The notes under the pieces were generated by a model, which saw only the letters and a list, made by a program, of their open reading frames with translations, did no database searches and was not told the DNA's origin. From positions 1-64,000 of the forward strand of contig NZ_PGGV01000029.1 of assembly GCF_002798405.1 (NCBI RefSeq): a stretch of 64,000 nt of DNA, in the 5' to 3' direction. Source of the DNA: Glycomyces xiaoerkulensis (lineage in GTDB: Bacteria; Actinomycetota; Actinomycetes; Mycobacteriales; Micromonosporaceae). Numbering within the stretch: position 1 is the first letter of the stretch; the number at the start of each line of letters is the position of its first letter. The translations under genes and the position numbers were made by a program. Below, piece after piece: positions 1 through 64,000 of this stretch.

Positions 1-193
1 GTGTCGGGTGTGGTTGGTGTGTTGTTTGAGATTTGTATAGTGTGCGTGAGTGTCTTTGTTTCTGCCTTGACTGACAGGGCTGCGCTGCCGTGTGGGCTGT
101 GGGTGGTTGATCTTCGGGTTGATGGTCTGCGGTTCGGTTGGGGCGCTGGTTCGTTTTCGGGCTGGTGTCCCTGGTGGTGTGGTTTGTGGTGTT
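1..193 (+). other. 16S-23S rRNA internal spacer (3' part)
   Basis: The window opens inside the spacer that precedes 23S rRNA; the 16S gene lies outside. The stretch around bases 22-58 (TTGTTTGAGAT followed by a GTGCGTGAGTGTCTTTG-like run) resembles the conserved antitermination and processing segment of actinobacterial rRNA spacers. No tRNA gene is visible in this part. The open reading frame here is a by-product of non-coding sequence. Confidence 0.8.
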
Positions 194-3324
<3,131 letters not shown>

Positions 3325-3482
3325 ACATGCAAGCAAACCCGCGAAAGGCGGGCCCTGCGCAGTCTCCGCTGGTGGGGACGGGGGCGCTCACGCACGCTAT
3401 GCGATTCTGAGGCAACACACCGCCCGCCTCGGGCGGCCCCGCTGGGCGGGGCCGACCGGAGGGGGGCGGGGCTCACTGGTTT

Positions 3483-3600
3483 GTTTGGTGGTGAGAGCGG
3501 AAGTGGCACACCCGGTCCCATTCCGAACCCGGTCGTTACGGCTTCCAGCGCCGATGGTACTGCACTCGCGAGGGTGTGGGAGAGCAGGACACCGCCAAAC
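3483..3600 (+). rRNA. rrf: 5S ribosomal RNA
   Basis: About 118 nt. The ends GTTTGGTGGT and ACCGCCAAAC pair to form helix I, and the internal TCCCATTCCGAACCCGG segment is diagnostic for 5S loops B and C. It lies 158 nt after 23S; the spacer holds a GC-rich hairpin near 3420-3460. It is followed at once by a strong terminator, so it is the last gene of the rrn operon. Confidence 0.96.
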
Positions 3601-3611
3601 AACACAACACG

Positions 3612-3647
3612 AAAAGAGGGCTCCCGCGCCAGCGGGAGCCCTCTTTT
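3612..3647 (+). terminator. rrn operon intrinsic terminator
   Basis: A perfect 16-bp inverted repeat (AAAAGAGGGCTCCCGC and its complement) with a GCCA loop, ending in TTTT, 11 nt after 5S rRNA. The A-tract and T-tract on the two arms make it potentially bidirectional. Confidence 0.92.
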
Positions 3648-3759
3648 GATGTCCGTACCCGATTCAAAACGATGGAGTGCGGTCGGCGGCCGGGCTCCGG
3701 AGCCAGTCGTTCGTTCGCGTCGGGGGTGCGCAGCAGACGGGTCTGTAGGATCAGGAGCT

Positions 3760-4362
3760 GTGCATGAGCTGCCTATTCATCGCGTCGGGATATTCGGGGG
3801 GACCTTTGATCCCCCGCACCTCGGGCATCTGGTCGCCGCCAGTGAGGCGGCTCATCGGTGTGCGCTCGACGAGGTGGTATTCGTTCCCGCCGGCGACCCC
3901 TGGCAGAAGAACGACCGCGACGTCAGCGACGCCTCGGCGCGTTTGACCATGACCCGACTGGCGATCGAACGAGACTCACGATTCCGGGTCAGCACCTGCG
4001 ACATCGACCGTGAAGGCCATACCTATGCGATCGATACGGTCGCCGACGTCCGCGCCGAATACACCGCACCCGTCGATCTGAACTTCGTCTTCGGCGCCGA
4101 TTCCCTCGAGAATCTCCACACCTGGCATCGGGTCGAGGAGCTCTACATGGCCGTCAAGTTCATCGCACTCAATCGCCGGGGGCACTCACGCGCACGGGTA
4201 GATACGTCGTCCGGCATAGACGTCGAGTTCGTCGACATGCCCGGAGTCGACGTCTCGTCCAGCGAATGCCGCCGGCGCGTCCGCGTTGGGGAACCGGTTC
4301 GCTACCTCGTTCCCGAGGCGGTCGACGCCTACATCGAAGAACATCGTCTCTACCGAAGCTGA
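3760..4362 (+). CDS. nadD: nicotinate-nucleotide adenylyltransferase
   Basis: Transfers AMP from ATP to nicotinate mononucleotide, giving deamido-NAD in NAD biosynthesis. The protein has about 200 residues, normal for NadD. The N-terminal nucleotidyltransferase motif GTFDPPHLGH is present, and the C-terminal DVSSSECRRRV matches the ISSTxIR-like nucleotide-binding motif. I chose GTG 3760 because AGGAG lies just upstream and the conserved domain begins seven residues later; the open frame continues upstream into rRNA and is not coding there. It is followed by rsfS, the usual actinobacterial order. Confidence 0.93.
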   Translation: MHELPIHRVGIFGGTFDPPHLGHLVAASEAAHRCALDEVVFVPAGDPWQKNDRDVSDASARLTMTRLAIERDSRFRVSTCDIDREGHTYAIDTVADVRAEYTAPVDLNFVFGADSLENLHTWHRVEELYMAVKFIALNRRGHSRARVDTSSGIDVEFVDMPGVDVSSSECRRRVRVGEPVRYLVPEAVDAYIEEHRLYRS

Positions 4363-4480
4363 AATGAGAACGTGTCGCAGGTCAGACGGTACTAAGCGGT
4401 CGGAATTCGTCGGCGGTCGCGTGTAAGACTAGAGCGGTACGCCGGGATGTCCGGCAGGGTTCTCATCGATAGGGGAGTAC

Positions 4481-4897
4481 GTGACCGCAACCGACACCGC
4501 CATAACACTGGCGTTCTCCGCAGCCGAAGCGGCCGCAGAGAAGAAGGCGCACGGCATCAATCTTCGCGACGTCACCGAGCAGATCGCCCTCACCGACGTG
4601 TTCGCGATCGTCTCAGCGGCCAACGAGCGGCAGGTCAAGGCGATCGTCGACGCGGTGGAAGAACGCCTCATCAAGCAGCACGACACCCGGCCGCTGCGCC
4701 GCGAGGGCAAGGGCGGCGAGTCGTGGGTGCTGCTGGACTACGGGGAACTGGTGGTCCACGTCTTCCACGAGGAGGCACGCGAGTACTTCGGGCTGGACGG
4801 ACTCTGGAAGGACTGCCCCTCCATCCCGTTCGAAGAAGGCCCTCCGGGCACGCCGACCGGCGCGGACGGTAACGAGACCTCCGAGGAGCGGCAGTGA
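4481..4897 (+). CDS. rsfS: ribosomal silencing factor RsfS
   Basis: RsfS (Iojap/DUF143 family) binds ribosomal protein L14 and blocks subunit joining when nutrients are scarce. The family core is present: DVTEQIALTDVFAIVSAAN, then LLDYGELVVHVFHEEAREYFGLDGLW. At 138 residues, with an acidic tail, it has normal length. Start GTG 4481 is preceded by AGGGGAG. Its last codons overlap the next gene by 4 bp, so the two are translationally coupled. The 118-nt gap after nadD may hold its own promoter. Confidence 0.94.
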   Translation: MTATDTAITLAFSAAEAAAEKKAHGINLRDVTEQIALTDVFAIVSAANERQVKAIVDAVEERLIKQHDTRPLRREGKGGESWVLLDYGELVVHVFHEEAREYFGLDGLWKDCPSIPFEEGPPGTPTGADGNETSEERQ

Positions 4898-5556
4898 ACC
4901 GACTCGTCGTACTGCGGCACGGCCAGACCGAATGGAACCTGTCCGGCCGCATCCAGGGATCGTCGGACATCGGACTCGACGAGACCGGTCGAGCCCAGGC
5001 CGCTGCGGCGGCCCCGACCCTCGCCGGCTACGAGCCGGCACGGATCATCTCCTCCGACCTGCGCCGCTGTGTGGACACGGCCAAGCCGCTGGCCGAATCG
5101 ACCGGACTCGAGATCGAGCTCGACAAGCGCCTGCGCGAGCGCGGCTACGGCCCCTGGGAGGGGCTGACCATGAAGGAGATCGCCGAGCGGTTCCCCGACG
5201 ACCACAGGCGGTGGCGCTCACAAGAGCCCCTGCTCAACCCCGAGATCGAGACCTGGAACGAGCTCAAGCGCCGCACCGGCGACGCCGTCGCCGACCTGAT
5301 CGACTCCGACGTCGACGGCACGGCGATCATCGTCTGCCACGGCGGCTCGGCCCGCCAGATCGTCGGCGGCGTGCTCCGGTGGGACCACGACCCGACCAGC
5401 GGCCTCTCCGGCATGGACAACCTCCACTGGGCCGATCTGCGCCGCATGAAATCCGGCAAATGGCGCATGTTCGGCTACAACCTGGGCGTCAAGCCGCCCT
5501 ACACGATCGGTTCGGGCCCGCTGGCGAGAGGCCAGCAAGCGAGCGGCGGATCGTAG
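4894..5556 (+). CDS. histidine phosphatase family protein (phosphoglycerate mutase-like)
   Basis: A branch-1 histidine phosphatase of 220 residues. The catalytic RHGQTEWN motif sits at residues 8-15, with the phosphorylated His at 9, and the second histidine lies in IIVCHGGSARQ. In actinobacteria the gene after rsfS is usually this one, variously annotated as phosphoglycerate mutase or glucosyl-3-phosphoglycerate phosphatase; the substrate cannot be settled from sequence. GTG 4894 overlaps the rsfS stop. Confidence 0.88.
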   Translation: MNRLVVLRHGQTEWNLSGRIQGSSDIGLDETGRAQAAAAAPTLAGYEPARIISSDLRRCVDTAKPLAESTGLEIELDKRLRERGYGPWEGLTMKEIAERFPDDHRRWRSQEPLLNPEIETWNELKRRTGDAVADLIDSDVDGTAIIVCHGGSARQIVGGVLRWDHDPTSGLSGMDNLHWADLRRMKSGKWRMFGYNLGVKPPYTIGSGPLARGQQASGGS

Positions 5557-5594
5557 CGGTGCAACCGCGAACCGACCTGAGGCGTCATACCCGC

Positions 5595-6101
5595 ATGCAG
5601 ACACCGAACCTTCGCATCAGACAGCTCACAAGGCTGGCCGCAGCCGTGATGAGCGGCGTACTCATGACCGGTGCGCTCGCCGCCTGCGGCGGCGGCCAAG
5701 GCGGCGGCGAGGAGACCGCGACGCCCACGACGACCTCGGAAGCGCCCACCGGCGCACCGGCCGAGACCGGGAGTACCGAGCCGGAGCCGACCGACACCGA
5801 GGAGAGCGAGCCGATGCCCGACGACGAGACCACCCCCCGGCTGGATCCGTCCGCCGGTTCCGACAAGTCCGGACCCAAATCCGAGATGACCATCGGCGGG
5901 ACCGTGGAGTCCGGCGTCGAATCCGGATGCCTGATCCTCGAGCACAAGGGCACCGTCTACGGCATCTTCGGCGAATACGACGAGTCCGTCGTCTACGCCG
6001 GAGCCGAAGTGACCCTGCACGGCCACACCGACCCGGGCATGATGTCGTTCTGCCAGCAGGGGACTCCGTTCGTGGTGGAGGAAGCCGAATCCGCCGGTTA
6101 G
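5595..6101 (+). CDS. putative lipoprotein with Thr/Pro/Glu-rich linker
   Basis: 168 residues. A signal peptide ends in a lipobox (GALAAC) with the modified Cys near residue 31. A low-complexity Thr/Pro/Glu/Ser linker follows, then a compact C-terminal domain of about 60 residues with two cysteines (SGCLIL and MSFCQQ) that could form a disulfide outside the membrane. The C-terminal domain resembles short OB-like extracytoplasmic domains, but I do not recognise a named family. Probably secreted and membrane-anchored; function unknown. Confidence 0.75.
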   Translation: MQTPNLRIRQLTRLAAAVMSGVLMTGALAACGGGQGGGEETATPTTTSEAPTGAPAETGSTEPEPTDTEESEPMPDDETTPRLDPSAGSDKSGPKSEMTIGGTVESGVESGCLILEHKGTVYGIFGEYDESVVYAGAEVTLHGHTDPGMMSFCQQGTPFVVEEAESAG

Positions 6102-6114
6102 GTAGTGTGGCCGG

Positions 6115-6966
6115 GTGACCGTCGCCGTCGTAACCGACTCCACCTCGGCCCTCTCCGAGCACCAGCGTGCCTCGCGGGCCGATCTGACCGTGCTCGGCAT
6201 CCCCGTGCTGATCGCCGGGGAGGAGTACCGCGAAGGCGAGACCGTCGGCGCCGAGCGGATCCTGCAGGCGCTGCGCGAGCCCCGGACGGCGGTGACGACC
6301 TCGCGCCTGGCCCCCGAACTCCTCCGCGAAACGTACGAGCGGCTCCTCGACGAAGGTGCGGACGGCATCGTGTCGGTGCACCTGTCGAGCAAACTGTCGG
6401 GGACCGTGGCGGCCGCCGAGGCGGCCGCCACCGGGTTCGCCGGGCGGGTAGCGGTGGTCGACTCCCTGAACGCCGGCATGGGCGTCGGCTACCCGGCGCT
6501 GACGGCGGCGGACGCGGCCGCCAAAGGAGCCGACATGCTCTCCGCGGCGGCGGCCGCCCGGGAGGCGATCGGCCGGACCACGACCTACTTCTACGTGGAC
6601 ACGCTCGAGTACCTGCGCCGCGGCGGACGCATCGGCACCGCGAAGGCGCTGATGGGGTCGGCGCTGTCGGTCAAACCGATCCTGGGCGTCGACGACGGTC
6701 GAATCGACATGCTCGAGAAGGTCCGCACGCCCACCCGCGGCCTGCAGCGACTGGCCGCGCTGGCAGTCGGCGACGCGGGGGACGCGCCGGTCGAGATGAC
6801 GGTGCACCACCTGGCCGCCGAGCGCCGCGCCGAGGCGCTGGCGGGCTGGCTGCGCGAGCGGTTCGGCGAACGGCTGCGCCGGATGGAGGTCACCGAGGTC
6901 GGCGCCGCGATCGGAGCCCACTGCGGGCCGGGCCTGGTCGGCGTCATCACCCGCCGCCTGGCCTGA
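6115..6966 (+). CDS. DegV family fatty-acid-binding protein
   Basis: 283 residues, the usual DegV length. The family opening VAVVTDSTSAL is followed by a serine-rich binding site (SVHLSSKLSGT), then the second-domain signature YLRRGGRIGTAKALMGSALSVKPIL and a C-terminal GAAIGAHCGPGLVGV. DegV/FakB proteins hold an acyl chain and present fatty acid to a kinase partner. Start GTG 6115 lies 13 nt after the lipoprotein gene, so they may share a transcript. Confidence 0.93.
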   Translation: MTVAVVTDSTSALSEHQRASRADLTVLGIPVLIAGEEYREGETVGAERILQALREPRTAVTTSRLAPELLRETYERLLDEGADGIVSVHLSSKLSGTVAAAEAAATGFAGRVAVVDSLNAGMGVGYPALTAADAAAKGADMLSAAAAAREAIGRTTTYFYVDTLEYLRRGGRIGTAKALMGSALSVKPILGVDDGRIDMLEKVRTPTRGLQRLAALAVGDAGDAPVEMTVHHLAAERRAEALAGWLRERFGERLRRMEVTEVGAAIGAHCGPGLVGVITRRLA

Positions 6967-6996
6967 GCCGCCGCAGTATGACCCGCCGATCGGGCA

Positions 6997-7045
6997 TCGT
7001 CCACTCCGATTGCGCTCGTCCACAGCACCGATCCGGTTGTCCACA
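6997..7045 (+). promoter_or_regulatory. three DnaA-box-like nonamers in tandem
   Basis: In the 130-nt gap before comEA there are three same-strand 9-mers: TCGTCCACT (6997), TCGTCCACA (7016) and TTGTCCACA (7037). The last matches the preferred actinobacterial DnaA box exactly; the others differ by one or two bases. Start-to-start spacings are 19 and 21 bp, about two helical turns, so bound proteins would lie on one face. Function is inferred. Confidence 0.45.
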
Positions 7046-7096
7046 GGCGGGAAAAATCGCCAGTCACGGCCGTAACCGCGGCTCGTTGAGCCGGGT

Positions 7097-7858
7097 ATGG
7101 ACGTCAAAGATCCCACCGACCGCGCGGCGCTCGCCTCGCGGCTGCAACTCAAACTCGCCGAATCGTCAGAACCGCAACGGGTCTGCGAAGAGACGATCGA
7201 CGCCGCCGAGGACGGCCGCGGGACGCCGCCGCGCGCACCCCGGCGCCGGGGACTGAGCGAGCGGGCCGAACGGTTCCAGGCGCGACTGGGACTCTCCCAT
7301 GTGAACCGTTGGGTCCTGGTGGCCGTCGCCGTCGTGGCGGCCGCGACGGGCCTGTCGGCGATGATCCTGTCCTGGCCCCAGTCCGAGCCGGCCGCGACGG
7401 CCGAAGTCGAGCCGACCGCTTCGCCCGCGACGCAGCCGGAGACGATCGTCGTGTCGGTCGCCGGCGCGGTGCGGCGCCCCGGAATCGTCGAGCTCGAGTC
7501 CGGATCGCGGGTCGCCGACGCCATAGCGGCGGCCGGCGGGATGGCCGAGGAGGCCGACCCCGGATTCCTCAACCTCGCCCGAGTGGTCACCGACGGCGAC
7601 CTCGTAGCGGTGCCCGACGCCGACTCCGCGCCCGAGACGGCAGGCAGCGGCGGTGCGGCCGCGAGCGCCCTGGTCAACCCCAACGTCGCCGACGAGCGGA
7701 CGCTCACGACCCTGAACGGCATCGGCCCGGTCCTGGCCGAGCGGATCGTGGCCCACCGCGAAGCGAACGGCAGCTTCCAGTCGGTCGAGGAGCTGGCCGA
7801 CGTCCAGGGCATCGGGCCGAGCCTGCTGGATCAGATCCGCGACCAGGTGGCGCTGTAA
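7097..7858 (+). CDS. comEA: ComEA-like helix-hairpin-helix DNA-binding protein
   Basis: A membrane-anchored receptor for transforming DNA. Of 253 residues, the first 70 are cytosolic; one membrane segment follows (WVLVAVAVVAAATGLSAMIL), then a linker, an SLBB domain (VSVAGAVRRPGIVELESG) and a C-terminal pair of helix-hairpin-helix motifs (LNGIGPVLAERIVAHRE and VQGIGPSLLDQIRDQ). ATG 7097 follows a short upstream region with DnaA-box-like repeats. Its stop overlaps the comEC start codon. Confidence 0.92.
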   Translation: MDVKDPTDRAALASRLQLKLAESSEPQRVCEETIDAAEDGRGTPPRAPRRRGLSERAERFQARLGLSHVNRWVLVAVAVVAAATGLSAMILSWPQSEPAATAEVEPTASPATQPETIVVSVAGAVRRPGIVELESGSRVADAIAAAGGMAEEADPGFLNLARVVTDGDLVAVPDADSAPETAGSGGAAASALVNPNVADERTLTTLNGIGPVLAERIVAHREANGSFQSVEELADVQGIGPSLLDQIRDQVAL

Positions 7859-10182
7859 TGGCCGCCCTGAACGGGAGGCATCCCGAGCCCTCGAAGACCG
7901 TCGCCCGAGACCTGCGGCTGCCGCTGGCTGCGGCCGGCGCGTGGGCCGCCGCACTGGCCGGCCTCTACGGCGGCACCGCCGTATGCCTGCTTACCGCGAC
8001 CGGCTGCGCGGTCCTGGTGGCGGCGGCGCGAGGCCGGGCCGACCGCCCCCGGGCGGCGGTCGCGACCGTGGCGTTCGGGGGGCTGCTCGCCGCGGCCGTG
8101 ACCGCAGTGCATGTGACGGTGCGCGACGATGACCGCCTCGGCCGGTTGACCGCCGACCAGACCGTCGGCGAGGCCGAGTTGGTCATGCACACCGCGCCAC
8201 GGCCGTCGGCGCGGAGCCCGGGCGTGTACACCGCGAGTGCCCGCCTGCGGGCCTTCGAGACGGGTTCGGTGACCGTGCGGGGCCGCTGGCGGGTCTTCCT
8301 CATCGCCAGCGGCGACGAATGGGCGGACGTCACCGTCGGCCGGCCGATAGCGGTCGAGGCCGCCCTCCGGGAAGCCGAGCCCGGCCGACTGACCGCCGCG
8401 GTCGTCAGCGCGAGGGGACCTCCGGAAACGATTGGCCGCCCGGCGCCGCCGCACCGCCTCGCCGCACACGTGCGATCGCACTTGGCCGAAGCCGCCTCGG
8501 CGGTCCCGGCGCCCGAGTCGGGACTCATACCGGCATTGGCGGTCGGCGACACCTCGGGCATGGACCCCGGGCTGTCGGCGGACTTCCGGACGACCGGCCT
8601 GGTCCACCTGGTGGTGGTGTCCGGCTACCACTTGGGCCTGGTCACCGGGGCGGCCCTGGCGGTCGCGCTCGCCGCACGGGCGGGGCCGCGGACCCGGGTG
8701 GCGGTGGGCGCGGTCGCGGTGGTGGGGATCGTGGTCGTCGCCGGGCCGCAGCCGAGCGTGCTGCGGGCGGCGGTGATGACCGGGATGATGCTGCTGGCGC
8801 TCGCGGCCGGTCGGCCCGCCGCGGCGATGCCCGCATTGGCGACGGCGGTGCTGGTGCTGGTCCTGGCCGACCCGGACATGGCCGCGCGGCCGGGGTTCGC
8901 GCTGTCGGTGGCGGCTTGCGCCGGGCTGCTGCTGTTGGCCTTCCGGTGGGCGAGGCCGCTGGAGCACCGCGGCTGGCCGCAGTGGGCGGCTCTGGCGGTG
9001 ACGATCCCGGCAGCCACCCAGGTGGCCGTGACACCGCTGCTGGCGGCGTGGACCGGCGGGGTCAGCCTGGTGTCGGTGCCGGTGAACCTGCTGGCGACGC
9101 TCGCGGCGGCCCCGGTGGTGGTGCTGTCGGTGTCGGCGGCGGCAGCGGCGGCGGTCTGGATCCCGGCCGGAGAGTGGTTCGCGGCCCTGGCGGCGATCCC
9201 GGCGCGGTGGCTGGTGTGGTTGGCCGAGACCGGGGCGGCGGTGCCGGGGAGCACGCTGCCGTGGCCGGAGGGCGCCTGGTGGGGCTTGGCCGCGGCCGCG
9301 GCCCTGGCGGCGTTGATCGGCCTGCTCCATGTGCGCCGCTTGCGGCGGCCGCTGCTGGCCGTGATCGCCGCGGCGGTGCTCGGTTCGGTGCCGGCCTGCT
9401 GGTTCACCGGCGGACCGCCGTCTGGCTGGGTGGTGACGATGTGCGATGTGGGGCAAGGCGACTCACTGGTGCTGCCCGCAGGGGACGCGGTGGTGGTGGT
9501 CGATGTGGGCCCGGACCCGGGCCCGGTGGACGCTTGCCTGGACGACCTCGGGGTCGACCGGATCGCCCTGCTGGTGTTGTCCCACTTCCACATCGACCAC
9601 GCCGCCGGGATCGGCGGCGCGGTCTCGGGCCGGGAGGTGGAGGCGATCCTGGCGCCGCCGCCGGGCGAGGCGACCTATGGCTTCGACCTGGTCGAGGAGC
9701 ACGCCGGCGGGGTGCCGATGCTCGATCCCGCGCCAGGGCAGGTCTACCGGTTCGGTGCCACGAGCTTGGAGGTGCTGTGGCCGGGCGAACGGCTGATGTC
9801 GGGGACGCGATCGGACCCGAACAACAACTCGGTGGCGGTCCGGGCCGAGGTGGCGGGGACAACCCTGCTGTTGACAGGGGACGTCGAGGCGGAGGCGCAG
9901 CAGCGGCTGCTGGAGACCGGGCGGGGCTTGGCGGTGGACGTGCTCAAGGTGCCGCACCACGGCTCGGCGTTCCAGATCCCGGAGTTCCTGCGCGCGACCG
10001 AGCCCGCGGTGGCGCTGGTGGGGGTCGGAGCGGACAACTCGTACGGTCACCCGAACCCGGGCCCGCTGGCGCTCCTGGAGGAAACCGGCGCACTGGTGTT
10101 CCGCACCGACACGTCGGGCCGGGTCACCGTCTCGAGGGAAGGAGGCCGATTCGAGGTCGCGACCGACCGCCGCGCCGCCTGA
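7858..10182 (+). CDS. comEC: ComEC/Rec2 family competence protein
   Basis: The predicted DNA-uptake channel with a nuclease-like domain. It has 774 residues: N-terminal membrane segments and an OB-like region; a Competence domain of many membrane helices starting near GLVHLVVVSGYHLGLVTG; and a C-terminal metallo-beta-lactamase domain with the metal motif SHFHIDHAAG and a later GDVEAEAQ. ATG 7858 overlaps the comEA stop by one base (TAATG), showing tight coupling. Actinomycetes keep this pair even where natural competence has not been shown. Confidence 0.93.
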   Translation: MAALNGRHPEPSKTVARDLRLPLAAAGAWAAALAGLYGGTAVCLLTATGCAVLVAAARGRADRPRAAVATVAFGGLLAAAVTAVHVTVRDDDRLGRLTADQTVGEAELVMHTAPRPSARSPGVYTASARLRAFETGSVTVRGRWRVFLIASGDEWADVTVGRPIAVEAALREAEPGRLTAAVVSARGPPETIGRPAPPHRLAAHVRSHLAEAASAVPAPESGLIPALAVGDTSGMDPGLSADFRTTGLVHLVVVSGYHLGLVTGAALAVALAARAGPRTRVAVGAVAVVGIVVVAGPQPSVLRAAVMTGMMLLALAAGRPAAAMPALATAVLVLVLADPDMAARPGFALSVAACAGLLLLAFRWARPLEHRGWPQWAALAVTIPAATQVAVTPLLAAWTGGVSLVSVPVNLLATLAAAPVVVLSVSAAAAAAVWIPAGEWFAALAAIPARWLVWLAETGAAVPGSTLPWPEGAWWGLAAAAALAALIGLLHVRRLRRPLLAVIAAAVLGSVPACWFTGGPPSGWVVTMCDVGQGDSLVLPAGDAVVVVDVGPDPGPVDACLDDLGVDRIALLVLSHFHIDHAAGIGGAVSGREVEAILAPPPGEATYGFDLVEEHAGGVPMLDPAPGQVYRFGATSLEVLWPGERLMSGTRSDPNNNSVAVRAEVAGTTLLLTGDVEAEAQQRLLETGRGLAVDVLKVPHHGSAFQIPEFLRATEPAVALVGVGADNSYGHPNPGPLALLEETGALVFRTDTSGRVTVSREGGRFEVATDRRAA

Positions 10183-10318
10183 GGCCCCGGTTCGCCGCAA
10201 CGCGGACGGTCCGTCGCAAGACGGGCCGGCGCCTCGGACCTCACCCCGGGCGACCGGCGTTCCACCCATAGCGCAGCGCCGCATGCGGCGCGAGGCGCGG
10301 CATGCGAGGATGTATCTC

Positions 10319-11344
10319 GTGGCTGCACTCCTACCGATCCGCTTGGTGCTCGGCGACGACGAGTTCCTCGCCGAGCGGGCCGCCGACGAGTATGTCGCGG
10401 CGGTGCGCAACGAACTCCCGGCCTCCGACCCCGAAGCCGTCGTCAACCGGGTGACCGGCTCGGAGGTGACCGCCGGCTCGTTCGGCACCCTGATCAGCCC
10501 CAACCTGTTCGGCGGGGCCGTGATCGCCGTCGTCGCTTCGGCGCAGGACGCCGACAAGGGCGCCATCGCCGCGATCCTCGACTACGCGCGACGGCCGGCG
10601 CCCGGGGTGTACCTCGCGATCTGCCACAACGGCGGCAACAAGGGCAAGGCGCTGCCGGAGGGACTCAAGAAGCTCGACGTCGAGGTCGTGAAGGCCGCCA
10701 AGATCAAGCGCCAGCCCGACCGGGTCGCGTTCGTGCGCGGCGAGCTGCGCGCGGCCGGAGCCTCGCCCAGGTCGGCCTCGGCCGAGATCGCCGACACCAT
10801 CATCCAGGCCGTGGGCTCCGATCTGCGGGAGCTGGCCTCGGCCTGCTCGCAGTTGGTGGCCGACACCGAGGGGAACATCACCGTCGACGGCGTAGCCCGG
10901 TACTACTCCGGCCGGGCCGAGGTCACCGGGTTCACCGTGGCCGACGCGACCGTGGCCGGGAACCCCGGGGAGGCGCTCGGCGCCCTCAGATGGGCGATGC
11001 AGATCGGGGTCGATCCGGTGCCGATCGCCGACGCGCTGGCCATGGCCGTGCGGAACCTGTCGCGGGTCGCCGCCGAGCGCGGGGGTTCGAAGCAGTTGGC
11101 CGCGCAGCTCGGCATGGCCCCCTGGCAGATCGACAAGGCGCGCCGTCAGTCCCGGAACTGGACGGCCGACTCCCTCGCCGAGGCGATGCGGGTCTGCGCC
11201 CGGCTCAACGGCGAGGTCAAGGGCGGATCCGACGACCGGGCCTGGGCGTTGGAGCACGCGGTCCTCGAGATCACCCGACTGAGCGGGGCCGACCCGTACC
11301 GGCGGGCTCCGGTCCGGTCCGGGGAGCCTGGTGGTCGTGTCTGA
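10319..11344 (+). CDS. holA: DNA polymerase III subunit delta
   Basis: The clamp-loader delta subunit, which opens the sliding clamp. About 341 residues with the family opening LVLGDDEFLAERAADEYV, a central AAA+-like domain lacking a Walker A motif, and the C-terminal helical collar (DALAMAVRNLSRVA, then LGMAPWQIDKARRQSRNW). It follows comEC as in many actinobacteria. GTG 10319 is preferred; ATG 10310 and an upstream frame are possible. The 136-nt gap after comEC may hold a promoter. Confidence 0.9.
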   Translation: MAALLPIRLVLGDDEFLAERAADEYVAAVRNELPASDPEAVVNRVTGSEVTAGSFGTLISPNLFGGAVIAVVASAQDADKGAIAAILDYARRPAPGVYLAICHNGGNKGKALPEGLKKLDVEVVKAAKIKRQPDRVAFVRGELRAAGASPRSASAEIADTIIQAVGSDLRELASACSQLVADTEGNITVDGVARYYSGRAEVTGFTVADATVAGNPGEALGALRWAMQIGVDPVPIADALAMAVRNLSRVAAERGGSKQLAAQLGMAPWQIDKARRQSRNWTADSLAEAMRVCARLNGEVKGGSDDRAWALEHAVLEITRLSGADPYRRAPVRSGEPGGRV

Positions 11345-11600
11345 ATACCGTCACGGCCGCGTCGTCCGGCCTCGCCGCCCCTGGTATGCGAGGGTGCTCC
11401 GAATCCGGCACCTGCGCCTCTCGAACGCCTGGTGCGTGGTCCTGTTCGAAGGTTCGATCGTGCTCGGCGTCCTCATGGCGCTCACCGAGCTCGTCTCCTG
11501 GTGGGTCGTGCCGGTGCTGCCGCTGGCGGTGGCGGCCATGGTCAAGCTCAACGACCTAGTCGCCGGCGCCGCCGACCGGACCGGCGGTCAGGCACGCTAA
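11331..11600 (+). CDS. small hypothetical membrane protein
   Basis: 89 residues starting at GTG 11331 inside the 3' end of holA (14-bp overlap). An Arg-rich N-terminus precedes two hydrophobic segments, about residues 37-55 and 58-72 (IVLGVLMALTELVSWWVVP, then LPLAVAAMVKLN). No known family was recognised. The overlap with holA and the terminator right after it support real expression. Confidence 0.6.
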   Translation: MVVSEYRHGRVVRPRRPWYARVLRIRHLRLSNAWCVVLFEGSIVLGVLMALTELVSWWVVPVLPLAVAAMVKLNDLVAGAADRTGGQAR

Positions 11601-11635
11601 AGGCTCCGGTCGGGTCGGTGCCCTCCGGAGCCTTT
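11599..11635 (+). terminator. intrinsic terminator between holA operon and rpsT
   Basis: An 11-bp perfect stem, AAAGGCTCCGG and CCGGAGCCTTT, with a 15-nt loop. It begins at the stop codon of the small membrane gene and lies 23 nt from the rpsT stop, so it could end both convergent transcripts. Confidence 0.75.
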
Positions 11636-11657
11636 GAAGTCTGCGCGCTAGCCCGCC

Positions 11658-11930
11658 TTAGGAGGCGTTCTCCAGCTTCTTGTAGGCCGCGGCCATCTTC
11701 GACTTGCGCTGGGCGGCCTGGTTCTTGTGGATGACCCCCTTGGAGGCGGCCTTGTCCAGTTGACGGCTGGCGGCCCTCAGGTGGGTCTCGGCGGCGGTGA
11801 CGTCGCCGGCGGCCGTCGATTCGCGGAACTTGCGGACGGCGGTCTTCAGCGACGACTTCACGGCCTTGTTGCGCATCCGGCGCTTCTCGTTCTGCCGGTT
11901 GCGCTTTTCCTTGGACTTAATGTTCGCCAC
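11658..11930 (-). CDS. rpsT: 30S ribosomal protein S20
   Basis: 90 residues, rich in Lys and Arg, binding 16S rRNA in the small subunit. The S20 opening [20 protein letters not shown] and the [18 protein letters not shown] block are clear. The start is GTG 11930 on the minus strand, the position used by the family (MANIKS). It is divergent from lepA across a 410-nt region, the typical actinobacterial order holA-rpsT-lepA. Confidence 0.96.
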
Positions 11931-12169
11931 GCGTGAAGCCTCAGTCTCGTGATTACTTGGTTCCTTGCAAACCGCGTCGGGCGCAGGGCGCGCGCCACGC
12001 GACAATCAACGGTACCAGGAGCCGAGCAACGCACACGGCGCGGCGTCCCGACCGCGAGCCAGGTTACACCCGGTGCGGCCCGGCGTCCGCGCGGCCGCTC
12101 GGCGGTGCCGCCAGGCTCGCCGGTGACGGGGTGCCCCATGCGCTCCGACGCGCCGACTTTGCCGCCTTC

Positions 12170-12201
12170 ATCCTATAGGATATAGGATATTTCCTATAGG
12201 A
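12170..12201 (+). promoter_or_regulatory. palindromic TCCTATAGGA repeat cluster upstream of lepA
   Basis: An AT-rich cluster in the GC-rich rpsT-lepA divergent region (11931-12340). The 12-bp palindrome ATCCTATAGGAT at 12170-12181 is followed by a partial copy (ATATAGGATAT) and by a second TCCTATAGGA at 12192-12201. The two centres are 21 bp apart, about two helical turns. This is the arrangement expected for a cooperative dimeric repressor or activator; the regulator is unknown. Confidence 0.5.
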
Positions 12202-12340
12202 TCGGGCCCGGGCCGTGGTGGGCGGCGTGTCCGCTCGGTGCCTCGGGTCAGCCGCGAATCGTAAGGCAGAATTGGTGCGCCCACCTAGACGAGCCGTGCC
12301 GAGTCGCGGCCCGCTAGCCTCGCCGAGAAGGAAGGCCAAC

Positions 12341-14173
12341 GTGACGAACGCGCCAGGTTCGACCGCTCCGGCTGCGATCCGGAACTTCTGCATCATCGCG
12401 CACATCGACCACGGCAAGTCGACCCTGGCCGACCGCATGCTGCAGATCACCGAGGTCGTCGAGACCCGGAAGATGCGCGAGCAGTACCTCGACCGCATGG
12501 ACATCGAGCGCGAGCGCGGCATCACCGTCAAGTCGCAGGCCGTCCGCATGCCCTGGAGGACCCGCTCCGGCGACGCCGAGGGCGACCGGTTCGTCCTCAA
12601 CATGATCGACACTCCCGGCCACGTGGACTTCACCTACGAGGTCTCGCGGTCGCTCGCCGCCTGCGAGGGTGCGATCCTCCTGGTCGACGCCGCCCAGGGC
12701 ATCGAGGCGCAGACTCTCGCGAACCTCTACCTGGCCATGGGCAACGACCTCACGATCATCCCGGTGCTCAACAAGATCGACCTGCCCTCGGCCGATCCCG
12801 ACCGCTATGCCGAGGAGCTCGCCCACCTGATCGGCTGCGAGCCCGAGGACGTCTTCCGCGTCTCGGGCAAGACCGGCGAGGGCGTCATCGAGCTGCTCGA
12901 CGCCATCGTCGAACAGGTCCCGCCCCCGAGCGGCGAGGCCGACGCCCCGCCCCGGGCGATGATCTTCGACTCCGTCTACGACACCTACCGCGGCGTGATC
13001 ACCTACATCCGAGTCGTCGACGGCAGGCTCAAGGCCCGCGACCGCATCCGCATGATGTCGACCCGGGCCGACCACGAGCTGCTCGAGATCGGCGTCATCA
13101 GCCCCGAGCCGCAGGTCGCCCAGGCCCTCGGCGTGGGCGAGGTCGGCTACCTCATCACCGGCGTGAAGGACGTGCGCCAATCGAAGGTCGGCGACACCGT
13201 CACCGACGAGCGCAAGCCCGCGGCCGCGGCGCTGCCCGGCTACACCGAACCCAAGCCGATGGTGTTCTCCGGTCTGTACCCGATCGACGGCTCGGACTAC
13301 GGGAACCTGCGCGAAGCGCTCGACAAGCTCCAGCTCAACGACGCCTCCCTGCAGTTCGAACCCGAGACGTCGGCGGCGCTCGGCTTCGGCTTCCGCGTCG
13401 GCTTCCTCGGGCTGCTGCACCTGGAGATCATCCGTGCGCGACTCGAGCGCGAGTTCAATCTCGACCTCATCTCCACCGCTCCCAACGTGGTCTACCAGGT
13501 GACCATGGAGGACGGCGAGCAGGTGGAGGTCACCAACCCTTCGGAGTTCCCCGAGGGCAAGATCGCCGCCATCACCGAGCCGGTGGTCAAGGCCACCGTG
13601 CTCACCCCGACCGACTGCATCGGACCGGTCATGGACCTGTGCCAGTCGCGGCGCGGCGTCCAGGAGGGCATGGACTACCTGTCGACCGGCCGGGTGGAGA
13701 TCCGCTACACGCTGCCGCTGGCCGAGATCGTGTTCGACTTCTTCGACCAGCTCAAGTCCCGCACCAAGGGCTACGCCTCGCTCGATTACGAGATCGAGGG
13801 CTCCCAGGAGGCCGCACTGGTCAAGGTCGACATCCTCCTCCAGGGAGAGCGGGTCGACGCCTTCGCCGCGATCGTCCACAAGGACCAGGCTTACGCCTAC
13901 GGAGTGAAGCTCGCCCAGCGGCTGAAGAAGCTGATCCCGCGCCAGCAGTTCGAGGTGCCGATCCAGGCCGCGATCGGATCGCGGATCATCGCCCGCGAGA
14001 ACATCCGCGCGATGCGCAAGGACGTCCTCGCCAAGTGCTACGGCGGCGACATCACCCGCAAGCGCAAGCTGCTCGAGAAGCAGAAGGAGGGCAAGAAGCG
14101 GATGAAGACCGTCGGGCGGGTCGACGTCCCGCAGGACGCCTTCATCGCCGCCCTGCGCAGCGACGAGAACTGA
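12341..14173 (+). CDS. lepA: elongation factor 4 (LepA)
   Basis: A ribosome-associated GTPase that can back-translocate the ribosome. 610 residues. The G1 motif AHIDHGKST is followed by [11 protein letters not shown]3 DTPGHVDF and G4 NKIDLP, then domains II-IV and the LepA-specific C-terminus ([22 protein letters not shown], listed only as its location near residues 540-560; GKKRMKTVG follows). GTG 12341 has GAAGGAAGG upstream; the frame is open further but lacks family similarity. Confidence 0.97.
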
Positions 14174-14191
14174 GACTCCGCCAGAGACGAG

Positions 14192-14221
14192 GACGGGCGC
14201 CGGAGTAATCCGGCGCCCGTC
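14192..14221 (+). terminator. intrinsic hairpin after lepA
   Basis: A perfect 12-bp stem GACGGGCGCCGG / CCGGCGCCCGTC with a 6-nt loop and no long T-tract. It lies between convergent lepA and the next minus-strand gene and probably serves both. Confidence 0.75.
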
Positions 14222-14231
14222 GCTGTTTCGG

Positions 14232-14975
14232 TTACTGCTGCGGAGGAGGCGGAGGTTGCTGGGGCGGCTGCTGCTGTTGCGGCGGCGGCGCTCCCTGACC
14301 CGGGGCGGGCGGCTGCTGAGGGTAGCCGCCCTGCGGTGGCGGCTGCTGCTGGTATCCGCCCGGCGCGGGTTGCTGCTGCGGGTATCCGGGAGCCTGCGGC
14401 TGCCCCGGCGCGCCCTGCGGCGGCGCCGGCGGGCGCTTGGGCAGATTCCCCTGCTTCGACAGCAGCCACTGGTGCACCTCGGGCTGGAACACCAGGTAGA
14501 ACGCCGCTCCGACTGCCGCGAGCCGGGCGAGCCCGAGCAGGGCGGTGAGGGCGGCGTACCAGCCCACGCCCCAGCCGCCGAAGAGGCCGAAGAGCGAGAA
14601 GAACCCGAGGATGCCGAAGCCGATCAGCAGCGGCGTGCGCGGGTCGGCCGCTCCGAACGCGCCCAGTCGCTCCTTGACGATGAACCAGACGATGACGATC
14701 GAGAGGCTGTAGAAGACCAGGCCGACGATGCCGCCGGCCAGCACGAAGCCGCCGAGGAACGGCACCGCGATGAGGGCGATGATGGAGAACAGCAGCATCA
14801 GCACCGATGCCGCCATGTAGCCCCACAGGGCCTGGGTCAGCCAGTTGACCTTCTGCGGGCGGTGCGGGTTGGGCTTGACGCCCCACTCGCTGAGCGGGTC
14901 GCCCCCACTGGGCGATTGGGGGCCGGGGCCTTGGCCGGGCGATTCCGGTCCGGCCGGTTGAGGCGGATAGGTCAT
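14232..14975 (-). CDS. membrane protein with Pro/Gln-rich C-terminal tail
   Basis: 247 residues. A Pro/Gly-rich N-terminal 40 residues precede about four membrane segments (from MAASVLMLLFSIIALIAVPF through LARLAAVGAAFYLVF). The final 65 residues are almost entirely Pro, Gln, Gly and Tyr, with PQGGYPQQ-like repeats. Such tails are common in actinobacterial membrane proteins near lepA and may interact with cytoskeletal or WW/SH3-like partners, but no function is known. The gene is convergent with lepA. Confidence 0.75.
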   Translation of the reverse strand: MTYPPQPAGPESPGQGPGPQSPSGGDPLSEWGVKPNPHRPQKVNWLTQALWGYMAASVLMLLFSIIALIAVPFLGGFVLAGGIVGLVFYSLSIVIVWFIVKERLGAFGAADPRTPLLIGFGILGFFSLFGLFGGWGVGWYAALTALLGLARLAAVGAAFYLVFQPEVHQWLLSKQGNLPKRPPAPPQGAPGQPQAPGYPQQQPAPGGYQQQPPPQGGYPQQPPAPGQGAPPPQQQQPPQQPPPPPQQ

Positions 14976-15154
14976 TGCAGTTTTCTCCGGGGGGTTGGAG
15001 GGTCTATTACCGTGCTCACTCTACCGTCTCCGCGCCGCGCTCGCCTGACCCGTAAATGGGCTACTGCCTTGGGAGATGCCGCAATTCGTGGCAATTGTGC
15101 GGCATTGGAGAGACATGATCCCCCGGCCGTCCGGGGCCCCGGGGGCGGCTTCGA

Positions 15155-16000
15155 TCACTCCGGGGAGTTCAGCGTAATGGTGACAATGGACTCATCGAAG
15201 TTTGCGGCCTCGGTCACTTCGAGATCGGGAACGATCCAGCCTTCGTCGCCCGGCTGCCAATGCCGTCCGCCGTAGGCGACCGAGGCGAAGTCGTACTCGT
15301 GCGATTTGGCGACCGCCCATGAGGCGCGGTTCCAGCCGCCGGCCCGGTCCTCGGAGGCGATCGCCACGACCGGTCCATCCACATCGGCCACCTCCGCGCC
15401 CCACTGCTCGGCGAAGTCCGCCGCCAGGGCCTGGGCGTCGAGCGACCGCTCCCGCGAGTCGGGCACCATGCACGACACCCCGCTCCGCTGGCCGCCGGCG
15501 AGCGCGGCCGCCACGGCGAACGCGTCGTCCTCCCACTGGTGGTAGAGGTCGGGGTGGGCGCTCACCTGCACCGCCTGCGCGGCGTCGCCGATCGCCATCT
15601 CCTCCCAGCCGTCGATGCGGCGCAGCTTCTCGTAGAACTTGAACGACGAGTAGACCGGGTCGAGCACCTCTTCCTCGGTGCCCCAGCCGGCGCTGGGCCG
15701 CTGCTGGAATAGGCCGAGCGAATCGCGGTCCCCGTAATCCACATTGACCAGACCGGACTCCTGGAACGCGGTGGCGATCGCCACCGCCACCGCCCGCTCG
15801 CTCATGCCGTCGCGCTGGCCGACCGCCGCGATCGTGGCCGCGTTGTGGGTCTGCTCGGAGGTCAGATGCAGCGGCTCGGCACCGTCCCCGATGTGGCAAC
15901 CGGTCGGCTCGGGGGAGAGGGCGTCTTTGACGTCGTCGGTGCAGCCGGCGGTGAGGCCGACCGCGAGCGTGAGGACGAAGAGTGCTCGCAGCGGTCGCAA
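15155..16000 (-). CDS. putative lipoprotein of the lytic transglycosylase-like type
   Basis: 281 residues. The signal peptide has lipobox LTAGC with the Cys at about residue 20. The central region ATIAAVGQRDGMSERAVAVAIATAFQESGL, described here by its ends only, reads as a lysozyme-like fold with a candidate catalytic Glu in FQESGL and the frequent actinobacterial block DSLGLFQQRPSAGWGT. The family is often mislabelled as a heavy metal transporter. It probably acts on peptidoglycan outside the membrane; this is inferred from the motif. The 179-nt upstream gap holds an imperfect palindrome at 15076-15105. Confidence 0.75.
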   Translation of the reverse strand: MRPLRALFVLTLAVGLTAGCTDDVKDALSPEPTGCHIGDGAEPLHLTSEQTHNAATIAAVGQRDGMSERAVAVAIATAFQESGLVNVDYGDRDSLGLFQQRPSAGWGTEEEVLDPVYSSFKFYEKLRRIDGWEEMAIGDAAQAVQVSAHPDLYHQWEDDAFAVAAALAGGQRSGVSCMVPDSRERSLDAQALAADFAEQWGAEVADVDGPVVAIASEDRAGGWNRASWAVAKSHEYDFASVAYGGRHWQPGDEGWIVPDLEVTEAANFDESIVTITLNSPE

Positions 16001-16026
16001 CGTGACTCCGATCGGATCGGGGCTGC

Positions 16027-16788
16027 CTAATCTACCCAGTGGGGTGAGTCCTTCTCAAGGAAGGACTGGACGCCTTCGCGGCCCTCGGGAGCGAAGAAGT
16101 ACCGGGCCGTGGTCGCGGCCGCCTCCTTGAGCCGCCGCCGCAGCCCCGGATCGCCGGTCAGCTCCTTGACCCCGGCCAGCGCCGAGGGCCCGCCCCGCTT
16201 GAGCCGCCCGACCGCCCGCTCGGTCTCGGCGGCCGCGTCCTCGGCGACGGCGTCGGCCAGTCCCCAGGCCGCCGCCTCCTCGGCGCCGAAGGTCCGCCCG
16301 GTCAGGAACAGCTCGCCCATGCGGGCCGGGCTGAGGCGGCGGGCCACCACCGGCGCGATCACCGCCGGGACCACGCCGAGGCGCACCTCGCTGAACGCCA
16401 GGGTCGTGCCGGTGCGGCAGATGGCGAGGTCGGCGGCGGCCAGCAGCCCGAGCCCGCCCCCGCGGACGGCGCCGCCGGCGACGGCCACGATCGGCTTCGG
16501 CGCCTCGGCCATGTCGGCGAGCGCCTCGGCGAGGCGGGTGGCCGGCAGGTCGGCGGCGCCGGTGGCCGCGGCCGACTCGGTCAGGTCGGCCCCGGAGCAG
16601 AACACCGGGCCGGCGTGGTCGAGGACGACGACTCGGACCGACTCGTCGGCGGTGGCCCTGACCAGCGATTCCCGCAGGCGCGCGATCAGCGCGGTCGACA
16701 GGGCGTTGCGGCGGTCGGGCTCGTTGAGGGTAATGGTCGCCACCCCGCGGTCGGCGCGGTAGGCGATCGGTGCGTCGGTGGGTTCCAC
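16027..16788 (-). CDS. enoyl-CoA hydratase/isomerase family protein
   Basis: 253 residues of the crotonase fold. NEPDRRNALS, VLDHAGPVFCSGADLTE (oxyanion-hole region) and GGAVRGGGLGLLAAADLAI are present, as is AEEAAAWGLADAV. The usual catalytic Glu pair of true hydratases is not clearly conserved (RLGVVPAV region), so the exact reaction is open. GTG 16788 lies only 18 nt from the divergent hemW start, so the two promoters must overlap the opposing genes. Confidence 0.87.
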   Translation of the reverse strand: MEPTDAPIAYRADRGVATITLNEPDRRNALSTALIARLRESLVRATADESVRVVVLDHAGPVFCSGADLTESAAATGAADLPATRLAEALADMAEAPKPIVAVAGGAVRGGGLGLLAAADLAICRTGTTLAFSEVRLGVVPAVIAPVVARRLSPARMGELFLTGRTFGAEEAAAWGLADAVAEDAAAETERAVGRLKRGGPSALAGVKELTGDPGLRRRLKEAAATTARYFFAPEGREGVQSFLEKDSPHWVD

Positions 16789-16806
16789 GCCAGTACCGTA
16801 GACCGC

Positions 16807-17982
16807 GTGTCCGCTGAAGTGGTAGCCGCCGCCGCGAAGTCGCCCGAGACCGGTCGGCGCGGGTTCGGGATCTACGTCCATGTGCCTTTCTGCGTCTCCC
16901 GTTGCGGCTATTGCGACTTCAACACCTATACGGCCGCCGAGCTCGGCGCGGGCGTCTCCCGCGAGACCTACGCCGGGCTGGTGCGCGCCGAGATCGGCCG
17001 GGCCGCGGCGCTGTTCGGGTCCGTGCCGCGGGTCGACACCGTGTTCTTCGGCGGCGGCACCCCCACGCTGCTGCCGGCCGCCGATCTGGCCGCGGTCCTG
17101 GCCGAGATCGACGACCGATTCGGGCTCGCCGACGGTGCCGAGGTGACCGCCGAGGCCAACCCCGAGTCGGTGGACGCCGGGTACCTCGCCGAACTGCGCG
17201 CGGGCGGCTTCACCCGCCTGTCGATCGGCATGCAGTCGACCGCCCCGCACGTCCTGCGCGTCCTCGACCGCGAGCATTCCCCGGCCAAGGCCCTGGCCGC
17301 CGTCGAGCACGCCCGCAACGCCGGTTTCGAGCACGTCAGTCTCGACCTGATCTACGGCACCCCCGGCGAGACCGCCGCCGACTTCGCCGCGAGTCTGGCC
17401 GCCGCGGTCGACTCCGGGGTCGACCACGTCTCGGCCTACTCGCTGATCGTCGAGGAGGGCACCGCGCTGGCCCGCCGCATCCGCTCCGGCCGGGTCCCGC
17501 GGCCCTCCGACGACGTCGCCGCCGACCGGTACCTGGCCGCCGAGGCCGCGCTCGGCGAGGCCGGCTTCTCCTGGTACGAGGTCTCCAACTGGGCCCGTTC
17601 GCCGGAGGCGCGCTGCCGCCACAACCTCCTGTACTGGGACGGCGGCCACTGGTGGGGGGCGGGCCCCGGCGCCCACTCCCACCTGCCCGGGCTGCGCTGG
17701 TGGAACCACAAGCACCCCTCGACCTATGCGACCGCGCTGGCCGGCGGCCTGCCGCTCGCCGAGCACGAGGAGCTCTCGGACGAGGACCGGTACTTGGAAA
17801 GCGTGATGCTCCTGACTCGCCTCGAACAAGGTCTCCCGGTATCGTGGCTGCGTGCGAACGGTTTGGCAGCCGCGCAGCAGGTGGTCGCCGATGGCCTGGC
17901 CCTCCTCGAGGGCGGGCGCCTTCGCCTCACCCTTCGAGGACGCCTGCTCGCCGATGCGGTAGTGAGGGATCTCACGGCCTGA
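16807..17982 (+). CDS. hemW: radical SAM protein HemW (heme chaperone)
   Basis: 391 residues. The HemW-type cluster motif CVSRCGYC (Cys 29, 33 and 36) follows YVHVPF, and the next residues are DFNTY. FFGGGTPTLL, EANPES and SIGMQS are standard. The C-terminal winged-helix domain is present. HemW resembles coproporphyrinogen III oxidase HemN but binds and delivers heme. It lies between lepA and hrcA, as in most Gram-positives. The GTG 16807 start gives a short 20-residue leader before the domain. Confidence 0.93.
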   Translation: MSAEVVAAAAKSPETGRRGFGIYVHVPFCVSRCGYCDFNTYTAAELGAGVSRETYAGLVRAEIGRAAALFGSVPRVDTVFFGGGTPTLLPAADLAAVLAEIDDRFGLADGAEVTAEANPESVDAGYLAELRAGGFTRLSIGMQSTAPHVLRVLDREHSPAKALAAVEHARNAGFEHVSLDLIYGTPGETAADFAASLAAAVDSGVDHVSAYSLIVEEGTALARRIRSGRVPRPSDDVAADRYLAAEAALGEAGFSWYEVSNWARSPEARCRHNLLYWDGGHWWGAGPGAHSHLPGLRWWNHKHPSTYATALAGGLPLAEHEELSDEDRYLESVMLLTRLEQGLPVSWLRANGLAAAQQVVADGLALLEGGRLRLTLRGRLLADAVVRDLTA

Positions 17983-18024
17983 TCGGCGCCCCCCGACAAT
18001 CCCCCCAATACTCCGGAGCCATCG

Positions 18025-19170
18025 ATGCACCACTCACTCCAGTCCTCCGCCGTGCGCCGCCGCGGCCTCCTCACCGGGGCGCTCGCCGGCGTCGCCGGGG
18101 TCGCGGCCTGCTCGGACGAGGAGGAACCGCCGCCGGTGGACGAGGGCGGCGTCGGCGCGGCCGAGGAGACCACCCCGTCCGAGTCGCCCTCGCCCGAGCC
18201 GCCCCAGCCGCTCACCATCACCCACGTCGGCGACACGTTCCCCGGCTCCCACCCCAACCGGCTGCCCTCCGACGGCGGCGCGAGCTTCTTCGAGGGCGTG
18301 GCCGACGAGCTCAGCGGCGACGTCGTCATCGCCAACATGGAGGGCGCCCTGTCGACCCTGGAGTTCGACAAGTGCGGCGGCGGCTCGTGCACCTACTTCC
18401 GGCTCCCCGGCGAGTACGCCGGGGTCTTCGCCGAGGCCGGCATCGACGTGCTCAACATCGCCAACAACCACGGATGGGACGCCGGACCCGACGGCGCCGC
18501 CCAGACCGTCGAGGCGGTGAACGGCGCCGGCATGGAGCTGGCCGGCATGAAGGACGAGGTCGTCACCGTGGAGGCCCGGGAGCTGACGGTCGCGGTGGTC
18601 GGCTTCGCGCCCTACTACTTCTACACCGACGTGCGGGACCTGGACGCGGTCGCCGCGCTGGTCTCGGCCGCCAAGTCCAGCGCCGACCTGGTGGTGGCCA
18701 CCGCCCACCTCGGCGCCGAGGGCACCGACCAGCGCCACGTGCCCGAGGGGGTCGAGAACTACCTGGGCGAGAACCGCGGCGACACCCGTGCGTTCTGCCA
18801 CACCTGCGTCGACTCCGGGGCCGACCTCGTCGTCGGCCACGGCCCGCACGTGCTGCGCGGCATGGAGCTGTACAACGACAAGCTCATCGCCTATTCGCTG
18901 GGCAACTTCGGCGGCGGGCAGAACCTGTTCTCCATCGACGGGCACCTGGGCATCTCCGGCATCCTCAAGGTCGACCTGCTCGAAGACGGCACGCTCACCG
19001 GCGGGCGGATCGTCCCCAGCCGGATGGACGACCGCGGTTACCCTCAACTGGACGCCGACGGGGCGGCGATCGACTCGCTCAACGAGCTGGCCGCCGACTT
19101 CGGCGAGGCCGGCGTCACCGTCGACGGCGACGGCGCGCTCGTCCTCCCGGACGTCCGAGGCGGCGCCTAG
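18025..19170 (+). CDS. CapA-like metallophosphatase, Tat lipoprotein
   Basis: 381 residues. The twin-arginine signal (VRRRGLLTG) ends in a lipobox-like VAAC, so it is exported folded and likely lipid-anchored. The CapA/PgsA fold is shown by THVGDTFPGSHPN, IANMEGAL, LNIANNHGWDAG and VVGHGPHVLRGME with the following AYSLGNFGGG. Homologues are linked to poly-gamma-glutamate or capsule export, but no capB or capC lies nearby, so the substrate is unknown. ATG 18025 lies 42 nt after hemW. Confidence 0.87.
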   Translation: MHHSLQSSAVRRRGLLTGALAGVAGVAACSDEEEPPPVDEGGVGAAEETTPSESPSPEPPQPLTITHVGDTFPGSHPNRLPSDGGASFFEGVADELSGDVVIANMEGALSTLEFDKCGGGSCTYFRLPGEYAGVFAEAGIDVLNIANNHGWDAGPDGAAQTVEAVNGAGMELAGMKDEVVTVEARELTVAVVGFAPYYFYTDVRDLDAVAALVSAAKSSADLVVATAHLGAEGTDQRHVPEGVENYLGENRGDTRAFCHTCVDSGADLVVGHGPHVLRGMELYNDKLIAYSLGNFGGGQNLFSIDGHLGISGILKVDLLEDGTLTGGRIVPSRMDDRGYPQLDADGAAIDSLNELAADFGEAGVTVDGDGALVLPDVRGGA

Positions 19171-19171
19171 A

Positions 19172-19198
19172 CTGGCACTCTGAGGCAGGGAGTGCCAA
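19172..19198 (+). promoter_or_regulatory. CIRCE operator
   Basis: CTGGCACTC - 9 nt - GAGTGCCAA: perfect eight-base arms in the classic CIRCE geometry (consensus TTAGCACTC-N9-GAGTGCTAA). It lies 54 nt before hrcA, so HrcA is predicted to repress its own operon. Confidence 0.93.
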
Positions 19199-19251
19199 AC
19201 TTGAGTCCGGTCGGATAAGGGCAAGCGCGACAGCGAAGGGACGTGGCCGCG

Positions 19252-20268
19252 ATGGACGATCGCAAGCTCGAAGTGCTGCGTGCCATCGTCGAGGACTACG
19301 TCGCCACCCAGGAGCCGGTGGGGTCGAAGGTGGTGGCCCAGCGCCACGGCCTCGGTGTGTCCGCGGCGACCGTCCGCAACGACATGGCCTACCTCGAGGA
19401 ATCCGGCTACATCCACCAGCCGCACACCTCGGCGGGCCGCATCCCCACCGACAAGGGCTACCGCCTGTTCGTCGACCGGCTCGGCAAGATCAAGCCGCTC
19501 TCGACCGCCGAGCGGCGCGCGGTCCACCGCTTCCTGGCCGAGGCGCTCGACCTCGACGACGTCGTCACCCGCACCGTGCGGCTGCTCTCGCAGCTCACCC
19601 ACCAGGTCGCGGTCGTCCAGTACCCGAGCCTCAACCGCTCGACCGTGCGCCACCTGGAGCTGGTCTCCTTGGGGCCGGGCCGGCTCATGCTGGTCATGAT
19701 CACCGACACCGGCCGGGTCGAGCAGCGCCAGTTCGAGCTGTCGACCGACCTGTCCGAGGACGACATCCTGGATCTGCGCAAGCTCATCAACGAGCAGCTC
19801 CAGGGCAAGCCGCTCACCGACGCCCCCGGCATCATCGCCGACCTGTCCGACCTGGCCCGGCCGGAGCTCGGCACCGCCGTCGCCGAACTGGCGCGCGTCC
19901 TGCTCGAGACCGTGGTCGTCCGGGCCGAGGACCGAATCGCCGTGGCCGGTGCGGCCAACCTCACCCGCCACGCCGCCTATTTCTCCGGATCGCTCCGTTC
20001 GATCCTCGAGGCGCTGGAGGAGGAGGTCGTGCTCATGCAGTTGCTGGGCCGGGCCGACACCGGTCCGCTGCTGACCGTCCGCATCGGCGACGAGAACGAG
20101 ATGGACGACTTCCGCGAGACCGCCGTGGTCACCGCCGGGTACGGGCCCGGAGCGGTGGTCGGGCACATGGGCGTGCTGGGACCGACCCGCATGGACTACC
20201 CGGGCACCATCGCCGCCGTCCGCGCGGTGGCCCGGTACGTCTCCGAAATTCTGGAACAGAACCGCTGA
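19252..20268 (+). CDS. hrcA: heat-inducible transcription repressor HrcA
   Basis: Binds CIRCE and represses chaperone genes. 338 residues. The N-terminal winged helix [20 protein letters not shown] leads to the recognition region [14 protein letters not shown] and [14 protein letters not shown]; a GAF-like central domain follows. ATG 19252 is preferred over GTG 19243, which lies very near AAGGG. CIRCE lies directly upstream. It is followed after about 20 nt by dnaJ. Confidence 0.95.
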
Positions 20269-20289
20269 CAAGGGACTATGAGAGCGCAC

Positions 20290-21432
20290 GTGGCTAAGGA
20301 CTACTACGGGATCCTCGGTGTCGACAAGAACGCCGACGAGGACGAGCTCAAGAAGGCGTACCGGAAACTGGCGCGCAAGTACCACCCGGACGTCAGCGAC
20401 GAACCCGATGCCGAAGAGAAGCTCCAGGACATCAACGCCGCGTTCGAGGTCCTGATGGATCCGCAGAAGCGCGCGATCGTCGACTCCGGCGGCGACCCCT
20501 ACGATCGCGCCGCCGCCGGGGGCGGGGCCGGGCCCGGCGGCCCGTTCATGGGCTTCGAGGACATCATGGACGCCTTCTTCGGCGGCTCCATGGGCGGCTT
20601 CGGCAGGCGCGGCCCGCGCTCGCGGCGCCGCCCCGGCTCGGACGCGCTCCTGCGCCTCGACCTCGACCTCGAACAGGTCGCCTTCGGCACCGAGTCGACC
20701 CTGACGGTCGACACCGCGGTGGTGTGCGACGAATGCGACGGCGCCTGCACCGAGGGCGATGAGACCCCGAGCACCTGCACCACCTGCGGCGGCTCCGGCG
20801 AGGTCCAGGTCGTGCAGCGCACGATCCTCGGCCAGGTCCGCACCGCCCGCCCCTGCTCGGCCTGCTCGGGCTACGGCACGGTCATCACCGACCCGTGCCG
20901 CAAGTGCGGCGGGGAGGGCCGCGTCCGCTCGCGGCGGCGGATCACCGTGAAGGTCCCGCCGGGCGTCGAGGACGGGATGCGCATCCGCCTCTCCGGCGAA
21001 GGCGAGGTGGGGCCCGGCGGCGGCCCGGCCGGCGACCTGTACGTGGAGGTCCACGAGAAGCCCCACGAGGTCTTCACCCGCGACGGCGCCGACCTGCACT
21101 GCCGGGTCCGGGTGCCGATGACGCAGGCGGCCCTGGGCACCAAGCTGAACGTCCACACCCTCGACGACCAGGTCGAGATCGAGGTCGCGCCGGGCACCCA
21201 GCCGGGCACGATCAAGAAGGTCCGCGGCGCCGGCGTGCCGAAGCTGCGCGGCGGCGGCGCCCGCGGCGACCTGTACGTCGACCTCGACGTGCGCACGCCG
21301 ACCAAGCTCGACACCGAGCAGGAGGAGCTGCTGCACAAGCTGGCGACCCTCCGCGACGAGGAGATCAAGGAAGTGAAGACCGGCTCCGGCTTCTTCTCGA
21401 AGATGAGAGACGCTTTCAACGGCCACGCCTAG
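20290..21432 (+). CDS. dnaJ: chaperone protein DnaJ
   Basis: A DnaK co-chaperone. 380 residues: the J domain starts KDYYGILGV and contains YHPD (the HPD tripeptide); a Gly-rich region follows; then the zinc region with four Cys motifs (CDECDGA, CTTCGGSG, CSACSGYG, CRKCGGEG). The first is degenerate because its last Gly is replaced (CDGACTEG). C-terminal substrate-binding domains follow. GTG 20290 is the family start; ATG 20278 is an alternative. Probably the second DnaJ of the cell, co-transcribed with hrcA and under CIRCE. Confidence 0.94.
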   Translation: MAKDYYGILGVDKNADEDELKKAYRKLARKYHPDVSDEPDAEEKLQDINAAFEVLMDPQKRAIVDSGGDPYDRAAAGGGAGPGGPFMGFEDIMDAFFGGSMGGFGRRGPRSRRRPGSDALLRLDLDLEQVAFGTESTLTVDTAVVCDECDGACTEGDETPSTCTTCGGSGEVQVVQRTILGQVRTARPCSACSGYGTVITDPCRKCGGEGRVRSRRRITVKVPPGVEDGMRIRLSGEGEVGPGGGPAGDLYVEVHEKPHEVFTRDGADLHCRVRVPMTQAALGTKLNVHTLDDQVEIEVAPGTQPGTIKKVRGAGVPKLRGGGARGDLYVDLDVRTPTKLDTEQEELLHKLATLRDEEIKEVKTGSGFFSKMRDAFNGHA

Positions 21433-22155
21433 ATGGATCCGGTCTTCCTGGTCGAGGCGCTGCCCGACGGCGCCTCGACCGTCCTCGACGGCCCCGAGGG
21501 GCACCACGCCGCCGACGTGCAGCGGCTCCGGCCCGACGAGCGCCTGACCCTGACCGACGGCTCCGGCGCGCTCGCGCGGGCGCGGGTGACCGGGGCCGAA
21601 CGCGGGCGCCTCCACCTGGAGATCCTCGAGCGCCGGACCGTCCCCGAGCCCGACCCGAAGCTCACCGTCGTGCAGGCGCTCCCCAAGGGAGACCGCGGCG
21701 AACTGGCCGTCCAGATGCTCACCGAGACCGGCGCCGACGAGGTCGTGCCCTGGGCCGCCGCCCGGTCGATCACCCAGTGGAAGGGTCCGCGCGGCGACAA
21801 GGCCCGCGCCAAATGGGCCGCCGCCGCCCGCGAGGCCACCAAGCAGGCCCGCCGCGCCCACCTGGCCCGCGTCGCCGAACTCCACACCACCAAGCGGCTC
21901 CTCGACCGCCTGCGGCCAGCCGCCCAGGTCCTGGTCCTCCACGAGACCGCCGCGCAGCCGCTGTCCCAGGTCGACCCGGCCGCCTCCGGCGAGATCGCGC
22001 TCGTGGTCGGACCCGAGGGCGGCATCGGCCCCGGCGAGCTCGACGCCCTCGCCGAGTTCGGCCCTCGCGTGCGGCTCGGCCCGACCGTCCTGCGCACCTC
22101 CACCGCCGGGCCCGCCGCCCTGGCGGTCCTCCAAGCCCGCCTCGGCCGCTGGTAA
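21433..22155 (+). CDS. rsmE: 16S rRNA (uracil1498-N3)-methyltransferase
   Basis: Methylates U1498 of 16S rRNA. 240 residues in the SPOUT fold. GPEGHHAADVQRLRP is the N-terminal PUA-like motif; ALPKGDRGELAVQMLTETG, VGPEGGIGPGEL and LGPTVLRTSTAGPAAL form the knot and SAM site. The ATG directly follows the dnaJ stop with no gap, so it is coupled in the hrcA-dnaJ-rsmE operon. Confidence 0.95.
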   Translation: MDPVFLVEALPDGASTVLDGPEGHHAADVQRLRPDERLTLTDGSGALARARVTGAERGRLHLEILERRTVPEPDPKLTVVQALPKGDRGELAVQMLTETGADEVVPWAAARSITQWKGPRGDKARAKWAAAAREATKQARRAHLARVAELHTTKRLLDRLRPAAQVLVLHETAAQPLSQVDPAASGEIALVVGPEGGIGPGELDALAEFGPRVRLGPTVLRTSTAGPAALAVLQARLGRW

Positions 22156-22167
22156 TAAGATCGCGCA

Positions 22168-22521
22168 ATGACCGATCCGGACTGCATCTTCTGCAAGATC
22201 GTCGCCGACCAGATCCCGTCCCAGCGGGTCCGCGAGACCGAGCGCGTCCTGGCCTTCCGCGACATCAACCCCAAGGCCCCCACGCACGTGCTGGTCATCC
22301 CCAAGGACCACCACGCCGACGTCGCCGCCCTGGCCCGGCGCGACCCGAACCTGGCCGCCGAGGTCCTCACCGTCGCCGCCGACGTGGCCGACGACGACGG
22401 CGTCACCGAGACCGGCTGGCGGATGCTGGCCAACTCCGGCCGCAACGCCGGACAAGAGGTCGACCACGTCCATGTGCACGTATTCGGCGGCAAACCGCTC
22501 GGACCGATGCTGTCGGGCTGA
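22168..22521 (+). CDS. HIT family protein (histidine triad hydrolase)
   Basis: 117 residues. CIFCKIVADQIPS is the typical opening, with two of the zinc-binding cysteines of HINT proteins; the catalytic triad is HVHVHVF near the C-terminus. It hydrolyses nucleoside phosphoramidates or related dinucleotides. The gene follows rsmE by 12 nt, as in many actinobacteria. Confidence 0.94.
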   Translation: MTDPDCIFCKIVADQIPSQRVRETERVLAFRDINPKAPTHVLVIPKDHHADVAALARRDPNLAAEVLTVAADVADDDGVTETGWRMLANSGRNAGQEVDHVHVHVFGGKPLGPMLSG

Positions 22522-22662
22522 AAGCTCAAGCGGTTGGGGATTTCGCATTGTCGGGCCTCGGCGCGGAGTTCTACCATTGAGGCATCGCAAGCGGCGGTCA
22601 CCGGATCGCCGTTCATCTCCAATTGGGAAGCAGGTGGCGAACAGCCCGTACGGGCGAAGCCT

Positions 22663-23694
22663 ATGACCGACCGCTCTACGCAAACCGGCCAGATCACCTC
22701 GACGATCACCGTCGCCGACCAGCGGGCGCTCATGGCCCTGCTCGGCCGAGCTGACGAGAACCTCCGGTACATCGAGAACCGCAGCCCGGGCGTCGACCTG
22801 CACGTCCGCGGCGACACCATCACCATCACCGGCGTCAACGGCGAGGCTCACGCGACCGAACGGCTCATGAAGGAGCTGCTCGCCTTGATCGAGAACGGCG
22901 AGAACGTCGATCCCGACATCATCCGGCGCACCGAGACCATGCTCGAAACCGCTCCCGCCGAGCGGCCGGTCGACGTGCTCACGCACAACATCGTCTCCCG
23001 CCGCGGCAAGGCGATCCGGCCCAAGACCCTGGGCCAGAAGCGCTACGTCGAGTCGATCGACGAGCACACCGTGATCTTCGGCATCGGACCGGCCGGGACC
23101 GGCAAGACCTACCTGGCCATGGCCAAGGCCGTGCAGGCCCTCCAGGCCAAGGAGGTCAACCGGATCATCCTGACCCGGCCCGCCGTCGAAGCCGGCGAAC
23201 GGCTCGGCTTCCTGCCCGGCACCCTGGGCGAGAAGATCGACCCGTACCTGCGGCCGCTCTACGACGCGCTCCACGACATGGTCGACCCCGCCTCGATCCC
23301 CAAACTGGTGGAGGCCGGCACCATCGAGGTCGCCCCGCTGGCGTTCATGCGGGGCCGGACGGTGAACGACGCGTTCATCATCCTCGACGAGGCGCAGAAC
23401 ACGACCGCCGAGCAGATGAAGATGTTCCTGACCCGGCTCGGGTTCGGTTCGAAGATGGTGGTCACCGGTGACGTGACCCAGGTCGACCTGCCCCGCGGGA
23501 CCGCATCGGGCCTCCGCGTGGTCCGGGAGATCCTGGGCGGGGTCGACGACGTGTCCTTCACCAACCTATCGGCGAACGACGTCGTCAGGCACCAGTTGGT
23601 CAGCGACATCGTCACCGCCTACGAGCGGTGGGACGCCGCACGGGCCGAAGCCGACGAACCGAAGAAGGGGCAGCGGGGCAGCCGTGGGCATTGA
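22663..23694 (+). CDS. PhoH family ATPase (PhoH-like protein)
   Basis: 343 residues. An N-terminal KH-like domain is followed by an RNA-helicase-like ATPase with Walker A GPAGTGKT and Walker [22 protein letters not shown] is the PhoH signature. It probably acts in RNA metabolism with YbeY. ATG 22663 was chosen because the conserved protein starts there. The gap 22522-22662 may hold a promoter. The ybeY start overlaps its last 11 bases. Confidence 0.93.
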
Positions 23695-24163
23695 GATCGC
23701 CAATGAGTCCGGGCAGGCGGTGGACGAGTCCGGCATCGTCGACGCCGCCCGCTTCGCCCTCGGCGAGATGGGCGTCAACCCGCTCGCCGAACTGTCGGTC
23801 ATGATCGTCGACCTCGACCACATGACCGCGCTCAACAAGCGCTGGATGGGCGGCACCGGCCCCACCGACGTGCTGTCCTTCCCGATGGACGACGCCATGC
23901 CGAGCCGGCCGGACTCCACCGAGCCGACCACGCCGATCCTCGGCGACCTCGTCCTCTCACCAGACGTGGCCGAGGCGCAGGCCAGGGACGCCGGGCACTC
24001 CACCACCGACGAGCTGCACATGCTCACCGTCCACGGGGTGCTCCACGTCCTCGGCTACGACCACGCCGAACCCGAGCAGGCCAAGGAGATGTTCGGCCTG
24101 CAGAACCGGTTGCTCGAAGCCTGGCGCGCCGGACGGCGCGCCGCGCAGGGAGCGGAGAGTTAG
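23684..24163 (+). CDS. ybeY: endoribonuclease YbeY (rRNA maturation factor)
   Basis: A zinc-dependent endoribonuclease for 16S rRNA 3'-end maturation and quality control. 159 residues. The metal motif [11 protein letters not shown] has three histidines, and [10 protein letters not shown] is conserved before it. GTG 23684 overlaps the phoH 3' end, so translation is coupled. The order phoH-ybeY-CNNM-era is classical. Confidence 0.95.
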
Positions 24164-24169
24164 GTCCCG

Positions 24170-25483
24170 ATGGGCTTGGACTACACCCTTCTCGCCACGG
24201 CGGTCGCCCTCATCCTCCTCGCCGGGCTGGCCGCCATGGTCGACTCTGCGGTCAACGCCGTCTCCCCGGCGCGGTCGGCCGAACTGGCCGAACAGCACCG
24301 GCGCGGCGCCGCCGCCCTCGTCCGCATCACCGACGACCTGCCGAAGCACCTGAACCTGCTCATCCTGCTGCGGGTCGGCTGCGAGTCCGCCTCGATCGCG
24401 GTCATGGCCGTGGTCGCCTTCCACACCTGGGACGGCTCCTGGCTCGCGGTGGGCCTGACCGCCGTGATCATGACCGTCGTGTCGTTCGTGATCATCGGCG
24501 TCGGGCCCCGCACCATCGGCCGCCAGCATGCTTACCCGATCGCCCTGGCCGCGGCCGGACCGGTCCACCTGCTGGGCGCCGCGCTCGGTCCGCTCGCGCG
24601 GCTGCTGATCCTCATCGGCAACGCCGTCACCCCCGGCCGGGGCTTCCGCGAGGGCCCGTTCGCGACCTCCCAGATCGAGATCCGCGAGATGGTCGACGCC
24701 GCCGAGGCCTCCGGCACGGTCGACCACGACGAGCGCGACATGATCGAATCGGTCTTCGCCCTCGGCGACACCGTCGCCCGCGAGGTGATGGTGCCGCGCA
24801 CCGCAATGGTGTGGATCTCCGCCGATCAGGCGGCCTCCGAGGCGAAGCGGGTCGCGCTGCGGTCGGGCTTCTCCCGCATCCCGGTGATCGGCGAGGACCT
24901 CGACGACGTGCGCGGCGTCGCCTACCTCAAGGACCTCGCCCGCCTCGACGCCGACGACCCGCCGGTGGCCGAGGTGATGCGGTCGGTCTCGTTCGTGCCC
25001 GACTCCAAGCCCGTCGACGACCTGCTGCGCGAGATGCAGACCGCGCGCATCCACATCGCGATGGTGGTCGACGAGTACGGCGGCACCGCCGGGCTGGTGA
25101 CCATCGAGGACATCCTCGAGGAGATCGTCGGCGAGATCACCGACGAGTACGACGACGAGCTGCCGCCGGTCTCCTGGCTCGACGACCGGTCGGCGCGCGT
25201 GACCGCCCGGTTCGGCATCGACGACCTCGCCGAGCTGTTCGGCGCCGAGCTGCCCGAGATCGACGTCGACACCGTCGCCGGGCTGCTGGCGCACGAGCTC
25301 GGCAAGGTGCCGCTCGCCGGCGACCGGGCCGTCCTGGCCGGACTGGAGCTGACCGCGGAGGGTACCGTTGGCCGGCGCAACCGCATCGAGACGGTGCGCG
25401 TGAGCCGCCTGCCCGAGGCCGACGACACCGTCCGCGCCGAGGCGCCGTCCACCGACCATGAGAGGCACGAAGTAAATGTCTGA
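24170..25483 (+). CDS. CNNM/CorC-type hemolysin-family transporter
   Basis: 437 residues. A DUF21 membrane domain of about four helices (residues 1-190) precedes a CBS pair (EVMVPRTAMVWISADQ, then VMRSVSFVPDSKPVDDLL) and a CorC_HlyC domain (residues 345-420). Related proteins transport or sense magnesium and cobalt. ATG 24170 follows ybeY by 6 nt. Its last 8 bases overlap the next gene. Confidence 0.92.
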   Translation: MGLDYTLLATAVALILLAGLAAMVDSAVNAVSPARSAELAEQHRRGAAALVRITDDLPKHLNLLILLRVGCESASIAVMAVVAFHTWDGSWLAVGLTAVIMTVVSFVIIGVGPRTIGRQHAYPIALAAAGPVHLLGAALGPLARLLILIGNAVTPGRGFREGPFATSQIEIREMVDAAEASGTVDHDERDMIESVFALGDTVAREVMVPRTAMVWISADQAASEAKRVALRSGFSRIPVIGEDLDDVRGVAYLKDLARLDADDPPVAEVMRSVSFVPDSKPVDDLLREMQTARIHIAMVVDEYGGTAGLVTIEDILEEIVGEITDEYDDELPPVSWLDDRSARVTARFGIDDLAELFGAELPEIDVDTVAGLLAHELGKVPLAGDRAVLAGLELTAEGTVGRRNRIETVRVSRLPEADDTVRAEAPSTDHERHEVNV

Positions 25484-25814
25484 GCCGACCGCCGAGGCCC
25501 TCGATCCCGAGGACGCCAAGCTCGTCACCCTCGCCCGGGGGGCCGCCGGGAGGGTGCAGCAGACCACCGGCGCGGCCGTCCGCGACGGCATCGGGCGCAC
25601 CTACGCCTCGGCCGCGGTCGACCTGCCCTCCCTGCGTTTGACGGCGCTGCAGGCGGCCGTGGCGCAGGCGTTCGCCGCCGGGGCCGACACGCTCGAGGCC
25701 GCCGTGGTCTTCGGGGCCGCCGCCGACGACGAGGGCGTCAAGGCCGCCCGCGAGATCGCCGCCGACCTCGCCGTCTACGCGGTGGTCGGCAAAGAGGTGA
25801 ACCGTCTTGGGTGA
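25476..25814 (+). CDS. cytidine deaminase-like protein lacking the zinc site
   Basis: 112 residues in the operon position where actinobacteria often have a gene annotated as cytidine deaminase. The fold can be traced (ALQAAVAQAFAAGADTLEAAVV), but neither the HAE motif nor PCxxC is present; in fact the protein has no Cys and no His. It is therefore unlikely to be a deaminase. It overlaps its neighbours by 8 bp at each end, suggesting a fixed role beside Era. Confidence 0.75.
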   Translation: MSEPTAEALDPEDAKLVTLARGAAGRVQQTTGAAVRDGIGRTYASAAVDLPSLRLTALQAAVAQAFAAGADTLEAAVVFGAAADDEGVKAAREIAADLAVYAVVGKEVNRLG

Positions 25815-26706
25815 GGACGCCTACCGGGCCGGATTCGCCTGTTTCGTGGGCCGTCCCAACGCGGGCAAGTCGACGCTGACGAACGCGATCATGGGCCGGA
25901 AGATCGCCATCACCTCCAAGCGTCCGCAGACGACCCGCCACGTCGTCCGCGCCATCCTGCACCGGCCCGACTCGCAGCTCATCCTGGTCGACACCCCGGG
26001 CCTCCACCGGCCCCGCACGCTGCTGGGCGAGCGGCTCAACGAGCAGGTGCGCCAGACCTGGTCCGAGGTCGACGTCATCGGGGTGTGCCTGCCCGCCGAC
26101 GAGAAGCCCGGACCGGGCGACCGGTTCATCGCCGAGGAGATCCGGAACCTGCGCGCCAAGGTCGTGGCCGTGGTCACCAAGATCGACCTGGTGAGCAAGA
26201 ACAATCTGGTCCGGCACCTGACGAACGTGTCCGAGCTGGCCGACTTCGCCGACATCGTGCCCGTCTCGGCCAAGACCGGGGAGAACCTCGAGACCCTGGT
26301 GGACGTGTTCGCCGGGCACCTGCCCGAGTCGCCGCAGCTCTACCCGGACGGGATGGTCACCGAGGAGCCCGAGCGGGTCATGATGGCCGAGCTGGTCCGG
26401 GAGGCCGCCCTCGAAGGCGTCCGCGACGAACTCCCGCACTCCCTGGCCGTCGTCATCGAGGAGATCGAGGACGAGCAGAGCGAGGGCGGGCCGCGCAAGA
26501 AGATCTGGGCCGAGATCTACGTCGAGCGCCAGAGCCAGAAGGGCATCGTCATCGGCAGGCGCGGCGAGCGGCTGAAGCGGGTGGGCACCAAGGCCCGCAA
26601 GGGCATCGCCGAGCTCATCGGCGGGCGCGTGTACCTCGATCTGCACGTCCGGGTCGCCAAGGAATGGCAGCGCGACCCGAAGCTGCTCAAGCGCCTCGGC
26701 TTCTGA
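25807..26706 (+). CDS. era: GTPase Era
   Basis: An essential GTPase for 16S rRNA processing and 30S assembly. 299 residues. G1 GRPNAGKST, G2 region TSKRPQTTRH, G3 DTPG, G4 TKID and G5 SAKTGEN are present; the C-terminal KH domain has IGRRGERLKRVGTKARK. The predicted start is TTG 25807, overlapping the upstream stop, because the conserved N-terminus begins almost immediately. It is the last gene of the block before the island. Confidence 0.95.
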   Translation: MGEDAYRAGFACFVGRPNAGKSTLTNAIMGRKIAITSKRPQTTRHVVRAILHRPDSQLILVDTPGLHRPRTLLGERLNEQVRQTWSEVDVIGVCLPADEKPGPGDRFIAEEIRNLRAKVVAVVTKIDLVSKNNLVRHLTNVSELADFADIVPVSAKTGENLETLVDVFAGHLPESPQLYPDGMVTEEPERVMMAELVREAALEGVRDELPHSLAVVIEEIEDEQSEGGPRKKIWAEIYVERQSQKGIVIGRRGERLKRVGTKARKGIAELIGGRVYLDLHVRVAKEWQRDPKLLKRLGF

Positions 26707-26748
26707 TCCGGCCCCGGCGCGGCTCGAACGGGCCCGCCTGTTTCAGCG

Positions 26749-26787
26749 CACTTGTGCGCACCGTATGCGCACGAACGCGCACAAGTG
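26749..26787. repeat. perfect inverted repeat after era
   Basis: CACTTGTGCGC at 26749-26759 and GCGCACAAGTG at 26777-26787, 17 nt apart; the loop also contains TGCGCACG. There is no T-tract. It may be a weak era terminator or an operator for the tRNA promoter. Confidence 0.55.
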
Positions 26788-26816
26788 AGTAGTGACAGCC
26801 CTCACCGAACCCTCGC

Positions 26817-26846
26817 TTGCACGCCGTTTCCGGCATCATGTACGCT
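26817..26846 (+). promoter_or_regulatory. putative sigma-70-type promoter of the tRNA gene
   Basis: TTGCAC at 26817-26822 and TACGCT at 26841-26846 are separated by 18 bp, ending 11 nt before the tRNA 5' end. Such close spacing is typical of tRNA promoters. The -10 element is only a moderate match. Confidence 0.45.
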
Positions 26847-26857
26847 TAATACATCGA

Positions 26858-26934
26858 CGCGGGATAGAGCAGCTCGGTAGCTCGCCAGGCTCATAACCTG
26901 GAGGTCGTAGGTTCAAATCCTGCTCCCGCTACCA
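26858..26934 (+). tRNA. tRNA-Met (CAT), initiator type
   Basis: 77 nt with encoded CCA. The arms fold cleanly: acceptor CGCGGGA/TCCCGCT, D stem GAGC/GCTC, anticodon stem CCAGG/CCTGG with loop CTCATAA (CAT at 26892-26894), T stem GTAGG/CCTGC. Initiator hallmarks are the unpaired C1-U72 and the A11-U24 pair in the D stem. The usual three G-C pairs at 29-31 are reduced to A-U, G-C, G-C, which is atypical. The 3' half is the integration site of the island. Confidence 0.93.
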
Positions 26935-26935
26935 A
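26888..26935 (+). repeat. left attachment-site direct repeat (inside tRNA-Met)
   Basis: 48 bp running from the anticodon arm (GGCTCATAACC) to one base past CCA, repeated exactly at 37251-37298. This is the attL/attR pair expected for a tyrosine-recombinase element in a tRNA 3' half. Confidence 0.93.
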
Positions 26936-26948
26936 GAAATACCAGGTC

Positions 26949-26983
26949 AAACCCGGTTTCCTCACCAGAGGGAGCCGGGTTTT
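26949..26983 (+). terminator. intrinsic terminator after tRNA-Met
   Basis: AAACCCGG and CCGGGTTT form an 8-bp stem, with an inner CCTC/GAGG pairing and trailing Ts. It now ends the tRNA transcript. It belongs to the element side of attL, while the presumed original tRNA terminator was displaced to 37300-37327. Confidence 0.8.
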
Positions 26984-26992
26984 TCCATCCGT

Positions 26993-27019
26993 GTTGCTCG
27001 TTCGTTGCTCAGATGAACC
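26993..27019 (+). repeat. putative integrase arm-type repeat, left copy
   Basis: 27 bp starting GTTGCTCGTTCGTTGCTC and ending GATGAACC; the copy at 37101-37127 matches at 25 of 27 positions in the same orientation. Each copy holds two GTTGCT units 11 bp apart. The near-terminal positions at both ends fit arm-type binding sites of a tyrosine integrase (inference). Confidence 0.6.
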
Positions 27020-27116
27020 ATGATCACTCGGCACAACCCTGAATTACCAGCAGTCATCATCGTGATCTGTATCACTAAAATAGCTATCGTCCTCCGGTGC
27101 AACGAAAACACGATCC

Positions 27117-28223
27117 CTATTCGAGTGTAGATGCGGAGCCGTGGACGCTTGGAGCGTCGAGGTCTGCGGGAATGATGTGCCCAGCGGGAAAGAGCTCAGC
27201 TCGCACTAGCTTGTCATCTTGGTAGGCGAACAGCATCGCAGCTGGCTGGGTGTAGGTGGCCTCTTGTGCTGGTTGCACACCCAGGTTCCGGTCATGCGGT
27301 GTGTACTCGACCTGGATCTTGAGGATCTTGGCTGTTGCCGCAAATACCTGGTTATCGATCCTGGCCGCCTTGACTGGAATGGTCTTCCGGGGTTCAGGGA
27401 TGATCGACCAAGCCTTGAGAGTGGGGAGTCCCAACCCAGGCATTCCCTTGAACCAGTCGGCGAGGTCCAGACGCGTTCGGCCGTCAGCTTGCAGGTTACG
27501 TTCCAGGGCAGAACGGAAAACCCCGCTTTGCAGGGCTCGATCGAGCTCGAGAGGGGCCTCGACTTTTGGGTTGGCTATCCAGGCAATGAGTTCCTCGTTC
27601 GTGGAGAAGTACTTCATATGTCCGACGTGGCGGACATGTGCCTCTCGGAGAAGATCCGGGTGCAACCGGCCGTCATCGCCTTGGAAACCCTTGTCAGCGG
27701 AGACGAAAATGGGGTTCTGTGACTGCTCCGCGGCGTTCAGGAAGGACAGCCAGGCTACGACGTCGCGTCCGCCCCTGACGCCCTGCGCGCCAGCCAGTGC
27801 CGGCCGAATCCGACTGGCCTCGCGGTGCATTGCCTCTTTCTCAGCGTCTTCCGGGGCTGGCAGCACCTCTTGGATGACACGCCGTACACCCTCCTCGTAC
27901 TGCTTGACCGCCGATGAGATCGAAGGTGCGTAGCGAGGTTCGCCGGTGCGCAGGAACTCGATGCACCCTGTCCAGGTCGCCACCTCCCGCGTGAGTCGCA
28001 TCCGCGCCGATGTTTGCTGGTCCTCTGGCTGCGTCGTGTCGAGTGCTCGCTCGAGAAGCTTCTCGATCTTGCGTCGGTAGGAACTCGTCAGCTCCGTCAT
28101 TACGATCTCTGGGATCGCCAGACGGATGCGTCGCTCCGCGGCGACCGCCCGCAGCAGCGTCATCTCTGGCATGAACAGATGCCCATCGATGAGCTGATTC
28201 GTATCAAAGACGATTCTGTGCAT
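27117..28223 (-). CDS. PIN-domain protein (DUF4935-like), island cargo
   Basis: 368 residues. The N-terminus MHRIVFDTNQLID has the first PIN acidic residue (Asp7); EIVMTELTS supplies a Glu, and GRDVVAWLSF and VSADKGF supply the later Asps, completing a PIN-type metal site. Residues up to about 190 form the PIN region (DUF4935 type). The remaining 180 residues are an uncharacterised domain. PIN proteins cut RNA, often as toxins. ATG 28223 is chosen since the PIN fold starts there. It is divergent from the nSTAND gene across 221 bp and has no obvious small antitoxin neighbour. Confidence 0.8.
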   Translation of the reverse strand: MHRIVFDTNQLIDGHLFMPEMTLLRAVAAERRIRLAIPEIVMTELTSSYRRKIEKLLERALDTTQPEDQQTSARMRLTREVATWTGCIEFLRTGEPRYAPSISSAVKQYEEGVRRVIQEVLPAPEDAEKEAMHREASRIRPALAGAQGVRGGRDVVAWLSFLNAAEQSQNPIFVSADKGFQGDDGRLHPDLLREAHVRHVGHMKYFSTNEELIAWIANPKVEAPLELDRALQSGVFRSALERNLQADGRTRLDLADWFKGMPGLGLPTLKAWSIIPEPRKTIPVKAARIDNQVFAATAKILKIQVEYTPHDRNLGVQPAQEATYTQPAAMLFAYQDDKLVRAELFPAGHIIPADLDAPSVHGSASTLE

Positions 28224-28444
28224 GGCACCCAGTCTATCGCCCACGGTGATCCATAAGAGCAGCGCAGGGGGCGCGGACTGAATCCTCAAGTGCAACGTCG
28301 TAGTACGTCATTCGCTCGTAGATAACGATGTTGTAGCGATTCCGCTGCCCGGGTGCTGGGAGGTAAAATCATTCGACCGAACCCAACCGCTTGATCGCGA
28401 CGGCCGAAGAACCCAAGCGCAACATCCAGCAAACCAGGAGCACT

Positions 28445-30733
28445 ATGCCCGATTATGATTTTAAGACACTGTCTCCTGCAGACTTTGAGCTGCTCGTACG
28501 CGACTTGCTGAATGCCGAGCATGGCTGGCGTCTTGAGGCTTTCGGGCATGGTCGCGACGGAGGTGTTGATCTCCGAGGGCAAACCAGTGATGGCAGCCTC
28601 GTAATTCAATGTAAGCACTATGCAGGGTCGACATTCGGGGATCTCCTCAAGGCTGCGAAGAGTGAACGGTTCAAGCTCGAAACCGAAAACCCAGATCGGT
28701 ATATATTTGTTACTTCTCAGAATCTCAGCAAGACTCAAAAGGACACCTTGTGTGGCGAGCTGAGGCCATATCTAATGGATTCTCACGATCTCTTGTCGCG
28801 GCTTGACCTAAATGAATTGCTAGGTCGACACGCGAAGATCGAGGAACGGAATTTTAAACTGTGGCTAGCATCCGATACCGTTTTGAGGAGAATAGTTCAG
28901 GCTGGGCTATGGGAGCGGAATGAAGCTCTCCTCGAAGATATCCGTGACCGGGTCCAGCTCTATGTAGCGAACGCAGGGTTTGATCAAGCAAGGGATGTTC
29001 TCAACTCGCAGGGGGTAGTTGTACTCACGGGAGCTCCAGGTGTCGGAAAGACCATGCTAGCGGAAATGCTGCTGCTCTCACACTGGTATGAAGGCTGGCA
29101 AGTTATACAATTGTCAGATATTAAAGAAGCCTGGGATAGTACCGTTCGGGGCAGGCAACAGATATTCTTTTTCGACGACTTTCTAGGTCAGACCGACTTG
29201 AGTGAGCGTAGTAGAGCTAGCGATTCTCAAATTACCCGATTCATGCGCAGTTTGGAACGAGACCCTAGCAACCGTCTGGTGATGACAACCCGGACGCAGA
29301 TTCTTAATCAGGCGAAACTTATTAGCGAGGAAGTCCGACGCGCCGAATTCAACCCGAGTCAATATATTGTGAAACTGGCAGATTATGGACCATTTGAGCG
29401 TGCGCAAATTCTCTATAATCATCTGTACTACTCAGTGCAAGACCGCGAAGTTATACGCGAGTACGTTGCCGATAGGCGATACCATGAAGTGATTTATCAT
29501 CCGAACTACTCTCCGAGAATCATTGAGCAAGTGATCCGAAGGAGAGTTTCGTCTGCAAGAGAGCTGGATGACGCGATCCGTACCGCGCTAGATAGGCCAA
29601 TCGAGCTCTGGGGAACAATGTTTGAGACAGTTCTCTCTTCGGCGGCGCAGAAAATCGTAATCACAATCTCCTCATTTCCCGTCGAAGGAGTTCGACCGGA
29701 GATCCTGCGAAAACTGTGCGCTGCGGATCTGACGCCAATCCAGTACAACCATGCTCTGAAGCCGCTGGAAGGGACCTTTGTGTCGATTCAGCATCGGCCG
29801 CGTCATACAGTCCCGACAATCGCGTATGCTGATCCCAGTGTTCGAGACTATATTCTTGCGTTTCTTGATGGGGAAACAGAGTACGTAGTACAGCTCATCC
29901 AAGGTGCCACGGAACTAAGTCAAATTGCTACTCTACTTGACTACGCCAGTGCTGTTGTGAGCGGCGGCACGAAATTTCCCGGCATTGCTTCAGCAATTAG
30001 ATCAAACCAACGTATGGTCGCGGACTCGGTGCGGAAAATAATCCACGATAGCGATCCTGCATCGCGAATCGAAGAAGGACGACTCGCATTCCCTATCATG
30101 AAGCCACTAGTGCACTTGCTTGGACACGCCTCATTCCACATGCCAACTGAGCTGCCTGACCTTGTTCAGATCGCCTTTGACCTCGCTGAGCGCTGCGACT
30201 ATCAACTCCTTGAAGAGACTCTTGAGGGCATGGCCTATATGGTGATTCGAGATCCAGAGACGTTCGAGCTTATAATGCCAACCTTGATTCCGAAACTCCT
30301 AAAAGCCTGGGGTCATGAAGTAATCCAATCTGACAGATTGATGGACTTTGCGAATTTCGTCGAGCAGCACGAAAGCTTCTTGGGGCAATTCACTGATCCT
30401 CAGGAACTTGTACGGGAAGCAGCCCTTTCGGCGTTGCAAGCCGATCTGGATGCTCTGAACGACAATCGTAGTTCAATCCATGCTGACATGGAATGGATTG
30501 ATGGCGTTGAAGAAGCCGCAGTTGCGACGGGGGTACTTGAGCAGCTCAGCCCCGAGATTACTCGTGAGCGCATTGAGACTTTGGAAGAATACGATATAGA
30601 AGAATACGACTATGTGGGTGCGTATGAATCTGCCTCTAAACCAGTCCTTGGGGCGGGGATCAGTCAGCAGGCCCGAGAGCCTGCACGGAACCAAGAGATC
30701 GAAATCGATGCCATGTTCGACAATCTAAGCTAG
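28445..30733 (+). CDS. Mrr-like nuclease fused to nSTAND3-type NTPase (probable anti-phage protein)
   Basis: 762 residues. Residues 1-130 form an Mrr-like restriction endonuclease domain with GRDGGVDLR (Asp42) and VIQCKHY (Gln55, Lys57), the D-QxK site. Residues 190-400 form a STAND NTPase with Walker A GAPGVGKT (196-203), Walker B-like IFFFDDFLG (240-248) typical of the nSTAND3 group, and a TTR sensor. The C-terminal 350 residues are helical and presumably sense the trigger. STAND NTPases with nuclease effectors (Avs-like) detect phage proteins and kill or arrest the cell. ATG 28445 has AGGAG 5 nt upstream. AT-richer codon use marks it as acquired. Confidence 0.88.
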   Translation: MPDYDFKTLSPADFELLVRDLLNAEHGWRLEAFGHGRDGGVDLRGQTSDGSLVIQCKHYAGSTFGDLLKAAKSERFKLETENPDRYIFVTSQNLSKTQKDTLCGELRPYLMDSHDLLSRLDLNELLGRHAKIEERNFKLWLASDTVLRRIVQAGLWERNEALLEDIRDRVQLYVANAGFDQARDVLNSQGVVVLTGAPGVGKTMLAEMLLLSHWYEGWQVIQLSDIKEAWDSTVRGRQQIFFFDDFLGQTDLSERSRASDSQITRFMRSLERDPSNRLVMTTRTQILNQAKLISEEVRRAEFNPSQYIVKLADYGPFERAQILYNHLYYSVQDREVIREYVADRRYHEVIYHPNYSPRIIEQVIRRRVSSARELDDAIRTALDRPIELWGTMFETVLSSAAQKIVITISSFPVEGVRPEILRKLCAADLTPIQYNHALKPLEGTFVSIQHRPRHTVPTIAYADPSVRDYILAFLDGETEYVVQLIQGATELSQIATLLDYASAVVSGGTKFPGIASAIRSNQRMVADSVRKIIHDSDPASRIEEGRLAFPIMKPLVHLLGHASFHMPTELPDLVQIAFDLAERCDYQLLEETLEGMAYMVIRDPETFELIMPTLIPKLLKAWGHEVIQSDRLMDFANFVEQHESFLGQFTDPQELVREAALSALQADLDALNDNRSSIHADMEWIDGVEEAAVATGVLEQLSPEITRERIETLEEYDIEEYDYVGAYESASKPVLGAGISQQAREPARNQEIEIDAMFDNLS

Positions 30734-31780
30734 CGACCTCGTGCATGGTTGTGGTTGGCGCGCAACAGCTCCTGTGTGCGGCTGAGTTCAGCTCGAGGAA
30801 CCGGTCGCGCGGGCGGCGGTCTGCTGGTGTGAGAGCAGTCCGGCGACGGCTCCGATGATGTCGGTCATGGGCTCGCGGCGGCCGTGGTGGCGGGCGAGGG
30901 ACCGCCAGTTCTTCAGATGCGCGATGCCGTGCTCAACACGGATCCGCCGGGACGAGTGCGCATGGCGCTGCTCGGCCAGGAGTGCCTCGTACCAGGCCGG
31001 CGGGTGCTTCTTGAACTTCCGGTGCGGTGGTGTCACGACCCGTCCACCGGATTCGGTCCCGAGCCCCTGGTATCCGGCATCGGCCAGCATGGTCGTGTCG
31101 TTCTCGGCGGCCAGCAGCTCCGGCAGCCCTAGCTGCCGGGCGTGGGTGATGTCCGCGCGGCTGCCGGGCACCGCTGGGCTGCAGTACAGCACGCGTCCCT
31201 CGGTGTCGGTGACGACCATGGTCTTCACCGCGTTCTGCTTGGTCTTGCCGGAGACGAACCGGTCGCGGCCTGGGCTGCCTTCCGCGGGTCGGCGGACGCG
31301 GATCTCGGTGCCGTCGACGATGCCGGCCTGTCCGGTGGCGCCGAGGTGGTCGACGACCTCGGCGAGGGTGCGCAGCCGGACGCCAGGAGCGATGGAGCAA
31401 CCCCGAGCGGCCAGTAACGGCCGGATCTCACCGACAGCGCGGGTGATGGTGGAGCGGTCGACGCCGAACCAGCAGGCGAGCACGTCATGGGTGACGCCGT
31501 GCCGCAGGTTCACCAGGGTGGCCAGGAGTCGGTCGATGAAGACCAGCCGGTGCTTCGCTCCGGCGCCGATGGCTCGGCTCCGCGGCCGGGAGACCAGGCG
31601 GTCGATGCGCTGCTGCTCCCAGATCGGTCCGATCTCGGCCTCGATCGCGGCGATCACCTCGGGTGTCAACCCGGTGATCCGCCGGTCGCCAACGATCGCA
31701 TCCCGCACTCCGGTCCCCACCATGGACCTATGATCCACGTTGAAGGCCTTGTGCGCCAACCACAACCATGCACGAGGTCG
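30734..31780 (-). mobile_element. IS5-family insertion sequence, apparently intact
   Basis: 1047 bp with near-perfect 28-bp terminal inverted repeats: left starting CGACCTCGTGCATGG at 30734, right being its complement ending at 31780. Flanks are CTAG on the left and TTAG on the right, a YTAR-type target as used by several IS5 subgroups. It carries one transposase gene. It lies immediately after the TAG stop of the nSTAND gene, so that protein is not interrupted. Confidence 0.9.
30788..31723 (-). CDS. IS5-family DDE transposase
   Basis: 311 residues. The N-terminal helix-turn-helix region LRHGVTHDVLACWFGVDRST is followed by a DDE_Tnp_4 catalytic domain with Asp in IVDGTEIRV, Asp in LADAGYQG and Glu in RVEHGIAHLKNW, so all three catalytic residues are present. 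ATG 31723 is preferred; a TTG start at 31765 lies inside the terminal repeat. GC content is higher than the neighbouring cargo genes, consistent with separate arrival. Confidence 0.9.
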   Translation of the reverse strand: MVGTGVRDAIVGDRRITGLTPEVIAAIEAEIGPIWEQQRIDRLVSRPRSRAIGAGAKHRLVFIDRLLATLVNLRHGVTHDVLACWFGVDRSTITRAVGEIRPLLAARGCSIAPGVRLRTLAEVVDHLGATGQAGIVDGTEIRVRRPAEGSPGRDRFVSGKTKQNAVKTMVVTDTEGRVLYCSPAVPGSRADITHARQLGLPELLAAENDTTMLADAGYQGLGTESGGRVVTPPHRKFKKHPPAWYEALLAEQRHAHSSRRIRVEHGIAHLKNWRSLARHHGRREPMTDIIGAVAGLLSHQQTAARATGSSS

Positions 31781-31914
31781 TTAGGACGGCCGCTATCCGC
31801 GTTCGTTGAGCGCCTCGAACTACCTCCTTCGCTCTTCTTCGGCGAACCGGCGTTCGGGCGAAGTTCGAAACCGGCGTTGGGGGAGATGTCGGGGCTCTGG
31901 TGCAGAGTTGGACC

Positions 31915-32745
31915 ATGGCGATACGAAAACTCCCGGACCTCACCCCCGAACAAGTGGTTCAGTTGCAGGACGCGTTGCTGGAGAACGCCAACGCTCTCCT
32001 GACATCGGCGCTCGCCCTCCTGGATCAGGGCCAGGTGGCCCTTGCAAGATCGTTGGCAGTCCTGGGGTTGGAGGAATCAGGCAAGGCGATCGCAATCCAT
32101 GAGCGGCGAGTCGCCATTGTCAGTGCACCAGAGGGTGAACCCTTCAGATGCGACGATTTGGATCAGCTGTGGGCAAGTCATGAGCAAAAGCTTCACAAGG
32201 TGTACTACTTCTTGCTCGAAGAGCCGTACTGGTTTGATCGAGAACCTCCTGACTCGGGCCGGAATGCAGCCCAGCTTGGCACGATCAAGTCCTGGGCACG
32301 CCGCCACGACAGGTGGAAGCTGCGAGGCTTCTACGTGGATCTTGACAAGCTCGGAAACGTTAAGATGCCCACGGACGCAGATGACAAGACAACCCTGCGT
32401 GAAGTCATCGAGCGAGTTCATCAGATTGGATGGCAGCTTCGACTAGGTGAGCACATCGAAGGCCAGCAACAAGATGAACGCGAAGCGGGCTTTCCTCCGC
32501 TATCCGACGAGAGCTTGGAGTGGCTTGACGCGAACGCCAAAAACATTGACGGCTCACCGAATGAGTTCCACCAGTCGTTGCGGCAGGGAGTGCCGGGGCA
32601 ATCCTTGTCCAATGCTGCTTACCGCTTCAACCTCCCCGGATCGGACCAGAACCCGTTCCCCAACTTCGGAAAGCCCGGATACGAAGCTGAGACCATCGAG
32701 CTCATCGCGTTGGCGGAAGAACTGGGCCAGGAGGATAGCGAGTGA
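31915..32745 (+). CDS. AbiV-like abortive infection protein
   Basis: 276 residues. The N-terminal region has the AbiV family pattern: NANALLTSALALLDQGQ, then ARSLAVLGLEESGKAIAIHE, with the conserved LEESGKA helix. AbiV of Lactococcus halts phage growth by blocking translation after meeting a phage protein; here the family link is by motif only. The C-terminal 120 residues (from about TLREVIERVHQIGWQL) are extra compared with short AbiV proteins. GTG 31900 is an alternative start. IS5 lies 119 bp upstream and may have changed its promoter. It overlaps the next gene by 4 bp. Confidence 0.78.
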   Translation: MAIRKLPDLTPEQVVQLQDALLENANALLTSALALLDQGQVALARSLAVLGLEESGKAIAIHERRVAIVSAPEGEPFRCDDLDQLWASHEQKLHKVYYFLLEEPYWFDREPPDSGRNAAQLGTIKSWARRHDRWKLRGFYVDLDKLGNVKMPTDADDKTTLREVIERVHQIGWQLRLGEHIEGQQQDEREAGFPPLSDESLEWLDANAKNIDGSPNEFHQSLRQGVPGQSLSNAAYRFNLPGSDQNPFPNFGKPGYEAETIELIALAEELGQEDSE

Positions 32746-33227
32746 GTACTGATACTTTGGCGGTGATCGGTGCATTGGCTGGAACTATTGGCGCGCTGAC
32801 AGGGGTTGTCTCAGCTGTCTGGCAGATTCGGGTGCACCAGCGCTTCGGCCGACTGATCTCTATCAAGCTGTCAAATCTGATCCCAGTTTACGGACCGCCC
32901 TATGCCCCTGAGTTCCATGATGACGATCAGGTGGCGATAAACGTGTTCAATCGAGGCGGCGCGTCCGTGACTGTACTGAACTACGGTGTCAGCATGGGGC
33001 GACCAAAGAAGGGCATCAATTTGTTCGTGCTCGATCCGCATGTGATCTCCACGCAGCTGCCAGCCGTGCTTGAGCCAGGGGGCCGCCCAGTTCAGGTGAC
33101 GGTTCCAGTCGGACAGTTGCGAGAAGCGCACGCGAAGCGCAACCTCCCATTCAGGCAGATGCGCCCATGGGTTGAACTCGGGGACGGGCGACGGATTTAT
33201 GCGAGAAGCGGCGTTCCCCTAGCGTAG
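32742..33227 (+). CDS. membrane-anchored small protein coupled to AbiV-like gene
   Basis: 161 residues, no family recognised. One N-terminal membrane segment (AVIGALAGTIGALTGVVSAV) precedes a beta-rich domain (VAINVFNRGGASVTVLNYGV, then PVQVTVPVGQL) that looks Ig- or beta-sandwich-like. GTG 32742 overlaps the AbiV-like stop (GTGA) and has AGGAGG upstream, so the two are translated together. Such coupling suggests a functional pair, for instance a sensor or effector at the membrane; this is inference. Confidence 0.72.
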   Translation: MSTDTLAVIGALAGTIGALTGVVSAVWQIRVHQRFGRLISIKLSNLIPVYGPPYAPEFHDDDQVAINVFNRGGASVTVLNYGVSMGRPKKGINLFVLDPHVISTQLPAVLEPGGRPVQVTVPVGQLREAHAKRNLPFRQMRPWVELGDGRRIYARSGVPLA

Positions 33228-33252
33228 CGCAGGGTTCGACTGGTCGCGATTC

Positions 33253-34572
33253 CTATACGAAAAGGTTGCTGCTATGCACTTTTCCGGCCCCAGGCAGAGC
33301 GCTAAGCGTCTTCAGGAGCGAGGATAGTATTGCATCGATTCCCGACCAATCCTGGCTGCCCCTCAATGACGGATCAGACTGGAGTGCACGAACCTTCGCC
33401 TTGAACCTCTTCTGAATATTGGATTTGTCCGCTACCTCGCCTTGGTATCGGCTGATGCCAGGCAGTCGTCCTTTCCAATGCACCGGATGAAGTCCGTCCG
33501 CCCCGGAGAGAACATCCGTTCCCAGATACAGCTCTATTGACCCAGCTAGTCCGTTCACATTCATCTTAGCGGTACCTTGAGGCCCAACGGTTGGATAATT
33601 CCTAGCCAATTGAATGTCCGGATAGTGCGTAACCGCGAAGTGGGAGGGAAGCTTGAAACCTCTCAAGCCTGATACGGCCTCGTAGGCTGCGCTGTCATTG
33701 TCAAGCAGGGCAATGACTCGATTCCTTATTCCGGCTGCAGTAAAGCTCTTCAGGTTCCTTACAACACTTCCTGCTCCTCCTTCCACGCCCACGGCGTGCT
33801 CAAAAAATCTGATGTAAGGCGCCAAGTGCGGTTTGACGATGCGAATTCCATCATTCAGTACTTCGGCATCAAACGTTCCTTCCGTAAGTACAATTGTGGG
33901 TTCAAGGCCGAGATCCCAACTTGTGGGGTCATCCCATATCTCTTCCTTATTTCGTGCGAGGCAGCACCCTCCGCCATCCTCGGTAAGGTCTATGGTGATT
34001 ATCTTGCCATCTGGCACGTGTGCTACGATCGCCCTTAGTACCACTCGAATATCCGCGTACTCATCAAAAGGCCAAATATAGGCATCATCATACTTCAGAT
34101 GGTACCTGACGGGTCCTCCTGAAATGGTTCCTTGGATATCATTCCACCAATCTTCAAATTTTTCATTGAGAAGTGTGTCAATTCTCGAATCGACTTCGGC
34201 GAGCATTTCCTCTCGGTCAGAGTTGCTTTCCATCTGACGGATGTATCCAGCGATATTTCTTTGGGATTCTACGTCCGAGTTCACGTGAAGCAAGTAGGCA
34301 TCCTTGACCGCATCTTTGCCAATACCCATTGCATCGAGTCGATCCCGCAGTTCTCGCGCCTGAATCTGAACCACATAGACTTCCTCGTCAGGATCAGGTT
34401 GCTCGTGTGAAGCTACGCGCCAATATGTCGCATACCAGCGCGCCTGCGAGCCGGTCAATACCTTGACCGGACTGTCGACAAACAGATACTCAAGGCCGAC
34501 GGGCGGGACTGGCCAGTTGCGGATGTGGTGTACGAGTCGCCTATTGACATAAATTCCGTTATAGTGTCCCAT
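33253..34572 (-). CDS. HEPN/Toprim-associated domain protein with Toprim nuclease core
   Basis: 439 residues. The opening MGHYNGIYVNRRLV resembles the N-terminal domain that accompanies HEPN or Toprim domains in bacterial defence proteins. A Toprim core follows: Glu231 in TIVLTEGTFDAEVL and the DxD pair Asp291/Asp293 in IALLDNDSAA, with GVEGGAGSV between them. Toprim nucleases of OLD, Gabija and related systems cut DNA. I see no ATPase domain in this protein or an adjacent ATPase gene. The start ATG 34572 has AAGAGAG upstream. It is convergent with the AbiV pair, 25 nt apart, and AT-rich. Confidence 0.8.
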   Translation of the reverse strand: MGHYNGIYVNRRLVHHIRNWPVPPVGLEYLFVDSPVKVLTGSQARWYATYWRVASHEQPDPDEEVYVVQIQARELRDRLDAMGIGKDAVKDAYLLHVNSDVESQRNIAGYIRQMESNSDREEMLAEVDSRIDTLLNEKFEDWWNDIQGTISGGPVRYHLKYDDAYIWPFDEYADIRVVLRAIVAHVPDGKIITIDLTEDGGGCCLARNKEEIWDDPTSWDLGLEPTIVLTEGTFDAEVLNDGIRIVKPHLAPYIRFFEHAVGVEGGAGSVVRNLKSFTAAGIRNRVIALLDNDSAAYEAVSGLRGFKLPSHFAVTHYPDIQLARNYPTVGPQGTAKMNVNGLAGSIELYLGTDVLSGADGLHPVHWKGRLPGISRYQGEVADKSNIQKRFKAKVRALQSDPSLRGSQDWSGIDAILSSLLKTLSALPGAGKVHSSNLFV

Positions 34573-34903
34573 TCATGACTCTCTTGTGATCTGGTGGGCG
34601 AACTCCAACTAGAGTAGACGCCATCTTCTGCCCAATCAAAGAGGAAATACCCTTAGGTCCGGCCCGACCTGGATCGGTAGGAAGGTCAAGTTAGTGAGCC
34701 TTCGACTTTCAGCGACGTATCGATCTACCCGGACTGGCAGAGAGCCCGGTTCCTTCCGGCCCCCATACTCTCCCCGAGGTGCAGATGATGCTCCGCATGA
34801 CCTTTGATCTCGGCGTGACCGAGGCTCTCTAGATCCAGGGCGATGATGTGAAGGTCCGCTGCGAGCTCGGGCGCCAACAGTCCGCAGTTGGAGAGCTCAC
34901 GGA
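34573..34903. other. non-coding stretch between defence cargo and relaxase fragment
   Basis: 331 bp. No credible gene is seen; short frames lack ribosome sites and family similarity. The left part must hold the promoter of the minus-strand Toprim gene. The rest may be decayed sequence downstream of the relaxase. Confidence 0.5.
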
Positions 34904-35480
34904 TCAGGTCAGCGGCCAGGGGCCCTGCGTCGCTGCCGTTGAGGGATCGCGGGAGACGATTTGCCAGGCTGTCCCCCAGGCGGATGCGAGGGCGTCATCG
35001 ACTGCGGCTCGGTCAAGATCCGGAAGCGCCACATAGGTGTCGTGGGCGATGGTGATCGCGAGCTGTTGTGCTGCCGTGTTGGCGAGGCCGATGGTGCCTG
35101 TGAACGCCTCGGTGCTGTCAATAGTGAGAGCTGCGCTTGCTGCGGCCCACCATGAGTGGTGTCCTGCGCGGCCTTCTTCGGGGTAGGGGCCGAAGGGGTG
35201 TACGGGGTCGTCGGTGTTGGTGCGCATCTGGTCGCGGTGCGCGGCGGCGATGGCGATGGCGGTGCGCCAGCGGTCGTAGGTCGCTTCGTCGGTTGGGGCC
35301 TCGCCGAAGGCTTCGGTCCAGGCAGGTCGTTCGGTGACGGCTATGTCGGTGAGGTGGTCGACGCGGGCACTGAAAGCGCCTGCGACGTGGTCGAGGTAGT
35401 CGCGGAGTGCGGTGGGGACGGCGTCGCTGTGGTGGAGGACAGCGGGTGCGATGGCCCAGGGGAGCGGGAGCCTCCCCCCT
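34904..35480 (-). pseudogene. C-terminal fragment of a MobF-like relaxase
   Basis: About 190 residues remain, with the pattern of actinobacterial MobF/TrwC relaxase C-termini: RDYLDHVAGAFSARVDHL, ERPAWTEAFGEAPTD, AAAHRDQMRTNTDDPVHPFG and GRAGHHSWW. The catalytic and helicase parts, normally hundreds of residues, are missing: the frame runs straight into the left end of the IS3-family element. The true stop is kept at 34904. This shows the island once encoded conjugative transfer. Confidence 0.72.
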
Positions 35481-35536
35481 TGATGGGGACACCCTGATCG
35501 CCGGGCCGGTAGGCTCGGCTGCAAGGAGCGATCAAG

Positions 35537-35860
35537 GTGACCTCAGGCAGCAAGTACACCGATGAGTTCAAGGCCGATGCGGTCCGTTTGTACGTGAACG
35601 ACCCTGATTCGTCGTATGTCACGACCGCGCAGGCGTTGGGTATCTCGCCGAACACGCTCAAGAACTGGGTGCGCAAGGCCAGTGCGGGCAAACTCACGGC
35701 CGATGCCGCTGGGCAGAGCTCGAATCCGACGCTCGATGTAGCCTCCCAGGCTGTGATCGAAGCAGAGAACCGTCGCCTGAAAGCCGAAGTCGCCCGCCTG
35801 CGCGAGGAGCGCGACATCCTGCGCAAGGCGTCGGCGGTTCTTCTCCGCGCGACGGACTGA
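35537..35860 (+). CDS. IS3-family transposase OrfA
   Basis: 107 residues. A helix-turn-helix (KYTDEFKADAVRLYV, then TTAQALGISPNTLKNWVRKA) is followed by a leucine-zipper-like coiled coil (ENRRLKAEVARLREERDILRKA, given by its ends). GTG 35537 has AAGGAG upstream. In IS3 elements OrfA binds the ends and is fused to OrfB by -1 frameshifting near its 3' end; here orfB follows in the -1 frame. Confidence 0.9.
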   Translation: MTSGSKYTDEFKADAVRLYVNDPDSSYVTTAQALGISPNTLKNWVRKASAGKLTADAAGQSSNPTLDVASQAVIEAENRRLKAEVARLREERDILRKASAVLLRATD

Positions 35861-36757
35861 GCGAGCGTTATCAGTTCGTCGCCGATGCCCACCAGGCCGA
35901 AGGCTGGGCGGTCACCCGCCTGTGTGCCGCGCTGGGGCTGACGCGCTCGAAGTACTACCAGTGGAAGGGCACCAAGGAGGCCCGCCGTGCCCGCAAGGCC
36001 TCCGACGCGGCCGTGTTCGAACAGATCACGGCCGCCTGGAAGGACTCCGGGGAGTCCTACGGCTCGCCGCGGATCACCGCCGATCTGCGGCGAGCGGGGG
36101 TGCTGGTCAATGAGAAGCGCGTGGCCCGGCTGATGCGTGAGGGCGGGATCGAGGGCCGCTCGTGGCGCCCGAAGCGGCCGATCACCACCGTGCCCGACCC
36201 CGAGGCGCCGGCGGTGCCCGACCGGCTCGGACGGACCTTCACCGCCGAGGCCGTCGGCCAGAAGTACGTCTCGGACCTGACCTACCTGCCGCTGGCCGAC
36301 GGCACGTTCCTGTATTTGACCTCGGTGATCGATCTGGCCAGCCGCAGGGTCGCCGGCTGGACGATCACCGACCACATGCGAGCCGAGGTCGTGGCCGACG
36401 CGTTCGAGGCCGCCAGGGGCACCCGCGGCACGCTGGCAGGCGCCATTGCGCACTCGGACAACGGCAGCCAGTACACCTCGCTCCTGTTCAGACAGTACTG
36501 CGAGCGGCACGGCCTCCTGCAATCCGCGCGGGAAAGTCGGCACCAGCGCCGACAACGCACTCGCTGAGTCCTTCCACGCCTCGCTCAAACGCGAACTGCT
36601 CGGCACCGGCGGCAGGTTCACCGACGCCGACACCGCCCGGCTGGAAGTGTTCTCCTACCTCAACTGGTTCAACCACCGCAGGCGGCACTCGTCACTCGGC
36701 TACGACTCCCCGGTCGAGTACGAACAGCGCCTCGCTACAGTCCCAACAACCGTCTAG
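35860..36757 (+). pseudogene. IS3-family transposase OrfB, frameshifted
   Basis: The DDE integrase-like OrfB runs in one frame through YVSDLTYLPLADG (first Asp) and HSDNGSQYTS (second Asp) to GLLQS at 36525. It then continues in the next frame as RGKVGTSADNALAESFH, with the catalytic Glu. A single extra base at about 36526 explains the break. The stop is at 36757. With the Glu out of frame the enzyme should be dead unless a second frameshift rescues it. Confidence 0.88.
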
Positions 36758-36774
36758 ATTCGGTGTCCCCATCT

Positions 36775-37081
36775 GAGGGGAAACTCCCAAGTCCATGACG
36801 TGCGCGTAGAGCTGATACGTGTAGACTTCCCGGGTTTTGACCTCGACAGTGATGTTCGGCAGCCAGATCTCCTCGACGTACTGCCTGAATGAGACCTGGC
36901 CGCGAACGAGGTGGTCGCCGCGCTGGGCGTCGACCTCGGCCTCCGCAGCCTTCCACTTTTTGTCGGCCTGCTTCTTCGTCGAGAAGGTTCCAGCGGACCT
37001 CCGGTCTCCCCGCCGATCGAAGTACACTGCGGTCCACCGTCGCTCGCCATCGGAGTTGTAGCGCTTGAGCGAATAACCCAT
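36775..37081 (-). pseudogene. N-terminal fragment of a tyrosine integrase
   Basis: About 102 residues from ATG 37081: MGYSLKRYNSDGERRWTAVY, then RSAGTFSTKKQADKKWKAAE and the start of the core-binding domain (FRQYVEEIWLP). This is the typical arm-binding plus SAM-like N-terminus of actinobacterial phage-type integrases. The catalytic domain is absent because the frame enters the right end of the IS3-family element. It sits 170 bp from attR, the normal place for an island integrase. Confidence 0.85.
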
Positions 37082-37100
37082 GGATTCCCGTCCTGTTCTC

Positions 37101-37127
37101 GTTGCTGGTTCGTTGCTCTGATGAACC
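37101..37127 (+). repeat. putative integrase arm-type repeat, right copy
   Basis: Same orientation as 26993-27019 with two mismatches. It lies just upstream of the integrase start, so a bound integrase could also control its own gene. Confidence 0.6.
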
Positions 37128-37250
37128 GCGCTCGAGCGGTACCTGCAGGCACGCACCGGTATGATTCCGGGAATCGTTCTCGCAGGTCAGGATGGAAGTT
37201 AGTTCGGCATTTCGCTGGTCACAAGGGTCCCTGTAGTTCCGACAGGACCG

Positions 37251-37298
37251 GGCTCATAACCTGGAGGTCGTAGGTTCAAATCCTGCTCCCGCTACCAA
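37251..37298 (+). repeat. right attachment-site direct repeat
   Basis: An exact 48-bp copy of the tRNA-Met 3' half (26888-26935). No tRNA 5' half lies before it, so this copy is not a functional tRNA. Confidence 0.93.
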
Positions 37299-37299
37299 C

Positions 37300-37327
37300 G
37301 CCCGGGCCATTCGGCCCGGGCTTTTTT
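37300..37327 (+). terminator. intrinsic terminator beside attR
   Basis: GCCCGGGCC / GGCCCGGGC, 9-bp stem, 4-nt loop and six Ts. It is probably the original chromosomal terminator of the tRNA gene, now separated from it by the island. Confidence 0.9.
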
Positions 37328-37344
37328 CGTGCCCACTCGGGCCG

Positions 37345-37387
37345 AACTTGTAGAACTACGCTTTTATAAACCGTAGTTCTATAAGTT
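37345..37387 (+). promoter_or_regulatory. 16-bp inverted-repeat operator
   Basis: AACTTGTAGAACTACG (37345-37360) and CGTAGTTCTATAAGTT (37372-37387) are complementary with one mismatch, 11 nt apart, in an AT-rich patch. A ribosome site and tiny frame follow at once. The arrangement is a promoter-operator, as used by GntR- or PadR-type regulators; the regulator is not identified. Confidence 0.65.
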
Positions 37388-37396
37388 GGAGGCACA

Positions 37397-37438
37397 GTGG
37401 ACAAGAGCCTCATCGGCCTGCACGACCACTACCGATGA
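37397..37438 (+). CDS. very short frame after the operator (leader peptide or gene remnant)
   Basis: GTG 37397 with TTGGAGG upstream reads VDKSLIGLHDHYR and stops. Good ribosome site and operator, but only 13 residues. It may be the preserved start of a deleted regulated gene, since it lies just outside attR. About 210 bp without a gene follow before phoX. Confidence 0.3.
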   Translation: MDKSLIGLHDHYR

Positions 37439-37648
37439 GCGGCCCGACCTCGTTGCCTCCGTTGGTGCCCCGGCGTCTCCACGTTCGATTCCCGTCACGG
37501 CCGTCAGCCGTTCCCCGCTTCTTCACTGCTTGTTGGTGGAATCGCACCCGCCGGGGACATAGCGTCCGGAAGCGAGATTGAAGATTCAACGGTCAGTTCA
37601 CCGTGGACCGGTGAAGCTGGTACGTGCCGTACTGCCATTGGAGCCGCT

Positions 37649-39730
37649 ATGAGCCCCAGATCCTCCACCGCCGGGCACCGACTGCCGCTGCTCACCTCCC
37701 ATCCGGGTGGGCGCTCGGCCATGACCTGCGAGTACCGATGCGGCAACGCCTGCAGCCACCCCGCCCCGAACCGCTCCGACAACGCCTACCTCGGCGACCT
37801 GATCGCCGGGGCCGTATCGCGGCGCTCCCTGTTCCGCGCCGGCGCGGTCGCCTCGGTCGCCATCGGCGCCGCCGGAACCGCCGCCGCGCCCGCAGCGGCC
37901 TCCCCGTCCGACACCGCCCCCGGAACGGCCCGTTGGGGCTGGACTCCCCGCGGCCTGGACTTCGACCCGGTCGACCCCAACACCGCCGACGAGGTCGTCG
38001 TCCCCTCCGGTTACGACAGCCAGGTCGTGATCCGCTGGGGCGACCCGATCCTGGAAGGCGCCCCCGAGTTCGACGCCGACGACCTCACCGCCGAAGCCCA
38101 GGCCGGACAGTTCGGCTACAACTGCGACTACCTGGCGCTGCTCGACCACCCGTGGGCCTGGCACAAGAAGGTGCTGTTCGCCAACCACGAGTACACCGAC
38201 GAGCAGCTCATGTTCGCCGGCTACGACCCCGACAAGCCCACCCGCGAACAGGTCGAGATCGCCTGGGCCGCCCACGGCCTGTCCGTGGTCGCCCTCGAGG
38301 AGGACCACCGCTCCGGCGAACTCACCCCGATCGTCGGCCACGGCCTGAACCGCCGCTTCACCGCCTCCTCCGAGTTCGAACTCACCGGACCCGCCGCCGG
38401 CAGCGACCTGCTCCAGACCGCCGCCGACCCCACCGGCACCGCCGCGCTCGGCACCTTCAACAACTGCGGCGGCGGCACCACCCCGTGGGGGACGGTCCTG
38501 ACCGCCGAGGAGAACTTCCACCAGTACTTCGCCAACGCCGGCGAGGTCACCGACCCCCAGGCCCGGGAGCGGCTCGACCGCTACGGCACGCCCACCGGCG
38601 CCTCCCGGCGCAAGTGGGAACGGTTCGACTCCCGCTTCGACGTCACCGCCGAACCCAACGAGATCAACCGCTTCGGCTACATCGTCGAGGTCGACCCCTA
38701 CGACCCCGAATCGACGCCCCGCAAGCACACCGCGCTGGGCCGGTTCAAGCACGAGGCCGCCAACCTGCGCGTCACCCGCGACGGCACCGTCGTCGCCTAC
38801 ATGGGCGACGACGAGCGGTTCGACTACTTCTACAAGTTCATCTCCAGCCGCAAGATGAAGAAGGGCCACAGCAAGTGGGCCCGGCGGCACAACCGGAAAC
38901 TGCTGGAGGAGGGCACCCTCTACGTCGCGACCTTCACCGGCGACAGCCCGGCCGAGGAGATCGACGGCTCCGGGACGCTGCCCTCCGACGGCGAATTCGA
39001 CGGCACGGGCGAATGGATCGCGCTGGCCAGCGGCCAAGAGTCGTTCGTCGAGGGCATGAGCGCCGAAGAGGTCTACGTCTTCACCCGCCTGGCCGCCGAC
39101 AAGGTCGGCGCGACCAAGATGGACCGCCCCGAGGACGTCGAGCCGAACCCGCACACCGGCAAGGTCTACATCGCCCTGACCAACAACTCCCAGCGCGGTG
39201 CCGCGGGCCGCGCGGGCGCCGACGAGGCGAACCCGCGCAATGCCAACCGGCACGGCCAGGTCGTCGAGGTCACCGAGCAGTGGAACGACCCGACCGCGGC
39301 GTCCTTCAACTGGAACCTGCTGCTGGTGTGCGGCGACCCGGCCGACTCCGATTCGTACTACGGCGGATTCCCCAAGGACCAGGTCAGCCCCATCTCCTGC
39401 CCGGACAACGTCGCGTTCGACCCCAAGGGCAACCTGTGGATCTCCACCGACGGCAACTCGCTGGGCTCCAACGACGGCCTGTTCGGCGTCGCCCTCGACT
39501 GGGCGAACCGCGGCCAGGTCAAGCAGTTCCTGACCGTGCCGGTCGGCGCCGAGACCTGCGGGCCGGTCATCCAGGACCGCCACGTCCTGGTCGCGGTCCA
39601 GCACCCCGGCGAGGTCGACGGCTCCACGTTCGAGGACCCGGCCTCGGTGTGGCCCGACGGTCCCGGCTCCGTCCCGCGTCCCTCGGTGGTCAACGTGACC
39701 CGCGACGGCCGGCGGCGCATCGGCTCCTGA
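37649..39730 (+). CDS. PhoX family phosphatase
   Basis: 693 residues of the PhoX (DUF839) family, iron-calcium alkaline phosphatases. A twin-arginine signal (SRRSLFRAGAVASVAIGAAG) starts about residue 57, after an unusually long leader. Family blocks include FANHEYTDEQLMF, FNNCGGGTTPWGTVLTAEENF, NRFGYIVEVDPYDP and NVAFDPKGNLWISTDGN. It releases phosphate from organic esters outside the membrane. Two TTCA repeats 12 bp apart near 37585-37600 loosely resemble a PhoP box. ATG 37649 gives the long leader; starts up to 37721 (MTCEY) are possible. Confidence 0.9.
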   Translation: MSPRSSTAGHRLPLLTSHPGGRSAMTCEYRCGNACSHPAPNRSDNAYLGDLIAGAVSRRSLFRAGAVASVAIGAAGTAAAPAAASPSDTAPGTARWGWTPRGLDFDPVDPNTADEVVVPSGYDSQVVIRWGDPILEGAPEFDADDLTAEAQAGQFGYNCDYLALLDHPWAWHKKVLFANHEYTDEQLMFAGYDPDKPTREQVEIAWAAHGLSVVALEEDHRSGELTPIVGHGLNRRFTASSEFELTGPAAGSDLLQTAADPTGTAALGTFNNCGGGTTPWGTVLTAEENFHQYFANAGEVTDPQARERLDRYGTPTGASRRKWERFDSRFDVTAEPNEINRFGYIVEVDPYDPESTPRKHTALGRFKHEAANLRVTRDGTVVAYMGDDERFDYFYKFISSRKMKKGHSKWARRHNRKLLEEGTLYVATFTGDSPAEEIDGSGTLPSDGEFDGTGEWIALASGQESFVEGMSAEEVYVFTRLAADKVGATKMDRPEDVEPNPHTGKVYIALTNNSQRGAAGRAGADEANPRNANRHGQVVEVTEQWNDPTAASFNWNLLLVCGDPADSDSYYGGFPKDQVSPISCPDNVAFDPKGNLWISTDGNSLGSNDGLFGVALDWANRGQVKQFLTVPVGAETCGPVIQDRHVLVAVQHPGEVDGSTFEDPASVWPDGPGSVPRPSVVNVTRDGRRRIGS

Positions 39731-39746
39731 CATTCCTCCGATGAGG

Positions 39747-39781
39747 CTTGAGGGGCGGCCGACCACCGGCCGCCCCTCAAG
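39747..39781. terminator. strong hairpin after phoX
   Basis: A perfect 15-bp stem (CTTGAGGGGCGGCCG and complement) with a 5-nt loop, 17 nt after the stop codon; no T-tract, as is common in high-GC terminators. Confidence 0.75.
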
Positions 39782-39926
39782 CGCCCGAACGTCACCATGC
39801 GGTCACCGTGCGAGTGAAAATCTACCGCCCGTACTGGACTCTGCGTGACAGATGGGGTCGACTAGTCCTTGACGGCAGTGCGCCGGCGCCCCCTGTGCCG
39901 GCCCGAGCCGCGAGGAAAGGAAGAAG

Positions 39927-40184
39927 ATGACACTGGATGCGAAGGTGGGGCCTTCGAGTGTCGGCACTGATGAAGTCTGGACCGTCGAGCGCGTCAAGGC
40001 GCTCGGGGTCATGACCAATGTCGAGACGGCCGCGCAGATCCTGGGCATCGGCAGGACGGTGGCTTACCGGCTCGCCAAGGAGGGGGACTTCCCCGTGCAG
40101 GTCCTCCGGATCGGCCACAGCTACCGGGTGCCGGTGCTGCGGCTGCTGGAGGTCCTGGGCGCCGAGCCCGAACGGCCGGAGTGA
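39927..40184 (+). CDS. excisionase-type helix-turn-helix protein
   Basis: 85 residues. TNVETAAQILGIGRTVAYRLAKEG is a MerR/excisionase-like helix-turn-helix, followed by FPVQVLRIGHSYRVPVLRLLEVLG, the wing typical of this family (each cited by its ends). ATG 39927 has GAAAGGAAGAAG upstream. Such small proteins act as excisionases in mobile elements, but this one is 2.6 kb outside the island, so it may be a chromosomal regulator. Confidence 0.8.
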   Translation: MTLDAKVGPSSVGTDEVWTVERVKALGVMTNVETAAQILGIGRTVAYRLAKEGDFPVQVLRIGHSYRVPVLRLLEVLGAEPERPE

Positions 40185-40189
40185 TCGAG

Positions 40190-40214
40190 CGTGCCGCCGC
40201 GCAGCGGCGGCACG
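40190..40214. terminator. bidirectional hairpin
   Basis: CGTGCCGCCGC / GCGGCGGCACG, 11-bp perfect stem, GCA loop, between two convergent genes. Confidence 0.7.
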
Positions 40215-40217
40215 ATC

Positions 40218-40490
40218 TCACTTCTTCTGGCCGCGCTTGTGCTTGAAGTGGACGAACAGGCGCCCGAAGTTCTTGGAGTCCTTGTCGATCCGGTGGTACA
40301 GCGCCTTGATCTCCTTCTGCTGCAAGAACCGCAGCACCCGCTTCTTCAACTGGCCCGAGCCCTTGCCGGGAATGATCTCGACCACGTCGATCCGCTTGGC
40401 GATCGCCTCGTCGATCACCTCGCGCAGGGCCCGGTCGATCTCGCCGCTCCGGTTGTAGATGTCGTGCAGGTCCAGTACGAGTTTCGCCAT
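40218..40490 (-). CDS. Smr domain protein
   Basis: 90 residues. The DLHDIY motif and IIPGKGSGQLKKRV are the two Smr signatures (DLHG and HGxG-like); the second lacks the usual His. Smr domains nick DNA or RNA, and stand-alone ones occur widely. ATG 40490 has GGGAGGCGG upstream. The upstream region contains an 8-bp inverted repeat, GCGTCTCG at 40541 with its complement at 40562. Confidence 0.82.
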   Translation of the reverse strand: MAKLVLDLHDIYNRSGEIDRALREVIDEAIAKRIDVVEIIPGKGSGQLKKRVLRFLQQKEIKALYHRIDKDSKNFGRLFVHFKHKRGQKK

Positions 40491-40795
40491 ACCGCCTCCC
40501 AGCCCGCCGGCGCCCGGCGCAGGTCCGGTTCGAGATAGATGCGTCTCGTCTCGGTGGGGGGCGAGACGCGCGCTGATATCCTTGCACACCGGCGACGCAC
40601 CGAGCGCTCCAGCGTTCGGAACGGGCGACGGCCCTGCGCACCGCCAGGGGACGCCATTCGTCCCGGCCGTACCGTTCGGCCCCTGTGCAGACCGCGCCCG
40701 CGTGGCCGACGCAGGACCGAGTGGCGGACCGGTTCCGGCATATGAAGACCCGCACGGGTCGTGCCGAGAACCGATCTGCGAAAGGCCGAAGCGTC

Positions 40796-41983
40796 GTGAC
40801 CACACTGCGAGCGCGCCCCCACTCCGGCGCCGCCCTCGAACGCCCCACCCTCGGGCAATGGCTGGCCGTGGCCGCCGTCGCCCTCGGCGTGTTCGTCGTG
40901 ATGACCGCCGAGATCCTGCCGGTGGGGCTCCTCACCCCCATCGCCGGCGACCTCGGCGTCAGCGACGGCACCGCCGGCCTCATGCTCACCGTGCCCGGCC
41001 TGGTAGCGGCCGTCGCGGCACCGCTGAGCACCGTCCTCACCGGCCGCGCCGACCGCCGCCTGGTGCTGCTGGGCCTGGCCGTCCTGGTGGCGGTCGCGAA
41101 CCTCGCCGCCGCCCTCGCCGACGGCATCGCGGTCATGCTCGCCGCACGCGTCCTGGTCGGCGCCGCCATCGGCGCGTTCTGGTCGGTCGCCGGAGGCATC
41201 GCCGTGCGACTGGTGCCCCCCGCGTACGTGCCGCGCGCCACCGCCGCGATCTACGGCGGCATCGGCGCCGCGACCGTCCTCGGCGTCCCGGCCGGGACCT
41301 TCCTGGGCGACCTGCTCGGCTGGCGCGCCTCCCTGGCCGCGCTCGGCGCTCTGGCACTGGTCGCCCTGGCAGCGATCGCCGCCTGGGTGCCGCGCCTGCC
41401 CTCGACCGGGACGGTGCGGTTCGCCGCGCTGCCGCGCCTGCTGCGCGATTCCGCGGGCGTGCGCCGGGGCCTGGCCCTGACCTTCCTGATAGTCGCGGGC
41501 CACTTCGTCGCCTACACCTACATCAGTCCGATCCTGGCCGCGGGCGGTGCCGGGACCGGCCGCGTCGGCGCCCTGCTGCTGGTGTTCGGCGTGGCAGCGC
41601 TGATCGCCACCTTCGCCGCGGGCGCGCTCATCGGCCGCCGCCTGCGCGGCACCCTGATCGGCCTGTCCGTGGCGATGTCACTGGCGATGGTGCTCATGGC
41701 GGTCGCCGTGGGCGACCTGTTCTCGGCCGCGGCCGTGCTGGTCCTCTGGGGCGCCGGCTACGGCCTGGTGTCGCCCGCGGTCCAGACCTGGTACATGAAC
41801 GCGGCCCCGGGGCAGACCGAGGTCGCCACCAGCCTCAACACCATGATGTTCAATCTGTCGATCGCGGTCGGGTCCTTCACCGGGGGCGTGGTGGTCGACG
41901 CGGCCGCCCCGAGCGCGGTGCTGTGGATCGGCGCGCTCCTGCTGGTGCCGGTGGCGATCGGAGTGCGATTCGCCAGGACCTGA
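40796..41983 (+). CDS. MFS transporter, drug or sugar efflux type
   Basis: 395 residues, 12 predicted membrane segments. WLAVAAVALGVFVVMTAEILPVG is the typical first helix of the DHA1 group (AraJ/NepI/YdhP-like), and LTGRADRRLVLLG is the MFS loop 2-3 motif. These pumps export sugars, nucleosides or drugs; the substrate is unknown. GTG 40796 has GAAAGG upstream; ATG 40742 is an alternative giving 18 extra residues. Confidence 0.87.
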   Translation: MTTLRARPHSGAALERPTLGQWLAVAAVALGVFVVMTAEILPVGLLTPIAGDLGVSDGTAGLMLTVPGLVAAVAAPLSTVLTGRADRRLVLLGLAVLVAVANLAAALADGIAVMLAARVLVGAAIGAFWSVAGGIAVRLVPPAYVPRATAAIYGGIGAATVLGVPAGTFLGDLLGWRASLAALGALALVALAAIAAWVPRLPSTGTVRFAALPRLLRDSAGVRRGLALTFLIVAGHFVAYTYISPILAAGGAGTGRVGALLLVFGVAALIATFAAGALIGRRLRGTLIGLSVAMSLAMVLMAVAVGDLFSAAAVLVLWGAGYGLVSPAVQTWYMNAAPGQTEVATSLNTMMFNLSIAVGSFTGGVVVDAAAPSAVLWIGALLLVPVAIGVRFART

Positions 41984-42159
41984 CCGGCCCCGCTCGAGTG
42001 GATGTCGTACCCGTGCGGTGGGATGGTCCGAGCGGCGGTTGGCCTACCGGCCCGGCGGGCTTGCGGGAGCTCCGCCGACCGGACTGCGACCGGCCGCCGC
42101 CCTTGACATCCCAATTAAATGAGTGGCGGCCGCCGCCGCGCCGCGCGAAGATCGGAGCC

Positions 42160-42969
42160 ATGTCCGAATGGGAACTCGAGCGAGCGATCAGGGCCTACTA
42201 CGAGCGCGGCGGCGAAGCCGTCCGCCTGACCGCCGACGGGCAGGGCCGACTCGAGTTCGCGCGCATGCGGGACCTGATCCGCCGCCTGCTCCCGGGCGAT
42301 CGCCTCGACGTGCTGGACGTCGGGGGCGCCACCGGAGTCCACGCCGAATGGCTGGCCGCCGACGGCCACCGGGTGACGCTGGTCGATCCGGTCGAGAGCC
42401 AGGTGGCGGCGGCCGCCGAACTCCCGGGGGTGGAGGCGCTGGTGGGCGACGCCCGGGAGTTGCCCTGCGGAGACGACGCCTTCGACGCGGTCCTGCTGAT
42501 GGGGCCGATCTACCACCTGACCGACCGGTCCGAGCGCGTCCGGGCGCTGCGCGAGGCCTCCCGTGCGGCCAGGCCCGGAGCCGTGGTCGCGGCGGTGACC
42601 ATCAACCGGGCCGCGGGCTGGCTCGACTTCCTGTGCCGCCGGGTCGGGGGAGGGGCCGCCACCATCTCCTATGAGGAGAGCCTGCGGGCGCTGCGGGAAG
42701 GCGACATCGGCTATTTCGATCTGGGCCTGTTCACCACCGCCTACCTGCACCACCCCGGCGAGATCGCCGACGAATTCACCGAAGCGGGCCTGGGCGGACC
42801 CGACCAGTTCGCGGTGCAGGGTCCGGCGGGAGTGATCCCCGACCTCCACGACGTGCTCGACCACGAGGAAGCGGCCGTGCACTACATGGAGGCGATGCGC
42901 GGCCTCGAGGCCGAACCGAGCCTTTTGGGCGCCAGTGCGCACCTGCTGACGGTCGCCAGGGCCGGCTGA
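42160..42969 (+). CDS. class I SAM-dependent methyltransferase
   Basis: 269 residues. LDVLDVGGATGVHAEWLAADGH is motif I and its following helix; VTLVDP gives the acidic residue that binds the ribose; DAFDAVLLMGPIYHLTDR is motif IV. The GPIYHL variant occurs in a family of small-molecule methyltransferases. Substrate unknown. ATG 42160 follows a 170-nt gap after the MFS gene. Confidence 0.88.
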   Translation: MSEWELERAIRAYYERGGEAVRLTADGQGRLEFARMRDLIRRLLPGDRLDVLDVGGATGVHAEWLAADGHRVTLVDPVESQVAAAAELPGVEALVGDARELPCGDDAFDAVLLMGPIYHLTDRSERVRALREASRAARPGAVVAAVTINRAAGWLDFLCRRVGGGAATISYEESLRALREGDIGYFDLGLFTTAYLHHPGEIADEFTEAGLGGPDQFAVQGPAGVIPDLHDVLDHEEAAVHYMEAMRGLEAEPSLLGASAHLLTVARAG

Positions 42970-43017
42970 GCCCCGCGCCGAAGTAACATCGCCCCCGAGG
43001 GCCCGGCCATCGGGCCC

Positions 43018-43056
43018 GCGGACGAGGGAGCCGTACCCGCACCACGACAAGACGGC
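43018..43056 (+). promoter_or_regulatory. guanidine-III (ykkC-III) riboswitch
   Basis: The stretch GCGGACGAGG, GCCGTACCCGC and GACAAGACGGC follows the guanidine-III consensus. P1 is GCGG (43018-43021) with CCGC (43037-43040); the pseudoknot is GCCGT (43030-43034) with ACGGC (43052-43056). The ribosome site AAGGGAG at 43061-43067 lies immediately after the fold, so guanidinium binding would control translation of the SMR pair. The downstream genes are exactly the class this riboswitch controls. Confidence 0.9.
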
Positions 43057-43074
43057 CTCGAAGGGAGTTGCGTC

Positions 43075-43389
43075 GTGGCGTGGCTGATCCTGATCGGCTC
43101 GGGCATCCTGGAGGCGGTGTGGGCGGCGGCGCTGTCCGCATCGCAGGGCTTCAGGCGCCGGCGGCCGACCGCCCTGTTCTTCGCCGCTCTCGCCCTCAGC
43201 ATGACCGGGTTGGCATGGGCGATGACCTCGCTGCCGACCGGCACCGCCTACGCGGTGTGGGTGGGGGTCGGCGCCACGCTGACCGTGCTGTGGGCCGTCT
43301 GGACCCGGCAGGAGCGGGCCACCTGGTCCAGGATGGCGCTGCTGGCGGTGCTCGTCGGCTCGATCGTCGGCTTGAAGGCGGTGAGCTGA
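43075..43389 (+). CDS. SMR family efflux protein, subunit 1 (guanidinium exporter type)
   Basis: 104 residues, four membrane helices. The membrane Glu13 lies in GSGILEAVWAAALSASQGF, the Gdx/SugE pattern; PTGTAYAVWVGVGATLTVL is the third-helix signature. GTG 43075 follows the riboswitch by 18 nt. Together with the next gene it probably forms a heterodimer like the YkkC-YkkD pairs, exporting guanidinium in exchange for protons. Confidence 0.92.
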   Translation: MAWLILIGSGILEAVWAAALSASQGFRRRRPTALFFAALALSMTGLAWAMTSLPTGTAYAVWVGVGATLTVLWAVWTRQERATWSRMALLAVLVGSIVGLKAVS

Positions 43390-43390
43390 C

Positions 43391-43750
43391 ATGCCGTGGG
43401 TCCTGCTGCTCGTCAGCGCCGTGCTCGAGGCGGTGTGGGCCACCGCGCTGGGCCGGTCCGACGGCCTCACCGACCTCGGGCCCACGGTCGTGTTCGCCGT
43501 CGCGCTGGCGGCGAGCCTGATCGGTCTGGGCCGTGCGGCCGCGGCGATTCCCATCGGTACCGCCTACGCGGTCTGGGTGGGCGTCGGCGCCGCGTTGACG
43601 GTCGCGTACGCGATGGCCACCGGCGACGAGGGCGTCTCGGCGCCGAAGCTCGTCTTCCTCACCGGGATCGTGGTCGCCGTCGTCGGACTCAAGCTGGTGC
43701 CGGCGGGCGGCGAGCGGCATCGCCGATGCGCGCTCAGGTGTCGGCCCTGA
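43391..43750 (+). CDS. SMR family efflux protein, subunit 2
   Basis: 119 residues. VSAVLEAVWATALGRSDGL carries the essential Glu, and IPIGTAYAVWVGVGAALTVA matches its partner. It starts 1 nt after the first subunit's stop. The C-terminal 14 residues (Arg/Cys-rich) extend past the usual SMR end and overlap the convergent stress-protein gene by 17 bp. Confidence 0.92.
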   Translation: MPWVLLLVSAVLEAVWATALGRSDGLTDLGPTVVFAVALAASLIGLGRAAAAIPIGTAYAVWVGVGAALTVAYAMATGDEGVSAPKLVFLTGIVVAVVGLKLVPAGGERHRRCALRCRP

Positions 43751-44177
43751 CGACGACCACGGGGCACTTGGCGTGGTTGATGCAGTGCTGGCTGACCGAG
43801 CCGATCAGCGCGCCCACGAAGCCGCCGTGCCCCCGGCTGCCCAGCACCAGCAGGTCGGCGTCCTCGGCGCGGTCCAGGAGCGCTTTGGCCGGGTGCGCCT
43901 CGAGCGCGTAGCGCTCGACCTCGACGCCCGGATGCGCGCTGAGCGCCTGCTCGATCGCGTTGTTCAGCGATTCCCTGGCCGCGTTCTCGAACTCCTCGCC
44001 GGGGAGCATGATCACGGCCGCCCCGTAGGCGGCCGGGATCTGCCAGGCCTGGACCGCTTCGACCTTGGCGCCGGTCGTCTTGGCCTGCCCCAGCGCCCAA
44101 TCGAGTGCGCGCTGCGATGACGGTGACCCGTCGACTCCGACGACTATCCGTCCTTGGTCGTTCTCCTCGGATGCCAT
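43734..44177 (-). CDS. universal stress protein, UspA type
   Basis: 147 residues. VVGVDGSPSSQRALDWAL is the opening, and GSRGHGGFVGALIGSVSQH is the ATP-binding GxxGx9GS motif, so it probably binds ATP. Usp proteins help cells survive starvation and stress. The ATG 44177 has GAAAGGAAGG upstream. Confidence 0.93.
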   Translation of the reverse strand: MASEENDQGRIVVGVDGSPSSQRALDWALGQAKTTGAKVEAVQAWQIPAAYGAAVIMLPGEEFENAARESLNNAIEQALSAHPGVEVERYALEAHPAKALLDRAEDADLLVLGSRGHGGFVGALIGSVSQHCINHAKCPVVVVRADT

Positions 44178-44315
44178 GTCCGGCCTTCCTTTCGGCTGGT
44201 CGCTTTACTCCAGTCTCCTCCTATGATCGGGGCGCGCCGGGGGCGAAGGGCCCGGAAGTCCGATTTCGTGTCGATGCCCCTCGACGGGTCCACCACCGGA
44301 CCGGCGGTCGGCGGG

Positions 44316-45041
44316 TTAAGTCCGTGTCTCGGCGTGGGCGAGGGCCGACCGGGTCAGGCGGCCGACGATCGCCGGGGCCTCCCGCACCAGGTCGTCGTTC
44401 TCGGCGGCCTCGACCATGAAGCGGGCGAAGTCGATGCGCCGGGTGCGGTCGCTGGCCAGGATCGGGTCGCCGACGTGGCGGCTCCAGACCGGCAGGCCCT
44501 GGCCGGGGCCCTCCTCGAGGGTGCTGCCGCGCACGACGGTCCAGCGGGTGCCGCTGTCGAAGACCCTGCGGCAGGCCTCCACCTGGTCGTCCAGGTCCAC
44601 GGCGCGGACGAGCTTCGCGAGCCGGCCCACCACGGCCACGGCGAGCTTGAACTTCCAGCCGTACACGTCCTTGCCGTCGCGGGTGATGTGCCAGCCGCAG
44701 GAGAAGATCAGCCGTGCGCCTTCGGGCGCGTGGTCGAGCACGGCCTGGGCGGTGCCGGAGGCGTAGTGGTGCATGCCCCACGGCACCAGCACCGTGAACA
44801 CCGCGTCGCAGCCGTCGACGGCGCGCTCGATCACGGCGCGGTCGTCGGTCGGTCCGGGGACGACCGTGATCCGTTCGGCGAAGTCGGCGAGCTTGGGCAC
44901 GCTCTGCTCCCGGCAGACGCCGACGACTTCGTAGCCGCGGTCGAGGGCGTGGCGCACCATGTAGCGCCCGAGCTTCCCGGACGCGCCGACTATGCACACC
45001 CGCTTGCCTTCGCCCGGCGGGCGGCTCTCGATCGGTTCCAT
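44316..45041 (-). CDS. NAD(P)-binding atypical SDR (NmrA-like)
   Basis: 241 residues. The Rossmann motif VGASGKLGRYMVRHAL lies near residue 18; the TVVRGSTLEEGPGQ block is typical of NAD(P)H-binding atypical short-chain dehydrogenases. Catalytic Tyr-Lys is not evident, so it may be a sensor or reductase. It is divergent from a TetR gene with operator-like repeats between them, so it is the likely target of that regulator. Confidence 0.87.
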   Translation of the reverse strand: MEPIESRPPGEGKRVCIVGASGKLGRYMVRHALDRGYEVVGVCREQSVPKLADFAERITVVPGPTDDRAVIERAVDGCDAVFTVLVPWGMHHYASGTAQAVLDHAPEGARLIFSCGWHITRDGKDVYGWKFKLAVAVVGRLAKLVRAVDLDDQVEACRRVFDSGTRWTVVRGSTLEEGPGQGLPVWSRHVGDPILASDRTRRIDFARFMVEAAENDDLVREAPAIVGRLTRSALAHAETRT

Positions 45042-45072
45042 GACATGCTCCTCCGCTCGTCATCATGGCTAC

Positions 45073-45110
45073 CTTTACACTGTACGGTAGCCCTTTACGG
45101 TGTACGGTAC
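45073..45110. promoter_or_regulatory. tandem operator repeats between NmrA-like gene and tetR
   Basis: CTTTACACTGTACGGTAG (45073) and CTTTACGGTGTACGGTAC (45093) are 18-bp direct repeats with three mismatches and a 20-bp period. Each contains a GTAC-centred partial palindrome. Placed in the 101-bp divergent promoter, they probably bind the TetR protein. Confidence 0.65.
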
Positions 45111-45142
45111 ACCTGTCCCGAGCGATCGACCAGGAGGACCAC

Positions 45143-45823
45143 GTGACCACCGATCCCGGCGCCCCGCGTCCGCCCCGCTCCGGCCCGCTCACCAAGGAGG
45201 CGGTGCTGCACACGGCGGTCGCGATGGCCGACCGATCCGGCGCCGGAGTGCCCAGCATGCGCAATCTCGCCGAGCGGCTCGGCGTCAAGGCCATGGCGCT
45301 CTACCACCACTTCCGCAACCGGCCGGCGCTGCTCGACGGCATGGTCGATCGCGTCTTCGGTGAGATCGAGCCGCCGCCCGAGGACGCCGAGTGGCGGGAG
45401 GCGATGCGGCGGCGGGCGGTCTCGATGCGCGAGGCGCTGATCCGGCACCCGTGGGCGATCGGGCTGATGGACTCGCGGACCGAACCGGGACGGGCGACCC
45501 TGCGCCACCACAACGCGGTGATCGGCTGCCTGCGCTCGGGCGGTTTCTCGATCGCCGGTGCGGCGCACGCGGTCTCGGTGCTCGACGGCTACATCTACGG
45601 CTTCACGCTGCAAGAGCTCAGCCTGCCGTTCGAGACACCGGCCGAGCTCGAGGACACGGCCGACTCGATCATGCGGGGGCTGCCCGGCGACGAGTTCCCG
45701 CACCTGGCCGAGATGGTCGCCGACCATGTTATGAGGCCCGGCTATGACTACGCTGAGGAGTTCGGCGTCGGACTCGACCTGATCCTCGACGGACTCCAGC
45801 GGCGGCGCGAGTCCTGGCGCTGA
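45143..45823 (+). CDS. TetR/AcrR family regulator
   Basis: 226 residues. The N-terminal helix-turn-helix SMRNLAERLGVKAMALYHHF is of the class whose C-terminal half is TetR_C (TetR itself and relatives). The ligand domain is the rest. GTG 45143 has CAGGAGG upstream. It probably represses itself and the divergent NAD(P)-binding gene. Confidence 0.9.
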   Translation: MTTDPGAPRPPRSGPLTKEAVLHTAVAMADRSGAGVPSMRNLAERLGVKAMALYHHFRNRPALLDGMVDRVFGEIEPPPEDAEWREAMRRRAVSMREALIRHPWAIGLMDSRTEPGRATLRHHNAVIGCLRSGGFSIAGAAHAVSVLDGYIYGFTLQELSLPFETPAELEDTADSIMRGLPGDEFPHLAEMVADHVMRPGYDYAEEFGVGLDLILDGLQRRRESWR

Positions 45824-45987
45824 CCGATCCGGGGCGGCCCTCTCAGGAGCGGAGCGACCGGTCGTTCGTCACCGGGCGCATTCTCGCAACCCGCTCGTCC
45901 CCGGGGCCGCCGTCGGTCCCGATGATTCCGGACCCGCCGCGTCGTCTTTAGGGGAGGGAAAGGAATTCAAGCGGGAAGGATCACGTC

Positions 45988-46605
45988 ATGGGCGAACTGA
46001 TCGTCACCGAGTTCATGACCCTCGACGGCGTCGCGCAGGCACCGGGCGCGCCCGACGAGGACTCCGAAGGCGGCTTCGAGTACGGCGGATGGCAGGCGCC
46101 GCTGCTCGACGCCGAAGCCGACGGGCTCATCTTCGACCAGGCCAAGAACATGGAGGCGCTGCTGCTGGGCCGGCGCACCTACGACATCTTCGCGGGCTAC
46201 TGGCCCTCGGCCCCGGCGGAGATGGACTTCACCCGCCTGCTCAACACCGTCCCGAAGTACGTCGCCACACGCACGCTGGAGGACCCCCTCGACTGGGAGG
46301 GCGCGAGTGTGCTCGAAGGCGACCTGGCCGAGGGCGTGGCCGGGCTGAAGGAGCGCTACGGCCGGGTCCACGTGATCGGCAGCCTCGACCTGGTCCGGTC
46401 GCTGCTCGCGGAGGGGCTGGCCGACCGGCTGAACCTCTGGGTCTACCCGCTGGTGCTCGGCGCGGGCAAGCGCGTGTTCGAGGGCGGAGCGGCGCCGTCG
46501 GCGCTGCGGCTGATCAAGTCGCGGGTCTTCCAGAACGGGTCGCTCCAGCTCGAATACGAGCGGGCCGGCGAGCCGACCGTGGGCGACCTCAGCGACACGC
46601 CCTGA
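45988..46605 (+). CDS. dihydrofolate reductase family protein (RibD C-terminal type)
   Basis: 205 residues. LIVTEFMTLDGVAQAP, LLLGRRTYDIFAGYWP, VHVIGSLDLVRSLLAEGL and PLVLGAGKRVFEGG are the RibD_C pattern. Members reduce small substrates using NADPH; the substrate here is unknown. ATG 45988 lies 27 nt after an AGGGGAGGGAAAGG run. The 164-nt gap upstream has nothing else clear. Confidence 0.92.
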   Translation: MGELIVTEFMTLDGVAQAPGAPDEDSEGGFEYGGWQAPLLDAEADGLIFDQAKNMEALLLGRRTYDIFAGYWPSAPAEMDFTRLLNTVPKYVATRTLEDPLDWEGASVLEGDLAEGVAGLKERYGRVHVIGSLDLVRSLLAEGLADRLNLWVYPLVLGAGKRVFEGGAAPSALRLIKSRVFQNGSLQLEYERAGEPTVGDLSDTP

Positions 46606-46659
46606 CGGCCGGGGCGTGCGAGGGCCGATAGTCGGATTTTCGGCCCCGGTGTCGGTGGC

Positions 46660-47256
46660 TCAGGGGGACTGCGGCGACCGCAGTCCCCTCAGGAGCAGTT
46701 CGACCAGCCGGCGGGGGTCGTAGCCTGGATCGTCGCCGCGGCCGATGCAGAGGTTGCCGATGCCGCGCATCAGTTCGTAGGCCCGCACGCCGGGCTCGAT
46801 CTCCCCGGCCTCGGCCGCGGCGACGAGCAGCTCTTCGCAGACGGGCAAAAGGCGGTCGATGAAGTAGGTGTGCAGCGTCTCGAAGCTGCCGCTGCCGGAC
46901 TGCAGTGCCTTCGCGAGCCCGTGCTTGGTGACCAGGAAGTCGACGAAGAGGTCGACCCACCGAGTGAGCGCGGCGGACGGGGAGTGGGCCTCGGCCAGCA
47001 GGGCCGGGCCGGCTTCGGCGCAGGCCTCGACCTGGTGGCGGTAGACGGCGACGACCAGGTCCGCCCGGGTCGGGAAGTGGCGGTAGATCGTGCCCATGCC
47101 GACGCCGGCCCGGGACGCGATCTGGCGTACGGGCGCGTCGACGCCGGATTCGACGAACACCGCGGCGGCCGCCTCGAGTAGTCGCCGCTGGTTGCGCAGC
47201 GCGTCGGCCCGCTTGCCGCGGACCGGCTCCCCCTCGGACTGGCTCGTGGCCGACAT
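46660..47256 (-). CDS. TetR family regulator
   Basis: 198 residues. PVRQIASRAGVGMGTIYRHF is the recognition region. ATG 47256 has AAGGAG upstream; GTG 47259 is possible. It is divergent from the alpha/beta hydrolase gene with a perfect palindrome between, which it probably binds. Confidence 0.9.
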   Translation of the reverse strand: MSATSQSEGEPVRGKRADALRNQRRLLEAAAAVFVESGVDAPVRQIASRAGVGMGTIYRHFPTRADLVVAVYRHQVEACAEAGPALLAEAHSPSAALTRWVDLFVDFLVTKHGLAKALQSGSGSFETLHTYFIDRLLPVCEELLVAAAEAGEIEPGVRAYELMRGIGNLCIGRGDDPGYDPRRLVELLLRGLRSPQSP

Positions 47257-47288
47257 CACGGTCTCCTTCTCGGGCGGCGCTTGCTGAA

Positions 47289-47305
47289 ACGGAACTTCGT
47301 TCCGT
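47289..47305. promoter_or_regulatory. palindromic operator for the TetR regulator
   Basis: ACGGAAC-TTC-GTTCCGT, perfect 7-bp arms. It is followed at 47312-47326 by a half-matching GTGGAACAACGCTCC. Both lie in the 135-bp divergent region. Confidence 0.75.
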
Positions 47306-47391
47306 ATCGTTGTGGAACAACGCTCCGCTTCAAAGCGTAGCCGAGCCGGACACTCCCGTCCGCCTCACCCAACGGAAACGGAAGACCCACC

Positions 47392-48324
47392 ATGAGCACA
47401 GCATCGCTCGCCCCCGCCCCCGTCCAATCGGTCGCCCCGCTGACGCTGACCGCACCCGACCGGCCCGTCGACCTCCAGGTACGGGTCTCCGCACCGGTGA
47501 CCGGCGGCGACCTGCCGATCATCCTGCTCTCGCACGGCGGCGGCCCCTCGAACCACCTGTCCTCCCTGAACGGCTACGCCCCGCTCGCCGACCACTTCGC
47601 GGCGAACGGATTCGTTGTCATCCAGCCCACCCACCTCGACTCCAAGTCGCTCGACCTCGAACTCGACGACCCCGACGCGGTGTACTGGCGATCCCGCGCA
47701 CAGGACATGACCCGCATCCTCGACCGGCTCGACCAGATCGAGGCCGCCGTCCCGCAGTTGGCCGGCCGCATCGACCGCGGCAAGGCCGCCGCCGTCGGGC
47801 ACTCCGCGGGCGGAGTCACCGTGAACCTGCTGCTGGGCGCCCGCCTCACCGAACCCGACGGCACCGAGGTGAACCTCACCGAACCCCGGATCACCGCAGG
47901 CGTCCTACTGGCCTCCATCGGCAGGGGCGAGGCCCTCAGCGACGGCGCGGCCCGGCTCCACCCCCGCCTGGCGACCGTCGACTTCTCCACCATGACCGCG
48001 CCGACGCTCGTGGTGGCCGGCGACCGGGACGACAATCCCCGACTCACCATCGGGGGACCGGACTGGCACGCCGACCCGTACCACCTCGCCCCCGGCCCGA
48101 AAACCCTGGTCACCCTGTACGGCGCCGAGCACGGACTCGGCGGCGTCTCGGGATACGACGTGGCTGAGACCACCGACGAGAACCCGGAGCGGGCGGCCGC
48201 GGTCGCCCGGCTCTCCCGGGCCTACCTCCGCACCGAGCTCTACCCCGGCGACACCGCCTGGCAGGAGGCCCGCGAGGCGCTGGCGACCGGCCCCGACGCG
48301 CTGGGGCGCATCGAATCGAAGTGA
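47392..48324 (+). CDS. alpha/beta hydrolase
   Basis: 310 residues. IILLSHGGGPSNH is the oxyanion block, AVGHSAGGVT holds the nucleophile Ser, TLVVAGDRDDNP the acid and YGAEHGLGG the His. The fold resembles chlorophyllase or PAF-acetylhydrolase-like hydrolases. There is no signal peptide, so it acts in the cytosol. It is divergent from TetR and probably controlled by it; the substrate may be the inducer. Confidence 0.88.
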   Translation: MSTASLAPAPVQSVAPLTLTAPDRPVDLQVRVSAPVTGGDLPIILLSHGGGPSNHLSSLNGYAPLADHFAANGFVVIQPTHLDSKSLDLELDDPDAVYWRSRAQDMTRILDRLDQIEAAVPQLAGRIDRGKAAAVGHSAGGVTVNLLLGARLTEPDGTEVNLTEPRITAGVLLASIGRGEALSDGAARLHPRLATVDFSTMTAPTLVVAGDRDDNPRLTIGGPDWHADPYHLAPGPKTLVTLYGAEHGLGGVSGYDVAETTDENPERAAAVARLSRAYLRTELYPGDTAWQEAREALATGPDALGRIESK

Positions 48325-48340
48325 CCGCGCAGCCGCGCGC

Positions 48341-48712
48341 TCAGTTCGCCTCCGGGGCCAGCAGCTCGGTTCCGGTCCGGTACAGCTCGGTCATCAACGG
48401 GCGCAGCGCCTCGCCGCGGGCGGTGAGCCGGTAGGTGACGCGGGTCGGGAAGCCGACGGCCTCCATCCGCTCGGCCACGCCGAGATCGGTCAACCGGGCC
48501 AGCCGCTCGCTCAACACCTTGTCGCTCAAGGACGGCAGCAGCCGCCCCAAATCCCGATAGCTCAAGGGCCCGTGCAGGAGCTCGCGGATGACCAGCGTGG
48601 TCCAGCGCCCGCCGACCACCCGCAGGGCCGCCTCCACCGGGCACGCCGGATCCGGCGCGTCCGTGCGGCCCGCATCCGTGGGCACCAGCGTGCGGTCCCA
48701 GTCACGCACCAT
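48341..48712 (-). CDS. HxlR family transcriptional regulator
   Basis: 123 residues. CPVEAALRVVGGRWTTLVIREL is the family opening (Cys plus GGRW); LPSLSDKVLSERLARLTDLG follows. HxlR proteins often sense electrophiles through Cys. ATG 48712 is chosen; starts at GTG 48724 and ATG 48751 would lengthen it, and the last would share bases with the divergent start codon. It faces the SnoaL-like gene and probably controls it. Confidence 0.9.
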   Translation of the reverse strand: MVRDWDRTLVPTDAGRTDAPDPACPVEAALRVVGGRWTTLVIRELLHGPLSYRDLGRLLPSLSDKVLSERLARLTDLGVAERMEAVGFPTRVTYRLTARGEALRPLMTELYRTGTELLAPEAN

Positions 48713-48749
48713 TTGGTGAGTCACACGTCCCCCTGCTTCACTCGCCGCC

Positions 48750-49154
48750 ATGAGCAGAACAACAGTGACACTCACCGACGATGCGGCGCAACACCCGCGG
48801 GTCTTCGCCGAGGCGTTCAACTCCGGAGACCCCGACCAGGTCGAGCGCGTCTACGAACCGGACGGCGTCCTCATCACCGAGCACGGCCGGGCGCTCACCG
48901 GCGCGGCGCGGCGCGAGGCCAACTCCGCGCTGCTGGCCCTCGGGCTGCCGATAACGGTCGAACCGCGCACGGTCTCGGTCAACGGGGACCTCGCCCTGCT
49001 GATCGTGGACTGGGAGATCGCCGGCCGCGGCGCCGACGGGCGGCGGGTCGAAGTCCGCGGCACCGCCACCGACGTCGCCCGCAAAGGGACCGACGGCCAC
49101 TGGCGATACGCCATCGACAACCCTTGGGGCACCTCGGCGACCACCGGTCGTTAG
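48750..49154 (+). CDS. SnoaL-like / NTF2-fold protein
   Basis: 134 residues. HPRVFAEAFNSGDPDQVERVYEPDGVLI is the usual opening (cited by its ends), then GRALTGAARREA and WRYAIDNPW. The fold covers small enzymes and binding proteins; no catalytic residues can be assigned. Divergent from hxlR. Confidence 0.85.
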   Translation: MSRTTVTLTDDAAQHPRVFAEAFNSGDPDQVERVYEPDGVLITEHGRALTGAARREANSALLALGLPITVEPRTVSVNGDLALLIVDWEIAGRGADGRRVEVRGTATDVARKGTDGHWRYAIDNPWGTSATTGR

Positions 49155-49216
49155 GAAACCCGGCCCGAGTCGGAAGCCCGTCCGTCGGACGAGCGCGGCC
49201 GAACCGGCCGCGAGCG

Positions 49217-49975
49217 CTACAGCACCGGCATGCGACCGGTGTCCGGATCCCGGGTGGTGATGCAGTAGGGCAGGCCCGAGGGGTCGTTCATGACCCGCCA
49301 GTGTCCGAAGCGCTCACCCACGACCGCGCCGAGCCCGGCGTGCCGTTCGGCCTCGGCGTCGACGTCGGTGCAGGCCAGGTCGACGTGCGCTCGGGTCGCC
49401 TCGTGGGACCCGGCCGACTCGAGGCGCTGGAGCAGCAGCTCCAGCGCCTCGCCCGGCGACCGTTCCAGGCGTTCGAACTCCGCGCGGATGCTGGGGACGC
49501 GCTTGCGGTCGGTCAGGGCCGACCAGAACTCGACCTCGCGGTCGTACAGGTGCGGCGGGATGTCGATGCAGAGCTGGTCGACCAGGCTGTGCTGCCCGGC
49601 GGGGGAGAAGACCGGGCCGGTCCGCCGCGACTCCCCGTGGAAGTCGACCACGCAGAAGGGGAACCCGCCGGGCGAGCGCATGACCGCCAGCTCCTCCTCC
49701 GCGGCGATGCGGGTGGCACCGAGGGAGGCCGCACGGTCGGCTTCGGCGGCGACGCTGTCGACGTGGAGGTCGAGGTGGTTGCCGCCGTCACCGGACTCGA
49801 CGCGCTGGACGCGGAGGTACGGGTCGCCGTTCGGAGGAAACAGCGTCGCGAACTCCCCGTCCGGACCGCGGTAGGGCGACAGGGTCGAGCGGGTGGTGTT
49901 CAGCCAGAACTCCGTCGAGGCCCGGAAGGTCGGGGCCGGTAGGTCCCAGAACGCCGTCATCCATCGAATCGCCAT
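49217..49975 (-). CDS. VOC family protein (two glyoxalase-like domains)
   Basis: 252 residues in two VOC modules. The first has RASTEFWLNTTRS and NHLDLHVDSVAAEADRAASLGA; the second has HVDLACTDVDAEAERHAGLGA and the closing MNDPSGLPYCITTRDP. The metal ligands of true glyoxalase are only partly kept. These proteins often bind drugs or toxic metabolites. Minus-strand ATG 49975. Confidence 0.88.
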   Translation of the reverse strand: MAIRWMTAFWDLPAPTFRASTEFWLNTTRSTLSPYRGPDGEFATLFPPNGDPYLRVQRVESGDGGNHLDLHVDSVAAEADRAASLGATRIAAEEELAVMRSPGGFPFCVVDFHGESRRTGPVFSPAGQHSLVDQLCIDIPPHLYDREVEFWSALTDRKRVPSIRAEFERLERSPGEALELLLQRLESAGSHEATRAHVDLACTDVDAEAERHAGLGAVVGERFGHWRVMNDPSGLPYCITTRDPDTGRMPVL

Positions 49976-50137
49976 ACGACCGAAGTCTAAGGGTTATCGC
50001 ACAGATCGCACGGGACCGCTCGACCGAGCCGCGCGAGCTGGGATCGGTAGGCTGGGCCGCGAAGGGTCCGACCGCGACCCGCCTTCGGTCGACGAAGGCC
50101 GCCGACGCTGTGGGGAGGGCATCGGTTGGGGGAATCG

Positions 50138-51028
50138 GTGACCGACGAGACGCTCGTCCGGTCGCTGCTGAGCGAGCAGTGCCCGGACCTGGCCGACCGG
50201 GAACTGCGCCGCGTCGACGGCGGCTGGGACAACCGGATGTGGCGACTCGGCGACGACCTGGCGGTCCGCCTGCCGCGGACCTCGCGCGCGCCGTCGCTGC
50301 TGGAGAACGAGCACCGGTGGCTGCCGGTCCTGGCGCCGCGGCTGCCGCTGGCGGTGCCGGTCCCCGTCCGAAGCGGCGAGCCCTCGGAGCGGTTCCCGAA
50401 GCCTTGGATCGTGACCACCTGGGTCGCCGGTGAACCGGCCGACCGGGTCCCGATCGACCGCGGCCCGGACGCGGCCGAGGCTCTGGCGCGCTTCTTGACC
50501 GCGCTGCACGTGGAAGCGCCGGGAGACGCCCCGGTCAATTCCCGACGCGGCGGTCCGCTCAAGAGGTACGCCGACGAGATCGAGCGGCAGTCGGAGACGC
50601 TGGCTCCCGAAGGGGCGGCCGATCGGATGCGGGAGGTCTGGGACGACGCGGTAGCGGCCGCCGAGTGGGACCGGCCGGCGGTGTGGGTCCACGGCGATCT
50701 GCACCCGGCGAACGCCGTGGTCGCCGACGGCACGCTGGCGGGCGTGATCGACTTCGGCGAGATGCGCGCAGGTGATCCGGCCGCCGACCTCGCCGCGGCG
50801 TGGCTGCTGCTTCCGGAGGGCGCGGCGGCGCGGTTCTTCGAGGCGTACGCCGAAGCCGATGAGGTGACCATCCGGCGGGCGCGCGGGTGGGCGCTGCTGG
50901 GCTGCTTGCAGATGCTGGAGATCGGCCGGGCCGGTCAGCTCGGCCTGCCCGGAGGCAAGCCGACCTGGAGGCGCACCGGCGAGGCGGCGCTCAACCGACT
51001 GCTCGGATCGTCCGCCTCGTCGCCGTAA
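50138..51028 (+). CDS. aminoglycoside phosphotransferase family protein
   Basis: 296 residues. The kinase catalytic loop VHGDLHPANAVV (Asp base) and the metal motif VIDFGEMRAGDPAADLA are intact. This places it in the APH/choline kinase-like family; most chromosomal members phosphorylate small molecules other than aminoglycosides. GTG 50138 has TTGGGGGAA upstream; TTG 50126 is possible. Confidence 0.9.
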   Translation: MTDETLVRSLLSEQCPDLADRELRRVDGGWDNRMWRLGDDLAVRLPRTSRAPSLLENEHRWLPVLAPRLPLAVPVPVRSGEPSERFPKPWIVTTWVAGEPADRVPIDRGPDAAEALARFLTALHVEAPGDAPVNSRRGGPLKRYADEIERQSETLAPEGAADRMREVWDDAVAAAEWDRPAVWVHGDLHPANAVVADGTLAGVIDFGEMRAGDPAADLAAAWLLLPEGAAARFFEAYAEADEVTIRRARGWALLGCLQMLEIGRAGQLGLPGGKPTWRRTGEAALNRLLGSSASSP

Positions 51029-51052
51029 ACGCTCCTCGAGGAAGGAGAGCGG

Positions 51053-51307
51053 TCAGCCGGAGTGCCTGGCGGTTCCGAGGAGCGCGGCGAAGTCGCCTGC
51101 GGGGAGATCGAAGACGGGCGAGTCATGGCCGAGCTTGGAGTCGCGAACCTGGAACCCGGAGGTCAGGTGGCGGGCCTCAACGCAGTCAGCGTTCGAGGAG
51201 CTGTTGCTCCGTGAGCTCCTTCTCCAGGATTGGCGGCACTCAACGCAGTCGGCGCTAGAGCCGTTAGAGCTCCGTGAGCTCTTCCGCCAGCCGGTGAACT
51301 CAGCCAT
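51053..51307 (-). CDS. DUF397 protein with duplicated N-terminal motif
   Basis: 84 residues. DUF397 proteins start with WxKSSxSxxxxxCVE; here the motif occurs twice: WRKSSRSSNGSSADCVE and WRRSSRSNSSSNADCVE, then the normal end VRDSKLGHDSPVFDLPAGDF. The start codon overlaps the regulator's stop by 8 bp. DUF397 proteins pair with Scr1-type XRE regulators. Confidence 0.92.
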   Translation of the reverse strand: MAEFTGWRKSSRSSNGSSADCVECRQSWRRSSRSNSSSNADCVEARHLTSGFQVRDSKLGHDSPVFDLPAGDFAALLGTARHSG

Positions 51308-52112
51308 GAAGAAACCTTCCGATCGGTATCGCGTTCTCCCAAAGAGCGCCCGCAATCCGATCATACAAGGCGAGTTTCTTGTCCTCGACGATGTGGCGGC
51401 TCTGGTCTATCGCTTCCACGTAGACGAAGGGCGGTCCTGCATCGGAGCGGCCATCTGGGTGGAAGATGTTGAACGCATGGAGTGCTTCGTGAGGTGCATC
51501 CACCACGCGAACTTCGCATTTGGGCATGGCATCTACCTCGAGGAGGCGCTGAACCTGATGCTCCTTCTCTGGTTCCGTGAGTCGTGAAAGCTCGGCGATC
51601 GCCTGTGCAGGGATGAGGAATCTCGCTTCCGGATGATCCGTGCGGCTGAAGAAGTGCTCGATCCGCCGCTCCTTGCGTTTCCAGCTCTTGATCTTCTGGG
51701 CCGGACCGCCTTCGAGAGGCTCCGCCAGGAGTTTCATGTGGTAGGGCTCCTTCTGGAGTAGTCCGTGAAGCAGGAGCGGATCCCAGGTGAGGATTCGGCC
51801 ATACCTCCGCTCCGAACCCTCGACGATGAACAGGTTCCGTTTCTCGAGGTCCGAGATCACTCCCGGCCCCTCGTGAAGCTGCTCGATGACGTGGAGCAGG
51901 AACGCCGCGCGCTCCTTGTCAACCCCGAGCTTGAGGCAGATCAGGGCCACGTTCCCCGGATCGGGCAGGCGGTCGCCGCGCTCCCAGCCTCCGACCGTGT
52001 TCTGGTGCTTCTTGATCGCCTCGCCGATCCACTTCTGGGATACGTTTGCCTCGTCCCGGATCGCGATCAGTTCGGCGCGGACATGCCACTCGGACAGTTC
52101 GGGGTACTTCAT
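51300..52112 (-). CDS. XRE regulator with DUF5753 (Scr1 type)
   Basis: 270 residues. The N-terminal helix-turn-helix AIRDEANVSQKWIGEAIKKHQNTVGGWERGDR, given by ends, is followed by a DUF5753 domain from about residue 95, ending in DRIAGALWENAIPIGRFL. ATG 52112 has GGGAGG upstream. In Streptomyces such pairs influence development and antibiotic production and may work as toxin-antitoxin-like modules (family knowledge). Confidence 0.92.
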   Translation of the reverse strand: MKYPELSEWHVRAELIAIRDEANVSQKWIGEAIKKHQNTVGGWERGDRLPDPGNVALICLKLGVDKERAAFLLHVIEQLHEGPGVISDLEKRNLFIVEGSERRYGRILTWDPLLLHGLLQKEPYHMKLLAEPLEGGPAQKIKSWKRKERRIEHFFSRTDHPEARFLIPAQAIAELSRLTEPEKEHQVQRLLEVDAMPKCEVRVVDAPHEALHAFNIFHPDGRSDAGPPFVYVEAIDQSRHIVEDKKLALYDRIAGALWENAIPIGRFLHG

Positions 52113-52207
52113 CGAGCCTCCCATTGCAACGGCTGGACCGTCTGATGATAGCGAATCCTCCCGCCTTGGGGCTCATGCAAACCGCGCAATCCGTCCTCTC
52201 GGTTCGC

Positions 52208-52237
52208 GACACAATATTTGTGGCCGAATATTGTGTC
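52208..52237. promoter_or_regulatory. perfect inverted repeat in the XRE upstream region
   Basis: GACACAATATT and AATATTGTGTC, 11-bp arms, 8-nt centre, AT-rich. It lies 96 nt before the XRE start in the 340-nt region (52113-52452) shared with the plus-strand gene at 52453. TTGACA at 52281 may be part of a plus-strand promoter. The XRE protein is the obvious candidate ligand. Confidence 0.65.
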
Positions 52238-52452
52238 AACGCTGTTGTTGACCAGCCTCCTTTGTAGCCCAATTTACGGCTTGACACCCCGTGCGAGCTG
52301 CAAAAACATCCCCTATCGTTTGATGCATCGCGGGCCGCGCCGGGCGGCTCGCGTCGGTGGGGAAATGCCTCGGGAGTCTGCGTCCTCCCGATCCAATCGC
52401 GGCTCCCGAGGCGCCACTCCACAGGCAGCGTCAGATCCGAAATGGAGAAGCA

Positions 52453-52764
52453 ATGCGGTATCCGGTCACGCAACCGAATAGCGGCCCCGGCCGCCCGCCC
52501 GAGGAAATCGAGTTGGGGGTGACGATCGTGGGCGAGACCCGCGTGCGCGTCCTGTTCGATCCGGACTGGGGCTCGCTGGTCTGCCTGCGTGTCGCACCGG
52601 GCGAGATCGCCCAGTACCTCGGCGTCGTGACCGGTGCCAACACCGGCACGCCCAACCTCCACCTCATGGAGGATCACGGCTGGCGCTTCCCGACTCCCGA
52701 ACTGCGCGAGTCGATGCGTCGGACCGTGGTGGGGCTGTACCGGAACTGGCAGGAGCAGCGATGA
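52453..52764 (+). CDS. hypothetical protein divergent from the XRE-DUF397 pair
   Basis: 103 residues with no known family recognised. The Pro/Gly-rich first 18 residues precede a compact beta-rich part (GVTIVGETRVRVLFDPDWG) and a helical end (ESMRRTVVGLYRNWQEQ). ATG 52453 has GGAGAAG upstream. Coupled to the next small gene by a 4-bp overlap. Confidence 0.65.
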   Translation: MRYPVTQPNSGPGRPPEEIELGVTIVGETRVRVLFDPDWGSLVCLRVAPGEIAQYLGVVTGANTGTPNLHLMEDHGWRFPTPELRESMRRTVVGLYRNWQEQR

Positions 52765-52913
52765 GACGCCGGCCCGAACCGTGGCAGGCGATCCCGGGGC
52801 GGCACGTCTCGGACGGCGGGGCTCCGCCGTGGTGCCTCACCTGCACGCGCCACTACAGAGCGCCGATTCGCTTCCCATGCGGCACCTATCGCTACCAGAA
52901 TGAACGGGGGTGA
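52761..52913 (+). CDS. 50-residue Cys-containing protein
   Basis: ATG 52761 overlaps the previous stop (ATGA). The protein reads MRRRPEPWQAIPGRHVSDGG, then APPWCLTCTRHYRAPIRFPC and a short tail. CLTC plus a later His and Cys could bind zinc. Similar two-gene units of a small protein and a tiny Cys protein next to Scr1-type regulators occur in actinomycetes; function unknown. Confidence 0.6.
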   Translation: MRRRPEPWQAIPGRHVSDGGAPPWCLTCTRHYRAPIRFPCGTYRYQNERG

Positions 52914-53034
52914 CACAGACTCGGGCGCGGCGGCCGGCCACTTTGTAACTGTCCCCAGGCCTCCCGTAAGGCCGCCGCGCCCGACCATCTTCCCTCGGAA
53001 GGTCCCCGCACAGAGTCCCTGGGCCGAGGGAAGA

Positions 53035-53064
53035 GGGGCCGGTCGGCAGGTGCCGACCGGCCCC
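53035..53064. repeat. 14-bp perfect hairpin before the PLP enzyme gene
   Basis: GGGGCCGGTCGGCA / TGCCGACCGGCCCC with a GG loop. It may terminate the upstream small genes or fold in the 5' leader 22 nt before ATG 53087. Confidence 0.65.
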
Positions 53065-53086
53065 GCGCATGCGATACTTCATCACC

Positions 53087-54079
53087 ATGAATGCCCTAGA
53101 CCGTGTCCGGCTCCGCCTCGATCGGATCCACGCCGCGGTCGGCCAGATCGATCGGTCGTTTCTCGACACGCCCGCACTGCCATGCGCGCCGCTCGGCCGG
53201 GCCCTCGGGTGCTCGATGACGCTGAAGGTCGAGACGCTCAACCCGGTGCGGAGCTTCAAAGGGCGCGGCGCGGAGACGGTCGCGGCCCTGGCCGGTGAGC
53301 AGGGCGTGTCGCGAATGGTGTGCGCGAGCGCGGGAAATCTCGGGCAGGCGCTGGCTTACAGCGGATCGCGTCGGGGCCTCGGCGTCACCGTCGTGGCGGC
53401 GACGACCGCCAATCCGCTCAAGCTCGATCGGATCGCCGCCCTCGGCGCCGACGTGCGGCTCGAAGGCGAGGACATCGAGGACGCCCGGCTGCTGGCGGGA
53501 CAGATCGCGGAGGCCGACGGCGCCTACCTGGTCGAGGACAGCTTGGACCTGGCGACCTGCGAAGGCGCCGCCACGATCGGCCTCGAACTCGTCCGGGACG
53601 ACCCGGCGCTCGACGTGGTGCTCGTGGCCCTCGGCGGTGGAGCTATGGCCAGCGGCGTGGCCTACGTCCTCCGCGCGCTCGCCGAACACGTGGAGGTGAT
53701 CGGCGTCCAGCCGGTCGGTGCGCCCGCGATGGCGCAGTCGTGGCGGCGGGGAACGGTCGTCGAGACCGACCGCATCGAGACGATCGCCGACGGCGTCGCG
53801 GGGCGCTGTCCGATCCCCGAGGTGCTCGACGACCTGCTCGTCGTGCTCGATGACGTCGCGCTCGTGGGGGAGGACTCGATCAAGGCCGGTATGCGCGCGC
53901 TCTACGAGCACGCGGGGCTCGTCGTCGAACCGTCCGCGGCGCTTGGGATCGCCGCCGTCCTCGAGCAGCCCGAACGGTTCGCCGGGCGGCGCGTTGCCAC
54001 GATCCTGTGCGGAAGCAACGTAGGACCCGACGACTTCGCGCGGTGGGTACTGGAACCGGCCGCGCGGCTCGGACGTTAG
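53087..54079 (+). CDS. threonine/serine dehydratase-like PLP enzyme
   Basis: 330 residues, fold type II. Lys in NPVRSFKGRGAE binds PLP; CASAGNLGQALAYSG and LGGGAMASGVAYVL bind the substrate and the phosphate of the cofactor. This agrees with threonine/serine ammonia-lyases and racemases; the exact reaction is open. ATG 53087 chosen; ATG 53069 is possible. Confidence 0.9.
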   Translation: MNALDRVRLRLDRIHAAVGQIDRSFLDTPALPCAPLGRALGCSMTLKVETLNPVRSFKGRGAETVAALAGEQGVSRMVCASAGNLGQALAYSGSRRGLGVTVVAATTANPLKLDRIAALGADVRLEGEDIEDARLLAGQIAEADGAYLVEDSLDLATCEGAATIGLELVRDDPALDVVLVALGGGAMASGVAYVLRALAEHVEVIGVQPVGAPAMAQSWRRGTVVETDRIETIADGVAGRCPIPEVLDDLLVVLDDVALVGEDSIKAGMRALYEHAGLVVEPSAALGIAAVLEQPERFAGRRVATILCGSNVGPDDFARWVLEPAARLGR

Positions 54080-54096
54080 TTGCGCGCCTGGAGGGC

Positions 54097-54564
54097 TCAC
54101 GTGCTCGGGGACGACCGGTCGGAATCGGCGGCGACGATGTCGGTCAGGGCGGTGGTGATCGATTTGACCCGGTCCGGTCCGGTGACCGCACCCCAGCGGG
54201 ATTCGAGGTCGGCGAAGAAGGCTTCGCCGACCTCGGCGGCTCGACTGCCTCGATCGGCGTAGACGACCACGCGCGCCCGCCTGTCGTCGGGGTCGGGGAC
54301 ACGGCGAACGTAGCCGCGTTCCTCCAGGTAGCCGATCAGTTCACTCATCGCCTGCGGCGTCATCTTGGCCCGGCGGGCCAACACGGTCGGGCGTGTGCCG
54401 TCGCAGTCCATGAACCGGAAGACGTTCAGCACGTGGGTGGGACGCAGGTCGTCGTAGCCTGCCGCCACGAGATGCCGGTGGAGCTCGTCGATGACCAGGT
54501 CGAAGGCCTGAACGATGAGCTGTGGCGCCAGCATCGGCTGCTGGTTTGCATTTACTTCGGTCAC
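54097..54564 (-). CDS. MarR family regulator
   Basis: 155 residues. LARRAKMTPQAMSELIGYLEERGYVRRVPDPDDRRARVV, cited only by its ends, is the MarR winged helix with the wing DPDDRRAR. GTG 54564 has GAAGGCGAGG upstream. A CCTTCTAAGG-like palindrome at 54577-54588 in the divergent region may be its operator. It probably controls the small membrane gene opposite. Confidence 0.88.
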   Translation of the reverse strand: MTEVNANQQPMLAPQLIVQAFDLVIDELHRHLVAAGYDDLRPTHVLNVFRFMDCDGTRPTVLARRAKMTPQAMSELIGYLEERGYVRRVPDPDDRRARVVVYADRGSRAAEVGEAFFADLESRWGAVTGPDRVKSITTALTDIVAADSDRSSPST

Positions 54565-54623
54565 CTTATAACCTCGCCTTCTAAGGAAGCCTGAATATAT
54601 CAAGGATAGCGAGGGGAACCGAA

Positions 54624-54866
54624 ATGACCTGGCGCAAAGCCGCACGAGTGACCGCGGGAATCGTCCTGACGCTCCTCGGCCTGCTGTGGATACTTCAGGG
54701 CGCCGACCTGGTGCGGATCGAGCCGATCCTGTGCGTCGCCGACTGCGAACCGGTCACCGGCGGCTCGCCGGGCTGGCTGATCACCGGCATCGTGACCGCA
54801 CTGATCGGGCTGACGCTGGCCGTCGCGCCGTGGAAGCGGCGCCGACGCGACCGAGACCGGAATTGA
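54624..54866 (+). CDS. small two-helix membrane protein
   Basis: 80 residues. Two membrane segments (VTAGIVLTLLGLLWILQG and WLITGIVTALIGLTLAVAPW) flank a loop with two cysteines (ILCVADCEPV), probably disulfide-bonded outside. The C-terminus is strongly basic (KRRRRDRDRN). No function known; divergent from the MarR gene. Confidence 0.75.
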   Translation: MTWRKAARVTAGIVLTLLGLLWILQGADLVRIEPILCVADCEPVTGGSPGWLITGIVTALIGLTLAVAPWKRRRRDRDRN

Positions 54867-55011
54867 CCGGGAATCGGTGTTGAACCTGCGCGACTCTTGC
54901 AAGAGGGGACATGATGGTGTCGGCAGCGGGATACGCCGCAGGTTCGTTCCGGCCGCTCGGACTATCAACCGAGCGCCCGGAGTCAGGACACAGCACGAGG
55001 AGGCAGCCACT

Positions 55012-55344
55012 ATGGCCTTGTTCATGACGATCGGCTACGGAGATCAAGCAGGATACGACCGGACCGACTCGTCCGTACGCGATGCGGCGCACGCCCACGA
55101 CGAGCGTCTGCGAGCCAGCGGCGCACTGATGGGCGTCGCCGGTGAACCGGTACAGGTGCGCAACCACAACGCAGCGGAGATGCAGGCCACGAGCGGCACA
55201 TTCATGCAATCGGAGCTGCCCGTCGCCGGATTCGCGATCATCGAGGCGGACGACATCGACGAAGCCACGCGGCTCGTCTCCGAAACACCATGCGCCGTCG
55301 CTCACGGCGTGGTCGAAGTATGGCCGCTCCGCCCGGCGGCGTGA
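55012..55344 (+). CDS. YCII-related (DGPF-like) protein
   Basis: 110 residues. MALFMTIGYGDQAGYD, HDERLRASGALMG and GFAIIEADDIDEATRLVSETP are YCII/DGPF family features, normally linked to extracytoplasmic sigma factors. No sigma gene is seen here. ATG 55012 has GAGGAGG upstream. A strong hairpin follows. Confidence 0.9.
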   Translation: MALFMTIGYGDQAGYDRTDSSVRDAAHAHDERLRASGALMGVAGEPVQVRNHNAAEMQATSGTFMQSELPVAGFAIIEADDIDEATRLVSETPCAVAHGVVEVWPLRPAA

Positions 55345-55373
55345 GCGCCCGAGAGGGCACGGTCGGGACGGCG

Positions 55374-55409
55374 GTCGGGCGGTACCCCACTCGTGGGGTA
55401 CCGCCCGAC
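55374..55409. terminator. bidirectional hairpin
   Basis: GTCGGGCGGTACCCCAC and its exact complement, 17-bp stem with a 2-nt centre, between two convergent genes. No T-tract. Confidence 0.8.
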
Positions 55410-55479
55410 TTCGCATCGTCGGCGTGACCGGGACTCGTGAACCGCGACTCGCGCTCGCCCTCGCTCCGGCTTCGGGCCG

Positions 55480-55983
55480 TCAGCCGACCGTGAGCGAATG
55501 GACCGACCACAGTTCGCCGTCGCAGTCGGCGTCCGGTTCCTGTGCCCAGTCGCGGTCGGGGCGGGTCTCGGCCTCGCCTTCGTACTCGAGCGAGGACCCG
55601 CCGACGGTGAGCGTATCGCCGTCTGCGAGCCGGACCTCGCCGTCAGAGCCGGTGAAGACGATCCGGCCGTCGTCCCATCGGACCTCGCTGGCGCGCCAAA
55701 CGAGGACGAGTCGCCGATCGTCATCGGCCTTGAGCCGGACGCATCGGTCGGTGATATCGAGTTCCCCGGTGCCGCCGAGGGCGTCATGGCCGCCCTCGGG
55801 CGCGGTATCGGAATCGTCGATCACCGCGAGCGGGCCGTAATCGGTGCTTGAGGAATCGGACTGGCCGCAGCCTGCGAACGGGATCGACATCGCCAGCGCG
55901 GCCACCAGGACCCCTGCGCGCCTACGCGGTCCGGGCTTGTGCACCGGGTGCGTCGCCAAAGTAGACCACCTTCGAAACGACAT
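55480..55983 (-). CDS. putative lipoprotein, hypothetical
   Basis: 167 residues. The signal has RRRAGVLVAALAMSIPFAGC, with the lipobox Cys near residue 39. The exported domain has paired beta-strand-like segments (RLVLVWRASEVRWDDG, IVFTGSDGEVRLADGDTLTVGG) and two further Cys (ITDRC, DADC). No family recognised. Start uncertain: ATG 55983 gives a long n-region, and later starts are possible. Confidence 0.65.
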   Translation of the reverse strand: MSFRRWSTLATHPVHKPGPRRRAGVLVAALAMSIPFAGCGQSDSSSTDYGPLAVIDDSDTAPEGGHDALGGTGELDITDRCVRLKADDDRRLVLVWRASEVRWDDGRIVFTGSDGEVRLADGDTLTVGGSSLEYEGEAETRPDRDWAQEPDADCDGELWSVHSLTVG

Positions 55984-56158
55984 CTCTCATCTGTCCAGGA
56001 CGCCATCCTACGTGCGACCAAGTCGCGGAAGCACCGGTTCGACCGGAGCGTGCCGTCGGTTCGAGGTCTGCTGTCCCGCATCGTTTGCGGGAACCGAATA
56101 CTCTCGTATCGAGCGCGGCCGCCGGCGGGCCGACGCCGAAATGGAGTGAGGAGTGCGG

Positions 56159-56563
56159 ATGGACGACCGGATACTCGATCCGGATGGCGCCCAAGATCGA
56201 CTCGCCGCCTGGAAGGACCGGATCGACCAGCTCGCGGCCGATACCAAGGCGATGAGCGATCAACTGGAGGAGCTGCGTCTGACCGTCGCCGACTCCAACC
56301 GGATCTGCGAGGTCACCCTCGACCACTCCGGGAACATCGTGGATCTCCAGTTGAGCTCGCGGATGAACCGGGCCCGGCCCGAGGACGTGGCGAGAACGAT
56401 CATGGAGACCGTCCAAGAGGCCAAGCACCGCCTGGCCGACCGGTCCCGGGAGATCATCGAGACCACGCTCGGCGCCGACTCGGCCGCGGGCCGGGCGATC
56501 GCCGGGCGCGTCCGCAACCAGCTCGATCCCGATGACGACTCCGACCAGAACGGGCGGGGGTGA
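56159..56563 (+). CDS. YbaB/EbfC family DNA-binding protein
   Basis: 134 residues. The coiled-coil start AAWKDRIDQLAADTKAMSDQ is followed by EVTLDHSGNIVDLQLSSRMN, the YbaB pattern of the actinobacterial group, then a helical tail. This group commonly sits beside ESX-type substrates rather than recR. ATG 56159 has GAGTGAGGAG upstream. The next gene starts 6 nt later. Confidence 0.85.
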   Translation: MDDRILDPDGAQDRLAAWKDRIDQLAADTKAMSDQLEELRLTVADSNRICEVTLDHSGNIVDLQLSSRMNRARPEDVARTIMETVQEAKHRLADRSREIIETTLGADSAAGRAIAGRVRNQLDPDDDSDQNGRG

Positions 56564-56569
56564 GCCGTC

Positions 56570-56890
56570 ATGGGCGACGGAGTCGGCGTCGAGCCCGAAG
56601 AACTGCGCGGACACGCCTCCAACCTGGAGTCCCTGAAGGCGCGTTTCAAGGCGGCCAGTTGCCACATCCAGCAGGAAGACGAGGCGTACGGACTGCTGTG
56701 CAGTTGGATGCCGTCCGTCCTCGAAGCCAGGCACACCCGCCAGGACGAACTCATCGCGTTCGCCGAGGACAATCTCGACCGCGCCGCCCGGGCGGTGCGG
56801 CAGACGGCCGACGACAACAGCCGTTCGTTCGCCGAGCAAAAGAACGAACTCGGGAATTTGGGCCGGTCGACATGCCGGATGAGTCGCTGA
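56570..56890 (+). CDS. EspC-like (DUF2580-type) ESX-associated protein
   Basis: 106 residues. VEPEELRGHASNLESLKARFKAA is the opening helix of EspC/DUF2580 proteins (cited by its ends), with the second helix ARHTRQDELIAFAEDNLDRAARAVRQTADDN. It is small and helical like ESX substrates, without a signal peptide. The C-terminus GNLGRSTCRMSR is atypical and overlaps a possible further frame starting at ATG 56872 (MPDESLIAELASVPSARLRR). That frame may be the broken start of a larger third gene. Confidence 0.72.
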   Translation: MGDGVGVEPEELRGHASNLESLKARFKAASCHIQQEDEAYGLLCSWMPSVLEARHTRQDELIAFAEDNLDRAARAVRQTADDNSRSFAEQKNELGNLGRSTCRMSR

Positions 56891-56970
56891 TCGCCGAACT
56901 GGCAAGCGTGCCGTCGGCTCGGCTGAGGCGGCTCCTGGCAGGCCGGTCTGCCTCCGCCGGCATGTCCGGG

Positions 56971-57927
56971 TCAAGAGACTTCGACGATGACCTTTCCCAG
57001 GTTGTCGCCTGCGGCCAGCCGTTCGAAGATCGCGGGGGCCTCCTCCAGGGGATCGATCCGGTCCACCGCGGGGGCCACGGCCCCGTCGGTCACCAGGGCG
57101 GTGACCGCCTCGAGGTCGGTGCGCGATTGCGGCACCGCCAGCACCCTGACCCGCTTCCCGTCGGATCGGCCGATCGTCCATCCGGCGAGCACGGTCGCGA
57201 GCAGTACCCGTGTGTACCCGCCCACCATCAGATACGTGCCGCCGGCGCGGAGTGCCTTGTGCACGCGGTACGGCGAGCGGTGCGCGACGAGGTCGACGAT
57301 GCGGTCGTAGCGGCCGCGCTGATCGGCCCAGTCCTGCTCGGCGAAGTCGATCGTCTCGTCGGCGCCCAGGCGCAGCAGGTGGTTCCGCTTGTCGGCGCGG
57401 TCCACGGCGGTCACGGCCGCGCCGAGGTGCTTGGCCAGCCCGATCACGAACGCGCCACCCGATCCTCCCGCGCCGTTGACCAGCAATCGGTCACCGGACC
57501 GGAGCCCCCGCGTGGCGCGGTGCGCGATGCAGCCCGCCTGCGGGATCGCCGCCGCATCCGAGAAGGACAGACCCGGCGGCTTGCGGGCCAGCAGGCGCGG
57601 CGAGGCCGCCACGAACTCGGCGAGCGCGCCACGGTATCCGGGCAGTTCACCGAACACCTCGTCGCCCGCCGCGTACTCGGTCACCGAATTCCCCACCGCC
57701 GCCACGATCCCCGCGATATCGGATCCGGGCACCGGATTGCGCGGGCGCCGCAGTCCGGCCACGCGCGCGTAGTAGGGCCTGCCTGCGAGGTTCTCGCGGT
57801 CCGATCCGTTCAGCGAGGCGGCCTTGACTTGGACCAGGATCTCATCGTCCGCCGGTTCCGGTTTCGGGAGATCAGCGACGGCGATGACGTCGGGTGGTCC
57901 GTAGCGGTCCTGGATGACGGCTCTCAT
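56971..57927 (-). CDS. NAD(P)-dependent zinc-free alcohol dehydrogenase (quinone oxidoreductase-like)
   Basis: 318 residues of the MDR superfamily. RPRNPVPGSDIAGIVAAVG, DEVFGELPGYRGALAEFVA and LLVNGAGGSGGAFVIGLAKHLGA (NADP-binding Gly motif, cited by ends) are typical. The zinc ligands of alcohol dehydrogenase are absent. ATG 57927 has AGGAG upstream. The 256-nt gap before the next gene has no other feature. Confidence 0.9.
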   Translation of the reverse strand: MRAVIQDRYGPPDVIAVADLPKPEPADDEILVQVKAASLNGSDRENLAGRPYYARVAGLRRPRNPVPGSDIAGIVAAVGNSVTEYAAGDEVFGELPGYRGALAEFVAASPRLLARKPPGLSFSDAAAIPQAGCIAHRATRGLRSGDRLLVNGAGGSGGAFVIGLAKHLGAAVTAVDRADKRNHLLRLGADETIDFAEQDWADQRGRYDRIVDLVAHRSPYRVHKALRAGGTYLMVGGYTRVLLATVLAGWTIGRSDGKRVRVLAVPQSRTDLEAVTALVTDGAVAPAVDRIDPLEEAPAIFERLAAGDNLGKVIVEVS

Positions 57928-58183
57928 GAGGGGACTCCTGGTTTGCAGCGGCGGGGAACCCATCATAGACGGCGACATCCGAGCGCGCGGCTTTCGCCGG
58001 GACGGGTGGGCCGAATCGGGGGACAACTATTGAAAGCCGTGATCACTCAATACAACCGATACTGGCAAGAGAGGTGTGTTTTGCCTGGGTCGACTGCGTC
58101 GGCTCTTCGACCGAGCGTGAATGAAAGTTCTTGAACCCTGCTATCCTCGGTCTCATCCCCGGTGATCGTCCAAGGAGGCCGTC

Positions 58184-58630
58184 GTGACGCTCATCCGCAA
58201 TTCGGTCGTCCTCCCGTGCGACCCCGAAGAAGCCTTCGACTATCTCTCGGATCTTCGCTCTGAACTGGAGTGGAACCCCGACTGCACCTCGATGGAGAAG
58301 GTCACCGGCGGGCCGGTCGATCAGGGAACCAAGTTCCGGGCGCGGTGGAAGGGCAGCCCCGAAACCGAGGTCACGATCACCGACTACCGACGCCCCACGA
58401 CCTGGACTGCCCATGCCGAAGGATCGTTGGAGATCAACTTCACCGCGAGACTCGAGCCGTCGTCCGGGAGCACTGAACTCAACGTCGACTTCGATGTTCG
58501 ACCGCACGGGTTCTTCCGCCTGGTATTCCCTGCAATCCAACTGATGCTGCGGCGGCAGGAGAAGGCCAACATGAGGCGACTGCGGGAAACGTTCGAGAGA
58601 CGAGCCGGGGCGAATCCGGACGGCGGCTGA
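58184..58630 (+). CDS. SRPBCC family protein
   Basis: 148 residues. VVLPCDPEEAFDYLSDLRSELEWNPDC is the usual start of polyketide cyclase/START-like proteins (given by ends), and the final long helix is RRQEKANMRRLRETFERR. It has a ligand-binding cavity fold; ligand unknown. GTG 58184 has AAGGAGG upstream. Confidence 0.88.
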   Translation: MTLIRNSVVLPCDPEEAFDYLSDLRSELEWNPDCTSMEKVTGGPVDQGTKFRARWKGSPETEVTITDYRRPTTWTAHAEGSLEINFTARLEPSSGSTELNVDFDVRPHGFFRLVFPAIQLMLRRQEKANMRRLRETFERRAGANPDGG

Positions 58631-58706
58631 ACCGCCTTCTCGGCCCGAGATCGGCGCCGCTTTCGGTATTGCCGGCGGCCGTCCGGCCCGAACGGCCCGC
58701 GGGGCC

Positions 58707-59906
58707 TCACGTCTCGAGCTCTTGCAGCATCGCCTCCGCTTCGGCGGCCAGATCACGGTTCGGGTATTCGTCCACCAACATCTGCAGCAGATCGATCGCC
58801 CGCTCCCATTGCGATTCCGAGCGTTCCGGATCGCTCTCGGCGTTGAACTCGGATGACTCGACCAACAGACCGGCGCAGGCGAACGCCGCATCGGGACGGA
58901 TCCCTTCGAGCTGCTCCAGCATCGGTGCCACCAGCGGGCCGGACTCCGACACCTCGGCGGGCAGGTCCGAGTCAGGGCCGGTCAGGCTCTCCACCTGCGC
59001 GAACACCAGGCAGGCCGTGCGGTTCCCGGAAATGTCCTCCCGCCATTGATCGGCCACGTCCTCCAGGCCGGTCAGGGCCCGCTCGGCCAGCGGATCATCG
59101 GGCTCGGCGGCCACCAGCGCCTGGACGTCGGCGAGGGCCTGGTCGAACCGCTGCACCGGATCGGCGTAATCGACCAGCGTCGCCAGCACCAGGTCGACCT
59201 GGAGCGACAGGATCCGCTGCTCGGCCTCCGCATGCAGCAGTGCGTCGTGCCGCTGCAGGTAATGGGTCTCCAGACTGCGGATCGCCGCATCGATCCTCAC
59301 CTTCTCGGACCCGCTGTAGAACTCGTCGTCCTCGATCACGGCATCGAGGTAGTAGCCGCATGTCATGGCCTGACTGCGGATGGCGTCGTACCGGTCGGTG
59401 GCCAGCGCGTGGTGGCCCCAGTGCAGGTGCTCGGCCTCGGCCACCGCGGCCGCGCAGTCGCCTCGCGCGTGGGCATCCGTCTGGGCGTCGTAGCGCCGCT
59501 CGGCGTCGAGGACGATCCAGCCGTACGCGCCCGCATAGGCCGCCAGCACCGCGACGAACGCGGGCAGCCAGAACCGGCCGCGCCCCGGTAGGGGACCGGG
59601 GGACTTGGAGTAGCGGTGGTAGGCGGTTTCGAAGTCGGCGGCTCGCCAGGCCGCGATGGCCGTTGTCAGTGCCACCAGTCCGACCGCGACGAACCAGAAC
59701 GGCGGCGGTGGGGGTTCGGACCGGCGGATGATGAGTGCCAGTACGCCGGTGACGAACAGGGTGGTTCCGAACTGGGGCCAGCGCCGCAGGTAGGCGAATC
59801 CGAGTCCGAGGGCGGTGGCGTTGCCGAGCGCGGCGGTCGCGGCGTGTCGGTGGAGGGCCCACCATCCCGGGTTGTCGGGGGCCGGTTCGGTCTCGTCGGA
59901 CGTCAT
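58707..59906 (-). CDS. hypothetical membrane protein, tandem paralogue A
   Basis: 399 residues, no family recognised. Four membrane segments lie in residues 1-135 (GNATALGLGFAYL, TTLFVTGVLALIIRR, FWFVAVGLVALTTAIAAW, LPAFVAVLAAYAGAYGWIVL). The rest is a soluble, acidic helical domain whose end (LLQMLVDEYPNRDLAAEAEAML) reads like a TPR repeat. The paralogue at 60413-61603 matches along its whole length. An Imm51-like gene lies between them. Confidence 0.8.
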   Translation of the reverse strand: MTSDETEPAPDNPGWWALHRHAATAALGNATALGLGFAYLRRWPQFGTTLFVTGVLALIIRRSEPPPPPFWFVAVGLVALTTAIAAWRAADFETAYHRYSKSPGPLPGRGRFWLPAFVAVLAAYAGAYGWIVLDAERRYDAQTDAHARGDCAAAVAEAEHLHWGHHALATDRYDAIRSQAMTCGYYLDAVIEDDEFYSGSEKVRIDAAIRSLETHYLQRHDALLHAEAEQRILSLQVDLVLATLVDYADPVQRFDQALADVQALVAAEPDDPLAERALTGLEDVADQWREDISGNRTACLVFAQVESLTGPDSDLPAEVSESGPLVAPMLEQLEGIRPDAAFACAGLLVESSEFNAESDPERSESQWERAIDLLQMLVDEYPNRDLAAEAEAMLQELET

Positions 59907-59987
59907 AGGGGGCTCACTCCAAGGGGGCGCGGCATCCTCCCAGTGTGCACCACGACGTCGAGGCGATCTTGGATGATCGTTCCCCGT

Positions 59988-60326
59988 TCAGTCGTCGAAT
60001 TCGAAGCCGTCGGCCTCGGCCGTGGCGATGAGCCGACGCACGCGGTCGCCGTCCTCGATCACGGTGCGCATCATCGTGGCCAGTGTTTCGAGGGCCGTCC
60101 GGTCCGTGCCGTGGGCGCAGAACATGCCGCCCTCGGAGTCGTAGGAGAACCGGCTGCCGAGCGCAGGGTCCTCGGCGCTGACCAGGAGTTGCGCGACTCC
60201 CTCCCAGAAGTACCCGTTCGGTTCGTGGCCGAGCCGTTCGATCAGTTCGTCCACCGGCGTGGTGCCGGCGTCCAGCAGCAGTGAGAAGCTCCCGGGGGTG
60301 GTCTCGACCAGCTTCATCAGGCTCAT
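59988..60326 (-). CDS. Imm51-like immunity protein
   Basis: 112 residues. The pattern GHEPNGYFWEGVAQLLV, then FSYDSEGGMFCAHGTDRTAL and ALETLATMM, resembles Imm51 proteins, which protect against contact-dependent or polymorphic toxins. ATG 60326 or 60317. No toxin gene is seen in the window. Its place inside a tandem duplication is notable. Confidence 0.75.
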   Translation of the reverse strand: MSLMKLVETTPGSFSLLLDAGTTPVDELIERLGHEPNGYFWEGVAQLLVSAEDPALGSRFSYDSEGGMFCAHGTDRTALETLATMMRTVIEDGDRVRRLIATAEADGFEFDD

Positions 60327-60412
60327 CCGAGAAAGCTAGCACCCGGCTGCGACACGGGCGGCGGCCAAGCGGATCGACCGGCGGTCGCCCGCACCGAACC
60401 GCTCGTCCGGTC

Positions 60413-61603
60413 TCACGTCTCGAGCTCTTGCAGCATCGCCTCCGCTTCGGCGGCCAGGTCACGGTCCGGATACTCGTCCACCAGCATCTGCAGCAGTTCG
60501 GTCGCCCGTTCCCAGTAGGCTTCCGAATTGTCGGGGACGTCATCGGCGGTGGATTCGGCCTGCTCGACCAGCATTTCGGCGCAGACGAAGGCGGCGTCCG
60601 GACGGATCTGGTCGATGCGCTCCAGTATCGGAGCCACCAGCGGCCCGGATTCCGACGCCTCGGCGGGTATCGGCGAGTCGGGTCCGGTCAAGGTTTCCAG
60701 GTCGGTGGTTATCAGACAGGCCGAATCGTCTTCGAATACTTCTTCCCGCCACCACCTCGACACGTGCTCCAGGCCGGTCACAACCCGCACTGCCTGCGGA
60801 GCTTCGGGATCGTTGGCGATCATCGCCTGGACGTCGACGACGGCGTTGCCGAACCGATCCCCGGGAACCTCATGCCCGGCAAGCGAGGCCAGCACCAGGT
60901 CGACCTGCTGCGCCAGTCGCCGCTGTTCGGCCTCGTTCTGCAGCAGCGCATCGGGCCGCTCCAGGTAGGCGTTGAGGCGTGCGATCTTCCCCTCGATCAC
61001 CAGGGGGTCGGTCCGGTGGGACTGGTCCTCGTACATCGAATCGAGGTAGATCTCGCACGTCCGGGCCTGGCTGCGGATGGCGTCGTGCCGGTCGGTGGCC
61101 AGGGAGTGGTGGCCCCAGTGCAGGTGGTCGGCCTCGGCCACGGCCGTCTCGCAGTCGCCTTTCGCGTGGGCGTCGGTCTGGGCGTTGTAGTGTCGTTCGG
61201 CGTCGAGGTTGATCCAGCCGTAGGCGCCTGCGTAGGCGGCCAGCACGGCGGCGAACGCGGGGATCCAGAACCGGCCGCGTCCCGGCAGCGGTCCGGGGGA
61301 CGGGGAAGTGCGGTGGCGGAGGGTCTCGAAGTCGGCCGCTCGCCATGCCGCGATGGCCGTCGTCAGTGCCACCAGTCCGACCGCGACGAACCAGAACGGT
61401 GCCGGCGGGGGCTCCGATCGGCGGATGATGAGGGCCAGCACGGCGGTGACGAACAGGGTGGTTCCGAACTGGGGCCAGCGCCGCAGGTAGACGAATCCGA
61501 GCCCGAGGGCGGTGGCGTTGCCGAGCGCGGCGGTCGCGGCGTGCCGGTGGAGGGCCCACCATCCGGGGCTGTCGGGGGCGGGTCCGGTCTCGTCGGACGT
61601 CAT
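60413..61603 (-). CDS. hypothetical membrane protein, tandem paralogue B
   Basis: 396 residues. The first 180 are nearly identical to paralogue A (MTSDETGPAPDSPGWWALHR; membrane segments in the same places), and the end LLQMLVDEYPDRDLAAEAEA is shared. The middle (about residues 190-340) is much more divergent. The upstream sequence (ACTCCAAGGGG and the CCTCCCAGTGTG block) is also duplicated, so the duplication included the promoter. Confidence 0.8.
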   Translation of the reverse strand: MTSDETGPAPDSPGWWALHRHAATAALGNATALGLGFVYLRRWPQFGTTLFVTAVLALIIRRSEPPPAPFWFVAVGLVALTTAIAAWRAADFETLRHRTSPSPGPLPGRGRFWIPAFAAVLAAYAGAYGWINLDAERHYNAQTDAHAKGDCETAVAEADHLHWGHHSLATDRHDAIRSQARTCEIYLDSMYEDQSHRTDPLVIEGKIARLNAYLERPDALLQNEAEQRRLAQQVDLVLASLAGHEVPGDRFGNAVVDVQAMIANDPEAPQAVRVVTGLEHVSRWWREEVFEDDSACLITTDLETLTGPDSPIPAEASESGPLVAPILERIDQIRPDAAFVCAEMLVEQAESTADDVPDNSEAYWERATELLQMLVDEYPDRDLAAEAEAMLQELET

Positions 61604-61735
61604 GGGTCTCACTCCAAGGGGCGCGGCGTCCTCCCAGTGTGCCGTATGGTGCCGATCCAGCTCCATACCGCAGCGGACACTCCGGAGGCCGATCTGGATG
61701 AGGCCGTCCCGCCCCTCCGGACGTAGGCTGGGGGT

Positions 61736-62968
61736 GTGAGTGAGCATGCGGGTACTTCCGGTGATCGGGTTCGGAGGGATGCGCGCTGGGACGCGCACCG
61801 CCGCCGGGCCGGCATGGTCCAGGACCTGCGCGAGCGCGGGGCGATCGGCGCCGCGGCGGTCGAGCGTGCCATGTCGACCGTGCCGCGTCACCGGTTCATT
61901 CCAGAGGTGACGGTTCGGACCGCCTATCAGGACGTAGTCGTGGTCACCAAGCGCGACAGCGCGGGCGAGGCGGTCAGTTCGGCCTCCCAGCCGGCGGTGG
62001 TGGCCCAGATGCTCGGGCAGCTCGACGTCCGGCCCGGCCAGCGGGTGCTCGAGATCGGGGCCGGCACCGGGTACAACGCGGCGCTGCTGGCCGAGCTGGT
62101 GGGCCCGGAGGGATCGGTCACGACCGTCGACCTCGACGCCGACACCGTCAATCGGGCCCGCGAGTCGCTGGACGCCGCCGGGTACCGGCGGGTCCGGGTC
62201 GTCCAGGGCGACGGTGAGCGCGGCTTCGCCGACGGCGCCCCCTACGACCGGATCATCGTGACCGTCGGGACCTGGGACCTGCCGCCGGCCTGGTGGGACC
62301 AGCTCGCCGAGGGCGGGATCCTGGTCGTGCCCTTGGAGATCCGCAGTTCGGAGCACTCGATCGCCTTCGAGTACGTCGGCGGGGTCCTGCGCAGCCGGTC
62401 GATCATCTGCTGCGGGTTCATGCCGATGCGCGGGATCGGCGCGCACGGGACCCAGACGGTCGAACTGTCGGCGGGCCGGATACTGACCTTCCACGCCGAC
62501 AAGGAGGTGGACGCGGCCGGGGCCCAAGGGGTCCTGGACGAGCGCGGGACGTCGGTGTGGACGGAGGTCGCGGTCCGGCTTGGTGAGGACATGGCCCAGC
62601 TCGCGCTCTGGTTGGCGTGCGCGTTCCCCGGCTGCGGGCGGATGAGCGCGCCGTTCGGGGACCACGGGCAGTTCAGGCTGCTGCTGCGCTGGGCCAATCC
62701 GGCGGTGGTCGACGGGCGCGATTTCGCGTACGTGGCGTGTCGGCGCAGCGGCGATGGGAGCGATGCCGAGGTCGGGGTGCGCGGGCACGGACCGAACGCC
62801 TCGGCGCTCGCGCGGAAGCTCGCCGAGCAGGTCCGGGCCTGGGACCGGCTGTGCCGCGAGGACGTGCGGCTGCGGATCGACGCCTACCGCAGCGAAGTCG
62901 GGCCTACCGTGGACGGCCGTTTCGTGGTGCCCAAGCTCCACAGCCGGCTCGCCATCCAGGCCGTCTAG
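61736..62968 (+). CDS. PIMT-like methyltransferase of the FxLD-system type
   Basis: 410 residues. An N-terminal cap (VERAMSTVPRHRFIPE) precedes VAQMLGQLDVRPGQRVLEIGAGTGYNAALLA, cited by ends, with motif I LEIGAGTGYN as in protein-L-isoaspartate methyltransferases. The long C-terminal domain ends in RGHGPNASALARKLAEQV and AWDRLCREDVRLRI, as in methyltransferases that modify peptide natural products (FxLD systems). No precursor peptide with the FxLD motif is seen nearby. GTG 61736 is the start. Confidence 0.8.
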   Translation: MSEHAGTSGDRVRRDARWDAHRRRAGMVQDLRERGAIGAAAVERAMSTVPRHRFIPEVTVRTAYQDVVVVTKRDSAGEAVSSASQPAVVAQMLGQLDVRPGQRVLEIGAGTGYNAALLAELVGPEGSVTTVDLDADTVNRARESLDAAGYRRVRVVQGDGERGFADGAPYDRIIVTVGTWDLPPAWWDQLAEGGILVVPLEIRSSEHSIAFEYVGGVLRSRSIICCGFMPMRGIGAHGTQTVELSAGRILTFHADKEVDAAGAQGVLDERGTSVWTEVAVRLGEDMAQLALWLACAFPGCGRMSAPFGDHGQFRLLLRWANPAVVDGRDFAYVACRRSGDGSDAEVGVRGHGPNASALARKLAEQVRAWDRLCREDVRLRIDAYRSEVGPTVDGRFVVPKLHSRLAIQAV

Positions 62969-63077
62969 GGTCCTACGACCCCGGGAGGAGGCGCGGTCGC
63001 GCCTCGGGGCGGACGCGGCCGTCGCACCGCCCGGGTAGCGTCGGAGCCGACCGCCGACACCCAGCGGAGGAAACCTG

Positions 63078-64000
63078 ATGTCCGACACCACCACGGCTGA
63101 GGCCGGGGCCGATCCGACGGCCTCGGAACCACCCGACAAGGCGCCCATATCGCGGCTGTGGGCCTACGCCAAAGACCACGTGCGACTGCTGCTGATCGGA
63201 GGCGCCCTCTCGTTCGGCGGCGGCATCGCCGGACTGGTCCAACCCCTGATCGCGATGGAGGTCATCGACGCCCTCTCCGCCGACGACTCCCTGCGCGACC
63301 CGCTCCTGCTGCTCGCGGCCGTGGTCGTGGTCGGCGGGACCCTGAGCGCGCTGGGCCCCTACCTGATGCAGATCGCCGGGCAGGACGTCGTCCTGGGCGT
63401 CCGGCGGAGCCTGGTGGGCCGGCTGGTGCGACTCGAGGTCGCCGAGGTCGACCGGCTCCGGCCCGGAGACCTGGTCTCCCGTTTGACCTCGGACACCAAC
63501 CTGCTGCGCACCGTGGCCAGCACCACGGTGATCGGCGGGGTCACCGACGCGTTCATGATCCTCGGCGGTATCGCGCTCATGGCCTGGCTGGACCCGGTCC
63601 TGTTCGGCACCACGATGGCGATGGTCGTGATGGTCACCGTCACGATGATGTTCATCCTGCCGCGCATCCAGAACGCCACGCGCGATTCGCAGAAGGCCCT
63701 GGGCGACATGGGATCGCTGCTGGAGCGGATCTTCAGCGCCTTCCGCACCGTGAAGGCCTCCAGCGCCGAGGACCACGAGATCGGCAAGCTCGACCAGGCG
63801 GCGAAGACCGCCCGGGACCGGGGCGTCACCGCCTCGCTGTGGGAAGGGCTCGCGGGCGTCGCGGCGTGGATGCCGATCAACATCGCATTCCTGATGGTGC
63901 TCGGCGTCGGCGGCGCCCGGGTCGCCTCCGGCGCGATGGACGTCGGCACGCTGATCGGCTTCCTGCTGCTCCTGTTCTACCTGATGGGACCGGTCAACGG
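63078..64000 (+). CDS. ABC exporter, N-terminal part (runs off the window)
   Basis: 307 residues present with no stop. After a short Pro/Glu-rich leader, the type I exporter membrane domain starts at ISRLWAYAKDHVRLLLIGGA; five helices can be seen, with the coupling-helix region DRLRPGDLVSRLTSDTNLLR and FSAFRTVKASSAEDHE. The nucleotide-binding domain lies past the end. ATG 63078 has GGAGGAAA upstream. Half-transporters of this type work as homodimers or heterodimers and export drugs, lipids or peptides. Confidence 0.92.
   Translation, partial: MSDTTTAEAGADPTASEPPDKAPISRLWAYAKDHVRLLLIGGALSFGGGIAGLVQPLIAMEVIDALSADDSLRDPLLLLAAVVVVGGTLSALGPYLMQIAGQDVVLGVRRSLVGRLVRLEVAEVDRLRPGDLVSRLTSDTNLLRTVASTTVIGGVTDAFMILGGIALMAWLDPVLFGTTMAMVVMVTVTMMFILPRIQNATRDSQKALGDMGSLLERIFSAFRTVKASSAEDHEIGKLDQAAKTARDRGVTASLWEGLAGVAAWMPINIAFLMVLGVGGARVASGAMDVGTLIGFLLLLFYLMGPVN

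Follow-up and report, generated by a model that had tools for sequence, protein, structure and literature searches.

Published Toprim immune effectors, in the excerpts of the literature available to us, act together with a regulator that is either fused or separate: an ATPase in OLD, Gabija and PARIS, and a reverse transcriptase (RT) with its msDNA in retron Eco2. The Toprim domain of Eco2 is an RNase that is toxic when expressed alone and whose mutants lose defence; its active set comprises Glu374, Asp460 and Asp462 at metal A, Asp378, Ser513 and Glu515 at metal B, and Lys562 (PMC12405507). The AriB Toprim of PARIS is reported to cleave tRNA (PMC12409363), and a review credits OLD and GajA with DNA nuclease activities (PMC10568477). 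The Toprim domain of the OLD protein YbjD is reported to be dispensable (PMC13261556), isolated TOPRIM_OLD toxins exist that need an AAA antitoxin (PMC10440598), and Toprim_2 is described as DnaG-primase-like (PMC5512222).

A further Toprim fusion stems from the 2013 report of Anantharaman et al. (PMC3710099), which defined the domain HEPN/Toprim-NTD1 and describes fusions of it with TOPRIM, with members of two HEPN families and with an Mrr-like nuclease; both the TOPRIM fusion and a role in defence were predicted there, the paper being one of prediction. There, 'HEPN/Toprim' denotes an N-terminal domain said to occur on effectors of both kinds, and HEPN belongs to the other fusions. Within open-access PMC, the terms 'Toprim-NTD1', 'PF18871', 'HEPN_Toprim_N' and 'Toprim-associated' led only to this paper, and we found there no experimental study of any HEPN/Toprim protein, although work under another name would escape such a search. 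The family has been described through prediction and annotation; the addition made here is a family-wide check that an ATPase is absent. The starting point is a gene in a 64,000-nucleotide stretch of Glycomyces xiaoerkulensis DNA (contig NZ_PGGV01000029.1), referred to below as the window.

Sequence samples and alignments

A search of genome contigs with the single protein found nothing, and an alignment-based profile search found 122 relatives, the loci of 80 of which were fetched for alignment and for a survey of neighbouring genes. The larger alignment has 70 rows, namely, the window protein and 69 relatives with ORFs of 380–490 aa; the 11 ORFs outside this range do not enter the residue counts. 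The smaller alignment has nine rows: the window protein and eight relatives found by a whole-protein search. Neighbours were called with a home-made gene caller, which recovered 41 of 46 annotated genes and made nine extra calls, and the family scan took in 146 of the 154 immediate neighbours (70–900 aa). Additionally, we consulted 16 annotated regions that were hand-chosen rather than random; two pairs of these represent the same islands in different strains and are not independent.

Identity of the gene and its product

The features of the locus are collected in Table 1. The choice of start codon fits the family, since Met1 is present in 65/70 and Gly2 in 52/70 aligned rows (window included). 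The protein has a sub-threshold Pfam match to HEPN_Toprim_N (PF18871; E = 0.0049; 17.3 bits, with the cut-off at 25); it matched no Pfam Toprim model, no RT domain, and DUF4435 not at E ≤ 0.1, and there was no match in PADLOC or NCBIfam. When 296 genomes of the phylum were scanned with PF18871, three relatives (3/296 genomes) passed the cut-off and the organism's own genome contained nothing that matched at E ≤ 0.001. The assignment of this divergent copy follows from its relatives: PF18871 is matched at E ≤ 0.01 by 64/70 aligned members (window included), and of the 48 plasmid records with a relative, 40 are listed, 31 of them under the annotation 'HEPN/Toprim-associated domain-containing protein'. 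At the same threshold, Toprim_2 is found in 8/70 and OLD-like_TOPRIM in 3/70 aligned members, the window copy being without the latter. PADLOC gives weak matches to AriAB in 3/70 and to AriB in 1/70.

Judged by these matches, the window protein is a divergent member of the HEPN/Toprim-NTD1 plus TOPRIM family. Its domain order is that of the 2013 proteins, in which an α+β N-terminal domain of ~240 aa is followed by TOPRIM, and nothing essential differs from that description except its divergence (17.3 bits, cut-off 25). In the HEPN or Mrr proteins of the same report (PMC3710099), the N-terminal domain is, by that account, the same and the effector is swapped. The HEPN element of the name given in the initial annotation does not carry over to the protein itself: a HEPN domain was considered and rejected, as the R-X4-6-H motif is not conserved. 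R..H strings are present, but the histidine following Arg180 occurs in 1/9 rows and lies outside the four commonest letters of the 70-row alignment.

Table 1. Coordinates of the gene, its domains and the surrounding element (positions in the window)
Feature	Position	Strand	Basis or remark
tRNA-Met (CAT), integration site	26858..26934	+	ARAGORN
Left att-like repeat, 51 nt, 3' part of tRNA-Met	26885..26935	+	98% identical to 37248-37298
PIN_12-domain protein, left edge of island	27117..28295	-	PF16289 8.3e-13
nSTAND3 NTPase with N-terminal Mrr nuclease	28391..30733	+	PF20720 2.6e-49, PF04471 1.5e-9; PADLOC candidate PDC-S73 1.4e-135
AbiV-family protein (HEPN_AbiV), convergent	31900..32745	+	PF18728 E=6e-33; TIGR04498 E=2.1e-22
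161-aa protein downstream of AbiV	32742..33227	+	ORF; overlaps AbiV gene by 4 bp
HEPN/Toprim-NTD1 + TOPRIM protein	33253..34572	-	Intact ORF, 439 aa, ATG start
TOPRIM nuclease domain (predicted), residues 223-434	33271..33906	-	VIA-align to retron Eco2; hhalign to OLD-type
Asp291-Asn-Asp293, Toprim DxD motif	33694..33702	-	9/9; 70/70 by construction
Glu231, Toprim motif I (TEGxxD; Asp235 next)	33880..33882	-	70/70; 9/9
N-terminal domain, residues 1-222, proposed sensor/regulator	33907..34572	-	α+β, long helical hairpin (H86-112, H118-136)
Helicase C-terminal tail	34904..35524	-	E 3.6e-79, 3.4e-78 to C-terminal parts of 1,020, 1,123 aa congener ORFs
Tyrosine integrase N-terminal remnant	36692..37156	-	Cut off by IS3-type element (IS about 35467-36788)
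Right att-like repeat, 51 nt	37248..37298	+	Direct-repeat search

The predicted Toprim domain

Glu231, Asp291 and Asp293, the Toprim residues originally described as intact, are indeed found at these positions, and together with Asp235, Glu347 and Lys383 each is present in all nine rows of the smaller alignment. In the 70-row alignment, Glu231, Asp235, Glu347 and Lys383 are invariant (70/70) and Ser345 is present in 60/70 rows, all five lying outside the search pattern; the 70/70 scores for Asp291, Asp293 and Asn284 arise by construction, because the pattern with which these relatives were fetched contained DND.

AlphaFold2, supplied with the 70-row alignment, produced a model of the full-length protein with a pLDDT of 89.9 and a pTM of 0.91. 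A Foldseek search of the PDB with this model gave no match at E ≤ 0.001, the best (0.02) being retron Eco2; nor was there a match at E ≤ 0.001 in the viral structure library, and the family profile reached a best E of 0.77 against PDB sequences. With VIA-align 2, residues 224–432 of the model align with retron Eco2 (9lm3_E) with a Z-score of 9.7 over 161 residues (rmsd 3.1). The three highest-ranking entries are all Eco2 RT-Toprim structures (Z 9.7, 9.3 and 9.1), and the next in the list stands at 7.9; OLD Toprims score 7.0–7.8 (6nk8_B, 7.8) and RNase M5 6.5, on a scale where unrelated receiver domains reach up to 7.9. Structure prediction, put forward in the initial annotation as a check, has yielded a model in which the Toprim half is closest to the Toprim RNase of Eco2. 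Moreover, Glu231, Asp235, Asp291, Asp293, Ser345, Glu347 and Lys383 reproduce the Eco2 active set in order and with equal spacing within the motifs; the correspondence is one of order and spacing, not of superposed coordinates. The alignment begins with residue 224 on residue 367 and, if it is ungapped, Glu231 falls on Glu374. At the level of sequence profiles, hhalign relates the family to OLD-type Toprim proteins of the phylum (E = 2.1e-4, 70 columns, probability 46%), the controls, a reversed alignment and the N-terminal half, giving E-values of 0.44 and 0.8, respectively; this constitutes moderate evidence that the family has an OLD-type Toprim domain.

The N-terminal domain

Modelled alone with AlphaFold2, the N-terminal domain has a pLDDT of 83.0. 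Foldseek found no match to it in the PDB at E ≤ 0.001, and the best VIA-align Z-score was 6.8, with rows mainly over residues 85–154, which is not proof of a new fold. This half of the protein is the less conserved: the mean pairwise identity is 21.0% for the N-terminal half versus 39.3% for the Toprim half, and the latter is the more conserved one in 2414/2415 pairs. Exchange of the domain between effectors was not confirmed, as a search of plasmids with that of one relative (L003) gave one record. The rapid divergence, together with the exchange onto other effectors described in 2013, suits a role as sensor or regulator, without proving it; support for the 'sensor-like N-terminus' proposed originally is indirect.

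Absence of an ATPase and of a recurrent partner

The initial annotation had stated that neither an ATPase domain nor an ATPase gene accompanies this Toprim protein, and scans of the protein and its neighbours for Walker A and Pfam families bear this out. Walker A is absent from the window protein and from every aligned member (0/70, window included), and Pfam ATPase families are found neither in the window protein nor in the 161-aa neighbour (32742–33227); on the other side of the gene there is only the relaxase/helicase tail. The nearest ATPase is encoded by the nSTAND3-Mrr gene (28391–30733), ~2.5 kb off, and has an Mrr nuclease domain of its own. By way of a yardstick, Walker A occurs in the same ORF for 6/14 OLD-like or DUF4435 ORFs of the phylum. 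It is found in none of the seven ORFs (407–443 aa) of relatives from viral contigs.

An ATPase partner consistently present at homologous loci had been named as the observation that would overturn this picture, and the survey found no such partner: across the 80 loci, Walker A genes make up 9/154 immediate neighbours versus 23/325 genes at positions 4–6. Expressed by locus, a Walker A gene is at ±1 in 9/80 and within three genes in 24/80, and of the 23 same-strand neighbours that overlap the gene or lie ≤60 bp away, three have Walker A. The nine Walker A neighbours are mutually unrelated and, by Pfam, none is of the OLD/ABC or AriA type: they comprise TrkA_C (L041), a carbamoyl-phosphate synthase small chain (L071), an nSTAND/metallophosphatase protein (L081), a kinase with AAA (L086), a weak DEAD match (L051), AAA_22/NACHT (L056), an NB-ARC regulator (L068), a zeta-toxin-like protein (L079) and one protein with no Pfam match (L020). 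In one of the 16 annotated regions, chosen as these were, the next gene is an annotated AAA ATPase (L008); it lies 2 kb away on the opposite strand, beside a Mu-type transposase.

A conserved partner gene of any other kind was likewise sought and rejected. The largest cluster of neighbours within four genes covers 5/80 loci, and its five members are all protein kinases at varied positions; among the 25 most frequent families listed for immediate neighbours, the commonest in Pfam is Phage_integrase (4/146) and each in PADLOC occurs ≤2/146 times. Since Walker A is absent and no neighbour family recurs, these sequence comparisons support, for the family, the earlier description of a self-contained Toprim protein. 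Within Escherichia coli, where a prophage copy lies at L108:8001-9338, one divergent 309-aa neighbour (L108:6690-7619 and L109/L110:6690-7619) accompanies the gene at two different insertion sites, which suggests that the two genes form a cassette in that lineage; this neighbour was not found beside the Qat-island copies.

Genomic context and distribution

The gene lies within a 10.4-kb remnant of an integrative element in tRNA-Met (26858–37298) with defence-like cargo. Between the repeats, the order is PIN_12, nSTAND3-Mrr, an IS5-type element, AbiV, the 161-aa gene, the HEPN/Toprim gene, the helicase/relaxase-type tail, an IS3-type element and the integrase N-terminus. The stop codon of the nSTAND3-Mrr gene falls right on the border of the IS5-type element, whose inverted repeat starts at 30730, and the insertion may have changed the C-terminus of this protein. 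The integrase remnant is homologous to the first part of ORFs of 494–547 aa in three congeners, one of which was scanned and matches Phage_integrase; in all three, the similarity to the beginning of the integrase extends as far as the same att end, and DNA resembling the conjugation tail is found 26–60 kb away on the same contig, two of these stretches reading as long ORFs. Of the two congener ORFs matched by the helicase tail, the one scanned contains AAA_30; the tail probably belongs to a relaxase-helicase conjugation protein, 'relaxase' being our reading, and a search for it in plasmids gave no match. The island probably derives from an integrative conjugative element whose transfer core would have disappeared around the IS3 copy. 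The GC contents of the HEPN/Toprim (0.514) and nSTAND3 (0.504) genes, compared with 0.678 for the window, fit a foreign origin.

The convergent AbiV pair highlighted in the initial annotation is present, with a gap of 25 bp to the small gene ending at 33227, but the pairing itself is not fixed: the 161-aa protein has no match in Pfam, and a homologue of its gene is absent from a congener's AbiV locus (L122). The likely AbiV start is the ATG at 31915, as the congener homologue aligns from residue 6. AbiV as a partner across the family was rejected, because no ORF of loci L002–L092, some of them only 3–4 kb long, matched it at E ≤ 0.001. Indeed, when seven window proteins (AbiV, its small neighbour, nSTAND3-Mrr, PIN, the integrase fragment, the relaxase tail and IS5) were compared with the ORFs of these loci, only PIN matched, and the AbiV neighbour looks incidental to the HEPN/Toprim gene. 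The PIN_12 relative is near one distant family member (L054:1708-2862).

The family is carried patchily. Matches were found in 5/396 genomes of a phylum sample (own genome included), in 1/22 genomes of the genus and, in a DNA-level search with one E. coli member, in 13/5,426 E. coli genomes, five of them over ≥80% of the query; phage records gave one match. DUF4435 is found in 1/149 genomes of the phylum. A 70-row tree of the Toprim half spans 16 NCBI phyla, and the three rows nearest to the window are Micromonosporaceae; the tree is partly clustered by phylum, as the phylum labels require 22 changes against a minimum of 15 and a shuffled mean of 34.1. Eleven of the 16 annotated regions contain a defence gene (Qat, AbiE, restriction enzyme) or an integrase/prophage gene, a raw, uncontrolled count; contexts include an intE prophage edge, Qat islands, AbiE genes and a Mu-like prophage, and most neighbouring genes carry no defence label. 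Micromonospora costi has two family members in tandem (L066:6203-7435 and 7515-8780). The HEPN/Toprim gene is, then, a mobile passenger, spread patchily over at least 16 phyla, and some copies reside in prophages, on plasmids or in defence islands.

Discussion

Among the described systems, retron Eco2 (Ec67) provides the closest Toprim structure (Z 9.7) and counterparts, by order and spacing, for all seven active-site residues; however, the control half of Eco2 is a reverse transcriptase with msDNA, whereas the window protein has a different N-terminal domain. AriB of PARIS is likewise a Toprim nuclease in phage defence, but is controlled by the ATPase AriA, and the window gene has no such partner. 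OLD and GajA of Gabija have an OLD-type Toprim with detectable profile homology to the window family, yet carry a fused ATPase that the family does not (0/70 Walker A).

The reading that we prefer, at a probability of roughly one-half (0.52), is that of an immune effector consisting of one protein. Its TOPRIM nuclease, grouped with those of OLD, AriB and retron Eco2, would be under the control of the fast-evolving N-terminal domain and would most likely cut RNA. Before infection, the N-terminal domain would keep the Toprim nuclease off; on infection, this half of the protein would sense either a phage product or its effect, and recognition would release a two-metal nuclease, most likely RNA-cutting and with tRNA as the leading candidate substrate. 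RNA cleavage would then stop translation and the infection would be aborted, presumably by cell death or arrest; none of this would call for a neighbouring gene for an ATPase, helicase or reverse transcriptase. An RNase of the Eco2/AriB kind with a role in abortive infection appears most likely. In favour of this reading are the Eco2 match with its shared residue set, the toxicity of the Eco2 RNase and tRNA cleavage by AriB, the better-conserved Toprim half, the lack of Walker A and the patchy, mobile carriage. Weighing against it are the neighbours that mostly bear no defence label, the Foldseek result (nothing at E ≤ 0.001), the OLD and RNase M5 structures scoring no better than receiver domains, the Toprim_2 matches, the DNA activities of OLD and Gabija, the dispensable Toprim of YbjD and the TOPRIM_OLD toxins that depend on an AAA antitoxin.

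The same architecture might, however, harbour a DNA nuclease, which, when triggered, would cut phage or host DNA as in OLD and Gabija. The hhalign match with the OLD-type Toprim proteins (E = 2.1e-4 against 0.44 and 0.8 for the controls), the OLD Toprim structures at Z 7.0–7.8 and the DNA activities of OLD and GajA (PMC10568477) all point in this direction; we nevertheless consider it unlikely, as the closest structure (Eco2, Z 9.7) is an RNase, and the fused ATPase described for OLD/GajA is missing from the family. Somewhat less probable again is a toxin that is not self-contained but is controlled by a partner encoded elsewhere or by varying neighbours, in the manner of a toxin–antitoxin pair or through a sensor acting in trans. 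Isolated TOPRIM_OLD toxins with AAA antitoxins are known (PMC10440598); 23 same-strand neighbours overlap the gene or are within 60 bp, three of them with Walker A, and the E. coli copies at two insertion sites have the 309-aa divergent neighbour in common. Against this, the top neighbour family, in 5/80 loci, consists of protein kinases whose positions vary, the set of nine Walker A neighbours is mutually unrelated (one is a carbamoyl-phosphate synthase subunit) and the 309-aa gene is missing beside the Qat-island copies.

Two further readings would take the protein out of immunity or out of use. The presence of family members on plasmids and viral contigs, and of Toprim_2 as the Toprim model matched most (8/70 members), could indicate a DnaG-like primase or topoisomerase-type Toprim that serves replication or transfer of mobile elements; but Ser345, Glu347 and Lys383 are conserved beyond the acidic triad, Pfam assigns the window protein neither a primase nor a helicase domain and several copies are near defence genes, such that we regard this as highly improbable. 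Least credible of all is that the gene is a decaying passenger with no current function in this strain: its host element is a remnant, with a truncated integrase, a truncated conjugation gene and two insertion sequences, yet the ORF is intact and its active-site set complete.

Extended from this protein to the family, the preferred reading of a self-contained immune effector becomes more tentative, and we hold it possible rather than probable that these genes represent a widespread form of one-gene immunity, in which a Toprim RNase with its own N-terminal sensor would dispense with ATPase, helicase, reverse transcriptase and nucleic-acid cofactor, and the diverging sensor half would set phage specificity. 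If this is true, an ATPase-free, RT-free Toprim immune effector exists in at least 16 phyla. The family apparently manages with one small N-terminal domain, across those phyla and in a small number of E. coli strains, and would, thereby, offer a minimal system for asking how a Toprim nuclease stays off and what switches it on.
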